From: Brooklawnia propionicigenes | Lineage (GTDB): Bacteria > Actinomycetota > Actinomycetes > Propionibacteriales > Propionibacteriaceae | Assembly: GCF_030297015.1 (NCBI RefSeq) | Contig: NZ_AP028056.1 | Location: 1,560,939-1,624,938, forward strand | Direction: 5' to 3' | DNA length: 64,000 nt | Part shown: positions 1 through 64,000 of the stretch, piece by piece | Numbering within the stretch: position 1 is the first letter of the stretch | How the letters are laid out: the number at the start of each line of letters is the position of its first letter | Program-made: the position numbers and the translations under genes | The notes under the pieces: model-generated | The model's input: only the letters and a program-made list of their open reading frames with translations | The model's database searches: none | Told to the model about the DNA's origin: nothing

Positions 1-1855
1 AGCTGTGCGATTGGGATGCGTCCCCGAACTCGGCGGTGCCGGTCTTCGCGCCTTCCAGGATGCCGATCATCTGCATCGCGGTACCGCGGGAGACCACCTG
101 CTGCATGAGGTCGCGCAGCTTGGCGGCCTCGTCGGTGGTCAGCGGCTGCGCGGTCGAGGTGGGCTGCTGGGTCTCGATGAGGTAGGGAATGGTGGTGTGT
201 CCGTTGGCCACCGACGCCGCCTCGGCGGCCAACGCCAGCGGCGACATCAGCACCTGGCCCTGCCCGATCATCCCGGCGGCATGCTCCACCGGATCATCGA
301 CCATGGGCACCGAGCCGTAGAACGCCCCGAAGCCGGTGTCGTAGTCGACGCCCAGCCCGAGGCTGGCGGCCGCACTCGTGAACTCCTGGCTGGAGATCTG
401 CGTGGACGCGTTGAGGAAGGCGGTATTGCAGGACGCGGCCACCGCCGTGCTGAGCGGCACCATGCCCATCAACGAGGTGGGGTACGCCGGGTGATTGGAG
501 AAGACTCGCCCGTTGATGGTGGCCGTTGGCGAGCAGTTGACCAGCGAATCGGGCGTATAGCCCTGCCGGATCAGCGCCAGCGAGGTGGACAGCTTCATCG
601 TCGAGCCCGGCGGATAGCCACCGGTCGTCGAGAACGACTGGACGCCCGCGGCAGGTGAATCGGCGGCGGCCAGCACTCCGCCGGTCGCCCTGTCGAGGAC
701 GACCAACATCACCAGGTTGTCGGTGTGGGGCGCCACGATGGCCTCAGCCTTGCGTTGCAGGTCGATGTCCATCGTCAGCTGCAGTGAGGTGCCGTTGACG
801 GGTGCGACCGAGAAGAGCAGCTTGTTGGTGATCGCCGGGCCGGTCGGGCTGGGGGTAGCGCCGGGGCTGCTGGACGCTGTCGACGGCGTCCCCTCAGCTT
901 GCGGCGGGAGCTTCTCCAATTGGCTTTGGCTACGGGCGATGATGCTGATGGCGTGGCCGGGCAGGCCGCGCAGCTCGGTATCGTGCAGTTGCTGCAAGCC
1001 GGACTGACCGACGATGTCGCCCTCGATGATCTGGCCGTCGCCGGCGGCGATGTCTTCGGCGGTGGCTTCACCGGCGGTGCCCAGGATGCCGCGCGCGAAG
1101 GTGCTGGACGGCGCCAGCGGCAGTGTCGTGCCGAGTGCCACCGCGCCCGCGATGGTGTCGATCTGTGCCGGCACCTGGCCCTCACGGACCGTGATCGCCA
1201 GCACGAACGCCTGCGGCCCGGAGGCCGCGACCTGCTGCGCGTAGGAGTCGGCGTCGATGTCCATCAGCTGGGCCAGCGCCCGGGCCGATGATTCCCACTG
1301 GGATTCGTCGGCCTTGGTCTTGTCGATGCCGACCTTGTAGACCGGCCGGTCCTCGACGATGGCCATGCCCGAAGCGCCGATGATGGAGCCGCGGCGAGGC
1401 GTGGTGCGCTCGTCGTAGAGCCGGGTCGTCTCGGTGAGTTCGGGGTGCACGACGCTCGGCGCCCAATCGACCTGCCAGTGATCCTCGGCGTAGGTCAGCT
1501 GAGCCGTGGAGGTGAATGCCCATTGGCCTTGGGTGAAGACGTAGCGCTGGCTGAGTTGGACGGTGGCCTCGGTTCCGGAGTCGGCATAGTCGACCGATGT
1601 CACCTCGACCTCGGGAAGCAGCCCGTCGAGGGCGCCGGTCGCCTGCTGATAGTCGAGAACCGCACGGTCGTGGTCAACGAGGGGCAGATCATCGATGGAG
1701 CCGTTCGCCAGGGCGGCAGCGAGCCGGCCGGCGGCGTCCTCACCTCCCGGTGACGGCTGGGGTTTGAACAGCCCGACACTGCATCCGGTCAACACCATCG
1801 CGAGGGCGAGGATCATGATCAGCCGTCGAGGCCTGTTCTGGTTCGGTCGCCGCAT
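1..1855 (-). CDS. Penicillin-binding lipoprotein (PBP-lipo type), C-terminus beyond the left edge
   Basis: Class B transpeptidase that cross-links peptidoglycan on the outer membrane face. Translation from the ATG at 1855 starts with a charged N-terminus, a hydrophobic stretch and a lipobox (VLTGC, Cys about residue 25), so it should be a lipoprotein. A MecA_N/NTF2-like domain (about 35-150) is followed by the dimerisation domain (about 155-340) and the transpeptidase domain. The three catalytic motifs are visible: STMK (Ser about 419), SCN, and KTGT close to the window edge. Architecture and lipobox match mycobacterial PBP-lipo (Rv2864c). The gene reads out of the window at base 1, so the last residues are not seen. 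Divergent from the hydrolase at 2031. Confidence 0.93.
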   Translation of the reverse strand, partial: MRRPNQNRPRRLIMILALAMVLTGCSVGLFKPQPSPGGEDAAGRLAAALANGSIDDLPLVDHDRAVLDYQQATGALDGLLPEVEVTSVDYADSGTEATVQLSQRYVFTQGQWAFTSTAQLTYAEDHWQVDWAPSVVHPELTETTRLYDERTTPRRGSIIGASGMAIVEDRPVYKVGIDKTKADESQWESSARALAQLMDIDADSYAQQVAASGPQAFVLAITVREGQVPAQIDTIAGAVALGTTLPLAPSSTFARGILGTAGEATAEDIAAGDGQIIEGDIVGQSGLQQLHDTELRGLPGHAISIIARSQSQLEKLPPQAEGTPSTASSSPGATPSPTGPAITNKLLFSVAPVNGTSLQLTMDIDLQRKAEAIVAPHTDNLVMLVVLDRATGGVLAAADSPAAGVQSFSTTGGYPPGSTMKLSTSLALIRQGYTPDSLVNCSPTATINGRVFSNHPAYPTSLMGMVPLSTAVAASCNTAFLNASTQISSQEFTSAAASLGLGVDYDTGFGAFYGSVPMVDDPVEHAAGMIGQGQVLMSPLALAAEAASVANGHTTIPYLIETQQPTSTAQPLTTDEAAKLRDLMQQVVSRGTAMQMIGILEGAKTGTAEFGDASQSHS

Positions 1856-1890
1856 GCCCCGAGCCTAGAGCGTGTCTCGGAACAGTCCCG

Positions 1891-1958
1891 TTCCCGCGCC
1901 CACTATCTGAAGATGCGCCCGATATATCGGGCGCATCTTCAGATTTGGAGCGCGGGAA
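1891..1958. repeat. Nested palindrome between divergent genes
   Basis: Bases 1905-1944 are a perfect 40-bp palindrome (ATCTGAAGATGCGCCCGATA and its complement). Outside a 5-base mostly unpaired step on each side (1900-1904 and 1945-1949, with only 1901/1948 complementary), a further 9-bp arm (1891-1899 TTCCCGCGC, 1950-1958 GCGCGGGAA) shares the same centre, giving a 68-bp symmetric element. It lies in the 175-bp gap between the divergently transcribed PBP and alpha/beta-hydrolase genes. That position suits an operator, a structured leader or a small mobile repeat better than a terminator. The symmetry is seen directly; the function is unknown. Confidence 0.85.
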
Positions 1959-2030
1959 GTTCGGGAGCGCGGGGGCGCGGGCTCTGTGACACAATCGTGA
2001 TCAAGCGAGTCGGATCCAAGGAGGTAGTCC

Positions 2031-2873
2031 ATGCCAATCGTGACGACCAGCGGAAGCCATGCCACGGAGATCTACTACCGGGACTCCAAGGGTCCGGGCA
2101 GGCCGATTGTTTTCATTCACGGCTGGCCGGCCTCCGAGGCTTCCTGGAATCGGGTGACCCCTGCCCTGCAGGAGGCGGGTTACCGCATCATCGCCTATGA
2201 TCGCCGCGGTTTCGGGCGCTCCGGCAAACCGGGATCGGGCTTTGACTACGACACTTTCGCCTCGGACCTGGATCAACTGCTCACCCGGCTCGATGTGGTC
2301 GACGCAGTGCTGGTCGGTTTCTCGATGGGTGGCGGCGAAGTGGCGCGCTACATCGCGAACCACGGCACCTCGCGGGTCACCGCCGCCTGCTTCGTCGGCG
2401 CGATCACCCCTTGTCTTGACGCGACGCTGGCCGATAACCCGGATGGCGCCTTCACCCCGGACGCCGCCGCCGAGATGCAGTCCGGTCTACTGGCCGATCC
2501 CGTCGACTTCCTCACCGGGTTCTTGACCAACTTCTACTCGATTCCCACCGCCGACGGCGGGACCCGTCTGGTGGTGTCCGAGCAGCAGATCGACGCCTCG
2601 ATCGGCATCGCCCAGCAGGCCAACGTCAATGCGCTGGCCGCCTGCATCCCCTTGTGGCTGACCGATTTCCGGGCCGATCTCGCCAAGCTCGACATTCCGA
2701 CCCTGGTCATCCACGGCGAGGGCGACCAGATCGTGCCGTTCGCAGCAAGCGGTGCCCGCATGCCGCAATTCGTCAAGCAGGCGGTTCTCCGGCCGCTCGC
2801 CTTCGGGCCGCACGGTCTGCTCGCTTCTCATCCGGACGACGTCTCGTCCGCCCTGCTGGAGTTCCTGGCCTGA
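2031..2873 (+). CDS. Alpha/beta hydrolase, non-haem chloroperoxidase/arylesterase-like
   Basis: A 280-residue single-domain alpha/beta hydrolase. Visible features are the oxyanion motif HGWP (30-33), the nucleophile elbow GFSMGG (Ser98), an acid loop HGEGDQIVP and the catalytic His in FGPHGLL near the C-terminus. This pattern is typical of the cofactor-free haloperoxidase/arylesterase group, whose physiological substrates are usually unknown ester or acyl compounds. There is no signal peptide, so it is probably cytosolic. An excellent ribosome-binding site (AAGGAGG, 2019-2025) fixes the ATG at 2031. It is monocistronic, and its promoter region contains the palindrome centred on 1924. Confidence 0.88.
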   Translation: MPIVTTSGSHATEIYYRDSKGPGRPIVFIHGWPASEASWNRVTPALQEAGYRIIAYDRRGFGRSGKPGSGFDYDTFASDLDQLLTRLDVVDAVLVGFSMGGGEVARYIANHGTSRVTAACFVGAITPCLDATLADNPDGAFTPDAAAEMQSGLLADPVDFLTGFLTNFYSIPTADGGTRLVVSEQQIDASIGIAQQANVNALAACIPLWLTDFRADLAKLDIPTLVIHGEGDQIVPFAASGARMPQFVKQAVLRPLAFGPHGLLASHPDDVSSALLEFLA

Positions 2874-2964
2874 CCTCCCCTGCGCAACGGCTGCCGGAAG
2901 CAGTGCCAGCTACCGGGTGCCGCGGCTGATGTCGCGTCTGGCAGCCGCTGAGCGGGAGCGATGG

Positions 2965-4029
2965 TCAGCTGTTGGACGAGGCGGCCCAGCGGTTGATGCC
3001 CGCGTCCACCGCGTAGCTGTCGAGCTCGGCGAGCTCGTCGTCGGCGAAGGTCAGGTTCTGCAGTGCGCCCAGCGAGGTCTCCAGCTGCTTCACACTGGAC
3101 GCCCCGATCAGTGCCGAAGTGACCCGCTGATCGCGCAGCACCCAGGCGATCGCCAGCTGGGCCAGCGACTGGCCGCGCCGCTGCGCGATGGCATTGAGCG
3201 AACGCAGCCGCGACACGAGTTGATCGGTCAGCGTGTCGGACGGCAGCGAGCCACCACGGGCGGCCCGCGAGTCGGTGGGCACGCCACCCAGATAGCGATC
3301 GGTCAGCAGGCCCTGGGCCAAGGCGCTGAAGGCGATGATGCCCATGCCCTGGTTCGATGCCTGCTCGATCAGCGTTCCGTCCGACGGCGAGGGCTGCTCG
3401 ATCCAGCGGTTGATCATCGAGTAGCTGGGCTGATGGATGAGCAGTGGCGTGCCGAGCTCGCGGGCGATCTCGGCCGCCTGGCGGGTGCGTTCGGCCGAGT
3501 AGCTGCTGATGCCCACGTACAGCGCCCTGCCCGAGCGGACGGCGTGGTCGAGCGCGGAAATGGTCTCCTCGAGCGGGGTCTGCGGATCGAAGCGATGCGA
3601 GTAGAAGATGTCGACATAGTCGAGACCAAGACGGCGCAGCGACTGATCAAGCGACGAGAGCACATACTTGCGTCCACCACCGCCCGCCCCGTACGGACCG
3701 GCCCACATGTCGTATCCGGCCTTGGTCGAGATCACCAGTTCGTCGCGGTAGGGGGCCAGATCCGTGCGCAACAGCTCGCCGAAGTTGATTTCCGCCTGGC
3801 CGGGTGGCGGCCCGTAGTTGTTGGCGAGGTCGAAGTGCGTGATGCCGGCGTCGAAGGCGGCGCGCACGATCTCGCGCTGGGTTCCGGCCGGATGAAGGTC
3901 GCCGAAGTTCTGCCACAGCCCCAGCGAGATGGCTGGCAGCAGAAGCCCCGAGCGCCCGCAGCGGCGATAGATCATGGACCCGTCATAGCGGGCCGGGTCT
4001 GCCTGGTAGGCGATTCCGTCAGTGAGCAT
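2965..4029 (-). CDS. yghZ: Aldo/keto reductase, YghZ/Gpr family (L-glyceraldehyde 3-phosphate reductase-like)
   Basis: A cytosolic NADPH-dependent aldo-keto reductase of 354 residues. It follows E. coli YghZ closely over its whole length: YRRCGRSGLLLPAISLGLW at the start, then THFDLANNYGPPPG, STKAGYDMW and FYSHRFDP. The catalytic tetrad reads Asp67, Tyr72, Lys103, His145. YghZ detoxifies methylglyoxal and reduces L-glyceraldehyde 3-phosphate; the same role is inferred here. The C-terminus RWAASSNS resembles the family. Single gene, tail to tail with the hydrolase at 2031, with about 90 bp between them and no obvious hairpin. Confidence 0.9.
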   Translation of the reverse strand: MLTDGIAYQADPARYDGSMIYRRCGRSGLLLPAISLGLWQNFGDLHPAGTQREIVRAAFDAGITHFDLANNYGPPPGQAEINFGELLRTDLAPYRDELVISTKAGYDMWAGPYGAGGGGRKYVLSSLDQSLRRLGLDYVDIFYSHRFDPQTPLEETISALDHAVRSGRALYVGISSYSAERTRQAAEIARELGTPLLIHQPSYSMINRWIEQPSPSDGTLIEQASNQGMGIIAFSALAQGLLTDRYLGGVPTDSRAARGGSLPSDTLTDQLVSRLRSLNAIAQRRGQSLAQLAIAWVLRDQRVTSALIGASSVKQLETSLGALQNLTFADDELAELDSYAVDAGINRWAASSNS

Positions 4030-4098
4030 GTCACCATTGTGGCGGAGACCTGAAACCGCGACGCCGAGCCCATCGGCGCAGCGCCCACGATCAGCCGA

Positions 4099-5304
4099 TC
4101 ACAAGGCGCTTTGCAGCTGCCAATCCTCCCAGCTGTAGGTCCAGCAGCCGATCGTCTGATAGGCCTGCACCGGGAAGGTGCTGCCGACGAATTCTGCCGG
4201 ATCGCCGATCAGGGTGAAGTTGAACAGCCACTGGGCGTTGGCATCGCTCATACCGGTGCAGCCGTGGCTGACGTTCTGGTAGCCGTGCGCGTAGTCCGCC
4301 CAGGGTGCTGCGTGGAAGTACTCACCCGACCAGGTGATCCGCTGCGCGAAATATACGTTGAGCTTGTAGCCCTCCGGAGACTCGTTGTTCACCCCGAAGG
4401 TTTCCGAGTCCATCACGACAGGGCTCTGCTTGTCCATGATGACCTTGGTACCGGTCATCGTTTCCATCCCGGGCTTGCCGCAGCTCACCGGAATGGTGTT
4501 GACGACTGCACCGTTCTGGTAGCAGGTCAGCGCGTGATTGTCGATATCGGTGTACATGACGCGCAGATCGCCGTAGACGTAGTCGGCTTGCGAATCGGCA
4601 AGAATCCAGGTGTCTCCGGCGGGCAGCCCGCCGGCCTTCACCTCGACGTGCGCCGTCGAACCCGCCTGCCAGTACTCCTTCGGACGCCAGTACAGCGTGG
4701 TGCCGTCGACCCAGCCGAAGGAGCCCTCCTGCACCGGGCTGGTCACCACGGACGCCGTCTTCTCGATGGCCGCGCGCTGGTCGTCGTTGACGGGCATGTC
4801 GAAACGCACCCAGATCGGCATGCCGTTGCCGATCACCGTTCCATCGGCGTAGCGGAAATCCACCTCGATGACCAGGTTCGGATTGACGGTGCTGATGGCT
4901 GCCGTCGAGACCTGTTCACGCTTCTTCGAATCCTGGGCGGTGACCTCGGCCGAGTAGGTCGCTCGCGGCAGCAGGGTGCCACGATCGGGCGTCCACTGGC
5001 TGCCCGCCACCTTGCCGGGGATCTCGGCGCCGGACGCATCGGTCACCTTCACCGACGAAATCGTGCCGTTCTCAACGGAGATGTCCAGCGGTTCGTTCGG
5101 CCACATGGCGTCCAGACCATGGGCAGAGCTGACAGTGATGACCGCCTCGCTGTTGCCGTTAGCGGTCGGCTGCGCGTCCTGAGGCGCCGAGGGGCTGTCC
5201 GAACCCGAAGAACCGCCGACACCGTCGGCACATCCGGCGAGGGTGAGGCCCGCCGCACCCACCAGCGCGGTCCGGCGAGTCAGCTGAAGCGGGGATGCTG
5301 TCAT
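4099..5304 (-). CDS. L,D-transpeptidase lipoprotein (LdtMt2-like)
   Basis: Makes 3-3 cross-links in peptidoglycan using a catalytic cysteine. The N-terminus has twin arginines, a hydrophobic core and a lipobox (LTLAGC). Two Ig-like domains follow (about 50-250) and then a YkuD domain with HGYQNVSHGCTGMSDAN, catalytic Cys about residue 348. The usual Arg after the Cys-X pair is absent, as in mycobacterial Ldts. The length (401 residues) and order match LdtMt2. The start at 5304 is preferred over the ATG at 5328 because GGAGG (5309-5313, read on the minus strand) precedes it. Divergent from acyP. With the PBP at the left edge, the first 5 kb carries both classes of cross-linking enzyme. Confidence 0.92.
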   Translation of the reverse strand: MTASPLQLTRRTALVGAAGLTLAGCADGVGGSSGSDSPSAPQDAQPTANGNSEAVITVSSAHGLDAMWPNEPLDISVENGTISSVKVTDASGAEIPGKVAGSQWTPDRGTLLPRATYSAEVTAQDSKKREQVSTAAISTVNPNLVIEVDFRYADGTVIGNGMPIWVRFDMPVNDDQRAAIEKTASVVTSPVQEGSFGWVDGTTLYWRPKEYWQAGSTAHVEVKAGGLPAGDTWILADSQADYVYGDLRVMYTDIDNHALTCYQNGAVVNTIPVSCGKPGMETMTGTKVIMDKQSPVVMDSETFGVNNESPEGYKLNVYFAQRITWSGEYFHAAPWADYAHGYQNVSHGCTGMSDANAQWLFNFTLIGDPAEFVGSTFPVQAYQTIGCWTYSWEDWQLQSAL

Positions 5305-5390
5305 GGAACCTCCAAACGTCGTTGCCATTTTAGGTCATCGTTGGTAAGAGCCTTGTAGTCAGACCACGATGGGGTTGTCATCATGGATGC

Positions 5391-6652
<1,262 letters not shown>

Positions 6653-6738
6653 CCGGGCCACCTGTGAGCCGCGTGCTAGCCTAGTGTGGACGTTGCCGCG
6701 TCCGGGAAGCATCAAAACCCCCGGTGGAAGGTCTGCCC

Positions 6739-7698
6739 ATGCTGTTGTCTGTCGTGGTGCCGTGCCACAACGAAGAGTCGGTGCTCGACGCGCTGGTCGC
6801 AGAGGTCTTCAAGGCTATCGACGCCCCCGATGTCGAACTCGAGCTGGTCCTGGTCAACGACGGAAGCCGTGACCGCACGCTGGAGCTGATGCAGGAGCAC
6901 AACGAACGCGATTCACGAGTCAAGTACGTCAGCTTCAGCCGCAACTTCGGTAAGGAAGCCGCGATGCACGCGGGCCTGACCTATGCGAAGGGCGATGCGG
7001 TCGTCATCATGGACGCCGACTTGCAGCATCCACCCAAGCTGGTCAACGAGATGATCGAGCACTACCGCGAGGGGTACGACCAGGTCGTGGCGCGCCGCAC
7101 CCGTGACGGTGATCCGGCCTTCCGTACCGCCTTGTCGAGGCTGTATTACCGGTTGGTCAACAAGCTGGTCGACGTGCCGATGGAAGACGGCGTCGGCGAT
7201 TTCCGGCTGCTGTCCCGCCGGGCCGTGGACGCGCTGCTGGCGATGCGGGAGAGCAACCGCTTCTCCAAGGGGCTGTTCTCCTGGGTCGGTTTCCCTCGCT
7301 ACACGATCGACTACAAGAATCAGGAGCGCTACGGCGGCGGCGCCTCCCGCTGGTCGATGGGTCGCCTGCTGAACTACGGCATTGACGGCATCATGTCGTT
7401 CAACAACGCTCCACTGCGGCTGGCCATCTATCTAGGTTTGGTGCTTACCGGACTCTCGTTCGTCTACGTGATCTACTTGACCATTGCCGCGGTCGTTGCT
7501 GGCGTGCAAACCCCGGGATACATCACCACGATTGCTGCGGTTAGCCTGTTCGGGGGAATTCAGCTGATCGTACTCGGCGTACTTGGTGAGTACGTCGGCC
7601 GTATCTACTACGAAGTGAAGGGGCGCCCGCCGTTTATCGTGGCCGAACACGGCGGTGTGGAGTTGCCTGCTGGACATCCCGGGGAGTTGACGCATTGA
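6739..7698 (+). CDS. GtrB-like polyprenyl-phosphate glycosyltransferase (GT2)
   Basis: Transfers a sugar from a nucleotide donor to a polyprenyl phosphate on the inner membrane face. The GT-A fold starts with SVVVPCHNEESVLDALV; VNDGSRDRT, the DXD-type MDADLQHPP, and the two C-terminal membrane helices (about 225-255 and 262-285) ending at YEVKGRPPFIV are the hallmarks of GtrB/DPMS-like enzymes. The start at 6739 is chosen over the upstream GTG at 6724 because GGAAGG (6726-6731) sits seven bases before it. The length is 319 residues. It lies upstream of a large polytopic protein and a GtrA homologue, forming a probable three-part glycosylation set. Confidence 0.9.
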   Translation: MLLSVVVPCHNEESVLDALVAEVFKAIDAPDVELELVLVNDGSRDRTLELMQEHNERDSRVKYVSFSRNFGKEAAMHAGLTYAKGDAVVIMDADLQHPPKLVNEMIEHYREGYDQVVARRTRDGDPAFRTALSRLYYRLVNKLVDVPMEDGVGDFRLLSRRAVDALLAMRESNRFSKGLFSWVGFPRYTIDYKNQERYGGGASRWSMGRLLNYGIDGIMSFNNAPLRLAIYLGLVLTGLSFVYVIYLTIAAVVAGVQTPGYITTIAAVSLFGGIQLIVLGVLGEYVGRIYYEVKGRPPFIVAEHGGVELPAGHPGELTH

Positions 7699-7735
7699 GG
7701 CTGAGGTTGTTGAGAATGGGGCAGGTGTCTGTGTC

Positions 7736-9916
7736 GTGAGTGGCCGACGTTTCTTGCGGCAGCAGCATAGTTGGTTGGCGCCGCTTGTAGTGGTTGTTGC
7801 GGTGATGATTGGGTCAACAGCGGTCTACTTGCGCACGAACTACTTCTATTATTGGGATGACTCTGCGTCGGCATTCTTGCCGACCTGGTATGCGGTGGGC
7901 CAAGATCTGTGGTCTGGTACGTGGCCGACCATGCGTCCGGATATTTGGACAGGTGGGAACTGGTCTGCCGAGGCTCAGTTCGGCTTGTGGAATCCAGTCA
8001 ACCTAGTGATGATGATGGTCGTGGCCAAGCTTCCCGACTTGGCTGTGGCTGCCTTCGTGGTAAAGGCTTTCTGGCAAGTCATGCTGGCGATGGGCGCATT
8101 CCTGCTTGCGCGGGAGTATGGTGCCAAGGAATGGCTAGCGGCTGCGGTCGCCATCGCGCTGCCCTTCGCTGGGTTTACGCTCTATTTCGACACAGCCACC
8201 TGGATCGCGAGCTTGCTCGCAACAGTGTGGACCGCGTGGTTTTGGTGGGCTGCCCGTCGTGTCTTGAACGGACGGTTTAACCCTTTTGTGGGCTTCGTCT
8301 TCGGCTACTTGTTGATCACCAATGGCAGCCCCTATGGCGCGCTGTCGGCGGTCATCGTGTTGATCGGCCTCGCGTTCGAGGCCTTGTTGTACAGGCAGTA
8401 CAGAGCGCTTTGGAAGCTGGTGTTGATGGGGGGGCTGGTGGGCGCCTGCGCTTTGGTGGCCTACTTGCCGTTGGTGCTCAGCTCCGGAGTGGGCTGGCGC
8501 GACAGCCAAGGCATCATAAACAATGGTGTCCTGTCACCGGACACCTTGATGCTGATGGCGACCTCTACTTCGAGCATGCTACCGAACATCGTGTGGAGCT
8601 ACCAAGGCACATCCGTACCGAGTCTCTATTCGGCGTGGTTTTTGTTGCCAATCCTGCCGTGGCTTAGTTGGTCGACATTCCGACTCAAAGCGAAGCAGAT
8701 GGGCGGATTGTGGCTTGTTTTCGGCATCTACCTGCTACTGGTTCTGGGTCCTTCTCAAATCTGGCTCTTCCGATGGCCGGTCCGGCTGTTGGAATATCTG
8801 TGGCTGGCGCTCTTTGTCATCATTGCTGTGGTGCTGTCAGAAGGTGTGCGAACGAGTGCTTGGAAGCTTCGGGCCTCGGGAAGCATGCTAATCGCCGTTG
8901 TCGGGACCATCATCGCGCTCCTGATGAGACATGATTTGCTGCAGCGCCATCTTGTCGCCCTGATCGTACAAGTCACATTGATCGGCTTGATGGTCGTTGT
9001 CATGTTAAAGCTGGAGCGCCTTTTGCCTGCAGTGATGATAGGTGGGACGCTGCTCACCCTCGGGCTCCAAATCACTTGGGTTCCGTTCAATGCCGACCTC
9101 ACACAGTGGCACGCCCCGTCCAGCTCTGCTATCCGGGCTGACTACCGTGAGAACGTTCGAGGTCCTGTTCTGCAGATCGCAGAAATGGACCTCATTCCCC
9201 CAGACACCCTTGATGAAGCGGGTCGATGGTTGCTGTTCGGCACCACGCCGGCTGCTTCCGGGGTTGAGAGCACCGCCAGCTATACCGGGCTGGGCTTCAA
9301 CGAGTTTATGGAAGCCTTGTGCTTGAAGTATCAGGGGTCCACCTGCCCTGCGGCTCTTGATACTGCTTTTTCGCCCGTGGCTGATGCAGGTGGAGTTCTT
9401 CTCGTGGATGCACTCGGGATGAACACGGTCGTTGTCCAAAACGAATTGGTTCCGGAGGTTTCACGCTTCGAGCTACCGGCGGGTTGGCGCATGACTGAAT
9501 CCAATGAGTGGGTGACGTTATTTGCGCGCGAGAGTCCAATGGAATGGCCGGATTCACGGCTATCTGTGACTGATGGTGTGTCGGTGACTTCTTCTGCGCC
9601 CGCAACCTATACCAGCGAAGCCTTGACGGTCTCAACTGCCGGAGCCAGCGGTTCCCTGACGTTCGCGCGGCTGGCTTGGCCGGGCTACACGGCTACGGTG
9701 AATGGCACTGAGATACCCGTGATCACAAACTCGGTGGGGCTGGTGCGGCTGGATCTGCCCGCCGGGTTGGTCGATGCTGAGCTGAGCCTCAACTACACAG
9801 TGCCCGGCTATCGGGTAGCTGTGCCGGTGTTGGTGGTTGCTGTCCTCGGAGCGGTTCTGCAAGGGATCGTCGTGGCCCGGGGGTCGCGACCGCGTCGAGT
9901 TGAAGCCAGTGGGTGA
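7736..9916 (+). CDS. Large polytopic membrane protein, YfhO/GT-C-like
   Basis: A 726-residue integral membrane protein with about a dozen hydrophobic segments in the first 440 residues, then a soluble C-terminal domain (about 450-690) and a last helix. Near the N-terminus an acidic extracytoplasmic loop (YYWDDSASAFLPTWYA) resembles the first loop of GT-C glycosyltransferases and YfhO proteins, which use polyprenyl-linked sugars outside the membrane. I infer the transferase of a Gtr-like module, with GtrB before it and GtrA after it. The start is GTG with a weak ribosome-binding site. Third-position GC is visibly lower than in core genes such as pntA, suggesting acquisition. Confidence 0.7.
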   Translation: MSGRRFLRQQHSWLAPLVVVVAVMIGSTAVYLRTNYFYYWDDSASAFLPTWYAVGQDLWSGTWPTMRPDIWTGGNWSAEAQFGLWNPVNLVMMMVVAKLPDLAVAAFVVKAFWQVMLAMGAFLLAREYGAKEWLAAAVAIALPFAGFTLYFDTATWIASLLATVWTAWFWWAARRVLNGRFNPFVGFVFGYLLITNGSPYGALSAVIVLIGLAFEALLYRQYRALWKLVLMGGLVGACALVAYLPLVLSSGVGWRDSQGIINNGVLSPDTLMLMATSTSSMLPNIVWSYQGTSVPSLYSAWFLLPILPWLSWSTFRLKAKQMGGLWLVFGIYLLLVLGPSQIWLFRWPVRLLEYLWLALFVIIAVVLSEGVRTSAWKLRASGSMLIAVVGTIIALLMRHDLLQRHLVALIVQVTLIGLMVVVMLKLERLLPAVMIGGTLLTLGLQITWVPFNADLTQWHAPSSSAIRADYRENVRGPVLQIAEMDLIPPDTLDEAGRWLLFGTTPAASGVESTASYTGLGFNEFMEALCLKYQGSTCPAALDTAFSPVADAGGVLLVDALGMNTVVVQNELVPEVSRFELPAGWRMTESNEWVTLFARESPMEWPDSRLSVTDGVSVTSSAPATYTSEALTVSTAGASGSLTFARLAWPGYTATVNGTEIPVITNSVGLVRLDLPAGLVDAELSLNYTVPGYRVAVPVLVVAVLGAVLQGIVVARGSRPRRVEASG

Positions 9917-9917
9917 G

Positions 9918-10361
9918 ATGAACTCACTGATTGAAAAGGCACCTCCCGTGCTCCGACAAGTTGTTCGTTATGGGCTAGTGGGTGGGTCTGCGTTCCTGCT
10001 CGATTTCGGCATGCTGTGGGCGCTGAGATCGGGTCTAGGTTTGCCCGCTTGGCTGGCTGCGGCGTTTTCGTATATAGTGGCCACCCTCTACAGTTTCACG
10101 CTTCAGAGGAAGTTCACCTTCAGCGCGGACCTCAACGTCGGCAACTCCGCCCTGCGCTACGGCATCTTACTGGTCGTCAATATGGTGCTGACCTCGGCGA
10201 TTGTCGAGGCGTTTGACTATTTCCTAGATCTGTACCTGGTGGGCAAGGTGGTATCCACCGTGGCGATGACGATGTGGAACTTTCCGATCATGAAGTTCTG
10301 GGTGTACCCGCAAAGCAAGGTCTCTGCCGCAGTCAAAGACGCGAGCGAGACTAAGGGCTGA
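9918..10361 (+). CDS. GtrA-family membrane protein
   Basis: A 147-residue protein with four predicted membrane helices: VRYGLVGGSAFLLDFGM, the LGLPAWLAAAFSYIVATL region, YGILLVVNMVLTSAIVEAF and VVSTVAMTMWNFPIMKFWV. GtrA proteins are proposed to flip polyprenyl-phosphate sugars made by GtrB partners. The ATG at 9918 starts one base after the upstream stop (TGA 9914-9916), so it is coupled to the GT-C-like gene. It is the last gene of the run begun by acyP-rmlB; downstream lies insertion-sequence debris. Confidence 0.85.
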   Translation: MNSLIEKAPPVLRQVVRYGLVGGSAFLLDFGMLWALRSGLGLPAWLAAAFSYIVATLYSFTLQRKFTFSADLNVGNSALRYGILLVVNMVLTSAIVEAFDYFLDLYLVGKVVSTVAMTMWNFPIMKFWVYPQSKVSAAVKDASETKG

Positions 10362-10423
10362 GGTCCCCTCGTCTAGCCTCGCGCTTTCATTGGGGTGAGG
10401 GCTGAAGGCGAGTCGTAGACGGA

Positions 10424-10492
10424 GAAAGTGCTTCCGGCTTGGGATAATACGAGTGTCTAAGTCGTGATCGTCCCGAGCAAGGAAGCACTTTC
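10424..10492. repeat. 12-bp inverted repeat around a promoter-like box
   Basis: GAAAGTGCTTCC at 10424-10435 is exactly repeated in inverted orientation (GGAAGCACTTTC) at 10481-10492, with 45 bp between. GATAAT at 10443-10448 resembles a -10 hexamer. The region 10362-10518 carries no gene and is followed by transposase relics. It is probably the left part of a lost insertion sequence with its promoter and operator, but I cannot assign a family. Confidence 0.55.
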
Positions 10493-10629
10493 AAGATGCA
10501 TCGTAGCGTTGTTTATCGGCTCTTCGCAGTTGAGGGGGTAGGTGGTTGAGCGCGTTGGTGCCCGGGTAGGGGTCGAGGTCTCCCGATGATGGAAGTTCTC
10601 ACGCTCACCATCTGCCGGAAGACCTCAAC

Positions 10630-10805
10630 GTGCACCACGCTACCTTCGCGTCCCCTGATCTGACGGTGTTCTGCCGCCTCGACGAACTGGGCCTTCAAGC
10701 TGTCGGACAGTGCCTTTCGCGGGATCGGGCGGTGATTGAGTGCCGGATCGCCGAGCCGGACCCCTGGTGTCGGGGCTGTGGCTGTCGGGCGCTGTCCCGC
10801 GGGAC
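10630..10805 (+). pseudogene. ISL3-family transposase remnant (N-terminal end only)
   Basis: The first about 58 codons read HATFASPDLTVFCRLDELGL and then AEPDPWCRGCGC, the zinc-finger N-terminus of actinobacterial ISL3 transposases. The rest of the roughly 400-residue protein is missing: the frame runs straight into an IS1380 fragment. A possible ISL3 end (GGCTCTTCGCAGTTGAGG) lies at 10519-10536. It is a dead relic at the edge of the IS-rich island. Confidence 0.75.
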
Positions 10806-11055
10806 GGACGGGCAGGCCGGAGGCATGCTGCTGACCCGGGCGGCGCTGGTATCGGGCCTGGCCGCCGGGTTGTCGGGGGTGCTGTCACCATGGCGTAAAC
10901 CGTTCGCGGTCCATGACCCGGGCAAGATCATCATGGATCTGGCGATCAGTCTGGCGCTGGGTGGGGACTGTCTGGCCGACGTCGGGCTGTTGCGGGCCGA
11001 ACCGGCCGTGTATGGCCGGGTCGCGTCCGACCCGACGGTGTCGAGACGAGCGTGA
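10806..11055 (+). pseudogene. IS1380-family transposase remnant (N-terminal end only)
   Basis: Reads on in frame from the ISL3 remnant: WRKPFAVHDPGKIIMDLAI, LALGGDCLADVG and YGRVASDPTVSR are the conserved N-terminal blocks of IS1380 transposases. The sequence stops at the end of this block (about 11045), so roughly 400 C-terminal residues are absent. The junction near 10800 joins two unrelated transposases in one open frame; the boundary is accurate only to about 20 bases. Not functional. Confidence 0.75.
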
Positions 11056-11069
11056 TGCTCCTATGGATG

Positions 11070-11198
11070 TCAAGCGGTGTTGAGGTATTCGCGGTAGGCG
11101 TTTGCGAGGGGGATGTTGAGGCGGGTCCACCGGAGCCACATCCGGAAACTGTCACACCCACCCAGCACAATCAGACCAACACGGTGATCCTCAAGCCG
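11070..11198 (-). pseudogene. Short unassigned open fragment
   Basis: On the minus strand 42 codons are open between a stop at 11201-11199 and one at 11072-11070, reading GLIVLGGCDSFRMWLRWTRL and ending AYREYLNTA. No start with a ribosome-binding site is seen. The amino-acid pattern looks protein-like, but I do not recognise it. It lies between transposase debris and the gene at 11258, so it may be the truncated tail of a gene destroyed by IS activity. Low certainty. Confidence 0.25.
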
Positions 11199-11257
11199 TC
11201 ACAACGACCCAACCCCACCCGATGAAAGATCGAGGTTAGAGTGTCAGGTCAAGCTCA

Positions 11258-11842
11258 TCAGCGGGGAAACCCAAGGAAGAACTCTTGGACGGAGTAGGCA
11301 TCACCGGTCATTCGGCCCGAGAACCTGCCAAAATACCAGTAGATCAGCCCGGTGTCGTCGTCGACTACGTAGTACCAATAATGACCAGCACCGGCGCTGA
11401 TGCTGTCGTCGACCAGCGGTGTCTGGCCGGGGTTCTCATCTATCCCGCGTTGCTGCGCAAATGCTGCGGCTTCTTCGGCAGTATTCCATTCAGCAAAGCT
11501 CGAGAGGATAGTTTCGTCGCTGGATTGGAAGGCTCCGGTGGTTGCGTCGATTGCTCCCGCCTCGATAGCAACTGGGTCTTCCGCGGTGGCCTCCCAGGTG
11601 TATCCGGCGAAGCTTTCAGGCACGTAGCTGTCCAGATCGGTGGCTGTGGGTGGGGTGGGAGAAGCAGAGGTGGTGGTGTGTGGTGTATTCGGAGGAGGTG
11701 TGGTTGGATAGCTGGCAGTGACTGAAGGTGCCGGCGAAGACGAACTGCCGTTCCGAACGAGAAGCAGGACAACAATCCCGATCACAACGATCAGGATCGC
11801 GCCGATGATCACAAAACGCTTGCGCCCGGCATTGCTACCCAC
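11258..11842 (-). CDS. Membrane-anchored Pro/Thr-rich hypothetical protein
   Basis: A 194-residue protein: a short basic cytoplasmic end (GSNAGRKR), one strong membrane helix (FVIIGAILIVVIGIVVLLLV, about 10-29), a Ser/Pro/Thr linker (about 32-68) and an extracytoplasmic acidic domain of about 125 residues. That domain has recognisable segments DLDSYVPESFAGYTWEA and GHYWYYVVDDDTGLIYWYF. The start is GTG at 11842, with AGGAGG ending five bases upstream. I do not recognise the family. Base composition is lower in GC than the core, as for its neighbours. It is divergent from the PIG-L gene at 11968 with a 125-bp shared upstream region. Confidence 0.65.
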   Translation of the reverse strand: MGSNAGRKRFVIIGAILIVVIGIVVLLLVRNGSSSSPAPSVTASYPTTPPPNTPHTTTSASPTPPTATDLDSYVPESFAGYTWEATAEDPVAIEAGAIDATTGAFQSSDETILSSFAEWNTAEEAAAFAQQRGIDENPGQTPLVDDSISAGAGHYWYYVVDDDTGLIYWYFGRFSGRMTGDAYSVQEFFLGFPR

Positions 11843-11967
11843 AGCATCCTCCTAGTGTTGGAGCCGAAGCCCAAACTTGCTACGATGCCCCAGTATTCCA
11901 CGCTTGTCTGAGGGCGAGCTGGGATGTCGCATTATTTCAGATCAGAGATCCTCGGCCAGGGGCCACG

Positions 11968-14900
11968 ATGAGTCAAGTCGTAGAGAAGAAGACCACTTGG
12001 CAGCGCTGGGCGTGGTTCACGGCGCTCGCTATCCTGCTGACGAGCCTGGGGGTGTTCACGATTCCCAAGGCCCTGGCGGCTGACAAGGTGGGGTGCTCGG
12101 GTGGATCTATCCAGATCATCGCTCATGAGGACGATGACATTCTCTTCCAGAGCCCCGACATCCTCCGGGACGTTGATGCTGGCCGTTGTATCCGATCGGT
12201 CTTTGTTACCGCCGGCGATGCCAGCCAAGGCAGCAGCTACTGGCAGTCTCGTGAGAAGGGGGCCGAGGCTGCCTGGGCCGAGATGGCTGGCGTTGCCAAT
12301 AGGTGGACGACAAGCACCATCTCGCTTGCTGGCAAGTCTGTGCGGCTGCGCACCCTCACTGCCGCTCCAAACATCTCGCTGGTCTTCATGCGTCTGCCAG
12401 ATGGTTTCCCGTTGGGAACCGGGTCGGCATCATACGGATATCAGAGTCTCTACCGGCTGCTGTCGGGAGCGATCAGCTCCATTTCTGCGGTTGACGGCAG
12501 CAATTCATATACCCCATCCACCTTGCGCAATGCCCTGCTCGATGCGGTGCGCGGTAACAACAGCACTTGGATCCGTACTCAGGATTATGTGTCTTCCTAT
12601 GGGCAAGATTCGGATCACTATGACCACCATTCGGTCGCGTACACGGCCCGAGACGTCATGGAGGCCTATGAGTACGATGTGGTACTCAGCAGCTATGTCG
12701 GATATGGAGAGTTCCGAATTGGTGGCATGTGGCCGTCAAATGTTAGCGGGACAGATCTCGATCGCAAGGAGGCTGCTTTTGCTGCTTACTCCGACTACGA
12801 CTACGAAATTGATTGGGATACCTACTGGAATTACGGTTGGCTTCAACGCCAGTATGTGAACAATATTGCTGGCAGCACCTCCGCAGCGAACGCTGGCCTG
12901 GACCAAGAGGTGAATGCCGGAAGCCTGGTTACCCTGGATGGCTCGGGCTCTTTCGGAGTGTACGGGCTCTCGTATGCCTGGACACAGATAAGTGGTCCGA
13001 CCGTTGCGCTAAGTAGTACAACCTCTGCGACGCCGTCGTTCATACCGCTGACAGCGGGCTCATATACATTCCTGCTGAGAGTGACCGGTGGCGGCGCGAC
13101 GTCAACCGCCGACGTTACAGTGACGGTGAATGGGTCGGCTACCAATGGCGGTACGAACTTGGCGCTCGCTCCGGGGGTCACCGCTACCGCGTCTTCTGAG
13201 ACATCAGGTCAGTCGGCATCTGCCGTGCGTGATGGGAGCGTGCTTGGATATCCCAGTGACTCATCCAAGGAATGGGCCACCAACGGCGGTCTGGCCGGAA
13301 GTTGGATTCAGCTGAACTTTCCTGCGCCGGTGATTGTTGATCAGGTTGTCCTCTATGACAGGCCGAACAGTGATGATCAGGTGACCAGAGGCACTCTCAC
13401 ATTCTCCGATAACAGCACGGTGTCGGTTGGCCAGCTAGCGAACTCCGGTGCGACTTCGGTGAGTGTTTCAAACAAGGTGACCACGAGCATTCGTTTCACT
13501 ATCAACGGTGTTTCATCGACCACGAGGAATGCTGGCCTCGCTGAATTGCAGGTTTTTGGCGAGCTTCTTACGGGGGCGCACGCCAATGCAGGAGCAGATC
13601 AGTCCACAGTGATCAATACTCTGGTCACGTTAAATGGATCTGGCTCAACCGGCGATGCGCTTACCTATTCCTGGTCGAAGAAGTCGGGCCCGCCCGCGAC
13701 TCTATCGAACTCAACGGTCGCGAACCCGACCTTCACCCCGACCCAGACTGGCGAGTACGTTTTCGAGCTCACCGTTAAGAGTGGCAGCGAGACTTCCACC
13801 GACACTGTCACTATCAGGGTGGCTTCTGGCAACGAGGTGAACCTCGCGCTTCAGACAGGTGTGTCGGTTACTCAGTCAACTCAGCTAACGGCCTCGCCTG
13901 GCACCCGGGCCATTGATGGAGTGATCTCGGGGTATCCAAACGACGAGACCAAGGAATGGTCGACTAACCGCGGTAAGGCTGGCAGCTGGATTCGCCTGAC
14001 TTGGCCGTCAGCCGTGACCTCTGATCGGATCGTCTTGTATGACCGTCCCAACAGTTCCGATCAAGTTCTGTCTGGCACGCTGACGTTCTCCGATGGCAGC
14101 AGTGCTTCCGTCGGTCAGCTGGACAATGCCGGCGGTGCGACCACCATCACCTTCCCGGCCAGGAGCTTCACCTGGGTTCAGTTCACAGTCAACTCGGTGT
14201 CGTCAACGACCTATGAGACCGGCTTGGCCGAGTTCGAGGTCTATGGCTCCGTGGCAGCTGTGGCCGATGCCGGGCCGGATCAGTCGGTTCTCAGCAACAC
14301 GCTGGTGACCCTCGACGGCTCGAAGTCGAGCGTGCCCAGCGGCACGGTGAGCTACCAGTGGACGAAGACTCAGGGCCCGGGCGCGACTCTGTCGTCCTCG
14401 ACGGTCGCGAAGCCGACATTCACGCCGACCAGTGCGGGCACCTATGTCTTCCAGTTGACCGTCTCGAATGGTTCGCTGACCGCAACCGACACCGTCACGA
14501 TCACGGTGACCGCTCCGGTGGCGCCGGTGGCCAATGCCGGACCCGACCAGACAGTCAATACCGGCACCCAGGTCACTCTTGATGGCTCGGCCTCAAGCAA
14601 CCCGAACGCGGGCACCACTCTTGCTTACGAGTGGACGCAGACCGGGGGCACGCCGGTGACGCTGGCGGGTGCATCCACCGCCAAGCCGACCTTCACCGGT
14701 GCCGCCGACGGCCAGTACACCTTCCAGCTCAAGGTGACTGCTGCAGGGCTGAGCGCAACCGATACGGTCAGCGTGACCCTGAGCACACCTGCGGCGCAGG
14801 CACCGGTTGCGAATGCTGGTCCGGATCAGTCGGTGTCCAAGGGCACCACGGTGACCCTGGATGGCACTGGCACCACCAACCCCAACAGCGGTTCCACGTT

Positions 14901-16215
14901 GAGCTACCAGTGGACCCAGACGGCCGGTGAAACGGTGCAGTTGTCGAATGCGACCGACGCCAAGCCGACATTCACGCCCACTGCGGCCGGCTCGTACACG
15001 TTCCGGCTGACCGCAACCAGTGCCGGACTGTCGTCCACGGATCTGGTGATCGTCACGGTGAGCGATGCCCCGCCAACGCCCACCAATGTGGCGCGGCAGG
15101 CGGGAGTGACTGTCACTCAGTCCTCCCAGGCCACCGGCCAGGAGGGCACGAAGGTCATTGACGGCATCGCCAAGGGCTACCCCGGCTTCGATGCCAACGA
15201 GTGGTCGACCGTCGGCGGCAAGGCCGGCAGCTGGATCAAGCTGACCTGGGATCATCCGGTGACGCTGAGCAAGGTGGTGCTCTATGACCGGCCGAATACC
15301 AACGACCGCGTCACGGGCGGCACGCTGGTCTTCTCGGACAACACCTCGGTGCCGGTGACATCGCTGACCAACAATGGATCGGCGACGACCTTCACCTTCA
15401 GCGAACGTACGGTGACCAGCGTCCAGCTGAACATCACGTCGGTGTCATCTGCCACCCAGAATGTCGGGTTGGCCGAGTTCGAAGCCTGGGGGATCTCCAC
15501 GGTGCCCGCGGCGAACCGGGAGCCGGTGGCCAACGCCGGGCCCGACATCTACGCTTCGATCGGCAAGCTCGTGACCCTCGATGGTTCGGCCTCGAGTGAT
15601 CTCGATCCGGGTGATTCGCTGAGCTACGCGTGGACGCAGACCGGTGGACCTGTCACCGTGTCGCTGGCTGCGGCCACCACGGCCAAGCCCACCTTCACCC
15701 CGACCACTGCCGGAACCTACGTCTTCGACCTGTCGGTCTCGGACGGCAAGGCGAGCGCGACCGACTCGGTCAGCGTCGTCGTGGCGCAGAACGCTTCGAC
15801 CAACGTGGCACGGCAATCAGGTGTGACGGTGACTCAGTCGTCCCAGTTGTCGACGTCGCAGGGCACCAAGGCGATCGACGGCGTCATCTCGGGTTATCCG
15901 ACCGATGAGACCAAGGAATGGTCGACCAATGGCGGCAAGGCGGGCAGCTGGATCAAGCTCGCCTGGTCGTCCCCGGTGACGGTGAATCGGATCGTGCTCT
16001 ACGACCGTCCGAACCTCGAGGACCAGGTGCTGTCGGGCACGCTGACCTTCTCGGACGGCTCCACGATCGCCGTGGGCGCATTGGATAACGCCGGTGGCCC
16101 CACCACGATCACCTTCGATCCGAAGACGATCACCAGTGTCCAGTTCACTGTCAACAGTGTCTCCACCCGCACCTACGAAGTCGGCCTGGCAGAATTCGAG
16201 GTCTTCTCGAGCTAG
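11968..16215 (+). CDS. Secreted multidomain PIG-L-type deacetylase with PKD and F5/8C modules
   Basis: A 1415-residue exported protein. A signal peptide (hydrophobic about 16-33, cleavage near ALA-AD) leads to a PIG-L/LmbE deacetylase domain (about 45-300). Its zinc motif is AHEDDD (His53, Asp55, Asp56) and the second metal region is DHYDHHSVAY (217-221). Then follow a PKD-like domain (about 307-391), F5/8C (395-532), PKD (538-621), F5/8C (625-761), three PKD (765-1032), F5/8C (1039-1176), PKD (1185-1273) and F5/8C (1279-1415). PIG-L enzymes remove N-acetyl groups from GlcNAc-type sugars; F5/8C modules commonly bind glycans. A surface or extracellular glycan deacetylase is inferred. The N-terminal half is clearly lower in third-position GC than the C-terminal half. 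Confidence 0.88.
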   Translation: MSQVVEKKTTWQRWAWFTALAILLTSLGVFTIPKALAADKVGCSGGSIQIIAHEDDDILFQSPDILRDVDAGRCIRSVFVTAGDASQGSSYWQSREKGAEAAWAEMAGVANRWTTSTISLAGKSVRLRTLTAAPNISLVFMRLPDGFPLGTGSASYGYQSLYRLLSGAISSISAVDGSNSYTPSTLRNALLDAVRGNNSTWIRTQDYVSSYGQDSDHYDHHSVAYTARDVMEAYEYDVVLSSYVGYGEFRIGGMWPSNVSGTDLDRKEAAFAAYSDYDYEIDWDTYWNYGWLQRQYVNNIAGSTSAANAGLDQEVNAGSLVTLDGSGSFGVYGLSYAWTQISGPTVALSSTTSATPSFIPLTAGSYTFLLRVTGGGATSTADVTVTVNGSATNGGTNLALAPGVTATASSETSGQSASAVRDGSVLGYPSDSSKEWATNGGLAGSWIQLNFPAPVIVDQVVLYDRPNSDDQVTRGTLTFSDNSTVSVGQLANSGATSVSVSNKVTTSIRFTINGVSSTTRNAGLAELQVFGELLTGAHANAGADQSTVINTLVTLNGSGSTGDALTYSWSKKSGPPATLSNSTVANPTFTPTQTGEYVFELTVKSGSETSTDTVTIRVASGNEVNLALQTGVSVTQSTQLTASPGTRAIDGVISGYPNDETKEWSTNRGKAGSWIRLTWPSAVTSDRIVLYDRPNSSDQVLSGTLTFSDGSSASVGQLDNAGGATTITFPARSFTWVQFTVNSVSSTTYETGLAEFEVYGSVAAVADAGPDQSVLSNTLVTLDGSKSSVPSGTVSYQWTKTQGPGATLSSSTVAKPTFTPTSAGTYVFQLTVSNGSLTATDTVTITVTAPVAPVANAGPDQTVNTGTQVTLDGSASSNPNAGTTLAYEWTQTGGTPVTLAGASTAKPTFTGAADGQYTFQLKVTAAGLSATDTVSVTLSTPAAQAPVANAGPDQSVSKGTTVTLDGTGTTNPNSGSTLSYQWTQTAGETVQLSNATDAKPTFTPTAAGSYTFRLTATSAGLSSTDLVIVTVSDAPPTPTNVARQAGVTVTQSSQATGQEGTKVIDGIAKGYPGFDANEWSTVGGKAGSWIKLTWDHPVTLSKVVLYDRPNTNDRVTGGTLVFSDNTSVPVTSLTNNGSATTFTFSERTVTSVQLNITSVSSATQNVGLAEFEAWGISTVPAANREPVANAGPDIYASIGKLVTLDGSASSDLDPGDSLSYAWTQTGGPVTVSLAAATTAKPTFTPTTAGTYVFDLSVSDGKASATDSVSVVVAQNASTNVARQSGVTVTQSSQLSTSQGTKAIDGVISGYPTDETKEWSTNGGKAGSWIKLAWSSPVTVNRIVLYDRPNLEDQVLSGTLTFSDGSTIAVGALDNAGGPTTITFDPKTITSVQFTVNSVSTRTYEVGLAEFEVFSS

Positions 16216-16236
16216 GTCCGGATTCCATATCTGCTG

Positions 16237-16284
16237 AAGAATCCCGGGGTATCGTGCCTGCTGGCGCGGAACCCCGGGATTCTT
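16237..16284 (+). terminator. Hairpin downstream of the PIG-L gene
   Basis: A perfect 14-bp stem, AAGAATCCCGGGGT (16237-16250) and ACCCCGGGATTCTT (16271-16284), with a 20-base loop, starts 21 bases after the stop codon. There is no strong U-run, as is common in actinobacteria. It most likely ends the 11968 transcript. Confidence 0.7.
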
Positions 16285-16362
16285 GGCGTTTGCTGTGGAT
16301 TCCTGTGCTGGTGATGTGAATCCCGCGAGAGCACCTGTCTGCACAGCTTCCACAAATGCCGG

Positions 16363-16408
16363 GGTGTTACGGTCGGCGGTGTTGCCCGGTTTTTAGGCGG
16401 AGTATCCC
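16363..16408. repeat. Left copy of a 46-bp direct repeat flanking the IS1634-type element
   Basis: Begins GGTGTTACGGTCGGCGGTGT and ends GCGGAGTATCCC. It is identical over 46 bases to 18027-18072 and abuts the left terminus of the element. Read as an unusually long target-site duplication. Confidence 0.9.
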
Positions 16409-18026
16409 CGACTTGGCTCATTTTAGTGCGCATCTGAGTTGTTGATCTTGGTGAGGGTGTCGGTGTGCTCGGCGGGGATGGGTTGGCTCGCGGTGATGGT
16501 CTGGCCGGCGACCGTGAGGGTGACGTCGCGGTATTGACGGAAGGTACGCACGAAGCGTTTGATGGTCCAGCCGGTGGCTTGTTCGATGTGGTGGCTGACG
16601 GCCAGCGCAGCGAACACGACGGCCAGGTGAGCGTCGATCGATTCCTTCTTATGGTGGTAGACCGGGCGGGCTTTCAAATCGCTCTTGGACATCCGGAACG
16701 CGTGTTCGACATGCCACAACTGGTGATACGCGCCGATCACGAACTCCGCCGGCCGATCAAGATTGGTCACATACGATTTCCACCCGGCCAGCGTCCGGGC
16801 TTTGGTCTCCAGTTCCCGGTTGATTGACGGACGTGCCCCGGACAAGGTGATGAACCGGTTGCGTTTCACCGGGGCTTTCCCCGCGACCGCGTTCGCGGCT
16901 TTCGTGAGCTGCTGGTCGACACCGTGCAGGGTACGGCGGGCACGGGCGGCCCGGTACTGGAAATACACGCTCCGATGCCGGGTATCGGCCTTCACGCCGT
17001 GCACCAGCTTCTGTGACACCACGAGCTGATCGGGCGGCTCAGCGTCCGGATGGTGTTTGCGCCACTGGCTGATCGCATACGGGATCTCCGGGATCTTCCC
17101 TCCCACGATGAACGACCAGCCGGCATCCTCGATATCTTTCAGGTTCTGCTCACTCATCATCCCAGCGTCGGCGACCACGACCACATCAGCGATCCCGTGG
17201 GCCGCCACGAACCCTCGGATCAGCGGGATCATCGTCTTGGTTTCGGCCCGGTTCCCTTCGAACGCTTCGATCATCAACGGGGCACCGGTCGCATCGGTCA
17301 ACAACCCGACCGTGATCTGCGGCTCCAGGCGTCGTTCCTTGCTGAAGCCGGGCTCACGGAACCCGTCACCAGTATCGGTCTCGAACCATAACGTCGTCAC
17401 ATCATATAAAACCAGGGCGGCAGGGCCGAGATCAGACCGTACCGAAACAGCCCCTGACAAGCGGTGACGGAACTCTGGTTCAGCGTACGTAGGGAGCCGG
17501 CGTTTCAGCGTCGGGTACGAGACGGGCTGGACGCCTGCTTCTTCCAGCACCCGGGCAGCATCCAACTTCGATGACGGTTCGATGATCCTGGCGGTCACCA
17601 ACTGCTCGAAAACCGCATCCCCACCAGCGGCCTGATCCAGGCCCATCCGGCGATAAACGCAGGCGATCGCGTCGAGCAGCAGACCCATCCTCATCCCTAC
17701 CACCTGGATCCCCGGCCCACCGCCAGCAGCCGGCTGGTCCAGTGGCAACGGGTCCTGCCCGGCAGCGATCCGCTGTACCGCGGCCGCCTTCAACACCTCG
17801 ACCTCGGCCGGGCTATGCGCAGAACCCACATGCTCGATATCGCGGGAACCATGCACCGACTTCCACACGATCTGAACAGCCGTCGCCCCCGACCCCGTGG
17901 TCACCGTCCGCACATACGCCACGAAACCAAGCCTGAAACCCCCACCACTTAGTGCGCAACCCCCAACCCGACACACCTAGCCAGATCCATGATCAACACG
18001 AAAACCAGCCACCATGAGCCAAGTCA
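16409..18026 (-). mobile_element. IS1634-family insertion sequence (IS1549-like), complete
   Basis: About 1618 bp with one transposase gene on the minus strand. The ends carry inverted repeats: GACTTGGCTCAT at 16410-16421 and ATGAGCCAAGTC at 18014-18025. Both ends directly abut copies of a 46-bp direct repeat (16363-16408, 18027-18072). IS1549 of Mycobacterium smegmatis, a member of this family, is known for long and variable target duplications, and the arrangement here fits. The element sits in the intergenic region between the two PIG-L genes and separates the second from its native upstream sequence. Confidence 0.88.
16423..17922 (-). CDS. IS1634-family transposase
   Basis: DDE-type transposase of 499 residues from the GTG at 17922 (reading AYVRTVTTGSGATAVQIV, the usual family start). 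Conserved blocks are IVxKSVHGSRDIEHVGSAHS, LVLYDVTTLWFET (first Asp), VVVVADAGMMSEQNL (second Asp), and a C-terminal HHIEQATGWTIKRFVRTFR block. The frame is uninterrupted, so the element may still be active. An upstream ATG at 17976 would add 18 residues that do not resemble the family. Confidence 0.88.
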   Translation of the reverse strand: MAYVRTVTTGSGATAVQIVWKSVHGSRDIEHVGSAHSPAEVEVLKAAAVQRIAAGQDPLPLDQPAAGGGPGIQVVGMRMGLLLDAIACVYRRMGLDQAAGGDAVFEQLVTARIIEPSSKLDAARVLEEAGVQPVSYPTLKRRLPTYAEPEFRHRLSGAVSVRSDLGPAALVLYDVTTLWFETDTGDGFREPGFSKERRLEPQITVGLLTDATGAPLMIEAFEGNRAETKTMIPLIRGFVAAHGIADVVVVADAGMMSEQNLKDIEDAGWSFIVGGKIPEIPYAISQWRKHHPDAEPPDQLVVSQKLVHGVKADTRHRSVYFQYRAARARRTLHGVDQQLTKAANAVAGKAPVKRNRFITLSGARPSINRELETKARTLAGWKSYVTNLDRPAEFVIGAYHQLWHVEHAFRMSKSDLKARPVYHHKKESIDAHLAVVFAALAVSHHIEQATGWTIKRFVRTFRQYRDVTLTVAGQTITASQPIPAEHTDTLTKINNSDAH

Positions 18027-18072
18027 GGTGTTACGGTCGGCGGTGTTGCCCGGTTTTTAGGCGGAGTATCCC
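18027..18072. repeat. Right copy of the 46-bp direct repeat
   Basis: Identical to 16363-16408; only the base next to each copy differs. Downstream of this copy the native sequence continues to the ribosome-binding site and start of the second PIG-L gene at 18113, so this side shows the pre-insertion upstream context. Confidence 0.9.
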
Positions 18073-18655
18073 TGCCTGAATGCCTGCGATAAGTCACTCA
18101 GGCAGGAGAAAGATGAAGACGGGAAAAGCAACTGGTCGGGCCTTCGTCAGGCGGTGGCTGTCTGCAGTGTCGGCCCTGGCATTGGTATTGGGGGCCGCGC
18201 AGTTCACCTTCGCCGCACAGGCCTCCGCCGATGTCATCGGCACCAGCTGCAGCGGCGGAGCGATTCAGATCATCGCGCATCAAGACGACGACCTGCTGTT
18301 TCAAAGCCCCGACATCCTGCGTGACGTCGACCAGGGACGGTGCGTACGCACCGTCTACGTGACAGCGGGCGACAGCGGCTACGAGGACGACTACTGGCAG
18401 TCACGCGAATCGGGCGCCGAGGCCGCCTGGGCCCAAGCGGCCGGCGTCTCCAACTCGTGGACGACCAGCACGATCTCGCTGGCCGGCAAGTCGGTTCGCA
18501 TGCGTACCCTCAAGAACGCGCCGAACGTATCGTTGATCTTCATGCGCCTGCCGGACGGCTTCCCGCTGGGGACCGGATCAGCTGCCCAGGGATATCAGAG
18601 CCTCTACCGCCTGCTCACCGGAGCCATTTCGAAGGTCACCGCGGTGGACGGCAGC

Positions 18656-18665
18656 GCGTCCTATA
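18656..18665. repeat. Target-site duplication of ISAs1, left copy
   Basis: GCGTCCTATA, repeated exactly at 19972-19981 on the other side of the element. The 10-bp length lies in the usual ISAs1 range. Confidence 0.9.
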
Positions 18666-19971
18666 CAGGGCCCCGGAAAGGTCGGTTGATGGGCCTGTGA
18701 CTTGGGAGAACGTGGGGGTGTGACCGGCGTGGCGTGTGGGACGGGTGTGGCCTGTGGGGCTGGGATGGGAGTTGCCATACAACCTTCCCCGACCCAGGAC
18801 CACACCCGCCGATGCCATCTTCCCCGACAGTCGGCGCGAGCAGGATCGAACGCGCCGGTGACCTGATGACCGCCTTGAACCATGTTCCCGATCCCCGAGA
18901 CCCACGCGGGGTCCGCTACCCGCTGGCCGGGATGCTCGCCGTCGCAGTGTGTGCGGTGCTCGCCGGAGCGCGCTCGTTCGCAGCGATCGGGGACTGGGCG
19001 CTGGATCTCGACGCTGGGCACCTGGACCGGCTCGACTTGGAACGCGCGCCGGTGGAGTCCACACTGCGCAAACTGTTCGCCCGGATCGACGCGGCCGCTC
19101 TGGATGCTGCGCTGGCGGTGTTCGCCTGGTGCCGGGTCCGCCACATCGCAGGCCGTCGGGTTGTCGCGATCGACGGCAAGACGGTGCGGGGTGCACGCTC
19201 CAAAGCGGGCAGCGCACCGCATCTGATTGCCGCACTCGACCACGCCACAGGCGTCGTGCTCGGCCAGCACGCGGTCGAGGCGAAGAGCAATGAGATCCCT
19301 GCGGTGCGGGATCTGCTCGCCGGCTTTGACCCGGCTGACTTGGCCGGATGCGTGATCACAGCCGATGCGATGCACACCCAAGACGACACCGCCAAGGCCA
19401 TCATCGCTGCCGGCGCGGACTATGTGTTCACCGTCAAGGCCAACCGCCCCACCCTGCTGGCAGCGCTCAAAGCGCTGCCCTGGAACAAGGTGCCCGTCGG
19501 ATCGACCTCGACCCAGCACGGCCACGGCAGGCGCGCCACGCGAACCATCAAGGTCATTGAGACGCCCACCCTGCCCGGCTGGCCGGAGTTCACCGGCGCG
19601 GCCCAGGTCGCCCAGCTACGCCGCACAGTCACCAAGAACGGGAAGAAGACCGTCGAGGTGGTGTACCTGATCACCTCCGCCGACCATCACGACGCGCCAC
19701 CGGCGACCCTGGCCGCCTGGGTCCAAGGGCACTGGTCGATCGAGAACGCCCTGCACTGGGTCCGCGACGTCACCTACGACGAAGACCGCTCCCACGTCCG
19801 CACCGGCCACGCCGCCCATGTCATGGCCAGCCTGCGCAACACCGCGATCTCGATCCTGCGACTCACCGGCTGGGACAACATCGCCACCGCCCTACGCCAC
19901 CACGCCCGCAACCCCGAAAGAGCCATCACATGCGCCCTCACAAGCTGAAACAAGACCTTTCCGGGGCCCTG
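18666..19971 (+). mobile_element. ISAs1-family insertion sequence, complete
   Basis: A 1306-bp element with perfect 18-bp terminal inverted repeats (CAGGGCCCCGGAAAGGTC at the left end, its complement at 19954-19971) and one intact transposase gene. The 10-bp target duplication on both sides is error-free, which points to a recent insertion into the second PIG-L gene. Confidence 0.95.
18812..19948 (+). CDS. ISAs1-family transposase
   Basis: DDE transposase of 378 residues. Family blocks are VPDPRDPRGVRYPLAGMLAV near the N-terminus, VVAIDGKTVRGARS (first Asp), VITADAMHTQ (second Asp) and WSIENALHWVRDVTYDEDRS (catalytic Glu). The ATG at 18812 is preferred to the in-frame ATG at 18734, whose extra residues are low-complexity and unlike the family. 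The frame is intact and ends 23 bp before the right terminus. Confidence 0.9.
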   Translation: MPSSPTVGASRIERAGDLMTALNHVPDPRDPRGVRYPLAGMLAVAVCAVLAGARSFAAIGDWALDLDAGHLDRLDLERAPVESTLRKLFARIDAAALDAALAVFAWCRVRHIAGRRVVAIDGKTVRGARSKAGSAPHLIAALDHATGVVLGQHAVEAKSNEIPAVRDLLAGFDPADLAGCVITADAMHTQDDTAKAIIAAGADYVFTVKANRPTLLAALKALPWNKVPVGSTSTQHGHGRRATRTIKVIETPTLPGWPEFTGAAQVAQLRRTVTKNGKKTVEVVYLITSADHHDAPPATLAAWVQGHWSIENALHWVRDVTYDEDRSHVRTGHAAHVMASLRNTAISILRLTGWDNIATALRHHARNPERAITCALTS

Positions 19972-19981
19972 GCGTCCTATA
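19972..19981. repeat. Target-site duplication of ISAs1, right copy
   Basis: Exact copy of 18656-18665. The interrupted coding frame continues from base 19982. Confidence 0.9.
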
Positions 19982-21084
19982 CCTCGACCACATTGCGCAA
20001 TTCGTTGCTCGCCGCCATCCAGGCCAACAACTACACCTGGGTACGCACGCAAGACTATGTGACCTATTACGGCGGCGACCAGGACCATTACGACCATCAT
20101 TCGGTGGCCTTCCTGGCCAGAGACGCAACCGGTTACTACGAGAACGACTGCATCCTCAGCTCGTACCTGGGCTACGGCGATTTCGTGCTCAATGGCGCTT
20201 GGCCGGCCAATGTTGCATCAAGCGATCTGTCCCGCAAGACCTCGATATTCACGACCTACGCCAAATACGATGACGAGGTCGATATCAGCGAGTACCAACA
20301 ACGTGGCTGGCTCGCACGGCAGTACGTGATCGCGATCAACGGCGATGCCGCCGCTGCGAACGCCGGTCTCGACCAGACGGCTGCCGCAGGCACCCAGGTC
20401 ACGCTGAACGGCACGGGATCGACCGGGGTGAGCGGTTTGACCTACAGCTGGTCGCAGACCTCCGGGCCTCCAGTGACGCTCAGCAGTACTACTGCGTCCA
20501 CCGCGACGTTCACGCCCACCGCAGCGGGCAGCTATGTCTTCAAGCTGACGGCCACCAGCGGCTCGACGAGCTCCACGGATTCCGTGACGATCACCGTGAC
20601 GGGTACTTCAGCATCCAGTTCGCCCAGCACGTCACCGTCGTCCACTGCGTCGTCGTCGGCGAGTTCGTCGACGCTGTCCAATCTGGCCATGGTGGGTGCG
20701 ACGGTGACCCAGTCGTCCCAGGTTTCCGGGCAGGAAGGCAAGAAGGCTGTGGACGGGGTAGCGAAGGGCTATCCGGGCTACGACACCAACGAGTGGTCGA
20801 CCGACGGGGGTGGCGCCGGCAGCTGGATCACACTCACCTGGGACACCCCGGTGACACTGAGCAAGATCGTGCTGTACGACAGGCCCAACAGCAACGACCG
20901 GATCACCGCCGGAACGCTGGTCTTCTCGGACGGGTCATCGGTGGCTGTGGGTCAGTTGAACAACGATGGCAGCGCCACGACGATCAACTTCACCGCACGG
21001 ACCGTGACCAGCGTCCAGCTCCAGGTCACCAAGGTCTCCAGCAAGACCGAGAACGTGGGTCTGGCCGAGTTCGAGGCATGGGGA

Positions 21085-21240
21085 ACCACCGCGACCACGG
21101 CACCCAGCACGACCACCAGCGCCCCGAGCACCACAGCGTCGACCACCGCGCCGACGACGACGGCGCCGAGCACCACGGCCCCGACAACGACCGCCCCGAC
21201 GACGACCGCGCCGAGCACCACGGCGACGAGCACGGCGACC
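21085..21240 (+). repeat. Degenerate tandem repeat encoding a Thr/Pro/Ala/Ser linker
   Basis: About 50 codons made mostly of ACC/ACG, GCG/GCC, CCG/CCC and AGC, giving TTAPSTT-like repeats between the two F5/8C modules of the split PIG-L protein. Such linkers are often extended and O-glycosylated. The tract is prone to length change by slippage. Confidence 0.8.
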
Positions 21241-21839
21241 AATGTCGCGCGGCAGTCCACGGTGAAGGTGACCGCCTCGTCCCAGCAGTCCGGGTCGAAG
21301 GCCACCAAGGCCGTCGATGGGGTGATCGCCGGTTACCCTGCCGACTCCAGCAAGGAATGGGCCACCGATCGCGGCAAGGCCGGCAGCTGGATCACGCTGA
21401 CCTGGCCGTCGGCGGTGACCGTCAACAAGATCGTGCTGTACGACCGTCCGAACCTTGACGATCAGGTGCTCTCGGGGACCCTGGTCTTCTCCGACGGTTC
21501 CACGATCGCCGTGGGCCAGCTGAACAACGATGGCAGTGCCACCACGATCTCGTTCGATCCCAAGACGATCAGCAGCGTTCAGTTCAAGGTCGATTCCGTC
21601 TCCTCGTCCACCTATGAAGTGGGCTTGGCCGAGCTCGAGGTTTACGCCTCCCAGTAACCGCAGCGTTTGGTATCTCCGCGCGTAGCTGCCGGCAGACCCG
21701 CGGCATCAGGAAACGCCGCCGTGGCGACGCGGAGTAGTCAGCGACGCTCACAGACTGCGAGAATGAGGGCGGTGCCGCATCCGTCCACGTCGATCGTTTG
21801 CGTGCCTGAATCGACCGACTCCCTTCTCGAGGAGATGCC

Positions 21840-27488
<5,649 letters not shown>

Positions 27489-27491
27489 TTG

Positions 27492-28385
27492 GTGGCGACG
27501 AATTCCGTCGAGTTGGCTGACGAACCACTTCGTCCGCCGGGGCACAGTATCGGACTGCTGGCGCTGCCGCGCTGGAGGTTCTTGCTCCAACTTCTGGTGA
27601 AGAAGGAGCTGCGCGTCCGATATCGCGGCTCCGCGTTGGGCATGCTGTGGAGTTATGTGAAGCCTGCAGTTCAGCTGCTGGTGTACTACATCGCGATGGG
27701 CAGATTCCTGCGACTGGGCGACTCCATCCCCAGCTACGTGGTCTATCTGTTCAGCGGCATGGTGATGATCAACTTCTTCAACGAGATCCTCTCCAACACC
27801 ACCAGATCGATCATCTTCAATGCGCCGCTGGTGGGCAAGATCTATCTGCCGCGCGAGCTGTTCCCGGTGAGCAGCGTGTGGGTGGCGTTCGTCCACGTGG
27901 TGCCGCAGATCGTGGTGCTGATCATCGGTGCGCTGGTCTTCGGATGGCGTCCCGGGATCTACAGCCTGCTCGGTGGTGTGCTCGCGCTGCTCATCATCTG
28001 CGCATTCGCGCTCGGCATCGGGTTGGCGTTCGCGGCGTTCAACGTCTTCTTCCGCGATGCCGAGAACCTCATCGAACTGCTCATGATGGTGGCGATCTGG
28101 CTCTCACCGGTCTTCTACCAGTGGCACATGGTCGCCGACGCCTTCCCCCCCTGGCTGTTCACCATCTACCAGCTCAATCCGCTGGCGATGGCCGTCGAAC
28201 TGTCGCATTACTGCTTCTGGATGCCCACCCGGGGAGTGCTGGTCGACGGTGCCGACGCAGCCAGCCTGATGCCGCCGCACTGGGTGCTCGGCGTGGCACT
28301 CAGCTCGCTTATCGCGCTGGTGACCTTGGGACTGGGACAGCTGATCTTCCACCGTCTTGAGGGCAAGTTCGCCCAGGAGCTGTGA
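27492..28385 (+). CDS. wzm: Polysaccharide ABC exporter, permease (Wzm/RfbD-like)
   Basis: ABC-2 type permease with about six membrane helices. The cytoplasmic N-terminus carries the family box LLVKKELRVRYRGSALGMLW, and the last helix is followed by FHRLEGKFAQEL. Homologues (Rv3783 in mycobacteria) export lipid-linked galactan. The GTG at 27492 is eight bases after GAGAGGG; the TTG at 27489 is the alternative. The gene begins within four bases of the glfT2 stop and ends inside the ATPase start codon (TGATG), so it forms one unit with both. Confidence 0.92.
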   Translation: MATNSVELADEPLRPPGHSIGLLALPRWRFLLQLLVKKELRVRYRGSALGMLWSYVKPAVQLLVYYIAMGRFLRLGDSIPSYVVYLFSGMVMINFFNEILSNTTRSIIFNAPLVGKIYLPRELFPVSSVWVAFVHVVPQIVVLIIGALVFGWRPGIYSLLGGVLALLIICAFALGIGLAFAAFNVFFRDAENLIELLMMVAIWLSPVFYQWHMVADAFPPWLFTIYQLNPLAMAVELSHYCFWMPTRGVLVDGADAASLMPPHWVLGVALSSLIALVTLGLGQLIFHRLEGKFAQEL

Positions 28386-29140
28386 TGAACGAGACCTCGA
28401 ATGGCCTGGTGATGGCCCAGCTGGAAGATGTCGACAAGGAGTTCGATCTGCGTCACACCCGCTCCATCAAGGAGTATGTGGTGTGGTGGGTGACCGGACG
28501 CAAGGGCGACCTCAGCGAGAGATTCAAGGCGCTCGACGGGGTTTCGCTGACCATTCAGCAGGGCGAAGCAGTCGCGCTGCTCGGATTCAACGGGTCGGGC
28601 AAATCGACCACGCTCAAGCTGATCAGCGGCGTGATGCTGCCCGACGCCGGATCGATCGGGGTACGCGGCAAGATCGCGGGACTGATCGAGGTCGGTGCGG
28701 GCATGCATCCCGACCTGACCGGACGCGAAAACGTCTACCTCAACGGCGCGATCCTGGGCATGAGCGAGCAGGAAGTCGACGAGCGCTTCGAATCCATCGT
28801 GGAGTTCAGTGGCATCGAGAAGTTCATCGACACCGAGGTGAAGTTCTACTCGTCCGGCATGTACATGCGGCTGGCATTCTCGGTGGCCGTGCACTCGCAG
28901 CCGGACATCTTCTTGGTGGACGAGGTGCTCGCCGTCGGCGACGAGCCGTTCCAGCGCAAGTGCATCGCCAAGATGCGCGAACTGCGCGATGCGGGCCAGA
29001 CCCTGGTGGTGGTCAGCCACGACCTGGAACTCATCAAGTCGATCTGCCATCGCGGCATCGTGCTGGAGCACGGGAAGGTCGTCCACGACTCGGATATCGG
29101 CGAGGCCGTCGATTTCCTGCGCTCCACGATGCCCGACTGA
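28385..29140 (+). CDS. wzt: Polysaccharide ABC exporter, ATPase (Wzt/RfbE-like)
   Basis: Nucleotide-binding partner of the permease at 27492, 251 residues. Walker A is GFNGSGKST, the signature region FYSSGMYMRLAFSV, Walker B DIFLVDEVLAVGDE and the switch His in VVSHD. The N-terminal FDLRHTRSIKEYVVWW stretch is typical of polysaccharide-exporter ATPases of this group (Rv3781). There is no C-terminal carbohydrate-binding domain, so it is unlikely to recognise a capped chain end. The ATG overlaps the permease stop by one base. It is the last gene of the galactan unit and is convergent with the next. Confidence 0.94.
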   Translation: MNETSNGLVMAQLEDVDKEFDLRHTRSIKEYVVWWVTGRKGDLSERFKALDGVSLTIQQGEAVALLGFNGSGKSTTLKLISGVMLPDAGSIGVRGKIAGLIEVGAGMHPDLTGRENVYLNGAILGMSEQEVDERFESIVEFSGIEKFIDTEVKFYSSGMYMRLAFSVAVHSQPDIFLVDEVLAVGDEPFQRKCIAKMRELRDAGQTLVVVSHDLELIKSICHRGIVLEHGKVVHDSDIGEAVDFLRSTMPD

Positions 29141-29185
29141 TCGTCCCGCCGGGGCTGCTGGCGGGGTTCGGGATCCAGGCCGCTG

Positions 29186-31108
29186 CTAGTCGGGGTCGGG
29201 CAGAGCGCGTGGGTCGAGACGGCGCATACCCCACGAGTCCCGCAGCGCCCGCAGCACGTTCTTGGTCTCCCGGAGGCCACCGCGCACCGGCGACAGCGCC
29301 ACCACACCGGCGGTCAGCACGATGGGCTTGAGCTTGACCAGCAGGTTCGTGCCGTAGCGCAGATGCACCGCGAACAGATTGCGGTACATGTAGTAGCCCT
29401 TCCAGCTGGCCAGGTCGTTGGTCTGGACGAACTCGTAGTGCCGGCGCATCAGGGCATCGCGCACCGCATACGCGTCGTGGCCGGCGCGCTCTGCGCGGAT
29501 AACGTAGTCGCAGTCGTCGTAGAAGATGAAGTAGCTCGGGTCGGGGTAGCCGATCTCGCCGACCACATCGCGATGCACCATGAAACCCTCGAAGGCGGCA
29601 TTCTCGATGCGCACCCGGGGCGGCATCGATGCCCGGTCGGGGAAGGTGCTGTCGACGGTCGCGGTCTTGGGGCGCAGCCGCAGCGGGTTGGTGAGATCGA
29701 AGCGGATCGCCGCCTTCTCCACGAGCCTGCCGTGCCGGTTCTCGCGGACGCACGCCAGCACCTCGCCGCCATCGGTCAGCAGCGCCTGCAGAGCCCACGG
29801 GGCGGGCCGCACGTCGTCGTCCATCAGCCAGATACGGTCGAATCCTGCCTTGTAGGCGGCCCGCAATCCCCGATGGAAGCCGCCGGCTCCACCCAGGTTC
29901 TCACCCACGTGATCGACGATCAGCGGCAGCTCCGAGTGGGCGGCTAATACGTGCGCGGTGGGCTCGTCCGAGGAGTTGTCGATGACGAAGATCGCATCCG
30001 CCGGCCGAGTCTGGGCGGCCAGGGCGTCCAGCAGCTTGTCGAGCAGTTCGGAGCGCTTGTAGGTGACCACGACGACTGCGACGGTCTCGTCCAGGGGAGC
30101 CGGCCCGGGTGCTGCCTGGTGCCGGCTGTCGGACTCCACCGATCCTGGACCCGCTGCAGCCGGAACCGCACCCGCAGCAGGTGCCAGGAACTGTCGGTGC
30201 CCGGTGAAATCACCGCGCAACCCGGCCGCGACAGCCTGCGCCGACAGGGCCAGACGATGTGCGCTGGGCTTGACGAAGGTGTAGAACCAGGCGGTCTTCG
30301 CCCAGAACATGGCCGCGTGCATCAGGCCGTAGTGGGCTTTCAGGTTGACGGTGTTGTTCCGGGCCATGCAGTAGTGCTTGAGGTCGCTGGGCGAATGATT
30401 GTAGGTGGTCAGTCCCCACATCATCGGGGTGCCCAAGTCGTCGGTCGCCGGATGCAGGAAGTGCGCGTCCACCACGGTCGCCACCCGGGCGCCGGCCTCA
30501 CGAGCCCGCCACAGATACTCGACATCGTCGCCCCAGATGAAGAAATCGGCGCGCACCGTGCCGATGCGTTCCACCAGTTCGCGGGTCACCAGCACCCCGT
30601 TGAAGGGAATGACCACGTCGGCGACGATTCCGTCGACCTGGGCATCCTGGAGATCATCGAGGGTGCGCAGCACCGTGGCGGTACCCGGCAGCCGGATCGG
30701 GAAACAGAGTTCGTCGGGACGCTGTTCGGCCAGCACCGCCGGTCCCCAGAAATCGAACTCGCCGCGGTAGGCCAGCAGCTGATCGAGGCACTCGGGGGTC
30801 GGCAGACCGTCATCGTCCATCATCCAGGCCAGCTCGGCGCCGGTGTCGTAGGCCCACTGCAGTCCGGCGTGGAATCCGCCGGCCCCGCCCGCGTTGACCG
30901 GCAGTGTCCGATACTGCACGCGCGGCTCGGCTGCGCAGAGCTCGGCGAGCCATTCGCCGGTGCCATCGGTGGAAGCATTGTCGACCACCAGGATGGTGTC
31001 GAGTGCGCCCAGGGTGCGCAGCCGGGTGAGCAGCCGCTGCAGTAGGCCCAGGCGGTTGAAGGTAACAACCACGGCGGCCACGCCGATGGACGATGCGTCA
31101 CTGCTCAT
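29186..31108 (-). CDS. Double GT2 protein: GlfT1-like domain fused to a second GT2 domain
   Basis: A 640-residue protein with two complete GT-A modules. The N-terminal one (about 8-310) has AAVVVTFNRLGLLQRLL, VVDNASTDGT, NAGGAGGFHAGLQWAY, MMDDDGLPTPE and FFIWGDDVEYLWRA, the pattern of galactofuranosyltransferase GlfT1 (Rv3782). The second (about 343-640) repeats the plan: VVVVTYKRSELLDKLL, VIDNSSDE, NLGGAGGFHRGL, LMDDDVRPAPW and FIFYDDCDYVIRA. Pro/Ala-rich linker between. GlfT1 normally has one such domain of about 300 residues. It probably adds the first Galf units to the lipid-linked primer; the second domain may add a different bond or sugar. Convergent with wzt. Confidence 0.85.
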   Translation of the reverse strand: MSSDASSIGVAAVVVTFNRLGLLQRLLTRLRTLGALDTILVVDNASTDGTGEWLAELCAAEPRVQYRTLPVNAGGAGGFHAGLQWAYDTGAELAWMMDDDGLPTPECLDQLLAYRGEFDFWGPAVLAEQRPDELCFPIRLPGTATVLRTLDDLQDAQVDGIVADVVIPFNGVLVTRELVERIGTVRADFFIWGDDVEYLWRAREAGARVATVVDAHFLHPATDDLGTPMMWGLTTYNHSPSDLKHYCMARNNTVNLKAHYGLMHAAMFWAKTAWFYTFVKPSAHRLALSAQAVAAGLRGDFTGHRQFLAPAAGAVPAAAGPGSVESDSRHQAAPGPAPLDETVAVVVVTYKRSELLDKLLDALAAQTRPADAIFVIDNSSDEPTAHVLAAHSELPLIVDHVGENLGGAGGFHRGLRAAYKAGFDRIWLMDDDVRPAPWALQALLTDGGEVLACVRENRHGRLVEKAAIRFDLTNPLRLRPKTATVDSTFPDRASMPPRVRIENAAFEGFMVHRDVVGEIGYPDPSYFIFYDDCDYVIRAERAGHDAYAVRDALMRRHYEFVQTNDLASWKGYYMYRNLFAVHLRYGTNLLVKLKPIVLTAGVVALSPVRGGLRETKNVLRALRDSWGMRRLDPRALPDPD

Positions 31109-31122
31109 AGTGCGTGAGCCTA

Positions 31123-31890
31123 CTAGGAACTGGCCTGTGGACCGTCGTCGGGGCGCTTCGGCGCGCGCTCAAGAGCGGCGCGGTGCAGCATGTCGGCCTG
31201 GGTCGGCATGCCGTAGGCGATGGCCGTCGAATCGTGCATCTCGATCACCTTGCGGCGCATCCGCTCGTTGAACTCGTGCGCGATCTCACCAGGACGAGGG
31301 CGCATCGGCAGGCCGAAGACCACGTGCACGTCCGGCCTGCCCGGACGCCAGCGCTTCTCCTTGGCCGGCCAGGCCGCGAACGAGCCGACGATGGCCACCG
31401 GAATCACCTGGCAGTTGAACGAGATCGCCAGGGCTGCCACGCCGGGAGTGAACGGGCCCATGCCGCCGGTGCGGGAGCGGGTGCCCTCGGGGAAAATGAA
31501 CAGTGGAACGCCCTCGCTGAGCAGCTGCTTCGACATGCCTCGATGGTCGCGGGTGGCTCCCCGGTTCACCGGGTAGGCATTCATGAACAGCTCGATCGCT
31601 ATCGCATTCGCCTTCTTGGTGAAGAACGTGTCGGCCGCCGCGCCGGTTGCCAGATGCTTGCTCAACCGGGTGGGCAGCGCGCCCATCACCAGCGGCGCAT
31701 CGAAATGGGACGAGTGATTGGCGATGACGATGAACGGCTCTTCGGCTCCGTCCAGGTTCTGTTCGCCGTGCACATGAACGTTCAGCACGCTCCACACTGC
31801 CGGTTTCATCAGTAGCTGCTGAGCCGTGGTGCTCGCCGCGATCTGCAGCGGATTGGTGAACCGTCTCTTGCCGCCGCCGAGCTTAGCCAT
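31123..31890 (-). CDS. plsC: 1-acyl-glycerophosphate acyltransferase family protein
   Basis: PlsC-type acyltransferase of 255 residues that would esterify lysophospholipid or a related acceptor at the membrane. The catalytic NHSSHFD (H-x4-D), the binding motif FPEGTRSRTGG and the later VIPVAIVG block are present. The start at 31890 is fixed by AGGAGG five bases upstream, giving MAKLGGGKRR; the longer frame from 31941 is not needed. It overlaps the end of the upstream SDR gene by eight bases, so the two form an operon. Confidence 0.88.
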   Translation of the reverse strand: MAKLGGGKRRFTNPLQIAASTTAQQLLMKPAVWSVLNVHVHGEQNLDGAEEPFIVIANHSSHFDAPLVMGALPTRLSKHLATGAAADTFFTKKANAIAIELFMNAYPVNRGATRDHRGMSKQLLSEGVPLFIFPEGTRSRTGGMGPFTPGVAALAISFNCQVIPVAIVGSFAAWPAKEKRWRPGRPDVHVVFGLPMRPRPGEIAHEFNERMRRKVIEMHDSTAIAYGMPTQADMLHRAALERAPKRPDDGPQASS

Positions 31891-32659
31891 CAGACCTCCT
31901 CGACTTGGTGATCTTGCTGGACACGGTCCGCGCGAGAGCACCCGGACTGTGTTCGAGGAACCACACCGCAGCCCGCCACTTGCGTGTCGGGATCACCACG
32001 GTCTTACCGGCGGCAGCCCCGTCCAAGGCGCACTGGGCTACCTCTGACGCCTCCACCCACGCCCAGCCGGGAAGCTTCGGACGAGCGACTCCGGCGCGTT
32101 CGTGCAGCTCCGTCTTCACCCAGCCCGGGCAGACCGCGCTGGCCTGCACCCCGGTGCCGTCGAGTTCGAGAGCCAGTGCCTGCGTGTAGGTCAGCACCCA
32201 GCGTTTGATCGCCGAGTAATTGCCCTTGACGATCCACGCCGAGACCGACGAGACATTGATGATGATGCCCTGCCCACGGGCTTTCATGGACCGGCCCGCC
32301 GCGCCGGCCAGAATCAGCACGGCGGTGCACATGACGGCCATGGCGCGTTCTTGGATCGTGGTGTCTTCGGCGAGCAGTGAAGCATTGAGCCCGAAGCCGG
32401 CGTCGTTGACCAAGATATCGACCGGACGGTCGGGATCGGTCAGCCGGTCGATGATCGGATCGAGATCGCCCCGCACGGCCAGATCGGCGCGCAGGGTCTC
32501 GACATCACATCCGTAACGGTCGTGCAACTCGGCGGCGGTTCGGCTGAGGCGGGATTCATCGCGTGCCACCAGGACGAGGTCGTATCCTCGTCCGGCAAGC
32601 TCGGCCGCAAAGGCCTTTCCGATACCCGAGGTGCCCCCCGTGACCAATGCTGTCGCCAT
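31883..32659 (-). CDS. Short-chain dehydrogenase/reductase
   Basis: Classical SDR of 258 residues. It has the cofactor motif TGGTSGIG, NDAGFG in place of the common NNAG, catalytic Ser in VSSVSAW and the active pair NYSAIKRW (Tyr-x3-Lys). An Arg after the second strand (ARDES) suggests NADP. The C-terminal extension (RKWRAAVWFLEHSPGALART) resembles SDRs linked to lipid metabolism, and the overlap with the plsC-like gene supports a lipid substrate (inference). The ATG at 32659 is taken; a TTG at 32668 would add three residues. Confidence 0.85.
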   Translation of the reverse strand: MATALVTGGTSGIGKAFAAELAGRGYDLVLVARDESRLSRTAAELHDRYGCDVETLRADLAVRGDLDPIIDRLTDPDRPVDILVNDAGFGLNASLLAEDTTIQERAMAVMCTAVLILAGAAGRSMKARGQGIIINVSSVSAWIVKGNYSAIKRWVLTYTQALALELDGTGVQASAVCPGWVKTELHERAGVARPKLPGWAWVEASEVAQCALDGAAAGKTVVIPTRKWRAAVWFLEHSPGALARTVSSKITKSRRSDG

Positions 32660-32731
32660 GTTGTCCAATCTAGTAGGCCGCGCCGGCCCACGAGATGGTC
32701 GGCGCAGCCCTTGAGTGTAAAAGGATCCAGC

Positions 32732-33922
32732 TCAGCCGAGCAGCTCGGCGGCCTGGCGGACCATCGCCAGTTCTTCATTGGTGGGCACCACCAGCACGGC
32801 TACCGACGAGTCGGGAGCCGAGATGATGCGGGCCTGCTTGCTGCGTTGCGCGTTGGCTTCCTCGTCCAGCTTCACACCGAAAACACCCAGCCGTGCGCAG
32901 ACCTCGGAACGGACCGTGGCGGCATTCTCGCCGACGCCGGCGGTGAAGGACAGCGCGTCCAGCCCACCCAGCAGGGCGGCATAGCCACCGATGTAGAAGA
33001 CGAGGCGATGAATGTAGACATCCAGCCCGAGCCTCGCCTGCTCGTCGCCGGCGTTGATCGCCGTCTCGACATCGCGCATATCGGTATGACCGGTCAAGCC
33101 GAGCATGCCGGAACGCTTGTTGAGTTCGTCGTCGATCTCGGCGCAGCTCAGGCCGAGCTCGCGGTTCAGATAGCCGACGATGCCGGGGTCGATGTCACCG
33201 GAGCGGGTGCCCATCACCAGACCGGCGAGCGGGGTCAGGCCCATCGACGTCTCGATCGCGTGGCCGGAGTCGACGGCCGACACGGATGCTCCGTTGCCGA
33301 GATGGCAGACGATCTGCTTGAGGTCATCGCGTCCGAGCAGCTTGGCCACTTCCTGGCTGACGAACTGGTGCGAGGTGCCGTGGAAACCGTACTTGCGGAT
33401 CCGGGTGCGCTTGGCCAGGTCGACGTCAATCGCGTAGGTGTAGGCCTCGGCTGGGAGCCGGGCGAAGAAGGCGGTGTCGAAGATGCCGACGTGCGGAACA
33501 TCGGGCAGCAGCTTGCGGGCCGCTTCGATGCCGGAGATGCCTGCAGGGTTGTGCAGCGGAGCCAGCGGCGACAGCTCGCGCAGGGTATCGACGACTTCGT
33601 CGGTGACCAGGGTGGGATCGGCGAACTTGTCACCGCCGTGCACGGCGCGATGGGCCACAGCGATGGTCGATGTCAGGTCGGGGCCGTGCTCATCGAAAAG
33701 ACCGAAAACGGTGGCCAGTGCAGTCTCGTGGTCGTCGAGCAGTTGGTCGACGTGGTGTTCGCCGATCTCGCCGACCAGCACTTCGTGATCAACTGTGCCG
33801 GTGGTGCCGGTCGCGATGCGCTGCACGATGCCCTTGGCTAGCAGTTCTTCGCTCTCGACGTCGATCATCTGGTATTTGATCGAACTTGACCCACAATTCA
33901 GGACGAGGATCGGCTTGGACAT
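32732..33922 (-). CDS. ackA: Acetate kinase
   Basis: Cytosolic kinase interconverting acetyl phosphate plus ADP and acetate plus ATP. A full-length 396-residue protein: VLNCGSSSIKYQMI at the phosphate-1 site, AHRAVHGG, PLAPLHNPAG, FDTAFFARLP, YGFHGTSHQFV, HLGNGAS and late FTAGVGENAATVR. Works with Pta, encoded 1.5 kb upstream on the same strand, but a membrane protein gene lies between them. Single ATG with a purine run (AAGGGGG) somewhat far upstream. Confidence 0.96.
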   Translation of the reverse strand: MSKPILVLNCGSSSIKYQMIDVESEELLAKGIVQRIATGTTGTVDHEVLVGEIGEHHVDQLLDDHETALATVFGLFDEHGPDLTSTIAVAHRAVHGGDKFADPTLVTDEVVDTLRELSPLAPLHNPAGISGIEAARKLLPDVPHVGIFDTAFFARLPAEAYTYAIDVDLAKRTRIRKYGFHGTSHQFVSQEVAKLLGRDDLKQIVCHLGNGASVSAVDSGHAIETSMGLTPLAGLVMGTRSGDIDPGIVGYLNRELGLSCAEIDDELNKRSGMLGLTGHTDMRDVETAINAGDEQARLGLDVYIHRLVFYIGGYAALLGGLDALSFTAGVGENAATVRSEVCARLGVFGVKLDEEANAQRSKQARIISAPDSSVAVLVVPTNEELAMVRQAAELLG

Positions 33923-34010
33923 GATGGTAAGGGCCCCCTTGCTGATACGTGCAACGCCACTTCACTTTACAGCCCGAGCGCGGCGGGCGCCTCTTGCGAC
34001 AATATGCGTG

Positions 34011-35294
34011 CTACAGGCGGACATGAATGTTCAGCTTCTCCATCGCGTAGGCCAGTGCGAAACAGGACAGCACGGCGACGGCGGGGAACAAGGCACCGGC
34101 GAATAGCTCACCGAAACGCTCGGTCACCAGCGGTTCCCAGTAGGGCCACAACCAGACATTGTGTGCTCGCCCGACGATGGTCTCGGAGAACGCATAGACC
34201 ACGATCGCATGACCGCCGAGCACCACCAGTGGACGCAGCAGACCACCCTTGCTGCTCGCCGGAATGATGAGCGCGAGCAGCACCAGCTCCAGTACGGCGA
34301 TGCCGCCGGTCACCAGGACGAAGCTGGGCGTCCACAGGTACTTGTTCAGTGGGATGACGACGGCGAGCACGACGCCGAGTATCAGCGTGCCGGCGCCCAG
34401 CGTCGCGAGCCAGCCGATTCTGCGCAGACCGCTCGTCGCCCGCGAGATCTCCCCGGCGAGGTAGCCGATATAGACCGAGCTGGCAGCCTGTATCCAGCCG
34501 TGCGGATTCTCCGGATTGGCTCCGATGCCCAGCACGGTGGTGTCGAACCAGTCGGCCAGATTGGCATCCTGAGTGAAGGATCCTGCCGGTACACCGGCAG
34601 GTGAGTACCACAGCCAGGCCGCGGTGATGCCGAGGAAGAAGACAGCCATGATCGACCACTGCACGTAGCGGGGCGTGCGGGTGACCAGCCAGACGAGCAG
34701 GTAGGCGATCGCGGTCATCTGCAGGATGCCCGCCGGATAGATGTCCATCGGGACCATGTACTTGTAGGAGACCAGCACGCAGCCGAGCATGAACAGCTTG
34801 AATGTGCGCCCCAGTGCATTGCGCCAGCTTGTGCGGGTGGCGTAGGGCATCGCGGTGCCCATGGCGACCAGGAAGCCCGGGAAGACCGTGTCGGCCAGTG
34901 TCAGGCCGCTCCACTCGCTGTGCCCGAAGGCCCCGGGCAGGTACCAGTTGCCGGGCCAGTTGACGAAGACCATCAAGGCGATGGTCAGCCCGCGGAAGGC
35001 GTCCAGGGCATAGAAGCGGGGTGGCTTGGCCGGGGTCGCCTGCGGTGTTGCGGACGAGCCTGCGTCCGCGGGGCTGGCTGCGTCGGGCCGGGCCGGGCCG
35101 GTTTGCGGTTTGGTCACCGCATCGTCGCCGGTTCCCGGGCTGATCGGATAGGCCACCGGATCGTCGCCGGCGCCGGATCTGACCGTGTCGGCTGCCGATT
35201 CGGGCGCGGCACGGGCAGGCCCCCGCACTGCGGTGGTCTCGTCGTTCGCGGCCCGGCCGTAGACAGCCGTCTGTTCCTCGGACACGAGCGCCAT
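34011..35294 (-). CDS. HGSNAT-like acyltransferase family membrane protein
   Basis: A 427-residue membrane protein. A disordered, Ala/Pro/Thr-rich cytoplasmic N-terminus (about 1-90) precedes about ten membrane helices. The first helix region ALDAFRGLTIALMVFVNWPG and the following TLADTVFPGFLVAMGTAMP are the signature of the heparan-alpha-glucosaminide N-acetyltransferase-like (DUF1624/DUF5009) group, which moves acetyl groups across membranes. The start at 35294 is used since the upstream frame to 35501 overlaps pta and is non-homologous. Its place between pta and ackA suggests a possible link to acetyl units (inference). Confidence 0.8.
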   Translation of the reverse strand: MALVSEEQTAVYGRAANDETTAVRGPARAAPESAADTVRSGAGDDPVAYPISPGTGDDAVTKPQTGPARPDAASPADAGSSATPQATPAKPPRFYALDAFRGLTIALMVFVNWPGNWYLPGAFGHSEWSGLTLADTVFPGFLVAMGTAMPYATRTSWRNALGRTFKLFMLGCVLVSYKYMVPMDIYPAGILQMTAIAYLLVWLVTRTPRYVQWSIMAVFFLGITAAWLWYSPAGVPAGSFTQDANLADWFDTTVLGIGANPENPHGWIQAASSVYIGYLAGEISRATSGLRRIGWLATLGAGTLILGVVLAVVIPLNKYLWTPSFVLVTGGIAVLELVLLALIIPASSKGGLLRPLVVLGGHAIVVYAFSETIVGRAHNVWLWPYWEPLVTERFGELFAGALFPAVAVLSCFALAYAMEKLNIHVRL

Positions 35295-35430
35295 TCTTTC
35301 ACCCCGAAGGCGCTGCGCCAACGGCCCCGAACGCGGGCAGACGGCCAGCCCGCGGGGGATTGCGGCGTGAAGACGGCAGTGGCCGGGCAGCAGATCGCCA
35401 CCCGGCCACGAAGACTGCCGACGCGGCCGA

Positions 35431-37491
35431 TCAGATTCCGGTCTGTGCCTGGATCGCGGTGATAGCGACGGTGTTGACGATGTCAGCCACCAGAGCGCCA
35501 CGCGAGAGATCGTTGACCGGCTTGTTGAGGCCCTGCAGCACCGGGCCGATCGCGATCGCGCCGGAGGTGCGCTGAACGGCCTTGTAGGTGTTGTTGCCGG
35601 TGTTCAGGTCGGGGAAGATGAAGACCGTGGCCTGGCCTGCCACCTGGGAGCCGGGCATCTTCGACTTGCCGACCGCCGGATCCATCGCCGCATCGAACTG
35701 GATCGGGCCGTCCACCGCGAAATCGGGGTTGGTCTGCTTGACCAGTTCGGTCGCGGCAGCCACCGCGTCCACGTCTTCGCCCGAACCCGATGTGCCGGTC
35801 GAGTAGGACAGCATCGCGACGCGCGGCTCAATGTCGAAGGCCTTCGCCGTCGCCGCCGTGCTGATCGCGATCGTCGCCAGCTGCTCGGGGTTGGGGTTCG
35901 GGTTGACGGCGCAGTCGGCGAAGACGAGCACCTGCTCGGGCATGCACATCAGGAACGAACCCGACACCACTTTGACGCCCGGCTTGGTCTTGATGAATTC
36001 GAGGGCCGGACGAATGGTGTTCGCCGTGGTGTGGGTGGCGCCGGAGACCATGCCGTCTGCCATGCCCAGGTAGACCATCATCGTCCCGAAGTAGGACGGG
36101 TCGGTCATCTTCTCTCGGGCCTGCTCGATGGTGACACCCTTCTTGGCGCGCAACTCGGCGTACTTCGCCGCGAACTGATCGGCCAACTGGGGGTCGTGCA
36201 TCGACTGGACGCGAGCGCCGGTGATGTCGAAGCCCAGTGCGGCGGCGTCGGCGCGCACCTTGTCCTCTTCACCGAGCAGCACCAGATTGGCAACGCCGCG
36301 GCGCAGCAGGATCGAGGTGGCCTCCAGGATGCGGGGGTCTTCGGCCTCGGGCAGCACGATGGTCTTCTTGTCGCTGCGGGCCTTCTGCATGATCTGGTAT
36401 TCGAACATGCGCGGGGTGCGCAGGGCCGCGGTTTTGACGTCCAGGGCGCTCAGCAGCGCTGCTTCGTCCACGTTCTCGTGGAACAGGCGTAGGGCTTCGG
36501 CGTGCTTGCGGGGCGAACTCATCACCGAGCCCTTGAGATCGTGCAGTTTGGACGCCGTCCAGAAGGTGCCGCGCTGAACGAGCCCGATCGGCACCTGTAC
36601 CTTCAGGCCATCGAGCAACTTGCGGATCGAATCGGGCAGCGGATAGCCGCCGGTCAGGAAGATCGCCGCCAGGTTCGGGAAGCTGTCGGAGCTGTGGGCG
36701 GCCAGCAGGCCGGGTAGCAGGTCGGTGCGGTCGGACGCCGTCACGATCGAGCACTCCGGCTCGAGGCGGGTCAGCACATTGGGCAGGGTCATGCCGGCCA
36801 CCACGGTGCCCAGCGATTCGCGGTCGAGCGCTGATTCGTCGCCCATCAGGAACTTCGCACCCAAAGCCCGGAACTGAGCCCGCACGCTGGGGGCGCGCAG
36901 CAGCTCGTTCTCGGGCAGCGCCGCGCAGAAGCTGAGCCCCAGCGTGCCCAGTTCGGCGCGAACCTGGTCGATCGAGACCGGGTCGACGCGGTTGGCGATC
37001 ACGCCGATCACATGATTGTGCAGGTCCTCGAACTGTTTGGTGGCGTGCTCCACCGAGGCGGCCACCTCCTCGGGAGTGCGATCGCGTCCGCTCACCACCA
37101 GCAGCACCGGGGAGTTAAGGTTCGCCGCCACCCGGGCATTGAAGGCCAGCTCGGTCGGCGATGCCGCACCGATGTAGTCACTGCCGACCACGACGACCGT
37201 GTCGAAACGGTCCTGCAGCGCTCCGTACTTCGAGATGATTTCGCTCAGCGCAGCCTCGGGATCGTCCAGCGCAGCGTCGGTGAGCACGCCGATGGTCTCT
37301 TCGTAGGTCTGGTCGATACCCGAATGTGCCAGCAGTGCCTTGGCAACTTCGTCGTTGTCATCGCGGACCATCGGGCGGAAGACACCGACGGAATCCATCT
37401 GACGTGAGAGGGCCTCGATGAGGCACAGGGCGATGGCGCTCTTGCCGCCTAGCCCATCGGGGGATGTAACATACACGCTTTTGTTGGTCAC
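35431..37491 (-). CDS. pta: Phosphate acetyltransferase
   Basis: Converts acetyl-CoA and phosphate to acetyl phosphate. A long-form enzyme of 686 residues: an N-terminal P-loop/BioD-like domain (VYVTSPDGLGGKSAIAL), a middle DRTGG-type region (about 200-330) and the C-terminal PTA_PTB catalytic domain (about 365-680), with KTIVLPEAEDPRIL, MADGMVSGATHTTANT, DCAVNPNP, AMLSYSTGTSGSG and FPDLNTGNNTYKAVQR. The GTG at 37491 starts TNKSVYVTSPDG; the extension to 37536 is unlike the family. First of pta, HGSNAT-like, ackA on the minus strand, with a 136-bp gap after it. Confidence 0.94.
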   Translation of the reverse strand: MTNKSVYVTSPDGLGGKSAIALCLIEALSRQMDSVGVFRPMVRDDNDEVAKALLAHSGIDQTYEETIGVLTDAALDDPEAALSEIISKYGALQDRFDTVVVVGSDYIGAASPTELAFNARVAANLNSPVLLVVSGRDRTPEEVAASVEHATKQFEDLHNHVIGVIANRVDPVSIDQVRAELGTLGLSFCAALPENELLRAPSVRAQFRALGAKFLMGDESALDRESLGTVVAGMTLPNVLTRLEPECSIVTASDRTDLLPGLLAAHSSDSFPNLAAIFLTGGYPLPDSIRKLLDGLKVQVPIGLVQRGTFWTASKLHDLKGSVMSSPRKHAEALRLFHENVDEAALLSALDVKTAALRTPRMFEYQIMQKARSDKKTIVLPEAEDPRILEATSILLRRGVANLVLLGEEDKVRADAAALGFDITGARVQSMHDPQLADQFAAKYAELRAKKGVTIEQAREKMTDPSYFGTMMVYLGMADGMVSGATHTTANTIRPALEFIKTKPGVKVVSGSFLMCMPEQVLVFADCAVNPNPNPEQLATIAISTAATAKAFDIEPRVAMLSYSTGTSGSGEDVDAVAAATELVKQTNPDFAVDGPIQFDAAMDPAVGKSKMPGSQVAGQATVFIFPDLNTGNNTYKAVQRTSGAIAIGPVLQGLNKPVNDLSRGALVADIVNTVAITAIQAQTGI

Positions 37492-37560
37492 ATAGTGAAC
37501 ATACGACGATTCCGCGCAGTTGTCGCGGGGTTGCATGATTCGCCCGGCCCGCCGGCCCGG

Positions 37561-40107
37561 TCAGCAGCAGATGACCCGTTGCGAGGCGATATCGGAGTAG
37601 AGCACCAGCTCGTCGAACCGGGCCACATGCAGCACATTCGACAGGCCGGCCAGATCGGGCACCAGGTCGGCCAGCCGGTTGGGCCGGTCGGTCACCAGCT
37701 CCGGATGGAACGACACGTCGGGGCGCTGATCGAAGATCGCCGCGTAGAAGATGCCCGACTCCACCAGGTCCTGGAAGAAATGGCTGCCCTGGGACAGTTC
37801 GGGGATGAAGCCGCCCGCCGGATAGGTGAACTCCACCATCGCCGCCGCATTGCTGATCTCGGTGAAGTGCACCGGGATGCCGAGCGACGGGGAGGTGGTA
37901 CCCCAGCGTCCGGGAGCCATGATCATGAACGAACCGGCGGAGAGTAGCTTGTTGACCACGCCCATGCCACGCGCCACGGCATATCGGTCCTGCTGGCCCA
38001 GCTCCAGATAGGTGTCGGGACGAACCATCACCACATGGTCGATCGGCAGCCGCACGTTGCCGCCCATGAAACTGCCGCTGGATTCGAACAGCGTGTGCCG
38101 GGGGTCGGCGTCGGTGGGCATCGCGACCGCCTCGCCGAGCCCGCGGGTCTGCAAGGGGCGGCATTGCAGCAGGTTGATGCGTGGTTCGCCGTTCTCATTG
38201 ATGTTGACGGTGTATTCGATGTCGACCGGATAGTCGTAGGCCTCGGAGAGCTTGGCGAGGATATCGCGCATCAGCGGGGCGAAGTCGGTGTGGTGAATCA
38301 GGCCGCGGAAGTCGAGCACCTTCGGGGTCTGCCTGATCGGACGATTGTGTTCCCGCAGCCAGCGCAGCGTCTCGGTGTCGGTGGACACGAACAGCTCCCA
38401 GTCCGCCCGGATGTCGAGTTTGCGGATCTCGGCGAGCGGCTTGGTGACCTGTTTGTTCTCGTCCAGGCTCATCACGTCGACGTAGCGCTGGGTGTTGCGG
38501 GCGGCATCGGTGGTGTCGATCTCGCGGGTCGGATCGTCGAGGGTGATGAGTTTGGCGTGGTCGGCGATCGTGCGATCCACGGCGCGGGTGCCCAGGCCCA
38601 GCACCAGCCGCAGCATGCCGGCGTCCGGGTCGATGTCGGGGTCCCAGACATACAGGTTGGACGAATTCCCGACCCCGGCCGCGTGCGGGAAGAACAATCC
38701 CTGGTGGTGGTCTCCGCTGACCCGTTGCACCAGGATCGCCATCTGCTCGTCGGAGCTGTCGAGCCCCCGGTTGCGGCGGTATTCGAGGGCCTCACTGCTC
38801 ATCGCCGAGGCGTAGACGGTGCGCACCGCATCCTCGAGCGCGTGTAACCGCTCTTCGGGAGTGCCCTGATTGGCACAGAAGACCGATTCGTACTTGCCGG
38901 CGAAGGCATTGCCGAAGTTGTCTTCCAGCAACGAGCTGGAGCGGGCGATGATGGGGGATTGCCCGAAGTACTCGAGCATCGACAAGAACTGTTCGCGCAC
39001 CACCGGTGGGAAGCGCCCGGTGGCGAGTTTGCGGTTCAGTGAGGCGCCCGCGGTGAAGTAGCCGTCGTGGCTCTTCTGCTGCACCCACAGCTTCCACCAG
39101 CCGTTGGCGATGATGTAGGTGTAGAACAGGTCGCTGCCCAAGAAGTACGAGTCGTTCTGCTCCATTCGGGGGGTGAAGCGGGCTTCCGGATCGTGATCGA
39201 GGATCGCGTTGGCCACGATCATGCCCACCGACTTGCCGCCGATGTAGCCGGTGCCGATCTCGCGCATCGCCACCGTCAGCAGATCGGCCAGCGTCACGTA
39301 CTCGCGGCACAGCTCGACCACGCGTCCCTCGCGTCCGATGAACATGTCGATGAGTTCGTCGGCGGCTTCCCGCTGTACCGCGGCGTCCAGCGAGTCGAGC
39401 GCGGCCCAGCCCTGCTGGACGACGCGATGCCAGTGGTCGGGCGGATCGACCCGGTGCGAGGCGGCCGAGAAGAGTCGTGCGGTGGCCTCGCTGCTGGTGA
39501 TGGGATCGGCTTCGTCGCCACTGAGCAGGTGCGGGAAGAACATCGTCGGTGAATGCCGTAGCCAGACCTTCAATGGATGGACGTACGTCTCCCCGCCGAT
39601 GAGGTAGACATCGAGCAGCAGCTGGGTGGTGTCGCGGATCATCGCCAGGGTGGCGAACGTGTGCTCACGACGGATCAGCCCGAAGTAGGCGACCGTGTCG
39701 AGGTCGAACAGGTAGGGGCAGGTGACCTTGAAGAAGTTGCCGACGGCAAGATCGCTGCGCCAGGTGTACAGCAGCGAGGTCAGCAGATCGAAGACGTAGA
39801 AGGCGCCGAACCCCGTCTCGGTGATGATCTTGTGCACCGCCGAGGCAAAGCTCTCGAACCCCAACGACGCGTCCAGTTTGACGATCTCGACCCCGTCGAG
39901 GTCATCGAGCAGCGGGGCATGCGATCCGAAACGGAAGTAGACCAGCCGGCGCCCCTCGTCACGGGCGCGTTTGGCGAACGGCTGAATCAGCGCGCGGTAC
40001 TGGGAGAGACCGTCGACCTGCCAGACGACGTTGTCGCCGAGCCGCAAACCATCGAAGATGCGGTCGAGCCCCCTGATGCCCGTGCTCGCCCGGTTGTAGC
40101 TCTCCAT
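37561..40107 (-). CDS. PEP synthase-like ATP-grasp protein with a degenerate KaiC-like N-terminal domain
   Basis: An 848-residue cytosolic protein. Residues about 1-210 resemble a KaiC/RAD55 RecA fold (STGIRGLDRIFDGLRLGDNV), but the Walker A position reads VDGLSQYR, so ATP binding there is doubtful. About 285-650 is a PEP/pyruvate-binding ATP-grasp domain: TGYIGGKSVGM, IARSSSLLEDNFGNAFAGKY (Arg about 388), MAILVQRVSG and the closing LLQCRPLQTRG. The C-terminal about 190 residues contain APGRWGTTSPSLGIPV and LSQGSHFFQDLVESG. No phosphohistidine swivel motif (TGG...H) is seen, so it should not be a normal PEP synthase. Its reaction is unknown. Lies between serA and pta on the same strand. Confidence 0.82.
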   Translation of the reverse strand: MESYNRASTGIRGLDRIFDGLRLGDNVVWQVDGLSQYRALIQPFAKRARDEGRRLVYFRFGSHAPLLDDLDGVEIVKLDASLGFESFASAVHKIITETGFGAFYVFDLLTSLLYTWRSDLAVGNFFKVTCPYLFDLDTVAYFGLIRREHTFATLAMIRDTTQLLLDVYLIGGETYVHPLKVWLRHSPTMFFPHLLSGDEADPITSSEATARLFSAASHRVDPPDHWHRVVQQGWAALDSLDAAVQREAADELIDMFIGREGRVVELCREYVTLADLLTVAMREIGTGYIGGKSVGMIVANAILDHDPEARFTPRMEQNDSYFLGSDLFYTYIIANGWWKLWVQQKSHDGYFTAGASLNRKLATGRFPPVVREQFLSMLEYFGQSPIIARSSSLLEDNFGNAFAGKYESVFCANQGTPEERLHALEDAVRTVYASAMSSEALEYRRNRGLDSSDEQMAILVQRVSGDHHQGLFFPHAAGVGNSSNLYVWDPDIDPDAGMLRLVLGLGTRAVDRTIADHAKLITLDDPTREIDTTDAARNTQRYVDVMSLDENKQVTKPLAEIRKLDIRADWELFVSTDTETLRWLREHNRPIRQTPKVLDFRGLIHHTDFAPLMRDILAKLSEAYDYPVDIEYTVNINENGEPRINLLQCRPLQTRGLGEAVAMPTDADPRHTLFESSGSFMGGNVRLPIDHVVMVRPDTYLELGQQDRYAVARGMGVVNKLLSAGSFMIMAPGRWGTTSPSLGIPVHFTEISNAAAMVEFTYPAGGFIPELSQGSHFFQDLVESGIFYAAIFDQRPDVSFHPELVTDRPNRLADLVPDLAGLSNVLHVARFDELVLYSDIASQRVICC

Positions 40108-40123
40108 GAGCCAAGACTAGGGG

Positions 40124-41296
40124 TCACGGCTCGATGACGCGGACCCGCAGGACACCTTCGATCTGTTCGATGCTGCTGCGCAGCGCGTCGGTGACCGGGC
40201 CCCTGACATCGATCATGGTCCACGCCAGCTCACCGCGTGATTTGTTCAGCAGGTTGGTGATGTTGATCCCGGCGTCGCCGATCAGAGCGGAGATCTCGGC
40301 CACCATGTTCGGCACGTTGACGTTCGCCACGACGATCCGGGTGGTGTCCGGCTCACGTGCCAGCACCGCGTCGGGGAAGTTCACCGAGTTGGAGATATTG
40401 CCGTTCTCCAAGAAGTCACGCAGTTCGTTGACAGCCATCGCTGCGCTGTTCTCCTCGGCCTCCACGGTGGACGCCCCGAGGTGCGGCAGCGCGACGACCT
40501 TCGGCCGGTTCAGCAGCTCCGCGCTCGGGAAATCGCAGACATAGCCGCGGATCGAGCCGGATTCCAGGGCCGCGACCATCGCCGGGGAGTCGACGATGCC
40601 GGCACGGGAGAAGTTCAGCACCAGCGCCCGCTGCTTCATCAGGGCCAGTCGTTCGGCATTGACCAGGCCTTGCGTGGCCTCGATCAGCGGTACATGCACG
40701 GTCAGCACGTCCGCTCTCCGGAAGACCTCGTCGATGGACGCCGCCCGCGTCACGTGCGAACTGAGTTGCCAGGCGTGCCGGATCGTGATCGCCGGATCGT
40801 AGCCGAGCACCTTCATGCCGAGCGCCTCGGCGGCATTGGCCACCTGGACGCCGACCTCACCCAGCCCGATCACACCCAGGGTTCGTCCGGGCAGCTCCCA
40901 GCCGACGAACTGCTTCTTGCCGGCCTCGACCGCGGCGTTGATCTCATTGTCATCCCCGGTGAGCTGGCGGGCGAACGCGGCTGCCGGGAGGATGTTCCGG
41001 GCGCCCAGCAGGATGCCCGCCAAGACCAACTCCTTGACGGCATTCGCGTTGGAGCCGGGGGTGTTGAAGACCACGACTCCGCGTCCGCTCAGCTGGTTGA
41101 CCGGGATGGTGTTGGTCCCGGCCCCGGCCCGGCTGATCGCCAGCACCGAATCCGGGATCTCGACCGAATGCAGGTTGGCCGACCGGACGAGCCAGGCGTC
41201 CGCATTGTCGACGTGAGGACCCACCTCATAGCTCTCGGGCAGTTTCGAGAGGCCTCGTGCGCTGATGGAGTTCAGCGTCTTGATGCTGTAGTTCAT
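40124..41296 (-). CDS. serA: D-3-phosphoglycerate dehydrogenase, short form with ACT domain
   Basis: First step of serine synthesis, NAD-dependent oxidation of 3-phosphoglycerate. A 390-residue protein: substrate-binding domain with RAGAGTNTIPV, the Rossmann motif GVIGLGEVGVQVAN, catalytic Arg in NFSRAGIVD and His in LPHLGASTVEAEEN. An ACT domain (about 315-390) begins at RIVVANVNVPNMVAEISALI and may bind serine. Starts 16 bp after serC on the same strand, so the two pathway enzymes are co-transcribed. The next gene (37561) follows after 16 bp and may be read through. Confidence 0.94.
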   Translation of the reverse strand: MNYSIKTLNSISARGLSKLPESYEVGPHVDNADAWLVRSANLHSVEIPDSVLAISRAGAGTNTIPVNQLSGRGVVVFNTPGSNANAVKELVLAGILLGARNILPAAAFARQLTGDDNEINAAVEAGKKQFVGWELPGRTLGVIGLGEVGVQVANAAEALGMKVLGYDPAITIRHAWQLSSHVTRAASIDEVFRRADVLTVHVPLIEATQGLVNAERLALMKQRALVLNFSRAGIVDSPAMVAALESGSIRGYVCDFPSAELLNRPKVVALPHLGASTVEAEENSAAMAVNELRDFLENGNISNSVNFPDAVLAREPDTTRIVVANVNVPNMVAEISALIGDAGINITNLLNKSRGELAWTMIDVRGPVTDALRSSIEQIEGVLRVRVIEP

Positions 41297-41312
41297 GGTG
41301 ATGATGAGCGCA

Positions 41313-42395
41313 TCAGGCGTGGACGCGTTCGAACTCCTTCATGAACTCGATGAGCGCGTCGACACCGGCTTGTGGCATCGCGTTGTAGATCGATGCCCGC
41401 ATGCCACCCACCGAACGGTGCCCGGCCAGATTGGTCAGGCCGGCCTGTTCGGCCTGCGCCACGAACTGCTTGTTGAGGTCGGCGTTGGCCATCAGGAAGG
41501 GAATGTTCATCCAGCTGCGCGAATCATGGGCCACCGGGTTGGAGTAGAAGTCGGAGGCATCCAGGAAAGCGTAGAAGGTTTCGGCCTTGGTGCGATTGCG
41601 CACGGCCAGGCCGTCCAGTCCACCCTGGGCGATGACCCACTCGAGGATCTTGCCGAGCAGGTAGATCGAGAAGGTGGGCGGGGTGTTGAGCATCGAGTTG
41701 TTCTCCGCCATCAACTGGTAGCTCCAGATCGACGGGGTGTCGAGGCGGGCCCGATCGAGCAGGTCGTCGCGCACGATCACCACAGCCATCCCGGCCGGCC
41801 CCATGTTCTTCTGGGTGCCGGCGTAGATGACGCCGAACTTCGACACGTCGAGCGGGCGCGACAGGATCGTCGAACTCATGTCGGCGACCAGTGGCACATC
41901 ACCGGTCTCGGGAATGTAGCCGAATTCGACACCACCGATGGTCTCGTTCGGGGTGTAGTGCAGGTAGGCGGCGCCCTCGGTGGGCTGGATCGTGCCCTGC
42001 GCCGGGGTCGTGGTGTAGTTGGACGCCTTCTCGTCGGTCACGGCGATCGGATTCAGGCCGAACCTCTTGGCCTCCTTGAACGCCTTGGTGCCCCACTGCC
42101 CGGTCAGCACGAAATCGACGGTGTCGCCCGGCTTCGAAAGATTGAGCGGGACGCCGGCGAACTGCCCGAAAGCGCCGCCCTGAATGAACAGCACCCGGTA
42201 GTTGTCGGGGATGCCCAAGATCTGGCGGAGCAGCTCTTGGGTGTGGTCGGCGCAAGCGACGAATTCCTTGCTCCGGTGCGAGACCTCGGCAACAGACATG
42301 CCGGTGTGCTGCCAATCGGGCAACTCGGCCTGGGCTTGTTCGAGGACCTCCAGCGGCATCATCGCGGGACCGGCAGAAAAGTTAAATACGCGCAC
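41313..42395 (-). CDS. serC: Phosphoserine aminotransferase
   Basis: PLP-dependent class V aminotransferase converting 3-phosphohydroxypyruvate to phosphoserine. A 360-residue protein beginning VFNFSAGPAMMPLEVLEQA; QGGAFGQFAGVPLNL, ADMSSTILSRPLDV, the PLP lysine in YAGTQKNMGPAG and the C-terminal GHRSVGGMRASIYNAMP are characteristic of SerC. First gene of the serC-serA pair. Upstream (42396-42628) lies a hairpin for the converging ribosomal operon and no other gene. Confidence 0.95.
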   Translation of the reverse strand: MRVFNFSAGPAMMPLEVLEQAQAELPDWQHTGMSVAEVSHRSKEFVACADHTQELLRQILGIPDNYRVLFIQGGAFGQFAGVPLNLSKPGDTVDFVLTGQWGTKAFKEAKRFGLNPIAVTDEKASNYTTTPAQGTIQPTEGAAYLHYTPNETIGGVEFGYIPETGDVPLVADMSSTILSRPLDVSKFGVIYAGTQKNMGPAGMAVVIVRDDLLDRARLDTPSIWSYQLMAENNSMLNTPPTFSIYLLGKILEWVIAQGGLDGLAVRNRTKAETFYAFLDASDFYSNPVAHDSRSWMNIPFLMANADLNKQFVAQAEQAGLTNLAGHRSVGGMRASIYNAMPQAGVDALIEFMKEFERVHA

Positions 42396-42534
42396 GACAT
42401 CGATTGTTGCACCCTTTGGCTGAGGGCACTAGGTCGTGTTCCGAAAGTGAGGCAGCTGCGTAGGCCTGCCGGTTCGCCGTCCGCAGCGCAATCGTCCACG
42501 TGACAGGCGCGGCCGGGCTATGGCCGAACATGCA

Positions 42535-42571
42535 GTGAGCCCCCGCCGCAGCGATCGGGACGGGGGCTCAC
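42535..42571 (-). terminator. Hairpin downstream of rplI
   Basis: An 11-bp perfect stem (GTGAGCCCCCG 42535-42545, CGGGGGCTCAC 42561-42571) with a 15-base loop, 58 bases beyond the rplI stop. Probably ends the rpsF-ssb-rpsR-rplI transcript; no U-run. The remainder of 42396-42628 shows no gene. Confidence 0.75.
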
Positions 42572-42628
42572 CGGTGTTGAACGTCAGACGACGCTTCGGA
42601 AAGGCCCGGGCGTGCTGACGCGTGTGTA

Positions 42629-43075
42629 TCAGGCGCTGACGACCTCGACGGGGACGCGCGCGGTAACGGCATCGGTCAGCTTGACCGAAACCAGATGGGA
42701 GCCGGTGGTCTTGATCGGCTTGGCGGCCTTGATGGCGCGCTTGTCGATGGTGGGACCGCCGGCCTTCTTGATAGCCTGTGCCAGCTCGTTGGCGCTCACC
42801 GCGCCGTACAGCTTGCCGGAGGCATCGGTGCGGGCCGGAACCTGCACCTGGAGCTCCTCGAGCTGGGCGCGGATCTCGGCGGCGTGCGTGTTGTCGCGGA
42901 TCTGCTTCGCGTCGCGGGCGCGCTTGATGCCCTCGATCTGCTTGGCGGTACCGCGGTTGTAGGCGATGGCGAGGCCGCGCGGCAGCAGGTAGTTGCGTCC
43001 GTAGCCGTCCTTCACCTCGACGACATCGCCGGCGATACCGAGGTTGTCGACAGTCGCAGTCAGAATGAGCTTCAT
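42629..43075 (-). CDS. rplI: 50S ribosomal protein L9
   Basis: A 148-residue two-domain protein of the large subunit. The N-terminal rRNA-binding domain starts KLILTATVDNLGIAGDVVEV with KDGYGRNYLLPRGLAI, the L9 signature; a long connecting helix and the C-terminal domain (about 75-148) follow. Last gene of the conserved operon. Confidence 0.97.
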   Translation of the reverse strand: MKLILTATVDNLGIAGDVVEVKDGYGRNYLLPRGLAIAYNRGTAKQIEGIKRARDAKQIRDNTHAAEIRAQLEELQVQVPARTDASGKLYGAVSANELAQAIKKAGGPTIDKRAIKAAKPIKTTGSHLVSVKLTDAVTARVPVEVVSA

Positions 43076-43091
43076 ATCAGCAGCCTCCCGG

Positions 43092-43331
43092 TCAGCGAGC
43101 GTTCGTGGTGTACGGGAGCAGCGCCAGCTCGCGGGCGTTCTTCACCGCGATCGCGACCTTGCGCTGATCTTGCACGCTGAGTCCGGTGACTCGGCGGGCG
43201 CGGATCTTGCCGCGCTCGGAGATGAACCTCCGCAGGGTCGCGGTGTCCTTGTAGTCGATGTTGCCGATGCGGACCGCCTTGACGGGGACGATCTTCCTCT
43301 TGTTCACAGGCTTGCGCTGTGGACCGGCCAT
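43092..43331 (-). CDS. rpsR: 30S ribosomal protein S18, cysteine-free (C-minus) form
   Basis: A 79-residue small-subunit protein with [20 protein letters not shown] and the family ending [17 protein letters not shown]. The zinc-binding cysteines found in many S18 proteins are absent: the N-terminal Cys pair is replaced around [11 protein letters not shown] and the later Cys by LSVQ. It is thus the zinc-independent type, although it occupies the classical operon slot between ssb and rplI. Sixteen bases separate it from rplI. Confidence 0.96.
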
Positions 43332-43432
43332 TGTGGTGCTCCTTAGTTCAGACGGGAACTTGGCGTTCCCTGAGCCCGGCTCACGCCGGAATGTGCCTTG
43401 TGGTTAGTTGTGTTGCCGATCTGATCGGACGA

Positions 43433-43984
43433 TCAGAAGGGCGGTTCTTCGCTCTGGGCGCCGGCCCACGGGTCGTTGGAGACCCCGCGGTTGGGCGAGG
43501 ACGAGCCACCGGCCTGCCAGTTGTCCTGGCCCGGGCCCTGGCTGTGACCACCTTGGTTGTAGCCACCCTGGTTGCCCTGACCGCCTTGGCCACCGCCCTG
43601 CCAGCCACCACCGGAACCCGACGAGGTCCGGTTGACCTTGGCCGTGGCGTACCGAAGCGACGGCCCGACCTCGTCGACGTCCACTTCGAAGACCGTGCGG
43701 CGATTGCCCTCACGGTCGTCGTAGCTGCGCGAACGCAGGCGGCCCGAAACGATCACCCGCATGCCCTTGGTCAGCGTCTCAGCGACGTTTTCGGCCGCCT
43801 GACGCCAGATCGAGCAGTTGAGGAACATGGTTTCGCCGTCTTTCCATTCATTGGATTGACGATCGAAGGTGCGCGGTGTCGACGCCACGGTGAAGTTGGC
43901 CACCGCTGCACCCGACGGCGTGAACCGTAGTTCGGGGTCAGCGGTCAGATTGCCGACCAGTGTGATCTGGGTCTCACCTGCCAT
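43433..43984 (-). CDS. ssb: Single-stranded DNA-binding protein
   Basis: A 183-residue SSB. The OB fold (about 1-110) starts [19 protein letters not shown] and includes [19 protein letters not shown]; a Gly/Gln/Asn-rich flexible linker (about 118-165) and the acidic protein-interaction tip SEEPPF follow. Binds ssDNA in replication and repair. Its place between rpsF and rpsR is the usual one, and the 100-bp gap before rpsR is long for this operon. Confidence 0.96.
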
Positions 43985-44100
43985 GAGATTCCTCCGTTAC
44001 GAGTGTGAAAGCGAGTTGTGGCGAGTTCTTCAAGTATTGGTCAGCCCACTGACAAACGCTCAGAGTGCTGCCGATCTGTGGACAATCTCGCCGAGCTGAC

Positions 44101-44391
44101 TCACTTCTTGTCGGTGCGCATCACCTTGGCGCGCATGATCTGCTCATCGATGGACATGAGCCGATCCATTTCCTTGACCGCATCGGCGGGGGCCGTGACA
44201 TTGAGCACCGCATAGGTGCCTTCGGCCTTCTTGTTGATCTCGTAGGCCATCCGGCGCTTGCCCCAGACGTCCTGACCGTCGACAGTGCCATTGGACGCGG
44301 TGATGACCTTCAGATGCTTCTCCAGCAGAGCCGGCACCTGACGCTCGTCGACATCGGGGTCAATGATGATCATGATCTCGTACTTACGCAT
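44101..44391 (-). CDS. rpsF: 30S ribosomal protein S6
   Basis: A 96-residue small-subunit protein: RKYEIMIIIDPDVDERQVPA at the start, then DVWGKRRMAYEINKKAEGTY and MDRLMSIDEQIMRAKVMRTD, all typical of S6. First gene of the operon; the promoter should lie in 44392-44527. S6 pairs with S18 on the platform of the 30S subunit. Confidence 0.96.
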   Translation of the reverse strand: MRKYEIMIIIDPDVDERQVPALLEKHLKVITASNGTVDGQDVWGKRRMAYEINKKAEGTYAVLNVTAPADAVKEMDRLMSIDEQIMRAKVMRTDKK

Positions 44392-44527
44392 ACGCGAACT
44401 CCACCTCCTTCGGACTAGGCGGCCGCGGGTATTTCCCGTGGCAGGAGGGCGTATTGCATGCGAGGGACGCTACGGACGCGTCCGACACAAAGCACGAGTC
44501 TACCTTCCGGGCGCGGCCTCGCGCCAA

Positions 44528-44926
44528 TCAACGAGGTGGGCCGGGGATCAGCACCTGTCCGTCGCGGACCCAACCCAACAGGCCCCCCGCCAGGCAATAG
44601 GCGTTCAGTTGCTGATCGCGTAGCAGGTGAGCCACTGCGGCCGCATGAGCCGGCGTGGAACTCACCACGATGATGGCCTTCTGGGCGGTGTCGGGATCGA
44701 GCATCGCCAGCGGATCGTCGCCCCAGATCGCGTCCATCGCCGACGGCTGCAGATCGGTGACCGCGATCAGCCTCGACCCGGGGATGTGACCGCGTTCGTA
44801 CTCGGTCCGGCTGCGGATGTCGATGATCGCACCACCCTTGGCAAGCATGCCCAAGGCGTCCGGAACCGAGATCGTCGATTCGTCAGCGGCCGGGGGCTCC
44901 TTGCCGAAGAAATCCCGGAAACCCAT
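44528..44926 (-). CDS. Rhodanese-like protein without catalytic cysteine
   Basis: A 132-residue single rhodanese domain: ISVPDALGMLAKGGAIIDIR, EYERGHIPGSRLI and the end block CLAGGLLGW. The active loop, normally C-x4-R after the third strand, reads IVVSSTPAHAA here, so the catalytic Cys is replaced by Ser. Sulfur transfer is therefore unlikely; a binding or regulatory role is inferred. No signal peptide. Located just upstream of the rpsF promoter region on the same strand, with about 136 bp between. Confidence 0.82.
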   Translation of the reverse strand: MGFRDFFGKEPPAADESTISVPDALGMLAKGGAIIDIRSRTEYERGHIPGSRLIAVTDLQPSAMDAIWGDDPLAMLDPDTAQKAIIVVSSTPAHAAAVAHLLRDQQLNAYCLAGGLLGWVRDGQVLIPGPPR

Positions 44927-45050
44927 CGTTACGCCCTCTTTCTATATGCCTCGGGTCCTGGCAGGCGACTGCCTGCCTCCATGGTTCCACAGGCCCAGCT
45001 GACCGGCGATCGCGGCGGCGTTGGTGGTCACATCGCAGCGGCATTGGTGG

Positions 45051-45641
45051 TCACAAGGTGATGAGTCTGATCGCGATCGCGATCATCACCATCCCGATAA
45101 CCAGATCGATGAGCCGCCAGACCCCGGGCCGCCCAAGCGGACCGGCCAGGGCCCGGGCTCCGTAACCGAGGGCCGGGAACCAGATGAGACTGGCCAGGCA
45201 GGCGCCGAGGGTGAACCACCAGCGATCGGGGCCGTGCTGGTTGGCCAGGTTGCCGAGCATCACGACCGTGTCGAGGTAGACGTGCGGGTTCAGCAGCGTG
45301 ATCGCCAGAGCACTCAGCACGATCGACCGCGACGGCGAGCTCTCGCGCATCTCGAGCGCTTGCGGATGCATCGCCGAGCGAAACGACGTGAACGCGAACC
45401 ACAGCAGATAGGCCGCGCCCGCCCACTTGAACACCGTCAGGACGACCGGGTGCGCGGTCACCAGGGCTCCAACCCCCAGCGTGCCGGCAATGATAAGGAC
45501 GAAGTCGCAGGCCGCGCAGATGCTCACCACGACGCCGACATGCTCACGGCGGATACCTTGTCGCAGCACGAAGGCATTCTGGGCGCCGATCGCGATGATC
45601 AGCGAGAATCCGGCGAGCATTCCCGCGATGGTGGCAGTCAT
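45051..45641 (-). CDS. LysE/ArgO-family amino-acid exporter
   Basis: A 196-residue membrane protein with about six helices. The signature is GFSLIIAIGAQNAFVLRQGI at the N-terminus, with a second conserved block LNPHVYLDTVVMLGNLA in the fourth helix region. Family members export lysine or arginine; the substrate here is not certain. No LysG-type regulator is adjacent. Divergent from the isochorismatase-like gene at 45749 with a 107-bp gap. Confidence 0.9.
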   Translation of the reverse strand: MTATIAGMLAGFSLIIAIGAQNAFVLRQGIRREHVGVVVSICAACDFVLIIAGTLGVGALVTAHPVVLTVFKWAGAAYLLWFAFTSFRSAMHPQALEMRESSPSRSIVLSALAITLLNPHVYLDTVVMLGNLANQHGPDRWWFTLGACLASLIWFPALGYGARALAGPLGRPGVWRLIDLVIGMVMIAIAIRLITL

Positions 45642-45748
45642 CGAACCTCATTCTGGAGCAGACCTCGGATTATGCCCCAGCCGGGCATCCCGGACGGGCG
45701 GTTCCGCACTGCGGCCCGCGCGGCGCCGCGGCCGAGTAGGCTCGCGGC

Positions 45749-46399
45749 ATGAGTCGATTCCCGCAGCGAACCGCCTCGGCGCTGGTCATCGTGGACGCGC
45801 AGCAGCACTTCGCCGAACAGATCCCCGGCAGCGTGAACACCCTGGTCGTGATGGCCGACCTGGTCGCCCGGGCGCGGCTGGCCGCGGTGCCGGTGATCTG
45901 GCTGCGACGCGTCGACGCCGCGCTGCGGGTCGGGGAGCCAGGATGGCAACTGGCCGACGAACTCACGCCCATTCCGGGCGAGACGCTGATCGACCACCGC
46001 TGGGATGACGGTTTCATCGACACCGATTTGGCCGGCGAACTCGAGGCAGCCGAGGCGGGCCAGTTGTGGCTGGCCGGGCTCGGCTCCGACCACGGCGTAG
46101 TGCAGACCTACCTCGGGGCGGTGCACCGCGGCTGGGACGTCACCTTGATTGAGGACGCTCATCTGGCTGCGCCCGCTCGCTTCGACGACTGCGATTTCAG
46201 CGGACGCCAGCTGGCCGCCTTCGTCAATCGGATGGTCTGGCTCGATCTCGACCCCGACGTGACCGGGAACCTGGTGGCCGCGGCCAATGTCGACTTCGGC
46301 AGCGGCGACGAACCCGACGACCTGGACCTGATCAGCCAAGCCGAGCAGGACGCCGAGGACGACTCCGATCTGGGCGTTGAGATTCCCGGGCAGATCTGA
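45749..46399 (+). CDS. Isochorismatase-fold protein with altered active site
   Basis: A 216-residue cysteine-hydrolase-fold protein. The first catalytic Asp is kept (VIVDAQQHF, Asp16). The Lys position reads HRWDDGF (His83/Arg84), and the nucleophilic Cys position in LAGLGSDHGVVQT is Gly116, while the rest of the motif and the following LGAVHRGWDVTLIEDAHLA are well preserved. Hydrolysis by the usual mechanism should not be possible. An acidic tail of about 40 residues (from GSGDEPDDLD) is unusual for the family. Convergent with nfo, three bases apart. Confidence 0.8.
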   Translation: MSRFPQRTASALVIVDAQQHFAEQIPGSVNTLVVMADLVARARLAAVPVIWLRRVDAALRVGEPGWQLADELTPIPGETLIDHRWDDGFIDTDLAGELEAAEAGQLWLAGLGSDHGVVQTYLGAVHRGWDVTLIEDAHLAAPARFDDCDFSGRQLAAFVNRMVWLDLDPDVTGNLVAAANVDFGSGDEPDDLDLISQAEQDAEDDSDLGVEIPGQI

Positions 46400-46402
46400 G
46401 GG

Positions 46403-47197
46403 TCACAGACGCTGATTGAGCCAGGCCATGTCCTGGCACTGATCCTGCACGCTGCCGTGGGTCTCCAAGATGGTCGGCGCGGCCGCCTGGCGGACCACGT
46501 CCACCAGCAGCTGCGGATCGATCTGGCCCTGCCCCAGATGGGCATGCCGATCAGCGCCCGACCCGGCGGCGTCCCGGGAGTCGTTGAGGTGCACCAGATC
46601 GATGCGCCCGGTGATCGCGCGCAGCCGCCCCACGATGTCGGAAAGATCCTCGCCGGAGGCATGCGCATGGCAGGTGTCGAGGCAGAACCCCACCCGATCG
46701 AAGTCGGAAGCCGTGCCGATCGCCTCCCACAACCTGGCGATGGAGTCCAGATGACGGGTCATGGCATGTGAGCCACCGGCGGTGTTCTCGATCAGGATCG
46801 GGCAGTCCAGGTCCAAGCCGTCGACGGCCTTGAACCAGTTCTCATAGCCCTGCTCCGGATCGTCGTTCGCGGTGACATGACCGCCGTGCACGATGACCCC
46901 GCGTGCTCCGATCCTGGCAGCCATGCTGACATGCTGCTGCAGCAGTTTGCGGCTCGGGATGCGGATCCGGTTGTTGGTCGACGCCACATTGATCACATAG
47001 GGAGCGTGCACGTAGATGCCCACCCCGGCCGACTCGGCGGCGTCCCGCAGCGCCTCGGGCCCGGCAGGATAGCCGAGCTTGGGGGTCTTCCAACTCTGCG
47101 GATCGCCGATCAGCAGCTGCACGATGGGCGCGGGGCAGGCTGCCGCTTCGCCGATCGGATCGGACTGGTCGACCGTGATGCCGAGTTCGAAGGTCAT
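46403..47197 (-). CDS. nfo: Endonuclease IV (AP endonuclease)
   Basis: TIM-barrel, three-metal enzyme that cuts DNA at abasic sites in base excision repair. A 264-residue protein. The metal-ligand motifs are all visible: VHAPYVINVAS, VIVHGGHV, ILIENTAGG, FCLDTCHAHASG, LVHLNDSRDAAGSGADRHAH and ILETHGS. The start at 47197 (TFELGITVDQSDP) is chosen; the frame further upstream to 47350 overlaps the divergent gene at 47261 and lacks homology. Confidence 0.92.
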   Translation of the reverse strand: MTFELGITVDQSDPIGEAAACPAPIVQLLIGDPQSWKTPKLGYPAGPEALRDAAESAGVGIYVHAPYVINVASTNNRIRIPSRKLLQQHVSMAARIGARGVIVHGGHVTANDDPEQGYENWFKAVDGLDLDCPILIENTAGGSHAMTRHLDSIARLWEAIGTASDFDRVGFCLDTCHAHASGEDLSDIVGRLRAITGRIDLVHLNDSRDAAGSGADRHAHLGQGQIDPQLLVDVVRQAAAPTILETHGSVQDQCQDMAWLNQRL

Positions 47198-47260
47198 GGG
47201 CCAACCATATGGTCGCAGAGCAATGGCCACCGGCTGGCCCACGCGTGTCAGACTGGCGGC

Positions 47261-47905
47261 GTGGGGAGCTGGCTTGGCGAATACGTGAACGCGCTGATGG
47301 GCACCGTCGGCTGCGGACTGGCCGTCGACTCCTCCTGCGCCGCACAGCACCTGGCGCAGTTCGCATGGGCGGTTCCGGTCGGAGTCGGCGTCGTGGCCGG
47401 CATCTCACTGATGGTGGGGCAGTGGGCCCTGCTGGCGATCAACCGGGTCGGACGCTGGCGCACGCTGCTCACCCTCGTCGCTTCCGGGCTCGGGACGCTG
47501 CTGGCCGCGGCCATCGAGGCTGCCCTGGTGACCGGCCTGGGCTGGCTCCTGCTGGGTGGCTCACCGCGGATCGGCGCCGTGCTGCCGAGCGTGCTGATCG
47601 CCTTCGCCCCCTACTGGCTGGGCTTCCTCGTCGTGCTGCCCTACACCGGGCCGGGGGTGGCACGCATCGTGAAGGTCTGGCATCTGCTGTTGCTGTGGCA
47701 GCTGCTGCGTCCGGCCTTGGGCGTGGGCAGCACAGCTGCGCTGGCTGTCGCAGCGGCCGCGTGGCTGGCCGCCGAGGCGATCGACGTTGCCATCGAGCGT
47801 TCTCCGATCCGGCTGCGTGAACGGGTGTTCTGCCTGGTCAGCGGCTCGCCGGGACTGACCGGACGCGACCTGATGGCATCGGCGAAGATGGGGGAGCCAC
47901 GATGA
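47261..47905 (+). CDS. Hypothetical polytopic membrane protein
   Basis: A 214-residue protein, GTG start, with about five hydrophobic segments: AVPVGVGVVAGISLMVGQWA, LLTLVASGLGTLLAAAIEAA, AVLPSVLIAFAPYWLGFLVV and two later ones. The C-terminus (about 180-214) is cytoplasmic-like and basic. I do not recognise a family. Its stop overlaps the ATG of the next gene (ATGA at 47902-47905), so it is coupled to a membrane-anchored hydrolase-like protein. Divergent from nfo with 63 bp between. Confidence 0.72.
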   Translation: MGSWLGEYVNALMGTVGCGLAVDSSCAAQHLAQFAWAVPVGVGVVAGISLMVGQWALLAINRVGRWRTLLTLVASGLGTLLAAAIEAALVTGLGWLLLGGSPRIGAVLPSVLIAFAPYWLGFLVVLPYTGPGVARIVKVWHLLLLWQLLRPALGVGSTAALAVAAAAWLAAEAIDVAIERSPIRLRERVFCLVSGSPGLTGRDLMASAKMGEPR

Positions 47906-48909
47906 TCGGGCAGATCGTCGCGATCATCGTGGCCGGCTTGGTGATCGCGGGGCTGATCGCCCCCCGGGAAGCGCTGAGCTGGTGGCGGCGCGGCGAGATG
48001 GACGAGCCGACGATCCGCTGGCCATCGCTCGACGAGGCTTTCGGGCATCCGGGCGACCAACCCGACGATGCGGTGCCGGCGGCCCTGCCCGCCGAACAGG
48101 GGCACTATCTGGTCTATCTGTCGGGCCTCGGCATCAGCGGCCCAGATGAGCTTCCGGTGGTCGAAATCCCCCTGGTCGAACGAGTCGCCGAACGCATCGG
48201 CCGAACCCGGGTGATCTGGCAGATCTACCCCTACTCGGTGGCCAACACGGCCCTGACCCAGGGCCGCCGGTTCAGCCGCGTCTGGCAGGCGTTGGCACGC
48301 TGGAAATTCGAGAAGAACCGGCTGAGGGCGCTGGCGTTCGGGATCAACCTGCGCAATGCGTTCCAGATGTTCGTCAGCTCCGACCGGCGCTACGGCCCGG
48401 TCTTCAATCTGGCCATCGCCGATCAGATCGCTGCGGCACTCATCCGCAACGGCTATGCGCCGGAGCATCGTCGTCCGGTCACCCTGCTCGGCTGGAGTGG
48501 CGGTGCCCAGATCGCCGCCGGGGCAGCCTGGTACCTGGCTGCGCTGGGCATCCCGGTGCGGGTGATGTCGATGGCGGGCATCCTGTCCGCCGACCCCGGA
48601 CTCGACCGCGCCCAGCAGATCTGGCACCTGCGTGGCGACACCGACAAGGTACAGAGCCTCGGGGTGCTGTTCTTCGCCCGGCGCTGGCCGGTCTTCCGCG
48701 ATTCGCCGTGGAACCGGGCCCGCCGCGACGGGCGGCTGGAGATCATCAGGATCGGCCCGCTCAAACACGCCGGCAAGGGCGGCTACTTCTCGGCGGCCCC
48801 GCTGCTGCCTGACGGGCGCGAGCCCCGGGAGGCGACCGTCGACCAGATCGTCCGGGTGCTGGTCGAAGCCGGTCTGGCCACCGACCGGGCCGCTCCCGAG
48901 CGGGGATGA
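47902..48909 (+). CDS. Membrane-anchored alpha/beta-hydrolase-like protein, unknown substrate
   Basis: A 335-residue protein with one N-terminal helix (IGQIVAIIVAGLVIAGLIA), a region with LVYLSGLGISGPDELP that resembles the first strand and oxyanion loop of alpha/beta hydrolases, and a nucleophile-elbow-like LLGWSGGAQIAAGAAWYLA (Ser about 198). A possible acid/His end (KHAGKGGYFS) lies about 60 residues before the C-terminus. I infer an esterase or lipase-like enzyme with its catalytic domain held at the membrane face. It overlaps the membrane protein gene by four bases, so the two products probably act together. Confidence 0.68.
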   Translation: MIGQIVAIIVAGLVIAGLIAPREALSWWRRGEMDEPTIRWPSLDEAFGHPGDQPDDAVPAALPAEQGHYLVYLSGLGISGPDELPVVEIPLVERVAERIGRTRVIWQIYPYSVANTALTQGRRFSRVWQALARWKFEKNRLRALAFGINLRNAFQMFVSSDRRYGPVFNLAIADQIAAALIRNGYAPEHRRPVTLLGWSGGAQIAAGAAWYLAALGIPVRVMSMAGILSADPGLDRAQQIWHLRGDTDKVQSLGVLFFARRWPVFRDSPWNRARRDGRLEIIRIGPLKHAGKGGYFSAAPLLPDGREPREATVDQIVRVLVEAGLATDRAAPERG

Positions 48910-48916
48910 CCGCCGG

Positions 48917-49315
48917 TCAGCCCAGCTGAAGGCCGTGCAGATACAGCCAATGCCCGTCGACCTTCTCGAACCGGGACCGCTCGTGCACCTGCCCTCTGCC
49001 GGCGGGTGAGCGGTAGTAGGCGATGAACTCGACCATGCCATCATCGTCGAACGGACCGCCGCGGCTGGCCAGCACGTCGAGGCGGTACCAGTTGAGTTCG
49101 GGGTCGAGATCAATGGCGCGCGGTCTGGTTGCCGGATGCCAGGTCCGCTGCAGGTAGTCGGCATCCCCGACGGCGAACGCCGAGAAGCGCGAACACATCA
49201 GCGCCTCCGGCGTCGGCGGGTTGAGTCCCTCGTCCAGAAAGCGCCCGCAGCAGGCACCCCAGGTGCCTCCCGAGCAGCAGGGGCAGCGTACGGCTGGTTC
49301 GGGTCGGGCTCTCAT
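48917..49315 (-). CDS. YchJ-family protein (UPF0225)
   Basis: A 132-residue protein with an N-terminal SEC-C-like metal motif (RCPCCSGGTWGACCGRFL) and the YchJ core: ALMCSRFSAFAVGDADYLQR, TWHPATRP and the end HERSRFEKVDGHWLYLHG. An NTF2-like fold with zinc binding is known for the family; the role is unknown. The start at 49315 (RARPEPAVRCPCC) is set by homology. Convergent with the gene at 47902, seven bases between stops. Confidence 0.88.
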   Translation of the reverse strand: MRARPEPAVRCPCCSGGTWGACCGRFLDEGLNPPTPEALMCSRFSAFAVGDADYLQRTWHPATRPRAIDLDPELNWYRLDVLASRGGPFDDDGMVEFIAYYRSPAGRGQVHERSRFEKVDGHWLYLHGLQLG

Positions 49316-49477
49316 GACTGGCTGTCTACTCCAATCCGATCGCGTTCGCCAGGCGGGCACCGGCCCATAACAGATGAATTCGCCGATGGCTAATCCGGCA
49401 ACGAGCATGGAAACTGTGCTGTTCGCACATCAAGCCATGGGAAAATCGGACCAACCACCCGAAGAAGGCAGGCGTCG

Positions 49478-49537
49478 ATGATGACTCAGCACCACGGCGT
49501 CTCCAACAAGACGAGTATGTCCGAAATGAGGCGATGA
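49478..49537 (+). CDS. Possible 19-residue leader peptide upstream of the sulfurtransferase
   Basis: ATG at 49478 reads MMTQHHGVSNKTSMSEMRR and stops at 49535-49537, overlapping the sulfurtransferase ATG (49534) as ATGA. A purine-rich stretch (GAAGAAGGCAGG, 49461-49472) precedes it. Coupling of this kind could let translation of the leader govern the downstream gene. It has four Met but no Cys, so it is not the usual cysteine attenuator. Too short for statistical support; proposed only from position. Confidence 0.3.
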   Translation: MMTQHHGVSNKTSMSEMRR

Positions 49538-50355
49538 TGGTTCCCGTAGTCAGCCCTGCATGGTTGGAGAAACACCCCGAGGCCGTCATCGTCGACCTGC
49601 GCTGGGCGCTCGGCGCCACTACCGGATACGAGAGCTATCTCGAAGGTCACATCCCCGGAGCGGTCTTCATCGACCTCGATACCGAACTGTCCGCTGCGCC
49701 GACCGTCGAGGGTGGACGCCACCCGTTGCCCGATCCCGCCGACTTCGCCGCCGCCATGAGCCGGGCCGGCATCTCGGACGATTCCACGGTGGTCGCCTAT
49801 GACGACGCTGGCGGCTTTTCCGCCGGACGTCTGGTGTGGATGCTGCGAGCACTGGGTGTCGAGGCCGCGCTTCTGGACGGCGGCCTGCACAGCTGGCCGC
49901 ATGCTCTCACCACGCAGATCCCCGATCCTGCTGAGGGGTCGTTCACCGCGCGCGGCTGGGACGAGGGTCAGACCGCCACCATGGACGAGGCCGTTGCCGG
50001 ACCGTTGGTGATCGACGCCCGCGCCTCCGAGCGCTACCAGGGCACGACAGAGCCGACCGGGGTGGCCGCGGGCCACATCCCTGGCGCGCTGAACGCCCCG
50101 CTGGGCGACAATCTGGACTCCAACTTGCGCTTCCGCACTCCGCAACAGTTGCGGGAGCAGTATCAGGCCATCGGTGTCACTGACGCCGCGCAGGCGATCG
50201 TCTACTGCGGGTCGGGAGTGACCGCCTGCCACGACCTGCTGGCGATGGAATATGCCGGCCTGGGTCGCGGACGACTGTTCGTGGGCTCGTGGTCGGCATA
50301 TGCACCGTCGGGACGCCCGATTGCCACCGGCGCAGAGCCGGGCGAACGGGGATAG
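49534..50355 (+). CDS. sseA: Thiosulfate/3-mercaptopyruvate sulfurtransferase
   Basis: Two tandem rhodanese domains, 273 residues. The first, inactive domain starts VSPAWLEKHPEAVIVDLRW with YLEGHIPGAVFIDLD; the second holds the catalytic loop VYCGSGVTACH, whose CGSGVTA sequence points to 3-mercaptopyruvate as donor. Moves sulfane sulfur to cyanide or thiols in the cytosol. Starts ATGATG, so 49537 is an alternative. The following antiporter gene begins six bases after its stop. Confidence 0.92.
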   Translation: MMVPVVSPAWLEKHPEAVIVDLRWALGATTGYESYLEGHIPGAVFIDLDTELSAAPTVEGGRHPLPDPADFAAAMSRAGISDDSTVVAYDDAGGFSAGRLVWMLRALGVEAALLDGGLHSWPHALTTQIPDPAEGSFTARGWDEGQTATMDEAVAGPLVIDARASERYQGTTEPTGVAAGHIPGALNAPLGDNLDSNLRFRTPQQLREQYQAIGVTDAAQAIVYCGSGVTACHDLLAMEYAGLGRGRLFVGSWSAYAPSGRPIATGAEPGERG

Positions 50356-50361
50356 CACCGT

Positions 50362-52407
50362 ATGGAGACCTTCGACCTCATCCTGCTGGTGCTGTCCGTG
50401 GTCCTGGTGTCCGCAGTGCTGGATCAGTTGCTGACCCGACTCGCGCTGCCGCTGGTGCAGATCATGATCGGCGCACTGCTGGCATCAGTGGTCGGTGAGC
50501 CCCTGCACATCTCGACGAGCCCGGAACTGTTCCTGGTGCTGTTCATCGCCCCGCTGCTCTTCGATGAATCGCGCAAGATCAACAAGCAGATGTTCGTGCG
50601 CAACCTCGGCAGCATCCTGTCGCTGGCGATCGGTCTGGTGCTCGTCTCGGCGCTCGCCATCGGGTTCGCCCTCAACTGGCTGGCCCCGACCATTCCGCTG
50701 GCAGGCGCGTTCGCGCTGGGCGCGATGCTCGGCCCCACCGACGCAGCCGCCGTGACCGCGCTGTCGCGAAGCCTAGAACTGAACACGAGACAGAAGTCGT
50801 TGCTGTCGGGTGAGGCCCTGATCAACGACGCGTCCGGCATCGTCTCCTTCCAGTTCGCAGTGGCAGCCCTGGTAACCGGCGCTTTCCACCTCGCCGAAGC
50901 CGGCGCCTCGTTCGCAGTGTCATTCTTCGGTGGGCTGACCACCGGTGCGCTGCTCGGCCTTCTCGCGGTGATCATCCTGCGCTCGGTGCGCGCGATCGGC
51001 CTGGAGAGCACCGTCTTCCACGTCGTCTTCGAGGTGCTCACGCCGTTCATCATCTTCCTGGTCACCGAGGAGATCCATGCGTCCGGCATCCTGGGCGTGG
51101 TCGCCGCGGGCCTGGTCATGACCTTGTTCCCGCAGCTGCGCTCCAGCTATCAGGCGCGCGTCAGACTCGTCTCGTCCAGCGTCTGGGAAGTGCTGACATT
51201 CGTCATCAACGGCGTGGTCTTCGTGCTGCTGGGCATGCAACTGCCGTATGCGATCGAGCATCCGTGGGAGGACGCCACCAATCCGATCAGCCTCGTCATG
51301 CTCATTTTCGCGGTGACGTTCATGTCGGTGGCGCTGCGCTTCGGGTGGATTCTCGTGATGGAGATCCTGCACAAACGCAAACTGAGCAGGACGGTGCCCG
51401 GTACCGAACTGCTGAACTCCCAGGTGGTTCGCGACGCGGCGGTCACCACCTTCGCGGGTCCCAAAGGGGCGGTGACCCTGTCGATCTCCTTCACCCTGCC
51501 CTACACGATCGCGGACGGCAGTCTGTTCACCCAGCGTGACGAGCTGATATTCCTGGCCTCCGGTGTCATCCTGCTGACGTTGCTGCTGGCCAACTTCGTG
51601 GTGCCGGTGCTCGCCCCCAAGGCCGACAATTCCGGCGAGGAACAGAAGCTGGCGCGCATTCACGTGGAGATCTTGAACAGGGTCGTCCGGGCGCTACGTG
51701 AACAGTCGACCGCGGCCACCGCGATGCCGGTGTCGATCGTGGTCAACGAGTACAAGCTGCAGATCCGCGAACTGTCCGAGGACGACGAGCATGCCGCGGT
51801 GCTGCAGCAGCTGCGCACCGAGGTGATCGCCGATCAGGAGCTCTACCTGCAGGAACTGAAGGACACCGACGCCATCGACCCGGAGACGGCACGTATTTGC
51901 TCGGTCATCCTGCGACGCAATCTGTCGGTGGTGTCGACCGGAAAGCGTCGCGGCATCTTCACGTCCTTGATGCGCACTCAGGCGCTGCAGTGGAGACTTC
52001 GCGGCCAGCGTCCGGACGAGCTGCGGGAGAGCGCCCGGCGTTCCGGCAAGACCAGGGACGCCCAGATCCTGCTCGAGGTACGGGCGGTGCAGTACCTCGG
52101 CGGCGTGGTCGACCACAGCGTCGCCGAGCGCGCGAAAGCGGCGTCGCGGCTGAAGACCGATCACGAGGTGCTGTTGCGGATGTACCGCAGGCAGCGTCAG
52201 ATGGCCGGTGATGCGCAGGGCCGCGCCAGCGAGGACCGTGCCCAGCTGTGGGAATCGATCCGCACCGTCGAGGAGGAGGGCTTCCGTCTCGAGCTGGGCT
52301 TCATCCAGGACATGTACGAGGCCGGAACCTTGAGCCGTGCGCAGGCCACCAAACTGCGCGACAGTGTCTATCTGCTGCAGCTCAATGCGGCCGAGAGCCA
52401 CCACTGA
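50362..52407 (+). CDS. Na+/H+ antiporter, NhaP/CPA1 family
   Basis: A 681-residue protein. Residues about 1-420 form the antiporter with about 12-13 helices; the core motif GAMLGPTDAAAVTAL and the following LLSGEALINDASGIVSFQFA (conserved ND) mark CPA1 exchangers. Residues about 430-681 are cytoplasmic and helical (LARIHVEILNRVVRALREQS onward), a probable regulatory tail. Expected role: pH and Na+ homeostasis at the membrane. Six bases after sseA, so probably co-transcribed, although no functional link is evident. Confidence 0.92.
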   Translation: METFDLILLVLSVVLVSAVLDQLLTRLALPLVQIMIGALLASVVGEPLHISTSPELFLVLFIAPLLFDESRKINKQMFVRNLGSILSLAIGLVLVSALAIGFALNWLAPTIPLAGAFALGAMLGPTDAAAVTALSRSLELNTRQKSLLSGEALINDASGIVSFQFAVAALVTGAFHLAEAGASFAVSFFGGLTTGALLGLLAVIILRSVRAIGLESTVFHVVFEVLTPFIIFLVTEEIHASGILGVVAAGLVMTLFPQLRSSYQARVRLVSSSVWEVLTFVINGVVFVLLGMQLPYAIEHPWEDATNPISLVMLIFAVTFMSVALRFGWILVMEILHKRKLSRTVPGTELLNSQVVRDAAVTTFAGPKGAVTLSISFTLPYTIADGSLFTQRDELIFLASGVILLTLLLANFVVPVLAPKADNSGEEQKLARIHVEILNRVVRALREQSTAATAMPVSIVVNEYKLQIRELSEDDEHAAVLQQLRTEVIADQELYLQELKDTDAIDPETARICSVILRRNLSVVSTGKRRGIFTSLMRTQALQWRLRGQRPDELRESARRSGKTRDAQILLEVRAVQYLGGVVDHSVAERAKAASRLKTDHEVLLRMYRRQRQMAGDAQGRASEDRAQLWESIRTVEEEGFRLELGFIQDMYEAGTLSRAQATKLRDSVYLLQLNAAESHH

Positions 52408-52487
52408 ATCCGGTGCCGGTTCATCCTGACCCGGTAAGACCCTGGTGCCCACCCTCGCGTGAGCATGCCTCCGCCGGCCGGGGGCCG

Positions 52488-53495
52488 TCAGCCGAGCAGC
52501 GCCTCGACGACCAGCCTGGACGTCTGGCTCACGATCTGGCGTCCGGCTTCGTCGGAGACGTTTCCATCGCTGAGCACCGCCAATGAGTAGGCCGCGGTGG
52601 CACTGCTGATGTAGCCGATCGAGTTGTTCGTCCAGGTGGCATCGAAGTCATCGGTATCGGAGTCGAGGCGATCGTACTGCCGCTGCGGGGAGCCGGCGCC
52701 ATCCTGGGCTTGCGGCCAGTCGGCCTCATCGCCTCCGGATGTGCCGGGGTACACCGGATCGTCCAGCCAGCCATTCTTCAAGGCGATGGACGGCCCGGCC
52801 GGCGCGCCGGAGCTGACGCCCCAGACCTGCTCCAGGTCGACGTCACGCATCAGTCCCAGCAGGAAGGCGCGATGCCCTGCCGAGAGCAACTCACCGTCGA
52901 CCAGCACGTCGAGCAGCAGCAGTTGGTCGCCGGCTGTGGTCGAGGTCAGCCCCCACGCACCATCGGGATCGGTAGTGGTGTGGCTCATCCCGGCAGCCGC
53001 GAGGAACAGCTCCAGGCCCGGCGAGCCGCCGATGAGCTCCCACAGCATCTCCTGGGCGTCGTTGTCCGAGATCGTGATCGCGGCCGTGGCCAGTTCTTCC
53101 TGCTCGGTGGTGAACTCCAGCCAGGGGTCCTGCTCGATCTGCCAGAGCAGGGCGGCGACGGTGGCCACCTTGATGATGCTCGCCGCCTCGTAGCCGGTCC
53201 CGTCATTGCGCGAGCAGGTCACCCCGGTCTGGTAGTCGTGCACTGCGAACGCCACCTTATCGGTTCCGGAGCCGGAGAACTGGGTCTCTGCGGCCATCAG
53301 GCGCTCTGTCTGGGTACGAGCCTGGTCGCTGTCCGGCAGCCGGCAGCTGAGCGCACCGATCGAGACCACCGTGCTGCCGTCCCCCGCGTCTCCGACGCTG
53401 CTGGTGGTCGGGGGATCGGCGATGTCGGTGGGCACGCCACAGCTGCTCAGTAGCACGGCTGCCGCGCAGGCCGTCGCCCAACCTTGAAGTCTCAT
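52488..53495 (-). CDS. Serine-hydrolase lipoprotein with class A beta-lactamase-like motifs
   Basis: A 335-residue exported lipoprotein (lipobox VLLSSC, Cys about 19). The beta-lactamase/transpeptidase-like fold is suggested by AASIIKVATVAALLW (S-x-x-K), TISDNDAQEMLWE (S-D-N) and IALKNGWL (K-N-G instead of K-T-G). No omega-loop Glu motif is seen in the expected region (TTDPDGAWGLTSTT), so true beta-lactamase activity is doubtful; a peptidoglycan-binding or -processing role is more likely. GGAGG lies upstream of the ATG. Convergent with nhaP. Confidence 0.8.
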   Translation of the reverse strand: MRLQGWATACAAAVLLSSCGVPTDIADPPTTSSVGDAGDGSTVVSIGALSCRLPDSDQARTQTERLMAAETQFSGSGTDKVAFAVHDYQTGVTCSRNDGTGYEAASIIKVATVAALLWQIEQDPWLEFTTEQEELATAAITISDNDAQEMLWELIGGSPGLELFLAAAGMSHTTTDPDGAWGLTSTTAGDQLLLLDVLVDGELLSAGHRAFLLGLMRDVDLEQVWGVSSGAPAGPSIALKNGWLDDPVYPGTSGGDEADWPQAQDGAGSPQRQYDRLDSDTDDFDATWTNNSIGYISSATAAYSLAVLSDGNVSDEAGRQIVSQTSRLVVEALLG

Positions 53496-53585
53496 CGTCT
53501 GCCCTCCGGGTACCGTACCCTAACCTGCGAGCCTGTGATGCGTCGGCGCTGACCGGCAGAACACGGCTGTCGGCAGCTCATCCCG

Positions 53586-54089
53586 CTAGCCGAGGCGGGT
53601 GCGGCCGGCAACGGGGAGATCGCGGACGAAATGCCGTTCGGGCAGCCCGAATGGTGCTCGTGGCGCGTCCGGAACGTGCCGCCATCCCCAGTGCTGGTAG
53701 ATGCCGATGGCCGGTTCGTTGACGGCCAAGACCCACAGGTTCGCGCGGCGGCAACCCAACGCCGCGAGACTGCGCAGGGCCGAATCATGCAGCGCCCGGC
53801 CAATGCCTTGACCCTGATAGCCGGGATGCACGTAGAGCCGGGAAAGCAAGCCCTCGCCGTCGATCAGCTGCCAGGCGATCACCCCGGCCGGGTTCCCTGC
53901 GCAGCGGGCCAGCAGGGTGGTCGCGCCGGCGGCCTGCAGCGTCCGCCACTCGTCGCGCAGGGTCTCATCACTGGGAAACGGGGTGCTGAAGTACCCCGCA
54001 TAGGCGACCTCCATCGACGCGCGATGCGGGACGATCAGTGCCTCCACATCGGTGGTCTCGGCGATCTGCACACGGCAGGGCACCGGCAT
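53586..54089 (-). CDS. GNAT-family N-acetyltransferase
   Basis: A 167-residue acetyl-CoA-dependent acetyltransferase. Motif A is clear: LSRLYVHPGYQGQGIGRALH, followed by CRRANLWVLAVNEPAIGIYQHWGW, the usual motif B region. Substrate unknown. It overlaps the upstream HAD gene by one base (TGATG) and is the third gene of a compact operon (55005 to 53586). Confidence 0.88.
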   Translation of the reverse strand: MPVPCRVQIAETTDVEALIVPHRASMEVAYAGYFSTPFPSDETLRDEWRTLQAAGATTLLARCAGNPAGVIAWQLIDGEGLLSRLYVHPGYQGQGIGRALHDSALRSLAALGCRRANLWVLAVNEPAIGIYQHWGWRHVPDAPRAPFGLPERHFVRDLPVAGRTRLG

Positions 54090-54790
54090 CAGAAACCGAT
54101 CTCGTCGAGTGAGCGCACCCAGATCTCGGTCACCGGCGGTGCGCCGTCGCGGCAGAGCTGGCAGACGGTGAGGTTCGCGGCGCTGCCGCCGGCGATATCG
54201 GTGACCGGATTGTCTCCGATCATCAACGCCCGCTGCGGTGACGTCGACATCCGCGCGCAGGCGGCCTGAAAGGCTCGCAGATCGGGTTTCGCGGCCGGCA
54301 GATCACCACTGGCGAGCATCACCAGGCGCTCGTCCAGCAGGCCCAGCCCGCGCATCTTACGAGTCTGATAGTCGGTTTCGCCGTTGGTCAGGATGCCGAC
54401 CCGGCGTCCCGAAGCCAACGCTCGCTGCAGGGCAGCTTCGGCGTCCGGGAACGGCCGCCAGTTCGACTCGTAGATCGCCCGCAACTCGTCGAACGCATCA
54501 ATGGCCTTGTCGAGCGGCCAATCGGCGGCCCCTGGCAGGAAGTCGCGGACCCGTTGGGCGCGCTGGCCGAGCAGGTCGAGCTCGCCGGCGGTGTACCTGG
54601 CGAACCAGTGGACCTCGAGTTCCTCCCAGCGCCGAGCGCTCTGGTCGGGGCTCAGGTGCCAATCAGTGAAGCCGGAAACCCACTCGCGAACCGCCGCATC
54701 GCGAGTCGAGCCGTAGTCGCTGAGGGTATCGTCCAGGTCGAAGAAGACCGTGTCGATGGTCTCGGCAACCCGGTAGCGAGGTGAACTCAC
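54089..54790 (-). CDS. HAD-superfamily hydrolase
   Basis: A 233-residue phosphatase-type protein. Motif I is FFDLDDTLSDYG (nucleophile Asp and acid Asp), motif II GILTNGE, motif III Lys in PAAKPDL and motif IV MIGDNPVTDIAGG. The helical cap between about residues 25 and 95 is type C1. Substrate unknown, perhaps a small phosphorylated metabolite. Overlaps its upstream neighbour (54787) by four bases and its downstream neighbour by one. Confidence 0.88.
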   Translation of the reverse strand: MSSPRYRVAETIDTVFFDLDDTLSDYGSTRDAAVREWVSGFTDWHLSPDQSARRWEELEVHWFARYTAGELDLLGQRAQRVRDFLPGAADWPLDKAIDAFDELRAIYESNWRPFPDAEAALQRALASGRRVGILTNGETDYQTRKMRGLGLLDERLVMLASGDLPAAKPDLRAFQAACARMSTSPQRALMIGDNPVTDIAGGSAANLTVCQLCRDGAPPVTEIWVRSLDEIGF

Positions 54791-55005
54791 GCATCCGGCT
54801 CGGGCTCGTCCGACACGACCGGAATGACGTTCACTTTCGGTGGATGCAGGATCGAGCGCGCCACGTTGTAGTAGCCGTAACCATCCAGCAGTTTCGCCGC
54901 CTGTTCGTCGGTGAGGTTGTAGGCATGGGCGAGCATGCGTACCTGTTCGGTGTAGAAGGCGTGCAGCTTGGCGACTCCTTGCAGGAACTCCAACCTGTCA
55001 GTCAT
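54787..55005 (-). CDS. Small hypothetical protein
   Basis: A 72-residue acidic protein without membrane segments: an amphipathic helical start (DRLEFLQGVAKLHAFYTEQV), NLTDEQAAKLLDGYGYYNVA and a Pro-containing acidic tail. AAGGAG lies eight bases before the ATG, and ATGA overlaps the HAD start, which support it as a real gene and the leader of the three-gene operon. No family recognised. Confidence 0.75.
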   Translation of the reverse strand: MTDRLEFLQGVAKLHAFYTEQVRMLAHAYNLTDEQAAKLLDGYGYYNVARSILHPPKVNVIPVVSDEPEPDA

Positions 55006-55119
55006 CTGCGTTCTCCTTGTGATCGGGGTGTCGCAGCAACTCTATGCCGCCTCCCGATCACCGCAGTTCCGAGCACTAAGGTGGACGCGACAGTCAAGCC
55101 CGCCGCGAGGGGTATCTCC

Positions 55120-55707
55120 ATGCCGAAGAATCATCCGTTCGCCGACCGCTGGAACCACAACTCCCAGCAGTATCCGCGGGTCGCCGAGCTGATCGCCGAC
55201 TGCCCGCTCGTGCTGGACGTCGGCTGCGGCGAAGGCACCCTGGCCCGCTACCTCGCCGAACAGGGACACCAGGTCGTCGGGATCGACCCCGACTCCCGGG
55301 TGCTTCCCGACGATGGTGAGAACACCCACTTCATGATCGGAGACGCCACCGGGCTGCCGTTTGCGGACGACTCGTTCGACGCCGTGGTCGCCGTCATGGT
55401 GCTGCATCAGACCCGGCTGGAGTTGGCGCTGGTCGAGATGCGCCGGGTGCTGCGCCCCGGTGGCCTGCTGGTGGACGTCGGATACGCACGCAACAAGGGA
55501 ATCGGCGAAAGGCTGCGGTCAGCAGCCGACATTCCCGGCGACCTGGTGGCACGCATCGGGGCGACCAGGTGGGAACCCGACACCATCAAGATGGACGCGC
55601 TGCAGGGCTGGTCCGAGACGCGCGACGCGATCCAGGGGATTCTGCCCGGTGCGAGCTGGGAACGGATCAGCGGCTGGCGCTATCTGTCGGTCTGGCGTCA
55701 TCCCTGA
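55120..55707 (+). CDS. Class I SAM-dependent methyltransferase
   Basis: A 195-residue Methyltransf_11-type protein. It has PLVLDVGCGEGTLARYLAEQ (SAM motif I), GIDPDS (motif II acid), GLPFADDSFDAVVAVMVLHQ (motif IV) and RRVLRPGGLLVDV (post-motif). The acceptor is unknown. The start at 55120 is preferred, with GAGGGG upstream; the longer frame to 54781 overlaps the operon on the other strand. Divergent from the small-protein operon. Confidence 0.88.
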   Translation: MPKNHPFADRWNHNSQQYPRVAELIADCPLVLDVGCGEGTLARYLAEQGHQVVGIDPDSRVLPDDGENTHFMIGDATGLPFADDSFDAVVAVMVLHQTRLELALVEMRRVLRPGGLLVDVGYARNKGIGERLRSAADIPGDLVARIGATRWEPDTIKMDALQGWSETRDAIQGILPGASWERISGWRYLSVWRHP

Positions 55708-55748
55708 GGGCTGCCGACGCGCGGCCGCCTCGCGGTCTTGTCGCCGGT

Positions 55749-55766
55749 GGGGCGGCCTCCCGCCCC
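55749..55766. terminator. Compact hairpin between convergent genes
   Basis: A 7-bp GC stem (GGGGCGG/CCGCCCC) with a CCTC loop in the 70-bp gap between the methyltransferase and the hydroxyacid dehydrogenase. Could end both transcripts; further GC-rich pairings nearby make the exact structure uncertain. Confidence 0.45.
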
Positions 55767-55777
55767 GCAGCGGGGAG

Positions 55778-56746
55778 TCAGAACCCGGGGGCCGGCGTCA
55801 CCGCGGGCTTGCCGTCCAGCACGGCAAGGACATTCGCGGCGGCCAGTGCGGTCATGGTGATGCGGGTCTCCACTGTCGCCGAACCGAGATGGGGCAGCAG
55901 GACGACGTTCTCCATGCCGAGCAGCCCCGGCTCGATCGCCGGCTCGTGCTCGTAGACGTCCAGCCCAGCGCCCGCCAGATGACCCGACTTGAGGGCCTCG
56001 ACGAGCGCCTTTTCATCGATACAGGCCCCGCGGGCGGTATTGATGATGTACGAGCCCGGCTTCATGGCCGCCAACCGCTGGGCATCGAGAATGTGATGGG
56101 TCTGAGGAGTCAGCGGGCAGTGCAGGCTGATGACGTCGCTGGTGGCGACCAGCTCATCGATCGGCAGGCCGACGGCCTCCAGTTCGCTGCGTGCGGGCTC
56201 CTTCATCGGATGCTCGCTCGCGTAGGCGATCCGCATACCGAACGCCTTGCATCGCCGGGCCATGGCGGTACCGATCTGACCCGCGCCGATGAGGCCGATC
56301 TGCATCCCCTGGATGGCGTGGCCGAGCATGAAGGTGGTGCGATAGCGCCACGGTGTGCCGGCCCTGACCAGGCGCTCGGCCTCACCGAAGCGCCGGGTAA
56401 CCATCAACAGCAGACCGAACGCAGTGTCGGCGGTGGAGTCGAACAGCACCCCGGGGGTCGTCGTGGCCACGATGCCGCGCTGCTTGCACAGCTCGAGATC
56501 GATGTTGTTGAATCCGGCGGCGATATTGGCCACCACCTTGAGCTGCGGTCCCGCAGCGTCCAGGAACTCCCGGTCCACCCCGTCGGTGAGCACGCTCAGC
56601 ACGGCGTCGGCGCCGCTGACCTGGGCGAGCAACTCGGCGCGCGTGGGTGGCTGTTCGCCGGTCCAACTGCGGATCTCGTGGCCGACGGCGCGCAGTTCGT
56701 CAAGACCCGCCTCGGGAACGGCGTCGGTAATGCAAACCTTAGCCAT
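55778..56746 (-). CDS. D-2-hydroxyacid dehydrogenase (glyoxylate/hydroxypyruvate reductase type)
   Basis: A 322-residue NAD(P)-dependent dehydrogenase. It shows ANIAAGFNNIDLELCKQRGI, the Rossmann motif GLIGAGQIGTAMA, catalytic Arg in INTARGACID, Glu in YEHEPAIEP and His in LLPHLGSATVETR. Closest in pattern to GyaR/GhrB glyoxylate and hydroxypyruvate reductases; no ACT domain, unlike SerA at 40124. The start at 56746 has GAGGAGA six bases upstream. Divergent from pntA. Confidence 0.9.
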   Translation of the reverse strand: MAKVCITDAVPEAGLDELRAVGHEIRSWTGEQPPTRAELLAQVSGADAVLSVLTDGVDREFLDAAGPQLKVVANIAAGFNNIDLELCKQRGIVATTTPGVLFDSTADTAFGLLLMVTRRFGEAERLVRAGTPWRYRTTFMLGHAIQGMQIGLIGAGQIGTAMARRCKAFGMRIAYASEHPMKEPARSELEAVGLPIDELVATSDVISLHCPLTPQTHHILDAQRLAAMKPGSYIINTARGACIDEKALVEALKSGHLAGAGLDVYEHEPAIEPGLLGMENVVLLPHLGSATVETRITMTALAAANVLAVLDGKPAVTPAPGF

Positions 56747-56961
56747 GACTCGTCTCCTCGCATGATGATGCAACCTCGTGCCGACGGATAGCGTCCACGA
56801 CGACCGGAGCCTCGTCGGTGCCCACGCTCCTGATCCGCCGCCCGAGTTCAAATCTAGGGCCTGCGGCACTCGTGCGTCCTGCCAACCTCAGGTCTTGCGC
56901 CATGTCAGGACGAATGGCCCCCCGCATCAGTGCCCAGATGGGGCCCGCTAAGCTGTCCGCC

Positions 56962-58512
56962 ATGCAGATAGGCATTCCGCGCGAATCGCTGCCCGGTGAG
57001 CACCGGGTTGCTGCCACACCAACGACGGTGCCGCAGCTGATCAAATTGGGCTACACAGTGGTCGTCGAAACCGGCGCAGGTCAGCGCGCATCTTTCCCCG
57101 ACTCGGCGTTCGAGCTGGCTGGGGCTCAGCTCGGGTCGAAGACCGATGTCTGGGGCTCCGACATCGTGCTGGCCGTCAACGAGCCGAGTGTCGACGAACT
57201 CGAGTCCATGCGCAGGGGTGCGGTGCTGATCACCTTCCTCAATCCCCGGCAGAACGAGGCACTGCTCGACGCCCTGCAGGCTCGCGGCGTGACGGGCATG
57301 TCGATGGACATGGTGCCGCGTATCTCGCGCGCCCAGTCGATGGACGCGCTGAGCTCAATGGCCAACATCTCCGGTTACCGGGCAGTGGTCGAGGCGTCCT
57401 ACGAGTTCGGGCGCACCTTCGGCGGTCAGGTGACTGCGGCCGGCAAGGTCGCCCCCGCGAAGGTCTTCGTCATCGGCACTGGGGTGGCCGGCCTGGCCGC
57501 GCTGGGGGCCGCGAACTCCCGCGGCGCCGAGGTTTACGCAACCGATGTCCGGCCGGAGACCGCCGAGCAGGTCGAATCGATGGGAGCCACCTTCCTCAAG
57601 GTGCGCACCGCGACCAGCGATCAGGGTGTCAGCTCCGACGGCTACGCCAAGGAGACCTCGGACGACTACAACGTCCGCGCCGCCGAGCTCTACATGGAGC
57701 AGGCCAAGAAGGTCGACATCCTCATCACGACCGCGGCGATCCCGGGGCGTCCCTCGCCCAAGCTGATCACCGCCGAGATGGTGGCGGCCATGAAGCCGGG
57801 CAGCATCATCGTCGATCTCGCGGCACTGGGCGGCGGCAACTGTGAACTCACCGTGCCGGGTCAGAAGATCGTCACCGACAACGACGTGACCATCATCGGC
57901 TACACCGACCTGGCCAGCCGGCTGCCGGCCCTGGCCAGCCAGCTCTACGGCACCAACCTGGTGAACCTGCTGAAGCTGGCCACTCCCGAATCCGATGGAC
58001 AGATCGTCATCAACTTCGACGACGAAGTGCTGCGCAATATGACGGTCACCCGCGACGGCGAGATCACCTTCCCGCCGCCGCCGATCCAAGTCTCGGCTGC
58101 CCCCAAGCCACAACCCGACAAGCCGGAACTGCCCAGCGGGATGGTCGAGGAGCCCAAGCCCCCGAAACCGTGGTGGATCAGCTTCGGGCTGGTCGCGGTG
58201 CTGGCGGTCGCGGCGATCGCGCTGCTCACCTTCGCGCCGCCTGCTTTCGTCCGGCTCTTCGGGATCTTCGCGCTCGCCCTGGTGGTGGGCTACTACGTGG
58301 TCTGGAATGTGACCTCCGCGCTGCACACCCCGCTGATGAGCGTGACCAATGCGGTCTCCGGCATCATCCTGGTGGGTGCGATCAGCCAGCTCGGCAATGA
58401 CAGCATGGCCATCAAGATCATCGCGACGGCAGCCGTGCTGATAGCCAGTATCAATGTTTTCGGTGGGTTCACCGTGACCCAGCGCATGCTCACGATGTTC
58501 CGGAAGGGCTGA
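56962..58512 (+). CDS. pntA: NAD(P) transhydrogenase subunit alpha
   Basis: Proton-translocating transhydrogenase, full-length alpha subunit (516 residues). The dI NAD(H) domain (about 1-380) begins [19 protein letters not shown] and contains the nucleotide motif [20 protein letters not shown] and the mobile loop region. A Pro-rich hinge leads to about four helices of dII (about 405-516) ending [14 protein letters not shown]. It lies six bases before pntB, the usual pairing. The start at 56962 is set by homology; the upstream ribosome-binding site is weak. Confidence 0.95.
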
Positions 58513-58518
58513 TCGGCG

Positions 58519-60000
58519 ATGCTAGCCAATTTCGTACAGGCGACCTACATCGTCGCCGGTGTGCTCTTCATCTTCGCGCTGGCGGGCCTCGCCAAGTTCG
58601 AGACCTCGAAGCGCGGCAACGCCTTCGGCATCCTGGGCATGGTGCTCGCCGTCGGCGCGACCATCACCGCGGTCTGGGCGCCCGAATCGTGGCGCGGCGC
58701 GGACTGGGCCGATCAGATGCCCAGCTTCGTCGGCAAGGGCGGCGTGGTTCCGCTGGTCCTGCTGATCGTTGCGATGCTCATCGGTGCGGTCATCGGGTTG
58801 TTCAAGGCGACCCGGGTCGAGATGACCGGCATGCCGCAGCTGATCGCCCAGCTGCACTCCTTCGTCGGTCTGGCCGCGGTGCTCATCGGGCTGAACGTCT
58901 TCATCGAGACCCGCCAGGAACTGCTGGCCGGGCACCAGATCGAGTCGGTCGGGTTCCATCTCGCCGAGATCTGGATCGGCGTGTTCATCGGTGCGGTCAC
59001 CTTCACCGGTTCGATCGTGGCCTGGGGCAAGCTGGCCGAGAAGATCTCGTCGAAGCCACTGACGCTGCCGGGACGCAACTGGATCAACCTGATCACCGGG
59101 GTCGGCATCATCGCCTCTGGTGTGTGGTTCCAGAACTCACACTCATGGTTCCCGCTCATTGTGCTGACCCTGCTCAGCCTGTTCCTGGGCTTCCACCTGG
59201 TTGCCGCTATCGGCGGTGCGGATATGCCGGTGGTCATCTCGATGCTGAACAGCTACTCCGGATTCGCGGCTGCCTTCAGCGGTTTCGCCCTGGGCATGAA
59301 CGTGCTGATCATCACCGGTGCCCTGGTGGGCGCTTCGGGCGCGATCTTGAGCTACATCATGTGCAAGGCCATGAACCGCTCGTTCATCTCGGTGATCCTC
59401 GGTGGTTTCGGCACCACCGCTGCGGCCACCTCCGAGGGGCCGGCCGGTGAGATCCAGGAGGTCAAGGCCGACGAGCTGGCTTCCTGGCTCGCCGATGCGC
59501 GTTCGGTGATGATCACTCCCGGCTACGGCATGGCGGTCGCGCAGGCCCAGTATCCGGTGGCCGAGCTGACCAAGCGGCTCACCGAGGCCGGCGTCCAGGT
59601 GCGATTCGCGATCCACCCGGTTGCCGGACGGCTGCCCGGCCACATGAATGTGCTGCTCGCCGAGGCCCGCGTGCCCTACGACATCGTCTACGAGATGGAC
59701 GAGGTCAACGACGAGTTCGACGAGACCGATGTCGTCTTGGTGATCGGTGCCAATGACACCGTCAACCCGACCGCGATGGAGCCTGGCACCCCGATCTCGG
59801 GTATGCCGGTCCTGCACGTCTGGGAGGCCAAGAAGGTCGTGGTCTTCAAGCGGTCGATGAAGCCCGGCTATGCAGGTGTGGAGAACCCGCTGTTCTTCCT
59901 GGACAACACCTACATGCTGTTCGGCGACGCCAAGGCGTCGGTGGACTCCATCAACTCCGCGCTTCCTGCTGCTGAGGCACGCCCGGCCATCGGCGCGTAA
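58519..60000 (+). CDS. pntB: NAD(P) transhydrogenase subunit beta
   Basis: A 493-residue partner of PntA. About nine membrane helices (about 1-290) include [21 protein letters not shown] and [16 protein letters not shown]. The NADP(H)-binding dIII (about 320-490) has [49 protein letters not shown] and [18 protein letters not shown], all diagnostic. Couples proton entry to NADPH formation from NADH. Followed by a strong hairpin. Confidence 0.96.
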
Positions 60001-60020
60001 CCAATAGAGCCGAGTCTGTT

Positions 60021-60055
60021 CAGGCCCGGTCGTCCTTCGCGGGCGACCGGGCCTG
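60021..60055. terminator. Bidirectional terminator between pntB and the NarL-type regulator
   Basis: A 12-bp perfect stem (CAGGCCCGGTCG 60021-60032, CGACCGGGCCTG 60044-60055) with an 11-base loop, placed 21 bases after the pntB stop and 14 bases beyond the stop of the regulator on the other strand. Suited to end both convergent transcripts. Confidence 0.85.
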
Positions 60056-60068
60056 ATGCGTTGCGAGG

Positions 60069-60707
60069 TCAGGACTGCAGCTGGGTCACTTTCGGGACCA
60101 TACCGTTCTGGATTCCCCACAACACCGCTTGACTGCGCCGTTCGACACCCATCTTCCGGTAGGCCGAGCGGATGTACGACTTCACCGAGTTGATGCTGAG
60201 ATAGCACATGCGGGCGATGTCCTCGTTGGTCACGCCCTGGGTGATGAGCGCGACGATCTCGGCCTCTCTGGCCGAAAGGCCTTCGGTCTGGCCTGGCCAC
60301 CGCCCGCGCGCCAGCTCGGTGGCGAGATCTCCCAACTCGATCACGCACTCCCCGTCATGAGCCCGGACGAGCGCGTCCGCGAGTTCGCCGGCCGACAAGG
60401 CCTTGGACAGGTAGCCGTCGATGCCCAACCCGAGAGCCTGCCGGACTCTCGGCTCCTGCACGTTCCAGCTGTAGATCACCACCCGGTCATATCTCGGGTC
60501 AGTGATCAGCCGGGTCACACCCGCAGCCTCCTGTGTGGCCGCGAAGGCATCGAAGAGAACCACATTGACCGACTGGGCCGGCTTGGCCACGGAGTCGATC
60601 TCGACGACATCCAGACGCGGATCGTCCCTCAGCAGTTCGGCGACTCCCCGGACCACCACCGGGTAGTCATTGACGATGGCAACAGTCACCGGCGCGAATT
60701 CGTCCAT
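60069..60707 (-). CDS. NarL/LuxR-family response regulator
   Basis: A 212-residue transcription factor. The receiver domain (about 6-120) has an N-D pair (Asn13, Asp14) where D-D is usual, a phosphoacceptor-like Asp53 in VLFDAF, and the conserved Lys102 in GYLSKALS. The HTH (about 142-200) reads GLSAREAEIVALITQGVTNE and YLSINSVKSYIRSAYRKMGV. No sensor kinase is adjacent, so it is an orphan here. It follows the SDR gene at 60785 on the same strand after 77 bp and may share its transcript. Confidence 0.88.
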   Translation of the reverse strand: MDEFAPVTVAIVNDYPVVVRGVAELLRDDPRLDVVEIDSVAKPAQSVNVVLFDAFAATQEAAGVTRLITDPRYDRVVIYSWNVQEPRVRQALGLGIDGYLSKALSAGELADALVRAHDGECVIELGDLATELARGRWPGQTEGLSAREAEIVALITQGVTNEDIARMCYLSINSVKSYIRSAYRKMGVERRSQAVLWGIQNGMVPKVTQLQS

Positions 60708-60784
60708 GACTCATTGTTGCTCACAGGTGTATCAGGCCGGCACTGCCACCCAGCCAGCACGGTCGGGGCCGTCAGCGCACGGAC

Positions 60785-61654
60785 TCAGAAGACCGGACGC
60801 CCTCCGGTGACGCCGACCACCGTGCCCGAGACGTAGGACGCTTCGTGCGGACTGGCCAAGAAGACGAACGCGCCAGCCAGCTCGGCCGGCTGGCCAGGTC
60901 GTCCGAGCGGGGTGTTGAGCCCGAACTTGGGCATGCTGTCGCCGCTCTTGGTGGCTGGCTGCAGCGGCGTCCAGATCGGGCCGGGAGCCACGGCATTCAC
61001 CCGGATTCCGCGGGGCCCGACCTCTGCGGCGAGATTGACGGTGAAGTTGTTGATGGCCGCCTTGGTCGCCGCGTAGTCGATGAGTGGGGTCGAGGGATCG
61101 TAGGCCTGAATCGACGAAAGATTGATGATGCTGGCGTGCTCGCCCATGTGTGTGAGCGCCTGCTGAGTCATCCAGAACATCGCGTAGAGGTTCGTCTTGA
61201 AGATGCGATCCATCTGGTCAGTCGTGACGTCGGCGATCCCGTGTTCCCGCCGGGCCCACTGAAAGCCGGCATTGTTGACGAGAACGTCGAGTCCTCCCAG
61301 CAGGTCGGCAGCGGTGTCCACCACGCCGCGCGCGGTTGCTTCATCGGTGATGTCGCCGGGCAGCAGAAAGCAGCGTGCTCCCGATTTCTCGATCCAGTTC
61401 TGGGTGTCTTCGGCGTCGCTTTGTTCCTCAGGAAGATAGCTCAGCGCCACGTCGCAGCCCTCCCGAGCGAAGGCGATGGCCACTGCCCGGCCGATTCCCG
61501 AATCGCCGCCGGTGATCAGGGCCTTCATGCCGGGTAGCCGGTTGCGTCCGACCCAGCTTTGTTCGCCGTGGTCGGGCCGCGGGGACATCTTGGAGGTCAG
61601 GCCCGGAGGCTGCTGTTCTTGGGCAGGGATTCCGTTGCTGGTGGTTTCGCTCAT
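60785..61654 (-). CDS. Stress-type short-chain dehydrogenase (GSP39/YhxC-like)
   Basis: A 289-residue SDR with the about 40-residue N-terminal extension (QQPPGLTSKMSPRPDHGE) typical of the general-stress oxidoreductase subgroup. It has LITGGDSGIGRAVAIAFARE, LVNNAGFQWAR, INLSSIQAY and the catalytic YAATKAAINNF. Substrate unknown; members use NADP and accumulate under stress in Bacillus. The start at 61654 is chosen by homology. Divergent from dps at 61908, across a 250-bp gap with no recognised promoter. Confidence 0.88.
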   Translation of the reverse strand: MSETTSNGIPAQEQQPPGLTSKMSPRPDHGEQSWVGRNRLPGMKALITGGDSGIGRAVAIAFAREGCDVALSYLPEEQSDAEDTQNWIEKSGARCFLLPGDITDEATARGVVDTAADLLGGLDVLVNNAGFQWARREHGIADVTTDQMDRIFKTNLYAMFWMTQQALTHMGEHASIINLSSIQAYDPSTPLIDYAATKAAINNFTVNLAAEVGPRGIRVNAVAPGPIWTPLQPATKSGDSMPKFGLNTPLGRPGQPAELAGAFVFLASPHEASYVSGTVVGVTGGRPVF

Positions 61655-61907
61655 AGTCCCAGTCTCAGTGGTTGATCCGGACCACGAAACCCCCGTACGG
61701 GTGGGATTCGGGCGCTCGTGACTCGAATCCGTCCGGACCAATGGGGGGTTCGCGGTAAGGACGCACTTAGCGCGATGCGCCGAGCCCACGGAATATCGGG
61801 CGTCCAGGGGGTGTTCCCCTAGCACGAGAGATGCGATCGCCTGGCTTGGATCACGCGAGCAAGCGCAGGCCGTTGCACCGGTACTCAAGACGTTAGGAGA
61901 GAGAGCC

Positions 61908-62402
61908 ATGACAGTTTCTGCCCCTCAGAAGTCGGTGAACGCTTTCCAGGCCTCGAGCGAACTGGCAGCCAATCTGCAGGCCGTGCTGGTCGATCTGATC
62001 GCACTGGACTTGGTCGGAAAGCAGGCTCACTGGAACATCGTCGGGCCGAACTTCCGCGATCTGCACCTCAACCTGGACGAGCTGGTCCATGTTGCTCGTG
62101 AGGGTTCGGACGACATCGCCGAGCGCATGCGCGCCACCGGCGCTGCTCCCGATGGCCGCCCCGCCGTAGTCGCCGCGCTGACCACGCTGCCGGAATTCCC
62201 GCAGGGCGAAATCAGCACGCATGATGCGATCGAGCGGATCGTGGCCTCGATCAATGCGGCGGTCGGCACCATTCGCCGGGTGCATGACCAGGTGGACCGC
62301 GAGGATCCGACGACGTCGGACATCCTGCACAAGTACATCGAGGACCTCGAGAAGCAGGCGTGGTTCATCGGCTCCGAGCTTCGTCAGCCCACGGTCCGCT
62401 GA
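61908..62402 (+). CDS. dps: Dps/ferritin-like protein, copy 1
   Basis: A 164-residue four-helix protein that should form a dodecamer, oxidise and store iron and protect DNA. The ferroxidase region is visible: LVGKQAHWNIVGPNFRDLHL with the following NLDELVHVAREGSDDIAERM (His and Asp/Glu ligands). The later IHK-type end DILHKYIEDLEKQAWFIGSE also fits. GGAGAGAG precedes the ATG. Convergent with a second Dps (62533) and sharing its terminator. Confidence 0.92.
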   Translation: MTVSAPQKSVNAFQASSELAANLQAVLVDLIALDLVGKQAHWNIVGPNFRDLHLNLDELVHVAREGSDDIAERMRATGAAPDGRPAVVAALTTLPEFPQGEISTHDAIERIVASINAAVGTIRRVHDQVDREDPTTSDILHKYIEDLEKQAWFIGSELRQPTVR

Positions 62403-62421
62403 CCTGGCACCGGCGACCATA

Positions 62422-62456
62422 AGACCAAACCACCAGACCAAACCACCAGACCAAAC
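62422..62456. repeat. Short tandem repeat between the dps genes
   Basis: AGACCAAACCACC occurs twice in tandem (62422-62434, 62435-62447), followed by a partial third unit that runs into the left arm of the palindrome at 62450. Probably slippage copies of the terminator edge. Confidence 0.85.
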
Positions 62457-62499
62457 AGTGCGGCTCCGGCTCATATGAGCCGGAGCCGCACTGTTTGGT
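62450..62499. terminator. 50-bp perfect palindrome, bidirectional terminator of the two dps genes
   Basis: A 25-base arm (starting ACCAAACAGTGCGGCTCCGG, ending at 62474) is followed without a spacer by its exact complement. It lies 48 bases after one dps stop and 34 bases beyond the other, so a transcript from either side forms the same long GC hairpin. Its A/T-rich outer ends give a short U-containing tract in both directions. Confidence 0.88.
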
Positions 62500-62532
62500 G
62501 CACTCGATGAGGGCGATCGGACAGCGTCGCGG

Positions 62533-63090
62533 TTAGCTGGCGGCAGAACTGCTGCGTGCCTTGGTGTTCTTCGGATGGCGCAGTTCAGCTCCGACGAACC
62601 AGGCCTGCTGTTCCAGCGCCGCAATGTAGTCGTGCAGGATGTCTGCGGAGGTCGGATCATCGCTGTCGACGCTGTCGTGAACCTCGCGCATTGATGCGAC
62701 GGTGGTGTCGATGGCTACCACGATCAGGTTGATCGCATCGTGGGTGTCGATCTCGCCGGGCGGGAAGTCCGGGATGGCTGTCGCGCCGGCCACGGTGCTG
62801 GGGCGTCCGTCCGGCGTGGCGTGCAGCGCTCGCATGCGCTCGGCTACCTCGTCCGAACCCCGACGGGCAACGGCGACGACCTCGTCCAGATTCAGATGGA
62901 GATCTCGGAAGTTTGCGCCGACGATGTTCCAATGGGCCTGCTTAGCGACCAGCTGCAAGGCGATGAGATCCACCAGGACTCGTTCCAGATCGCGCGCCAG
63001 CGCGGCGGACGCCTTGAATCCGCCTTCGGCATTCTGAAAGCTGGTCACCTGGACGGATTGCGACTTGGATGGACTGATTGTGCTGGTCAT
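62533..63090 (-). CDS. Dps/ferritin-like protein, copy 2
   Basis: A 185-residue paralogue of the protein at 61908: LVAKQAHWNIVGANFRDLHL and LHDYIAALEQQAWFVGAELR match it almost residue for residue. It has an extra N-terminal arm (TSTISPSKSQSVQVTSFQNA) and a Lys/Arg/Ser tail (HPKNTKARSSSAAS). Such tails bind DNA in some Dps proteins, so this copy may be the DNA-binding one. GGAGA lies six bases before the ATG at 63090. Confidence 0.92.
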   Translation of the reverse strand: MTSTISPSKSQSVQVTSFQNAEGGFKASAALARDLERVLVDLIALQLVAKQAHWNIVGANFRDLHLNLDEVVAVARRGSDEVAERMRALHATPDGRPSTVAGATAIPDFPPGEIDTHDAINLIVVAIDTTVASMREVHDSVDSDDPTSADILHDYIAALEQQAWFVGAELRHPKNTKARSSSAAS

Positions 63091-63687
63091 CTGGTATCTC
63101 CGATCTGATCGACGAGATGTATCTGTGCACCACCGTGACTCGGCTTTTCTGGGGGGACCGCGGCCGGGCCACGGTGGTGCTTGCCCACCGAGCGGGGGCT
63201 TCGGCGGGCAGGGCCTGGGCGTGGGCGTGGCATAACTGTGCGAGCGGGTGAATCTCACAGTCGTGGAGAACGCACACGTCATATGCGCACAGGCTCATAG
63301 CGCAACAGTGCCGGTCCGTCGGCGATCGTAATACACCCCTATGGGTGGAATCGGTCAAGCTATCTATTGTGTTTGAATGATCGCGATAGCTGCGGCCAGC
63401 CGATGATCCTGCCTACCGCCATCCGCGTTAGGGATGGCCGGTTCGTTGTATGACCGTCATATGCTGGATGTAGCCGATCAAAAACAAGGGAGCGGATTCC
63501 GAGTTTTTGGTGCTAGTTCAGATCGGAGGTCAGATATCGAGTGTTGTCTGAATTGTCCGGAGAGCTGACCGCCATGTGGTGCCCCTGAGGCGATTGTGGA
63601 TGTACTCTGCGTGGGCGTAACTGCTCGTCAGCGCGCAGTGCCTTGGGCTTTCTGTCAATACCCCTAACCTGAGAGCGAAGGAAAATT
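63091..63687. other. Gene-free region upstream of the second dps
   Basis: About 600 bp without a convincing gene on either strand. It holds an 11-bp inverted repeat, GCACCACCGTG (63127-63137) and CACGGTGGTGC (63170-63180), in the leader side of the second dps. Composition in 63340-63560 is more AT-rich than average. Promoters for dps copy 2 and the YeaQ-type gene must lie here, but I cannot place them. Confidence 0.6.
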
Positions 63688-63951
63688 ATGGGATTTTTCG
63701 GCTGGATTATTTTGGGACTTATCGCAGGTACGATCGCCAAGACGATCCTGAAGGACCGCGCCCCCGGAGGGTGGCTCGGATCGCTCGTCGTAGGTGTCAT
63801 CGGAGCGGCGCTCGGTGGCTGGATCGGTAGCGCAATCTTCGGTGTCGGACTTGAGAATTTCTGGAGTCTGCAGACTTGGCTCATCGCCATCCTGGGTGCC
63901 CTGCTGGTGCTGTTCATCTACGGATTGCTCGGCGGCCGCAGGCGCGCCTAG
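63688..63951 (+). CDS. GlsB/YeaQ/YmgE-family small membrane protein
   Basis: An 87-residue protein with three hydrophobic segments and the family blocks WIILGLIAGTIAKTIL and GGWLGSLVVGVIGAALGGWI. Called transglycosylase-associated by name only; often induced by stress. AAGGAAA lies before the ATG. Next to the dps genes it fits a stress-related cluster. The last 49 bases of the window hold no feature. Confidence 0.9.
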   Translation: MGFFGWIILGLIAGTIAKTILKDRAPGGWLGSLVVGVIGAALGGWIGSAIFGVGLENFWSLQTWLIAILGALLVLFIYGLLGGRRRA

Positions 63952-64000
63952 TAGTGTGTCGCTGCTAAGTGTTTGGGTATAGGTGGTGAAGTTTGATGCG

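Follow-up and report, generated by a model that had tools for sequence, protein, structure and literature searches.

A PPDK_N-type ATP-grasp protein of Brooklawnia propionicigenes with a KaiC-like domain and a candidate phosphohistidine, from a family recurrently neighboured by glutamate dehydrogenase genes

What might a protein do that carries the ATP-grasp domain of phosphoenolpyruvate (PEP) synthase, but has neither the PEP/pyruvate barrel nor a recognizable phosphohistidine domain? The question was raised by one gene in the window, i.e. the stretch of 64,000 nucleotides of the Brooklawnia propionicigenes chromosome analysed here. The host genome is complete, in a single contig of 3.21 Mb.

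37561..40107, minus strand: whole gene, 848 aa, ATG start (open reading frame, Pfam PPDK_N match, more than 580 homologues, structural model)

At least 586 relatives of the 848-aa protein were confirmed by tblastn, and the best 80 of these were mostly full length, with 52-98% identity over the 848 residues. Among the matches listed, relatives belonged to Actinomycetota, Bacillota, Balneolota, Synergistaceae and Methanoregula. As full-length homologues occur across phyla, the open reading frame is a genuine gene rather than a spurious one. The whole-chain AlphaFold model, built from 77 homologues, had a pLDDT of 86 and a pTM of 0.81.

The central part of the protein was the most readily assigned.

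38134..39270, minus strand: residues 280-658, PPDK_N-type ATP-grasp domain with catalytic residues kept (Pfam, VIA, conservation, alignment to rifampin phosphotransferase, RPH, and PEP synthase)
38941..38943, minus strand: codon of R389, equivalent of the catalytic Arg117 of RPH (HMMER alignment to 5fbs/5hv6; invariant)

Pfam PPDK_N (PF01326) matched residues 288-665 with an E-value of 8.4e-40 (137.5 bits against a cut-off of 27), and the structural comparison of the ATP-grasp residues with RPH and PEP synthase gave VIA Z-scores of 20-24. In RPH, Lys22, Arg117, Thr136 and Glu297 matter for catalysis or Mg binding (PMC4844700); they correspond to K292, R389, S408 and E631 of the 848-aa protein, the correspondence resting on HMMER alignments for R389 and S408, on the motif for K292 and on partial alignments for E631. 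The same HMMER alignments place R117, G132 and T136 of RPH at R389, G404 and S408. K292, R389, E631, Q648 and R650 were invariant in all 93 members compared, across three architectures (see below). The original prediction of an intact ATP-grasp PEP/pyruvate-binding domain was thus borne out by the PPDK_N match and by the catalytic set found in 93/93 members, and ATP binding by this domain is predicted from its fold and residues.

An ordinary PEP synthase would also need the barrel domain, and no PEP-utilizers_C (PF02896) barrel was found in the 848-aa chain, which ends after its C-terminal domain. Three PEP-utilizers_C matches were found in the genome, in frames of 887, 621 and 852 aa, each with PF00391 as well, so that no stand-alone PEP-utilizers_C occurred in the host genome, nor was one found among the recurrent neighbours of the family. 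Elsewhere in the genome, a PPDK-like gene possesses PPDK_N, PF00391 and PF02896. The rifampin-binding domain is likewise absent, the C-terminal domain following directly after the ATP-grasp domain. With NCBIfam, the protein scored far under every PEP synthase and RPH cut-off, reaching 34.7 bits against 739.75 for the whole-protein PEP synthase model TIGR01418, and 24.4 bits against 999 for RIF_Ptrans_rph. Under family models, members rank as no more than weak relatives of PEP synthase, though these have no PEP/pyruvate barrel. As the barrel is missing from the chain, a PPDK-like gene lies elsewhere and the genome holds no free barrel, the ordinary PEP synthase reaction is unlikely to be performed by the 848-aa chain alone, in agreement with what had been proposed.

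The N-terminal part has a different fold.

39457..40107, minus strand: residues 1-217, KaiC/RecA-like fold (Foldseek and VIA matches to KaiC)
39997..40023, minus strand: residues 29-37, WQVDGLSQY, at the Walker A site (motif count, conservation)

The model of residues 1-217 matched KaiC with VIA Z-scores of 19-21 (187-209 residues aligned, rmsd 2.6-3.4), FlaH with 18.3 and other RecA-superfamily ATPases with about 18. A Pfam search with residues 1-199 alone matched no family; the KaiC-like fold is given by the model. A KaiC/RAD55-like domain without a working Walker A had been proposed, and the motif G.{4}GK[ST] was indeed found in the first 120 aa of none of 73 KaiC-type representatives. The altered site is itself conserved (W[QK]V[DN]S..xY): W29 is invariant, and D32 and Y37 occur in at least 90% of 77 sequences, in which D107, an Asp at the Walker B place, is also invariant. 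Such conservation of the altered site is explained more readily by some role apart from ATP hydrolysis than by decay. Compared to the RecA-like ATPases KaiC and FlaH, the likeness lies in the fold of residues 1-217 (VIA Z 18-21), whereas here Walker A is absent (0/73), the domain is single and it is fused to an ATP-grasp domain.

The C-terminal domain had been described as distinct and as no phosphohistidine domain.

37564..38118, minus strand: residues 664-848, C-terminal domain, swivelling beta/beta/alpha-like (model and a second look with VIA)
37780..37782, minus strand: codon of H776 (GSHFFQDL), candidate phosphohistidine (89/93 members; helix N-cap in the model)

Its distinctness was confirmed, as the domain had no Pfam match at all. 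At the sequence level, the absence of a phosphohistidine domain also stood: PF00391, with its GG.[TS].H motif, was not found, and hhalign comparisons of 71 C-terminal domains with 30 His domains, run on the whole domain and on the core region, locally and globally, gave only 0.2-2.8%, the His domains of EI, PPDK and PEP synthase used as positive controls matching one another at 97.7-99.5%. Modelled alone, the domain reached a pLDDT of 93 and a pTM of 0.91; with this model, Foldseek returned nothing at E ≤ 0.001, and its top rows, to CD38 (prob 0.1-0.2), were discounted as fortuitous. The fold, position and conservation of the domain weaken this negative. In the second look with VIA, swivelling beta/beta/alpha domains were near the top of the list (Z 4.8-6.5), including the pyruvate kinase C-terminal domain (Z 6.5), the RPH His domain (residues 756-864; Z 6.2 over 108 residues at 3.6 A), the PPDK His domain (residues 375-507; Z 5.0-6.0 over 113-117 residues, six entries) and EIN-Ntr (Z 4.8). 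Z-scores of 5-6.5 are modest, are also produced by shared topology without kinship, and would not stand alone; the same list also holds a DRTGG protein (Z 6.5) and chaperonin apical domains. In the full model, residues 4-465 of PEP synthase 2ols align with residues 283-848 (VIA), so that the domain is in the right place in the chain, namely where PEP synthase and PPDK carry their phosphohistidine domain.

Within this domain, H776 N-caps the helix 776-783, which lies between strands 756-760 and 787-791 in the model; the start of this helix is what we take to be the topological place of the catalytic His of PPDK. R734 and E759 are present in 93/93 members. The four members without H776 are related short paralogues in which Arg replaces it (PYGTRFF; L113:7779-9656, L114, L115 and L120), so that some members do without the His; these four are possibly inactive or work differently, judging from the substitution. 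Taken with the model, these features indicate that the C-terminal domain is probably a far-diverged swivel domain with a candidate phosphohistidine, and that its description as no phosphohistidine domain, although right at the level of sequence profiles, was probably wrong in substance.

Profile searches found the shared core (approximately residues 280-810) in three architectures. The KaiC type, of 848-900 aa, includes the Brooklawnia gene and forms one side of a tree branch with a support of 99. A type of about 1060 aa combines a different N-terminal region with a C-terminal nucleotidyltransferase domain (PF01909), as observed at the ends of the members at L107:7053-10238 and L172:6491-9685. 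A GAF domain was considered for the N-terminal region of this type and rejected, Pfam giving no match up to an E-value of 0.1. The short type, of 575-600 aa, has no extra domain. In Bacteroidota, the 1060-aa gene often comes with a short paralogue (570-600 aa) in translational coupling, with a gap of 0 to -4. In this coupled paralogue, R500, T507 and D544 are changed, and K292, R389, E631 and H776 are kept; from these substitutions, it is possible that it serves as a regulatory partner.

Genomic context was then considered, at the scale of the Brooklawnia locus and of the family.

41313..42395, minus strand: serC, phosphoserine transaminase (NCBIfam TIGR01364 above cut-off)
40124..41296, minus strand: serA-like D-3-phosphoglycerate dehydrogenase gene, 16 bp upstream of the gene (Pfam/NCBIfam)
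35431..37536, minus strand: pta, phosphate acetyltransferase (AAA_26, DRTGG and PTA_PTB domains), 24 bp downstream of the gene (Pfam/NCBIfam)
32732..33922, minus strand: ackA, acetate kinase (TIGR00016 above cut-off)

The placement between serC-serA and pta-ackA held as proposed, all genes being on the same strand with gaps of 16 and 24 bp on either side of the gene. A scan of the serC-serA-gene-pta cluster for promoters and terminators yielded no more than chance. Between pta and ackA lies a gene for a NagX/HGSNAT-like membrane acyltransferase (34011-35501, minus strand), whose GTG start, as listed, falls within the end of pta; its true start is probably further in. The order serC-serA-gene-pta was common only to the same genus. 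The role at the 3-carbon/acetate junction of metabolism that had been read from this position therefore fits the context within the genus, but not the family as a whole, in which glutamate dehydrogenase recurs instead, and serC-serA/pta-ackA was rejected as a general family context.

Neighbours within four genes were clustered over 111 loci, to which 192 loci had been collapsed at 75% identity. The most frequent was Glu/Leu/Phe/Val dehydrogenase (GDH; 30/111 loci), the next families, with six loci each, being ABC ATPases, a metallophosphoesterase and the coupled paralogue; glnA, amtB, gltBD, asnB and carB were also recurrent. For the 1060-aa type, GDH was present at 22 of 27 loci, always at position -1 or -2 and on the same strand, in Bacteroidota and Bacillota and often in an operon-like arrangement. 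It was found at 8 of the 73 KaiC-type loci (five on the same strand at 1-2 genes, the remaining three more distant or on the other strand) and at 0 of the 9 loci of the short type. The eight KaiC-type cases compare to 0.16-0.36 expected by chance, a rough Poisson estimate that takes gene placement as uniform. In Micropruina (L083), gdhA ends 7 bp before the family gene, and in two Clostridia (L097, L098) gdhA follows it at 10-21 bp. On the tree, the GDH linkage needs 10 changes, eight of them within the KaiC type, and is thus not one inherited cluster. Among 37 relatives, a strong GDH gene was present in 9/9 carriers of the family compared to 14/28 non-carriers (Fisher p = 0.007, kinship ignored). 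As GDH is the commonest neighbour, a place in amino-nitrogen metabolism is more likely for the family than a PEP synthase role, and the association gives the family its first testable role.

Several smaller features accompany these clusters. The coupled short paralogue usually lies between the 1060-aa member and GDH (L167, L171-L175, L177, L178, L180, L182). The metallophosphoesterase gene adjoins the 1060-aa member but lies on the other strand (L167, L171, L172, L178, L182, L183 and L175:9277-10191); the pairing of such a phosphatase with a putative kinase may be no more than coincidental synteny. The PF01909 domain of the 1060-aa type suggests nucleotidylylation in the same GDH-linked clusters.

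Taken together, the reading that we consider best, and hold tentatively, is an ATP-dependent phosphotransferase of the PEP synthase/PPDK/RPH type, with a diverged swivel and no acceptor domain of its own, tied to amino-nitrogen metabolism. The ATP-grasp domain, whose fold and residues are observed, would bind ATP; the swivel-like domain would dock to it, H776 taking up the phosphoryl group, and would pass this group to an acceptor outside the chain. This acceptor would be a partner protein, or else a metabolite from glutamate and amino-nitrogen metabolism. From gene neighbourhood, GDH would be the leading candidate for a protein acceptor. The KaiC-like domain, without a P-loop, would not be expected to perform the usual ATP hydrolysis and is probably an interchangeable module for sensing or assembly, other members having a different N-terminus with a nucleotidyltransferase, or neither. 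In the genus Brooklawnia, the gene appears to have been placed into the serC-serA-gene-pta cluster. A bolder form of this reading, which we regard as somewhat unlikely, is that members are ATP-driven His phosphocarriers with interchangeable modules that covalently regulate GDH across many anaerobic bacteria, as well as in some archaea; that they would then form a phosphotransfer system of a new kind for nitrogen control is, to the same degree, a speculative proposal. If GDH is modified, a central enzyme of nitrogen metabolism would come under a new form of covalent control, like the adenylylation of glutamine synthetase in kind. Against the reading considered best stand the distance of 62 kb between the gene and GDH in the host genome, the 65 of 73 KaiC-type loci with no GDH within four genes, the lack of a His-domain match in profile and Foldseek searches, and the four paralogues with Arg at position 776.

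The acceptor could instead be a small molecule phosphorylated by the swivel, such as a 2-oxo or amino acid intermediate of GDH, SerA/SerC or alanine dehydrogenase, a possibility that we judge rather improbable. Metabolic neighbours (GDH, serC-serA, GOGAT and an alanine-dehydrogenase-like gene at L123) would suit such a dikinase, and split two-component dikinases exist (HpeHI, PMC12167813); if it were one, its substrate would be an unknown metabolite close to glutamate. The short 575-aa forms, however, have no acceptor domain. The accompanying suggestion that the swivel/ATP-grasp surface, or else the N-terminal domain, holds the substrate is similarly improbable, and interchangeable N-terminal domains would be surprising if substrate binding fell to one of them. 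A more doubtful alternative dispenses with phosphoryl transfer altogether: a silent or allosteric regulator, in which the ATP-grasp domain senses nucleotides and the KaiC-like domain forms a ring or dimer. The lost Walker A, the lack of a His domain recognizable by sequence, the Arg in four paralogues and the altered core of the coupled Bacteroidota paralogues (R500, T507, D544) are all consistent with it, but nucleotide sensing would not need a full ATP-grasp catalytic set without variation in all three types, nor the almost complete retention of H776, R734 and E759.

Two further readings would change the chemistry, and both appear very unlikely. Outside the PPDK group, most ATP-grasp enzymes are ligases, and a C-terminal domain devoid of profile similarity to His domains could be the substrate domain of a ligase or carboxylate kinase rather than a swivelling phosphocarrier; yet Pfam and the fold both put the ATP-grasp domain in the PPDK_N branch, whose characterised members use a phosphohistidine swivel. 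The least probable reading, by a little, is a PEP synthase or PPDK that borrows its PEP/pyruvate barrel in trans from another protein. It would account for the shared ATP-grasp superfamily, for the alignment with 2ols over the ATP-grasp and C-terminal domains and for alanine- and serine-related neighbours in some genomes, but it meets no free PEP-utilizers_C in the host genome or among recurrent neighbours, and a genome in which all three domains already occur together in a PPDK-like gene.

For the favoured phosphotransferase reading, the closest known systems are RPH, PEP synthase and PPDK, with which the family shares the PPDK_N ATP-grasp domain, matching catalytic residues and, probably, a swivelling-type domain in the same chain; it differs by having no barrel and no rifampin-binding domain, a C-terminal domain that sequence does not identify as a His domain and an added KaiC-like domain. 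HpeHI, a two-component small-molecule dikinase with split domains, likewise has dikinase parts over more than one chain, but there the swivel and acceptor share a chain (PMC12167813), whereas here the ATP-grasp and swivel-like domains do; HpeI, an isolated ATP-grasp domain (9goj), gave a weak match. In EINtr (PtsP), glutamine binding to the GAF domain inhibits autophosphorylation (PMC4848567). It is, by analogy only, also a phosphotransfer enzyme with a sensory N-terminus and a tie to nitrogen status (PMC4848567), but EINtr uses PEP and a barrel, whereas the present family has an ATP-grasp domain and no PF00391 match. Neither HpeHI nor EINtr is put forward as a relative beyond shared superfamily domains.

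Concerning distribution, no published account of the family was found in the open-licence PMC literature under KaiC-PPDK_N fusion or GDH-PEP synthase operon. Members of any architecture were present in 48/391 genomes of a Clostridia sample, 31/299 of a Bacillota phylum sample, 23/296 of a Bacteroidota-centred sample (around a Balneolales genome) and 4/148 of a sample of one archaeal phylum; within its own class, the family was rare (1/395 sampled genomes, namely the Brooklawnia genome itself). Phyla are intermixed in the gene tree, the Methanoregula member grouping with members from actinomycete MAGs (L026, L048, L039, L063), a pattern that suggests transfer, also between domains, or mis-binned or contaminated contigs. 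The 848-aa protein had no match in the defence-system library, and a PADLOC model was touched only by the nucleotidyltransferase part of a 1060-aa relative. In one Clostridia member (G1040:C394:1862-4377), the KaiC-like and ATP-grasp parts are split from each other, and the KaiC-like match contains one TGA; the locus may be a pseudogene, a sequencing error or a pair of separate chains.
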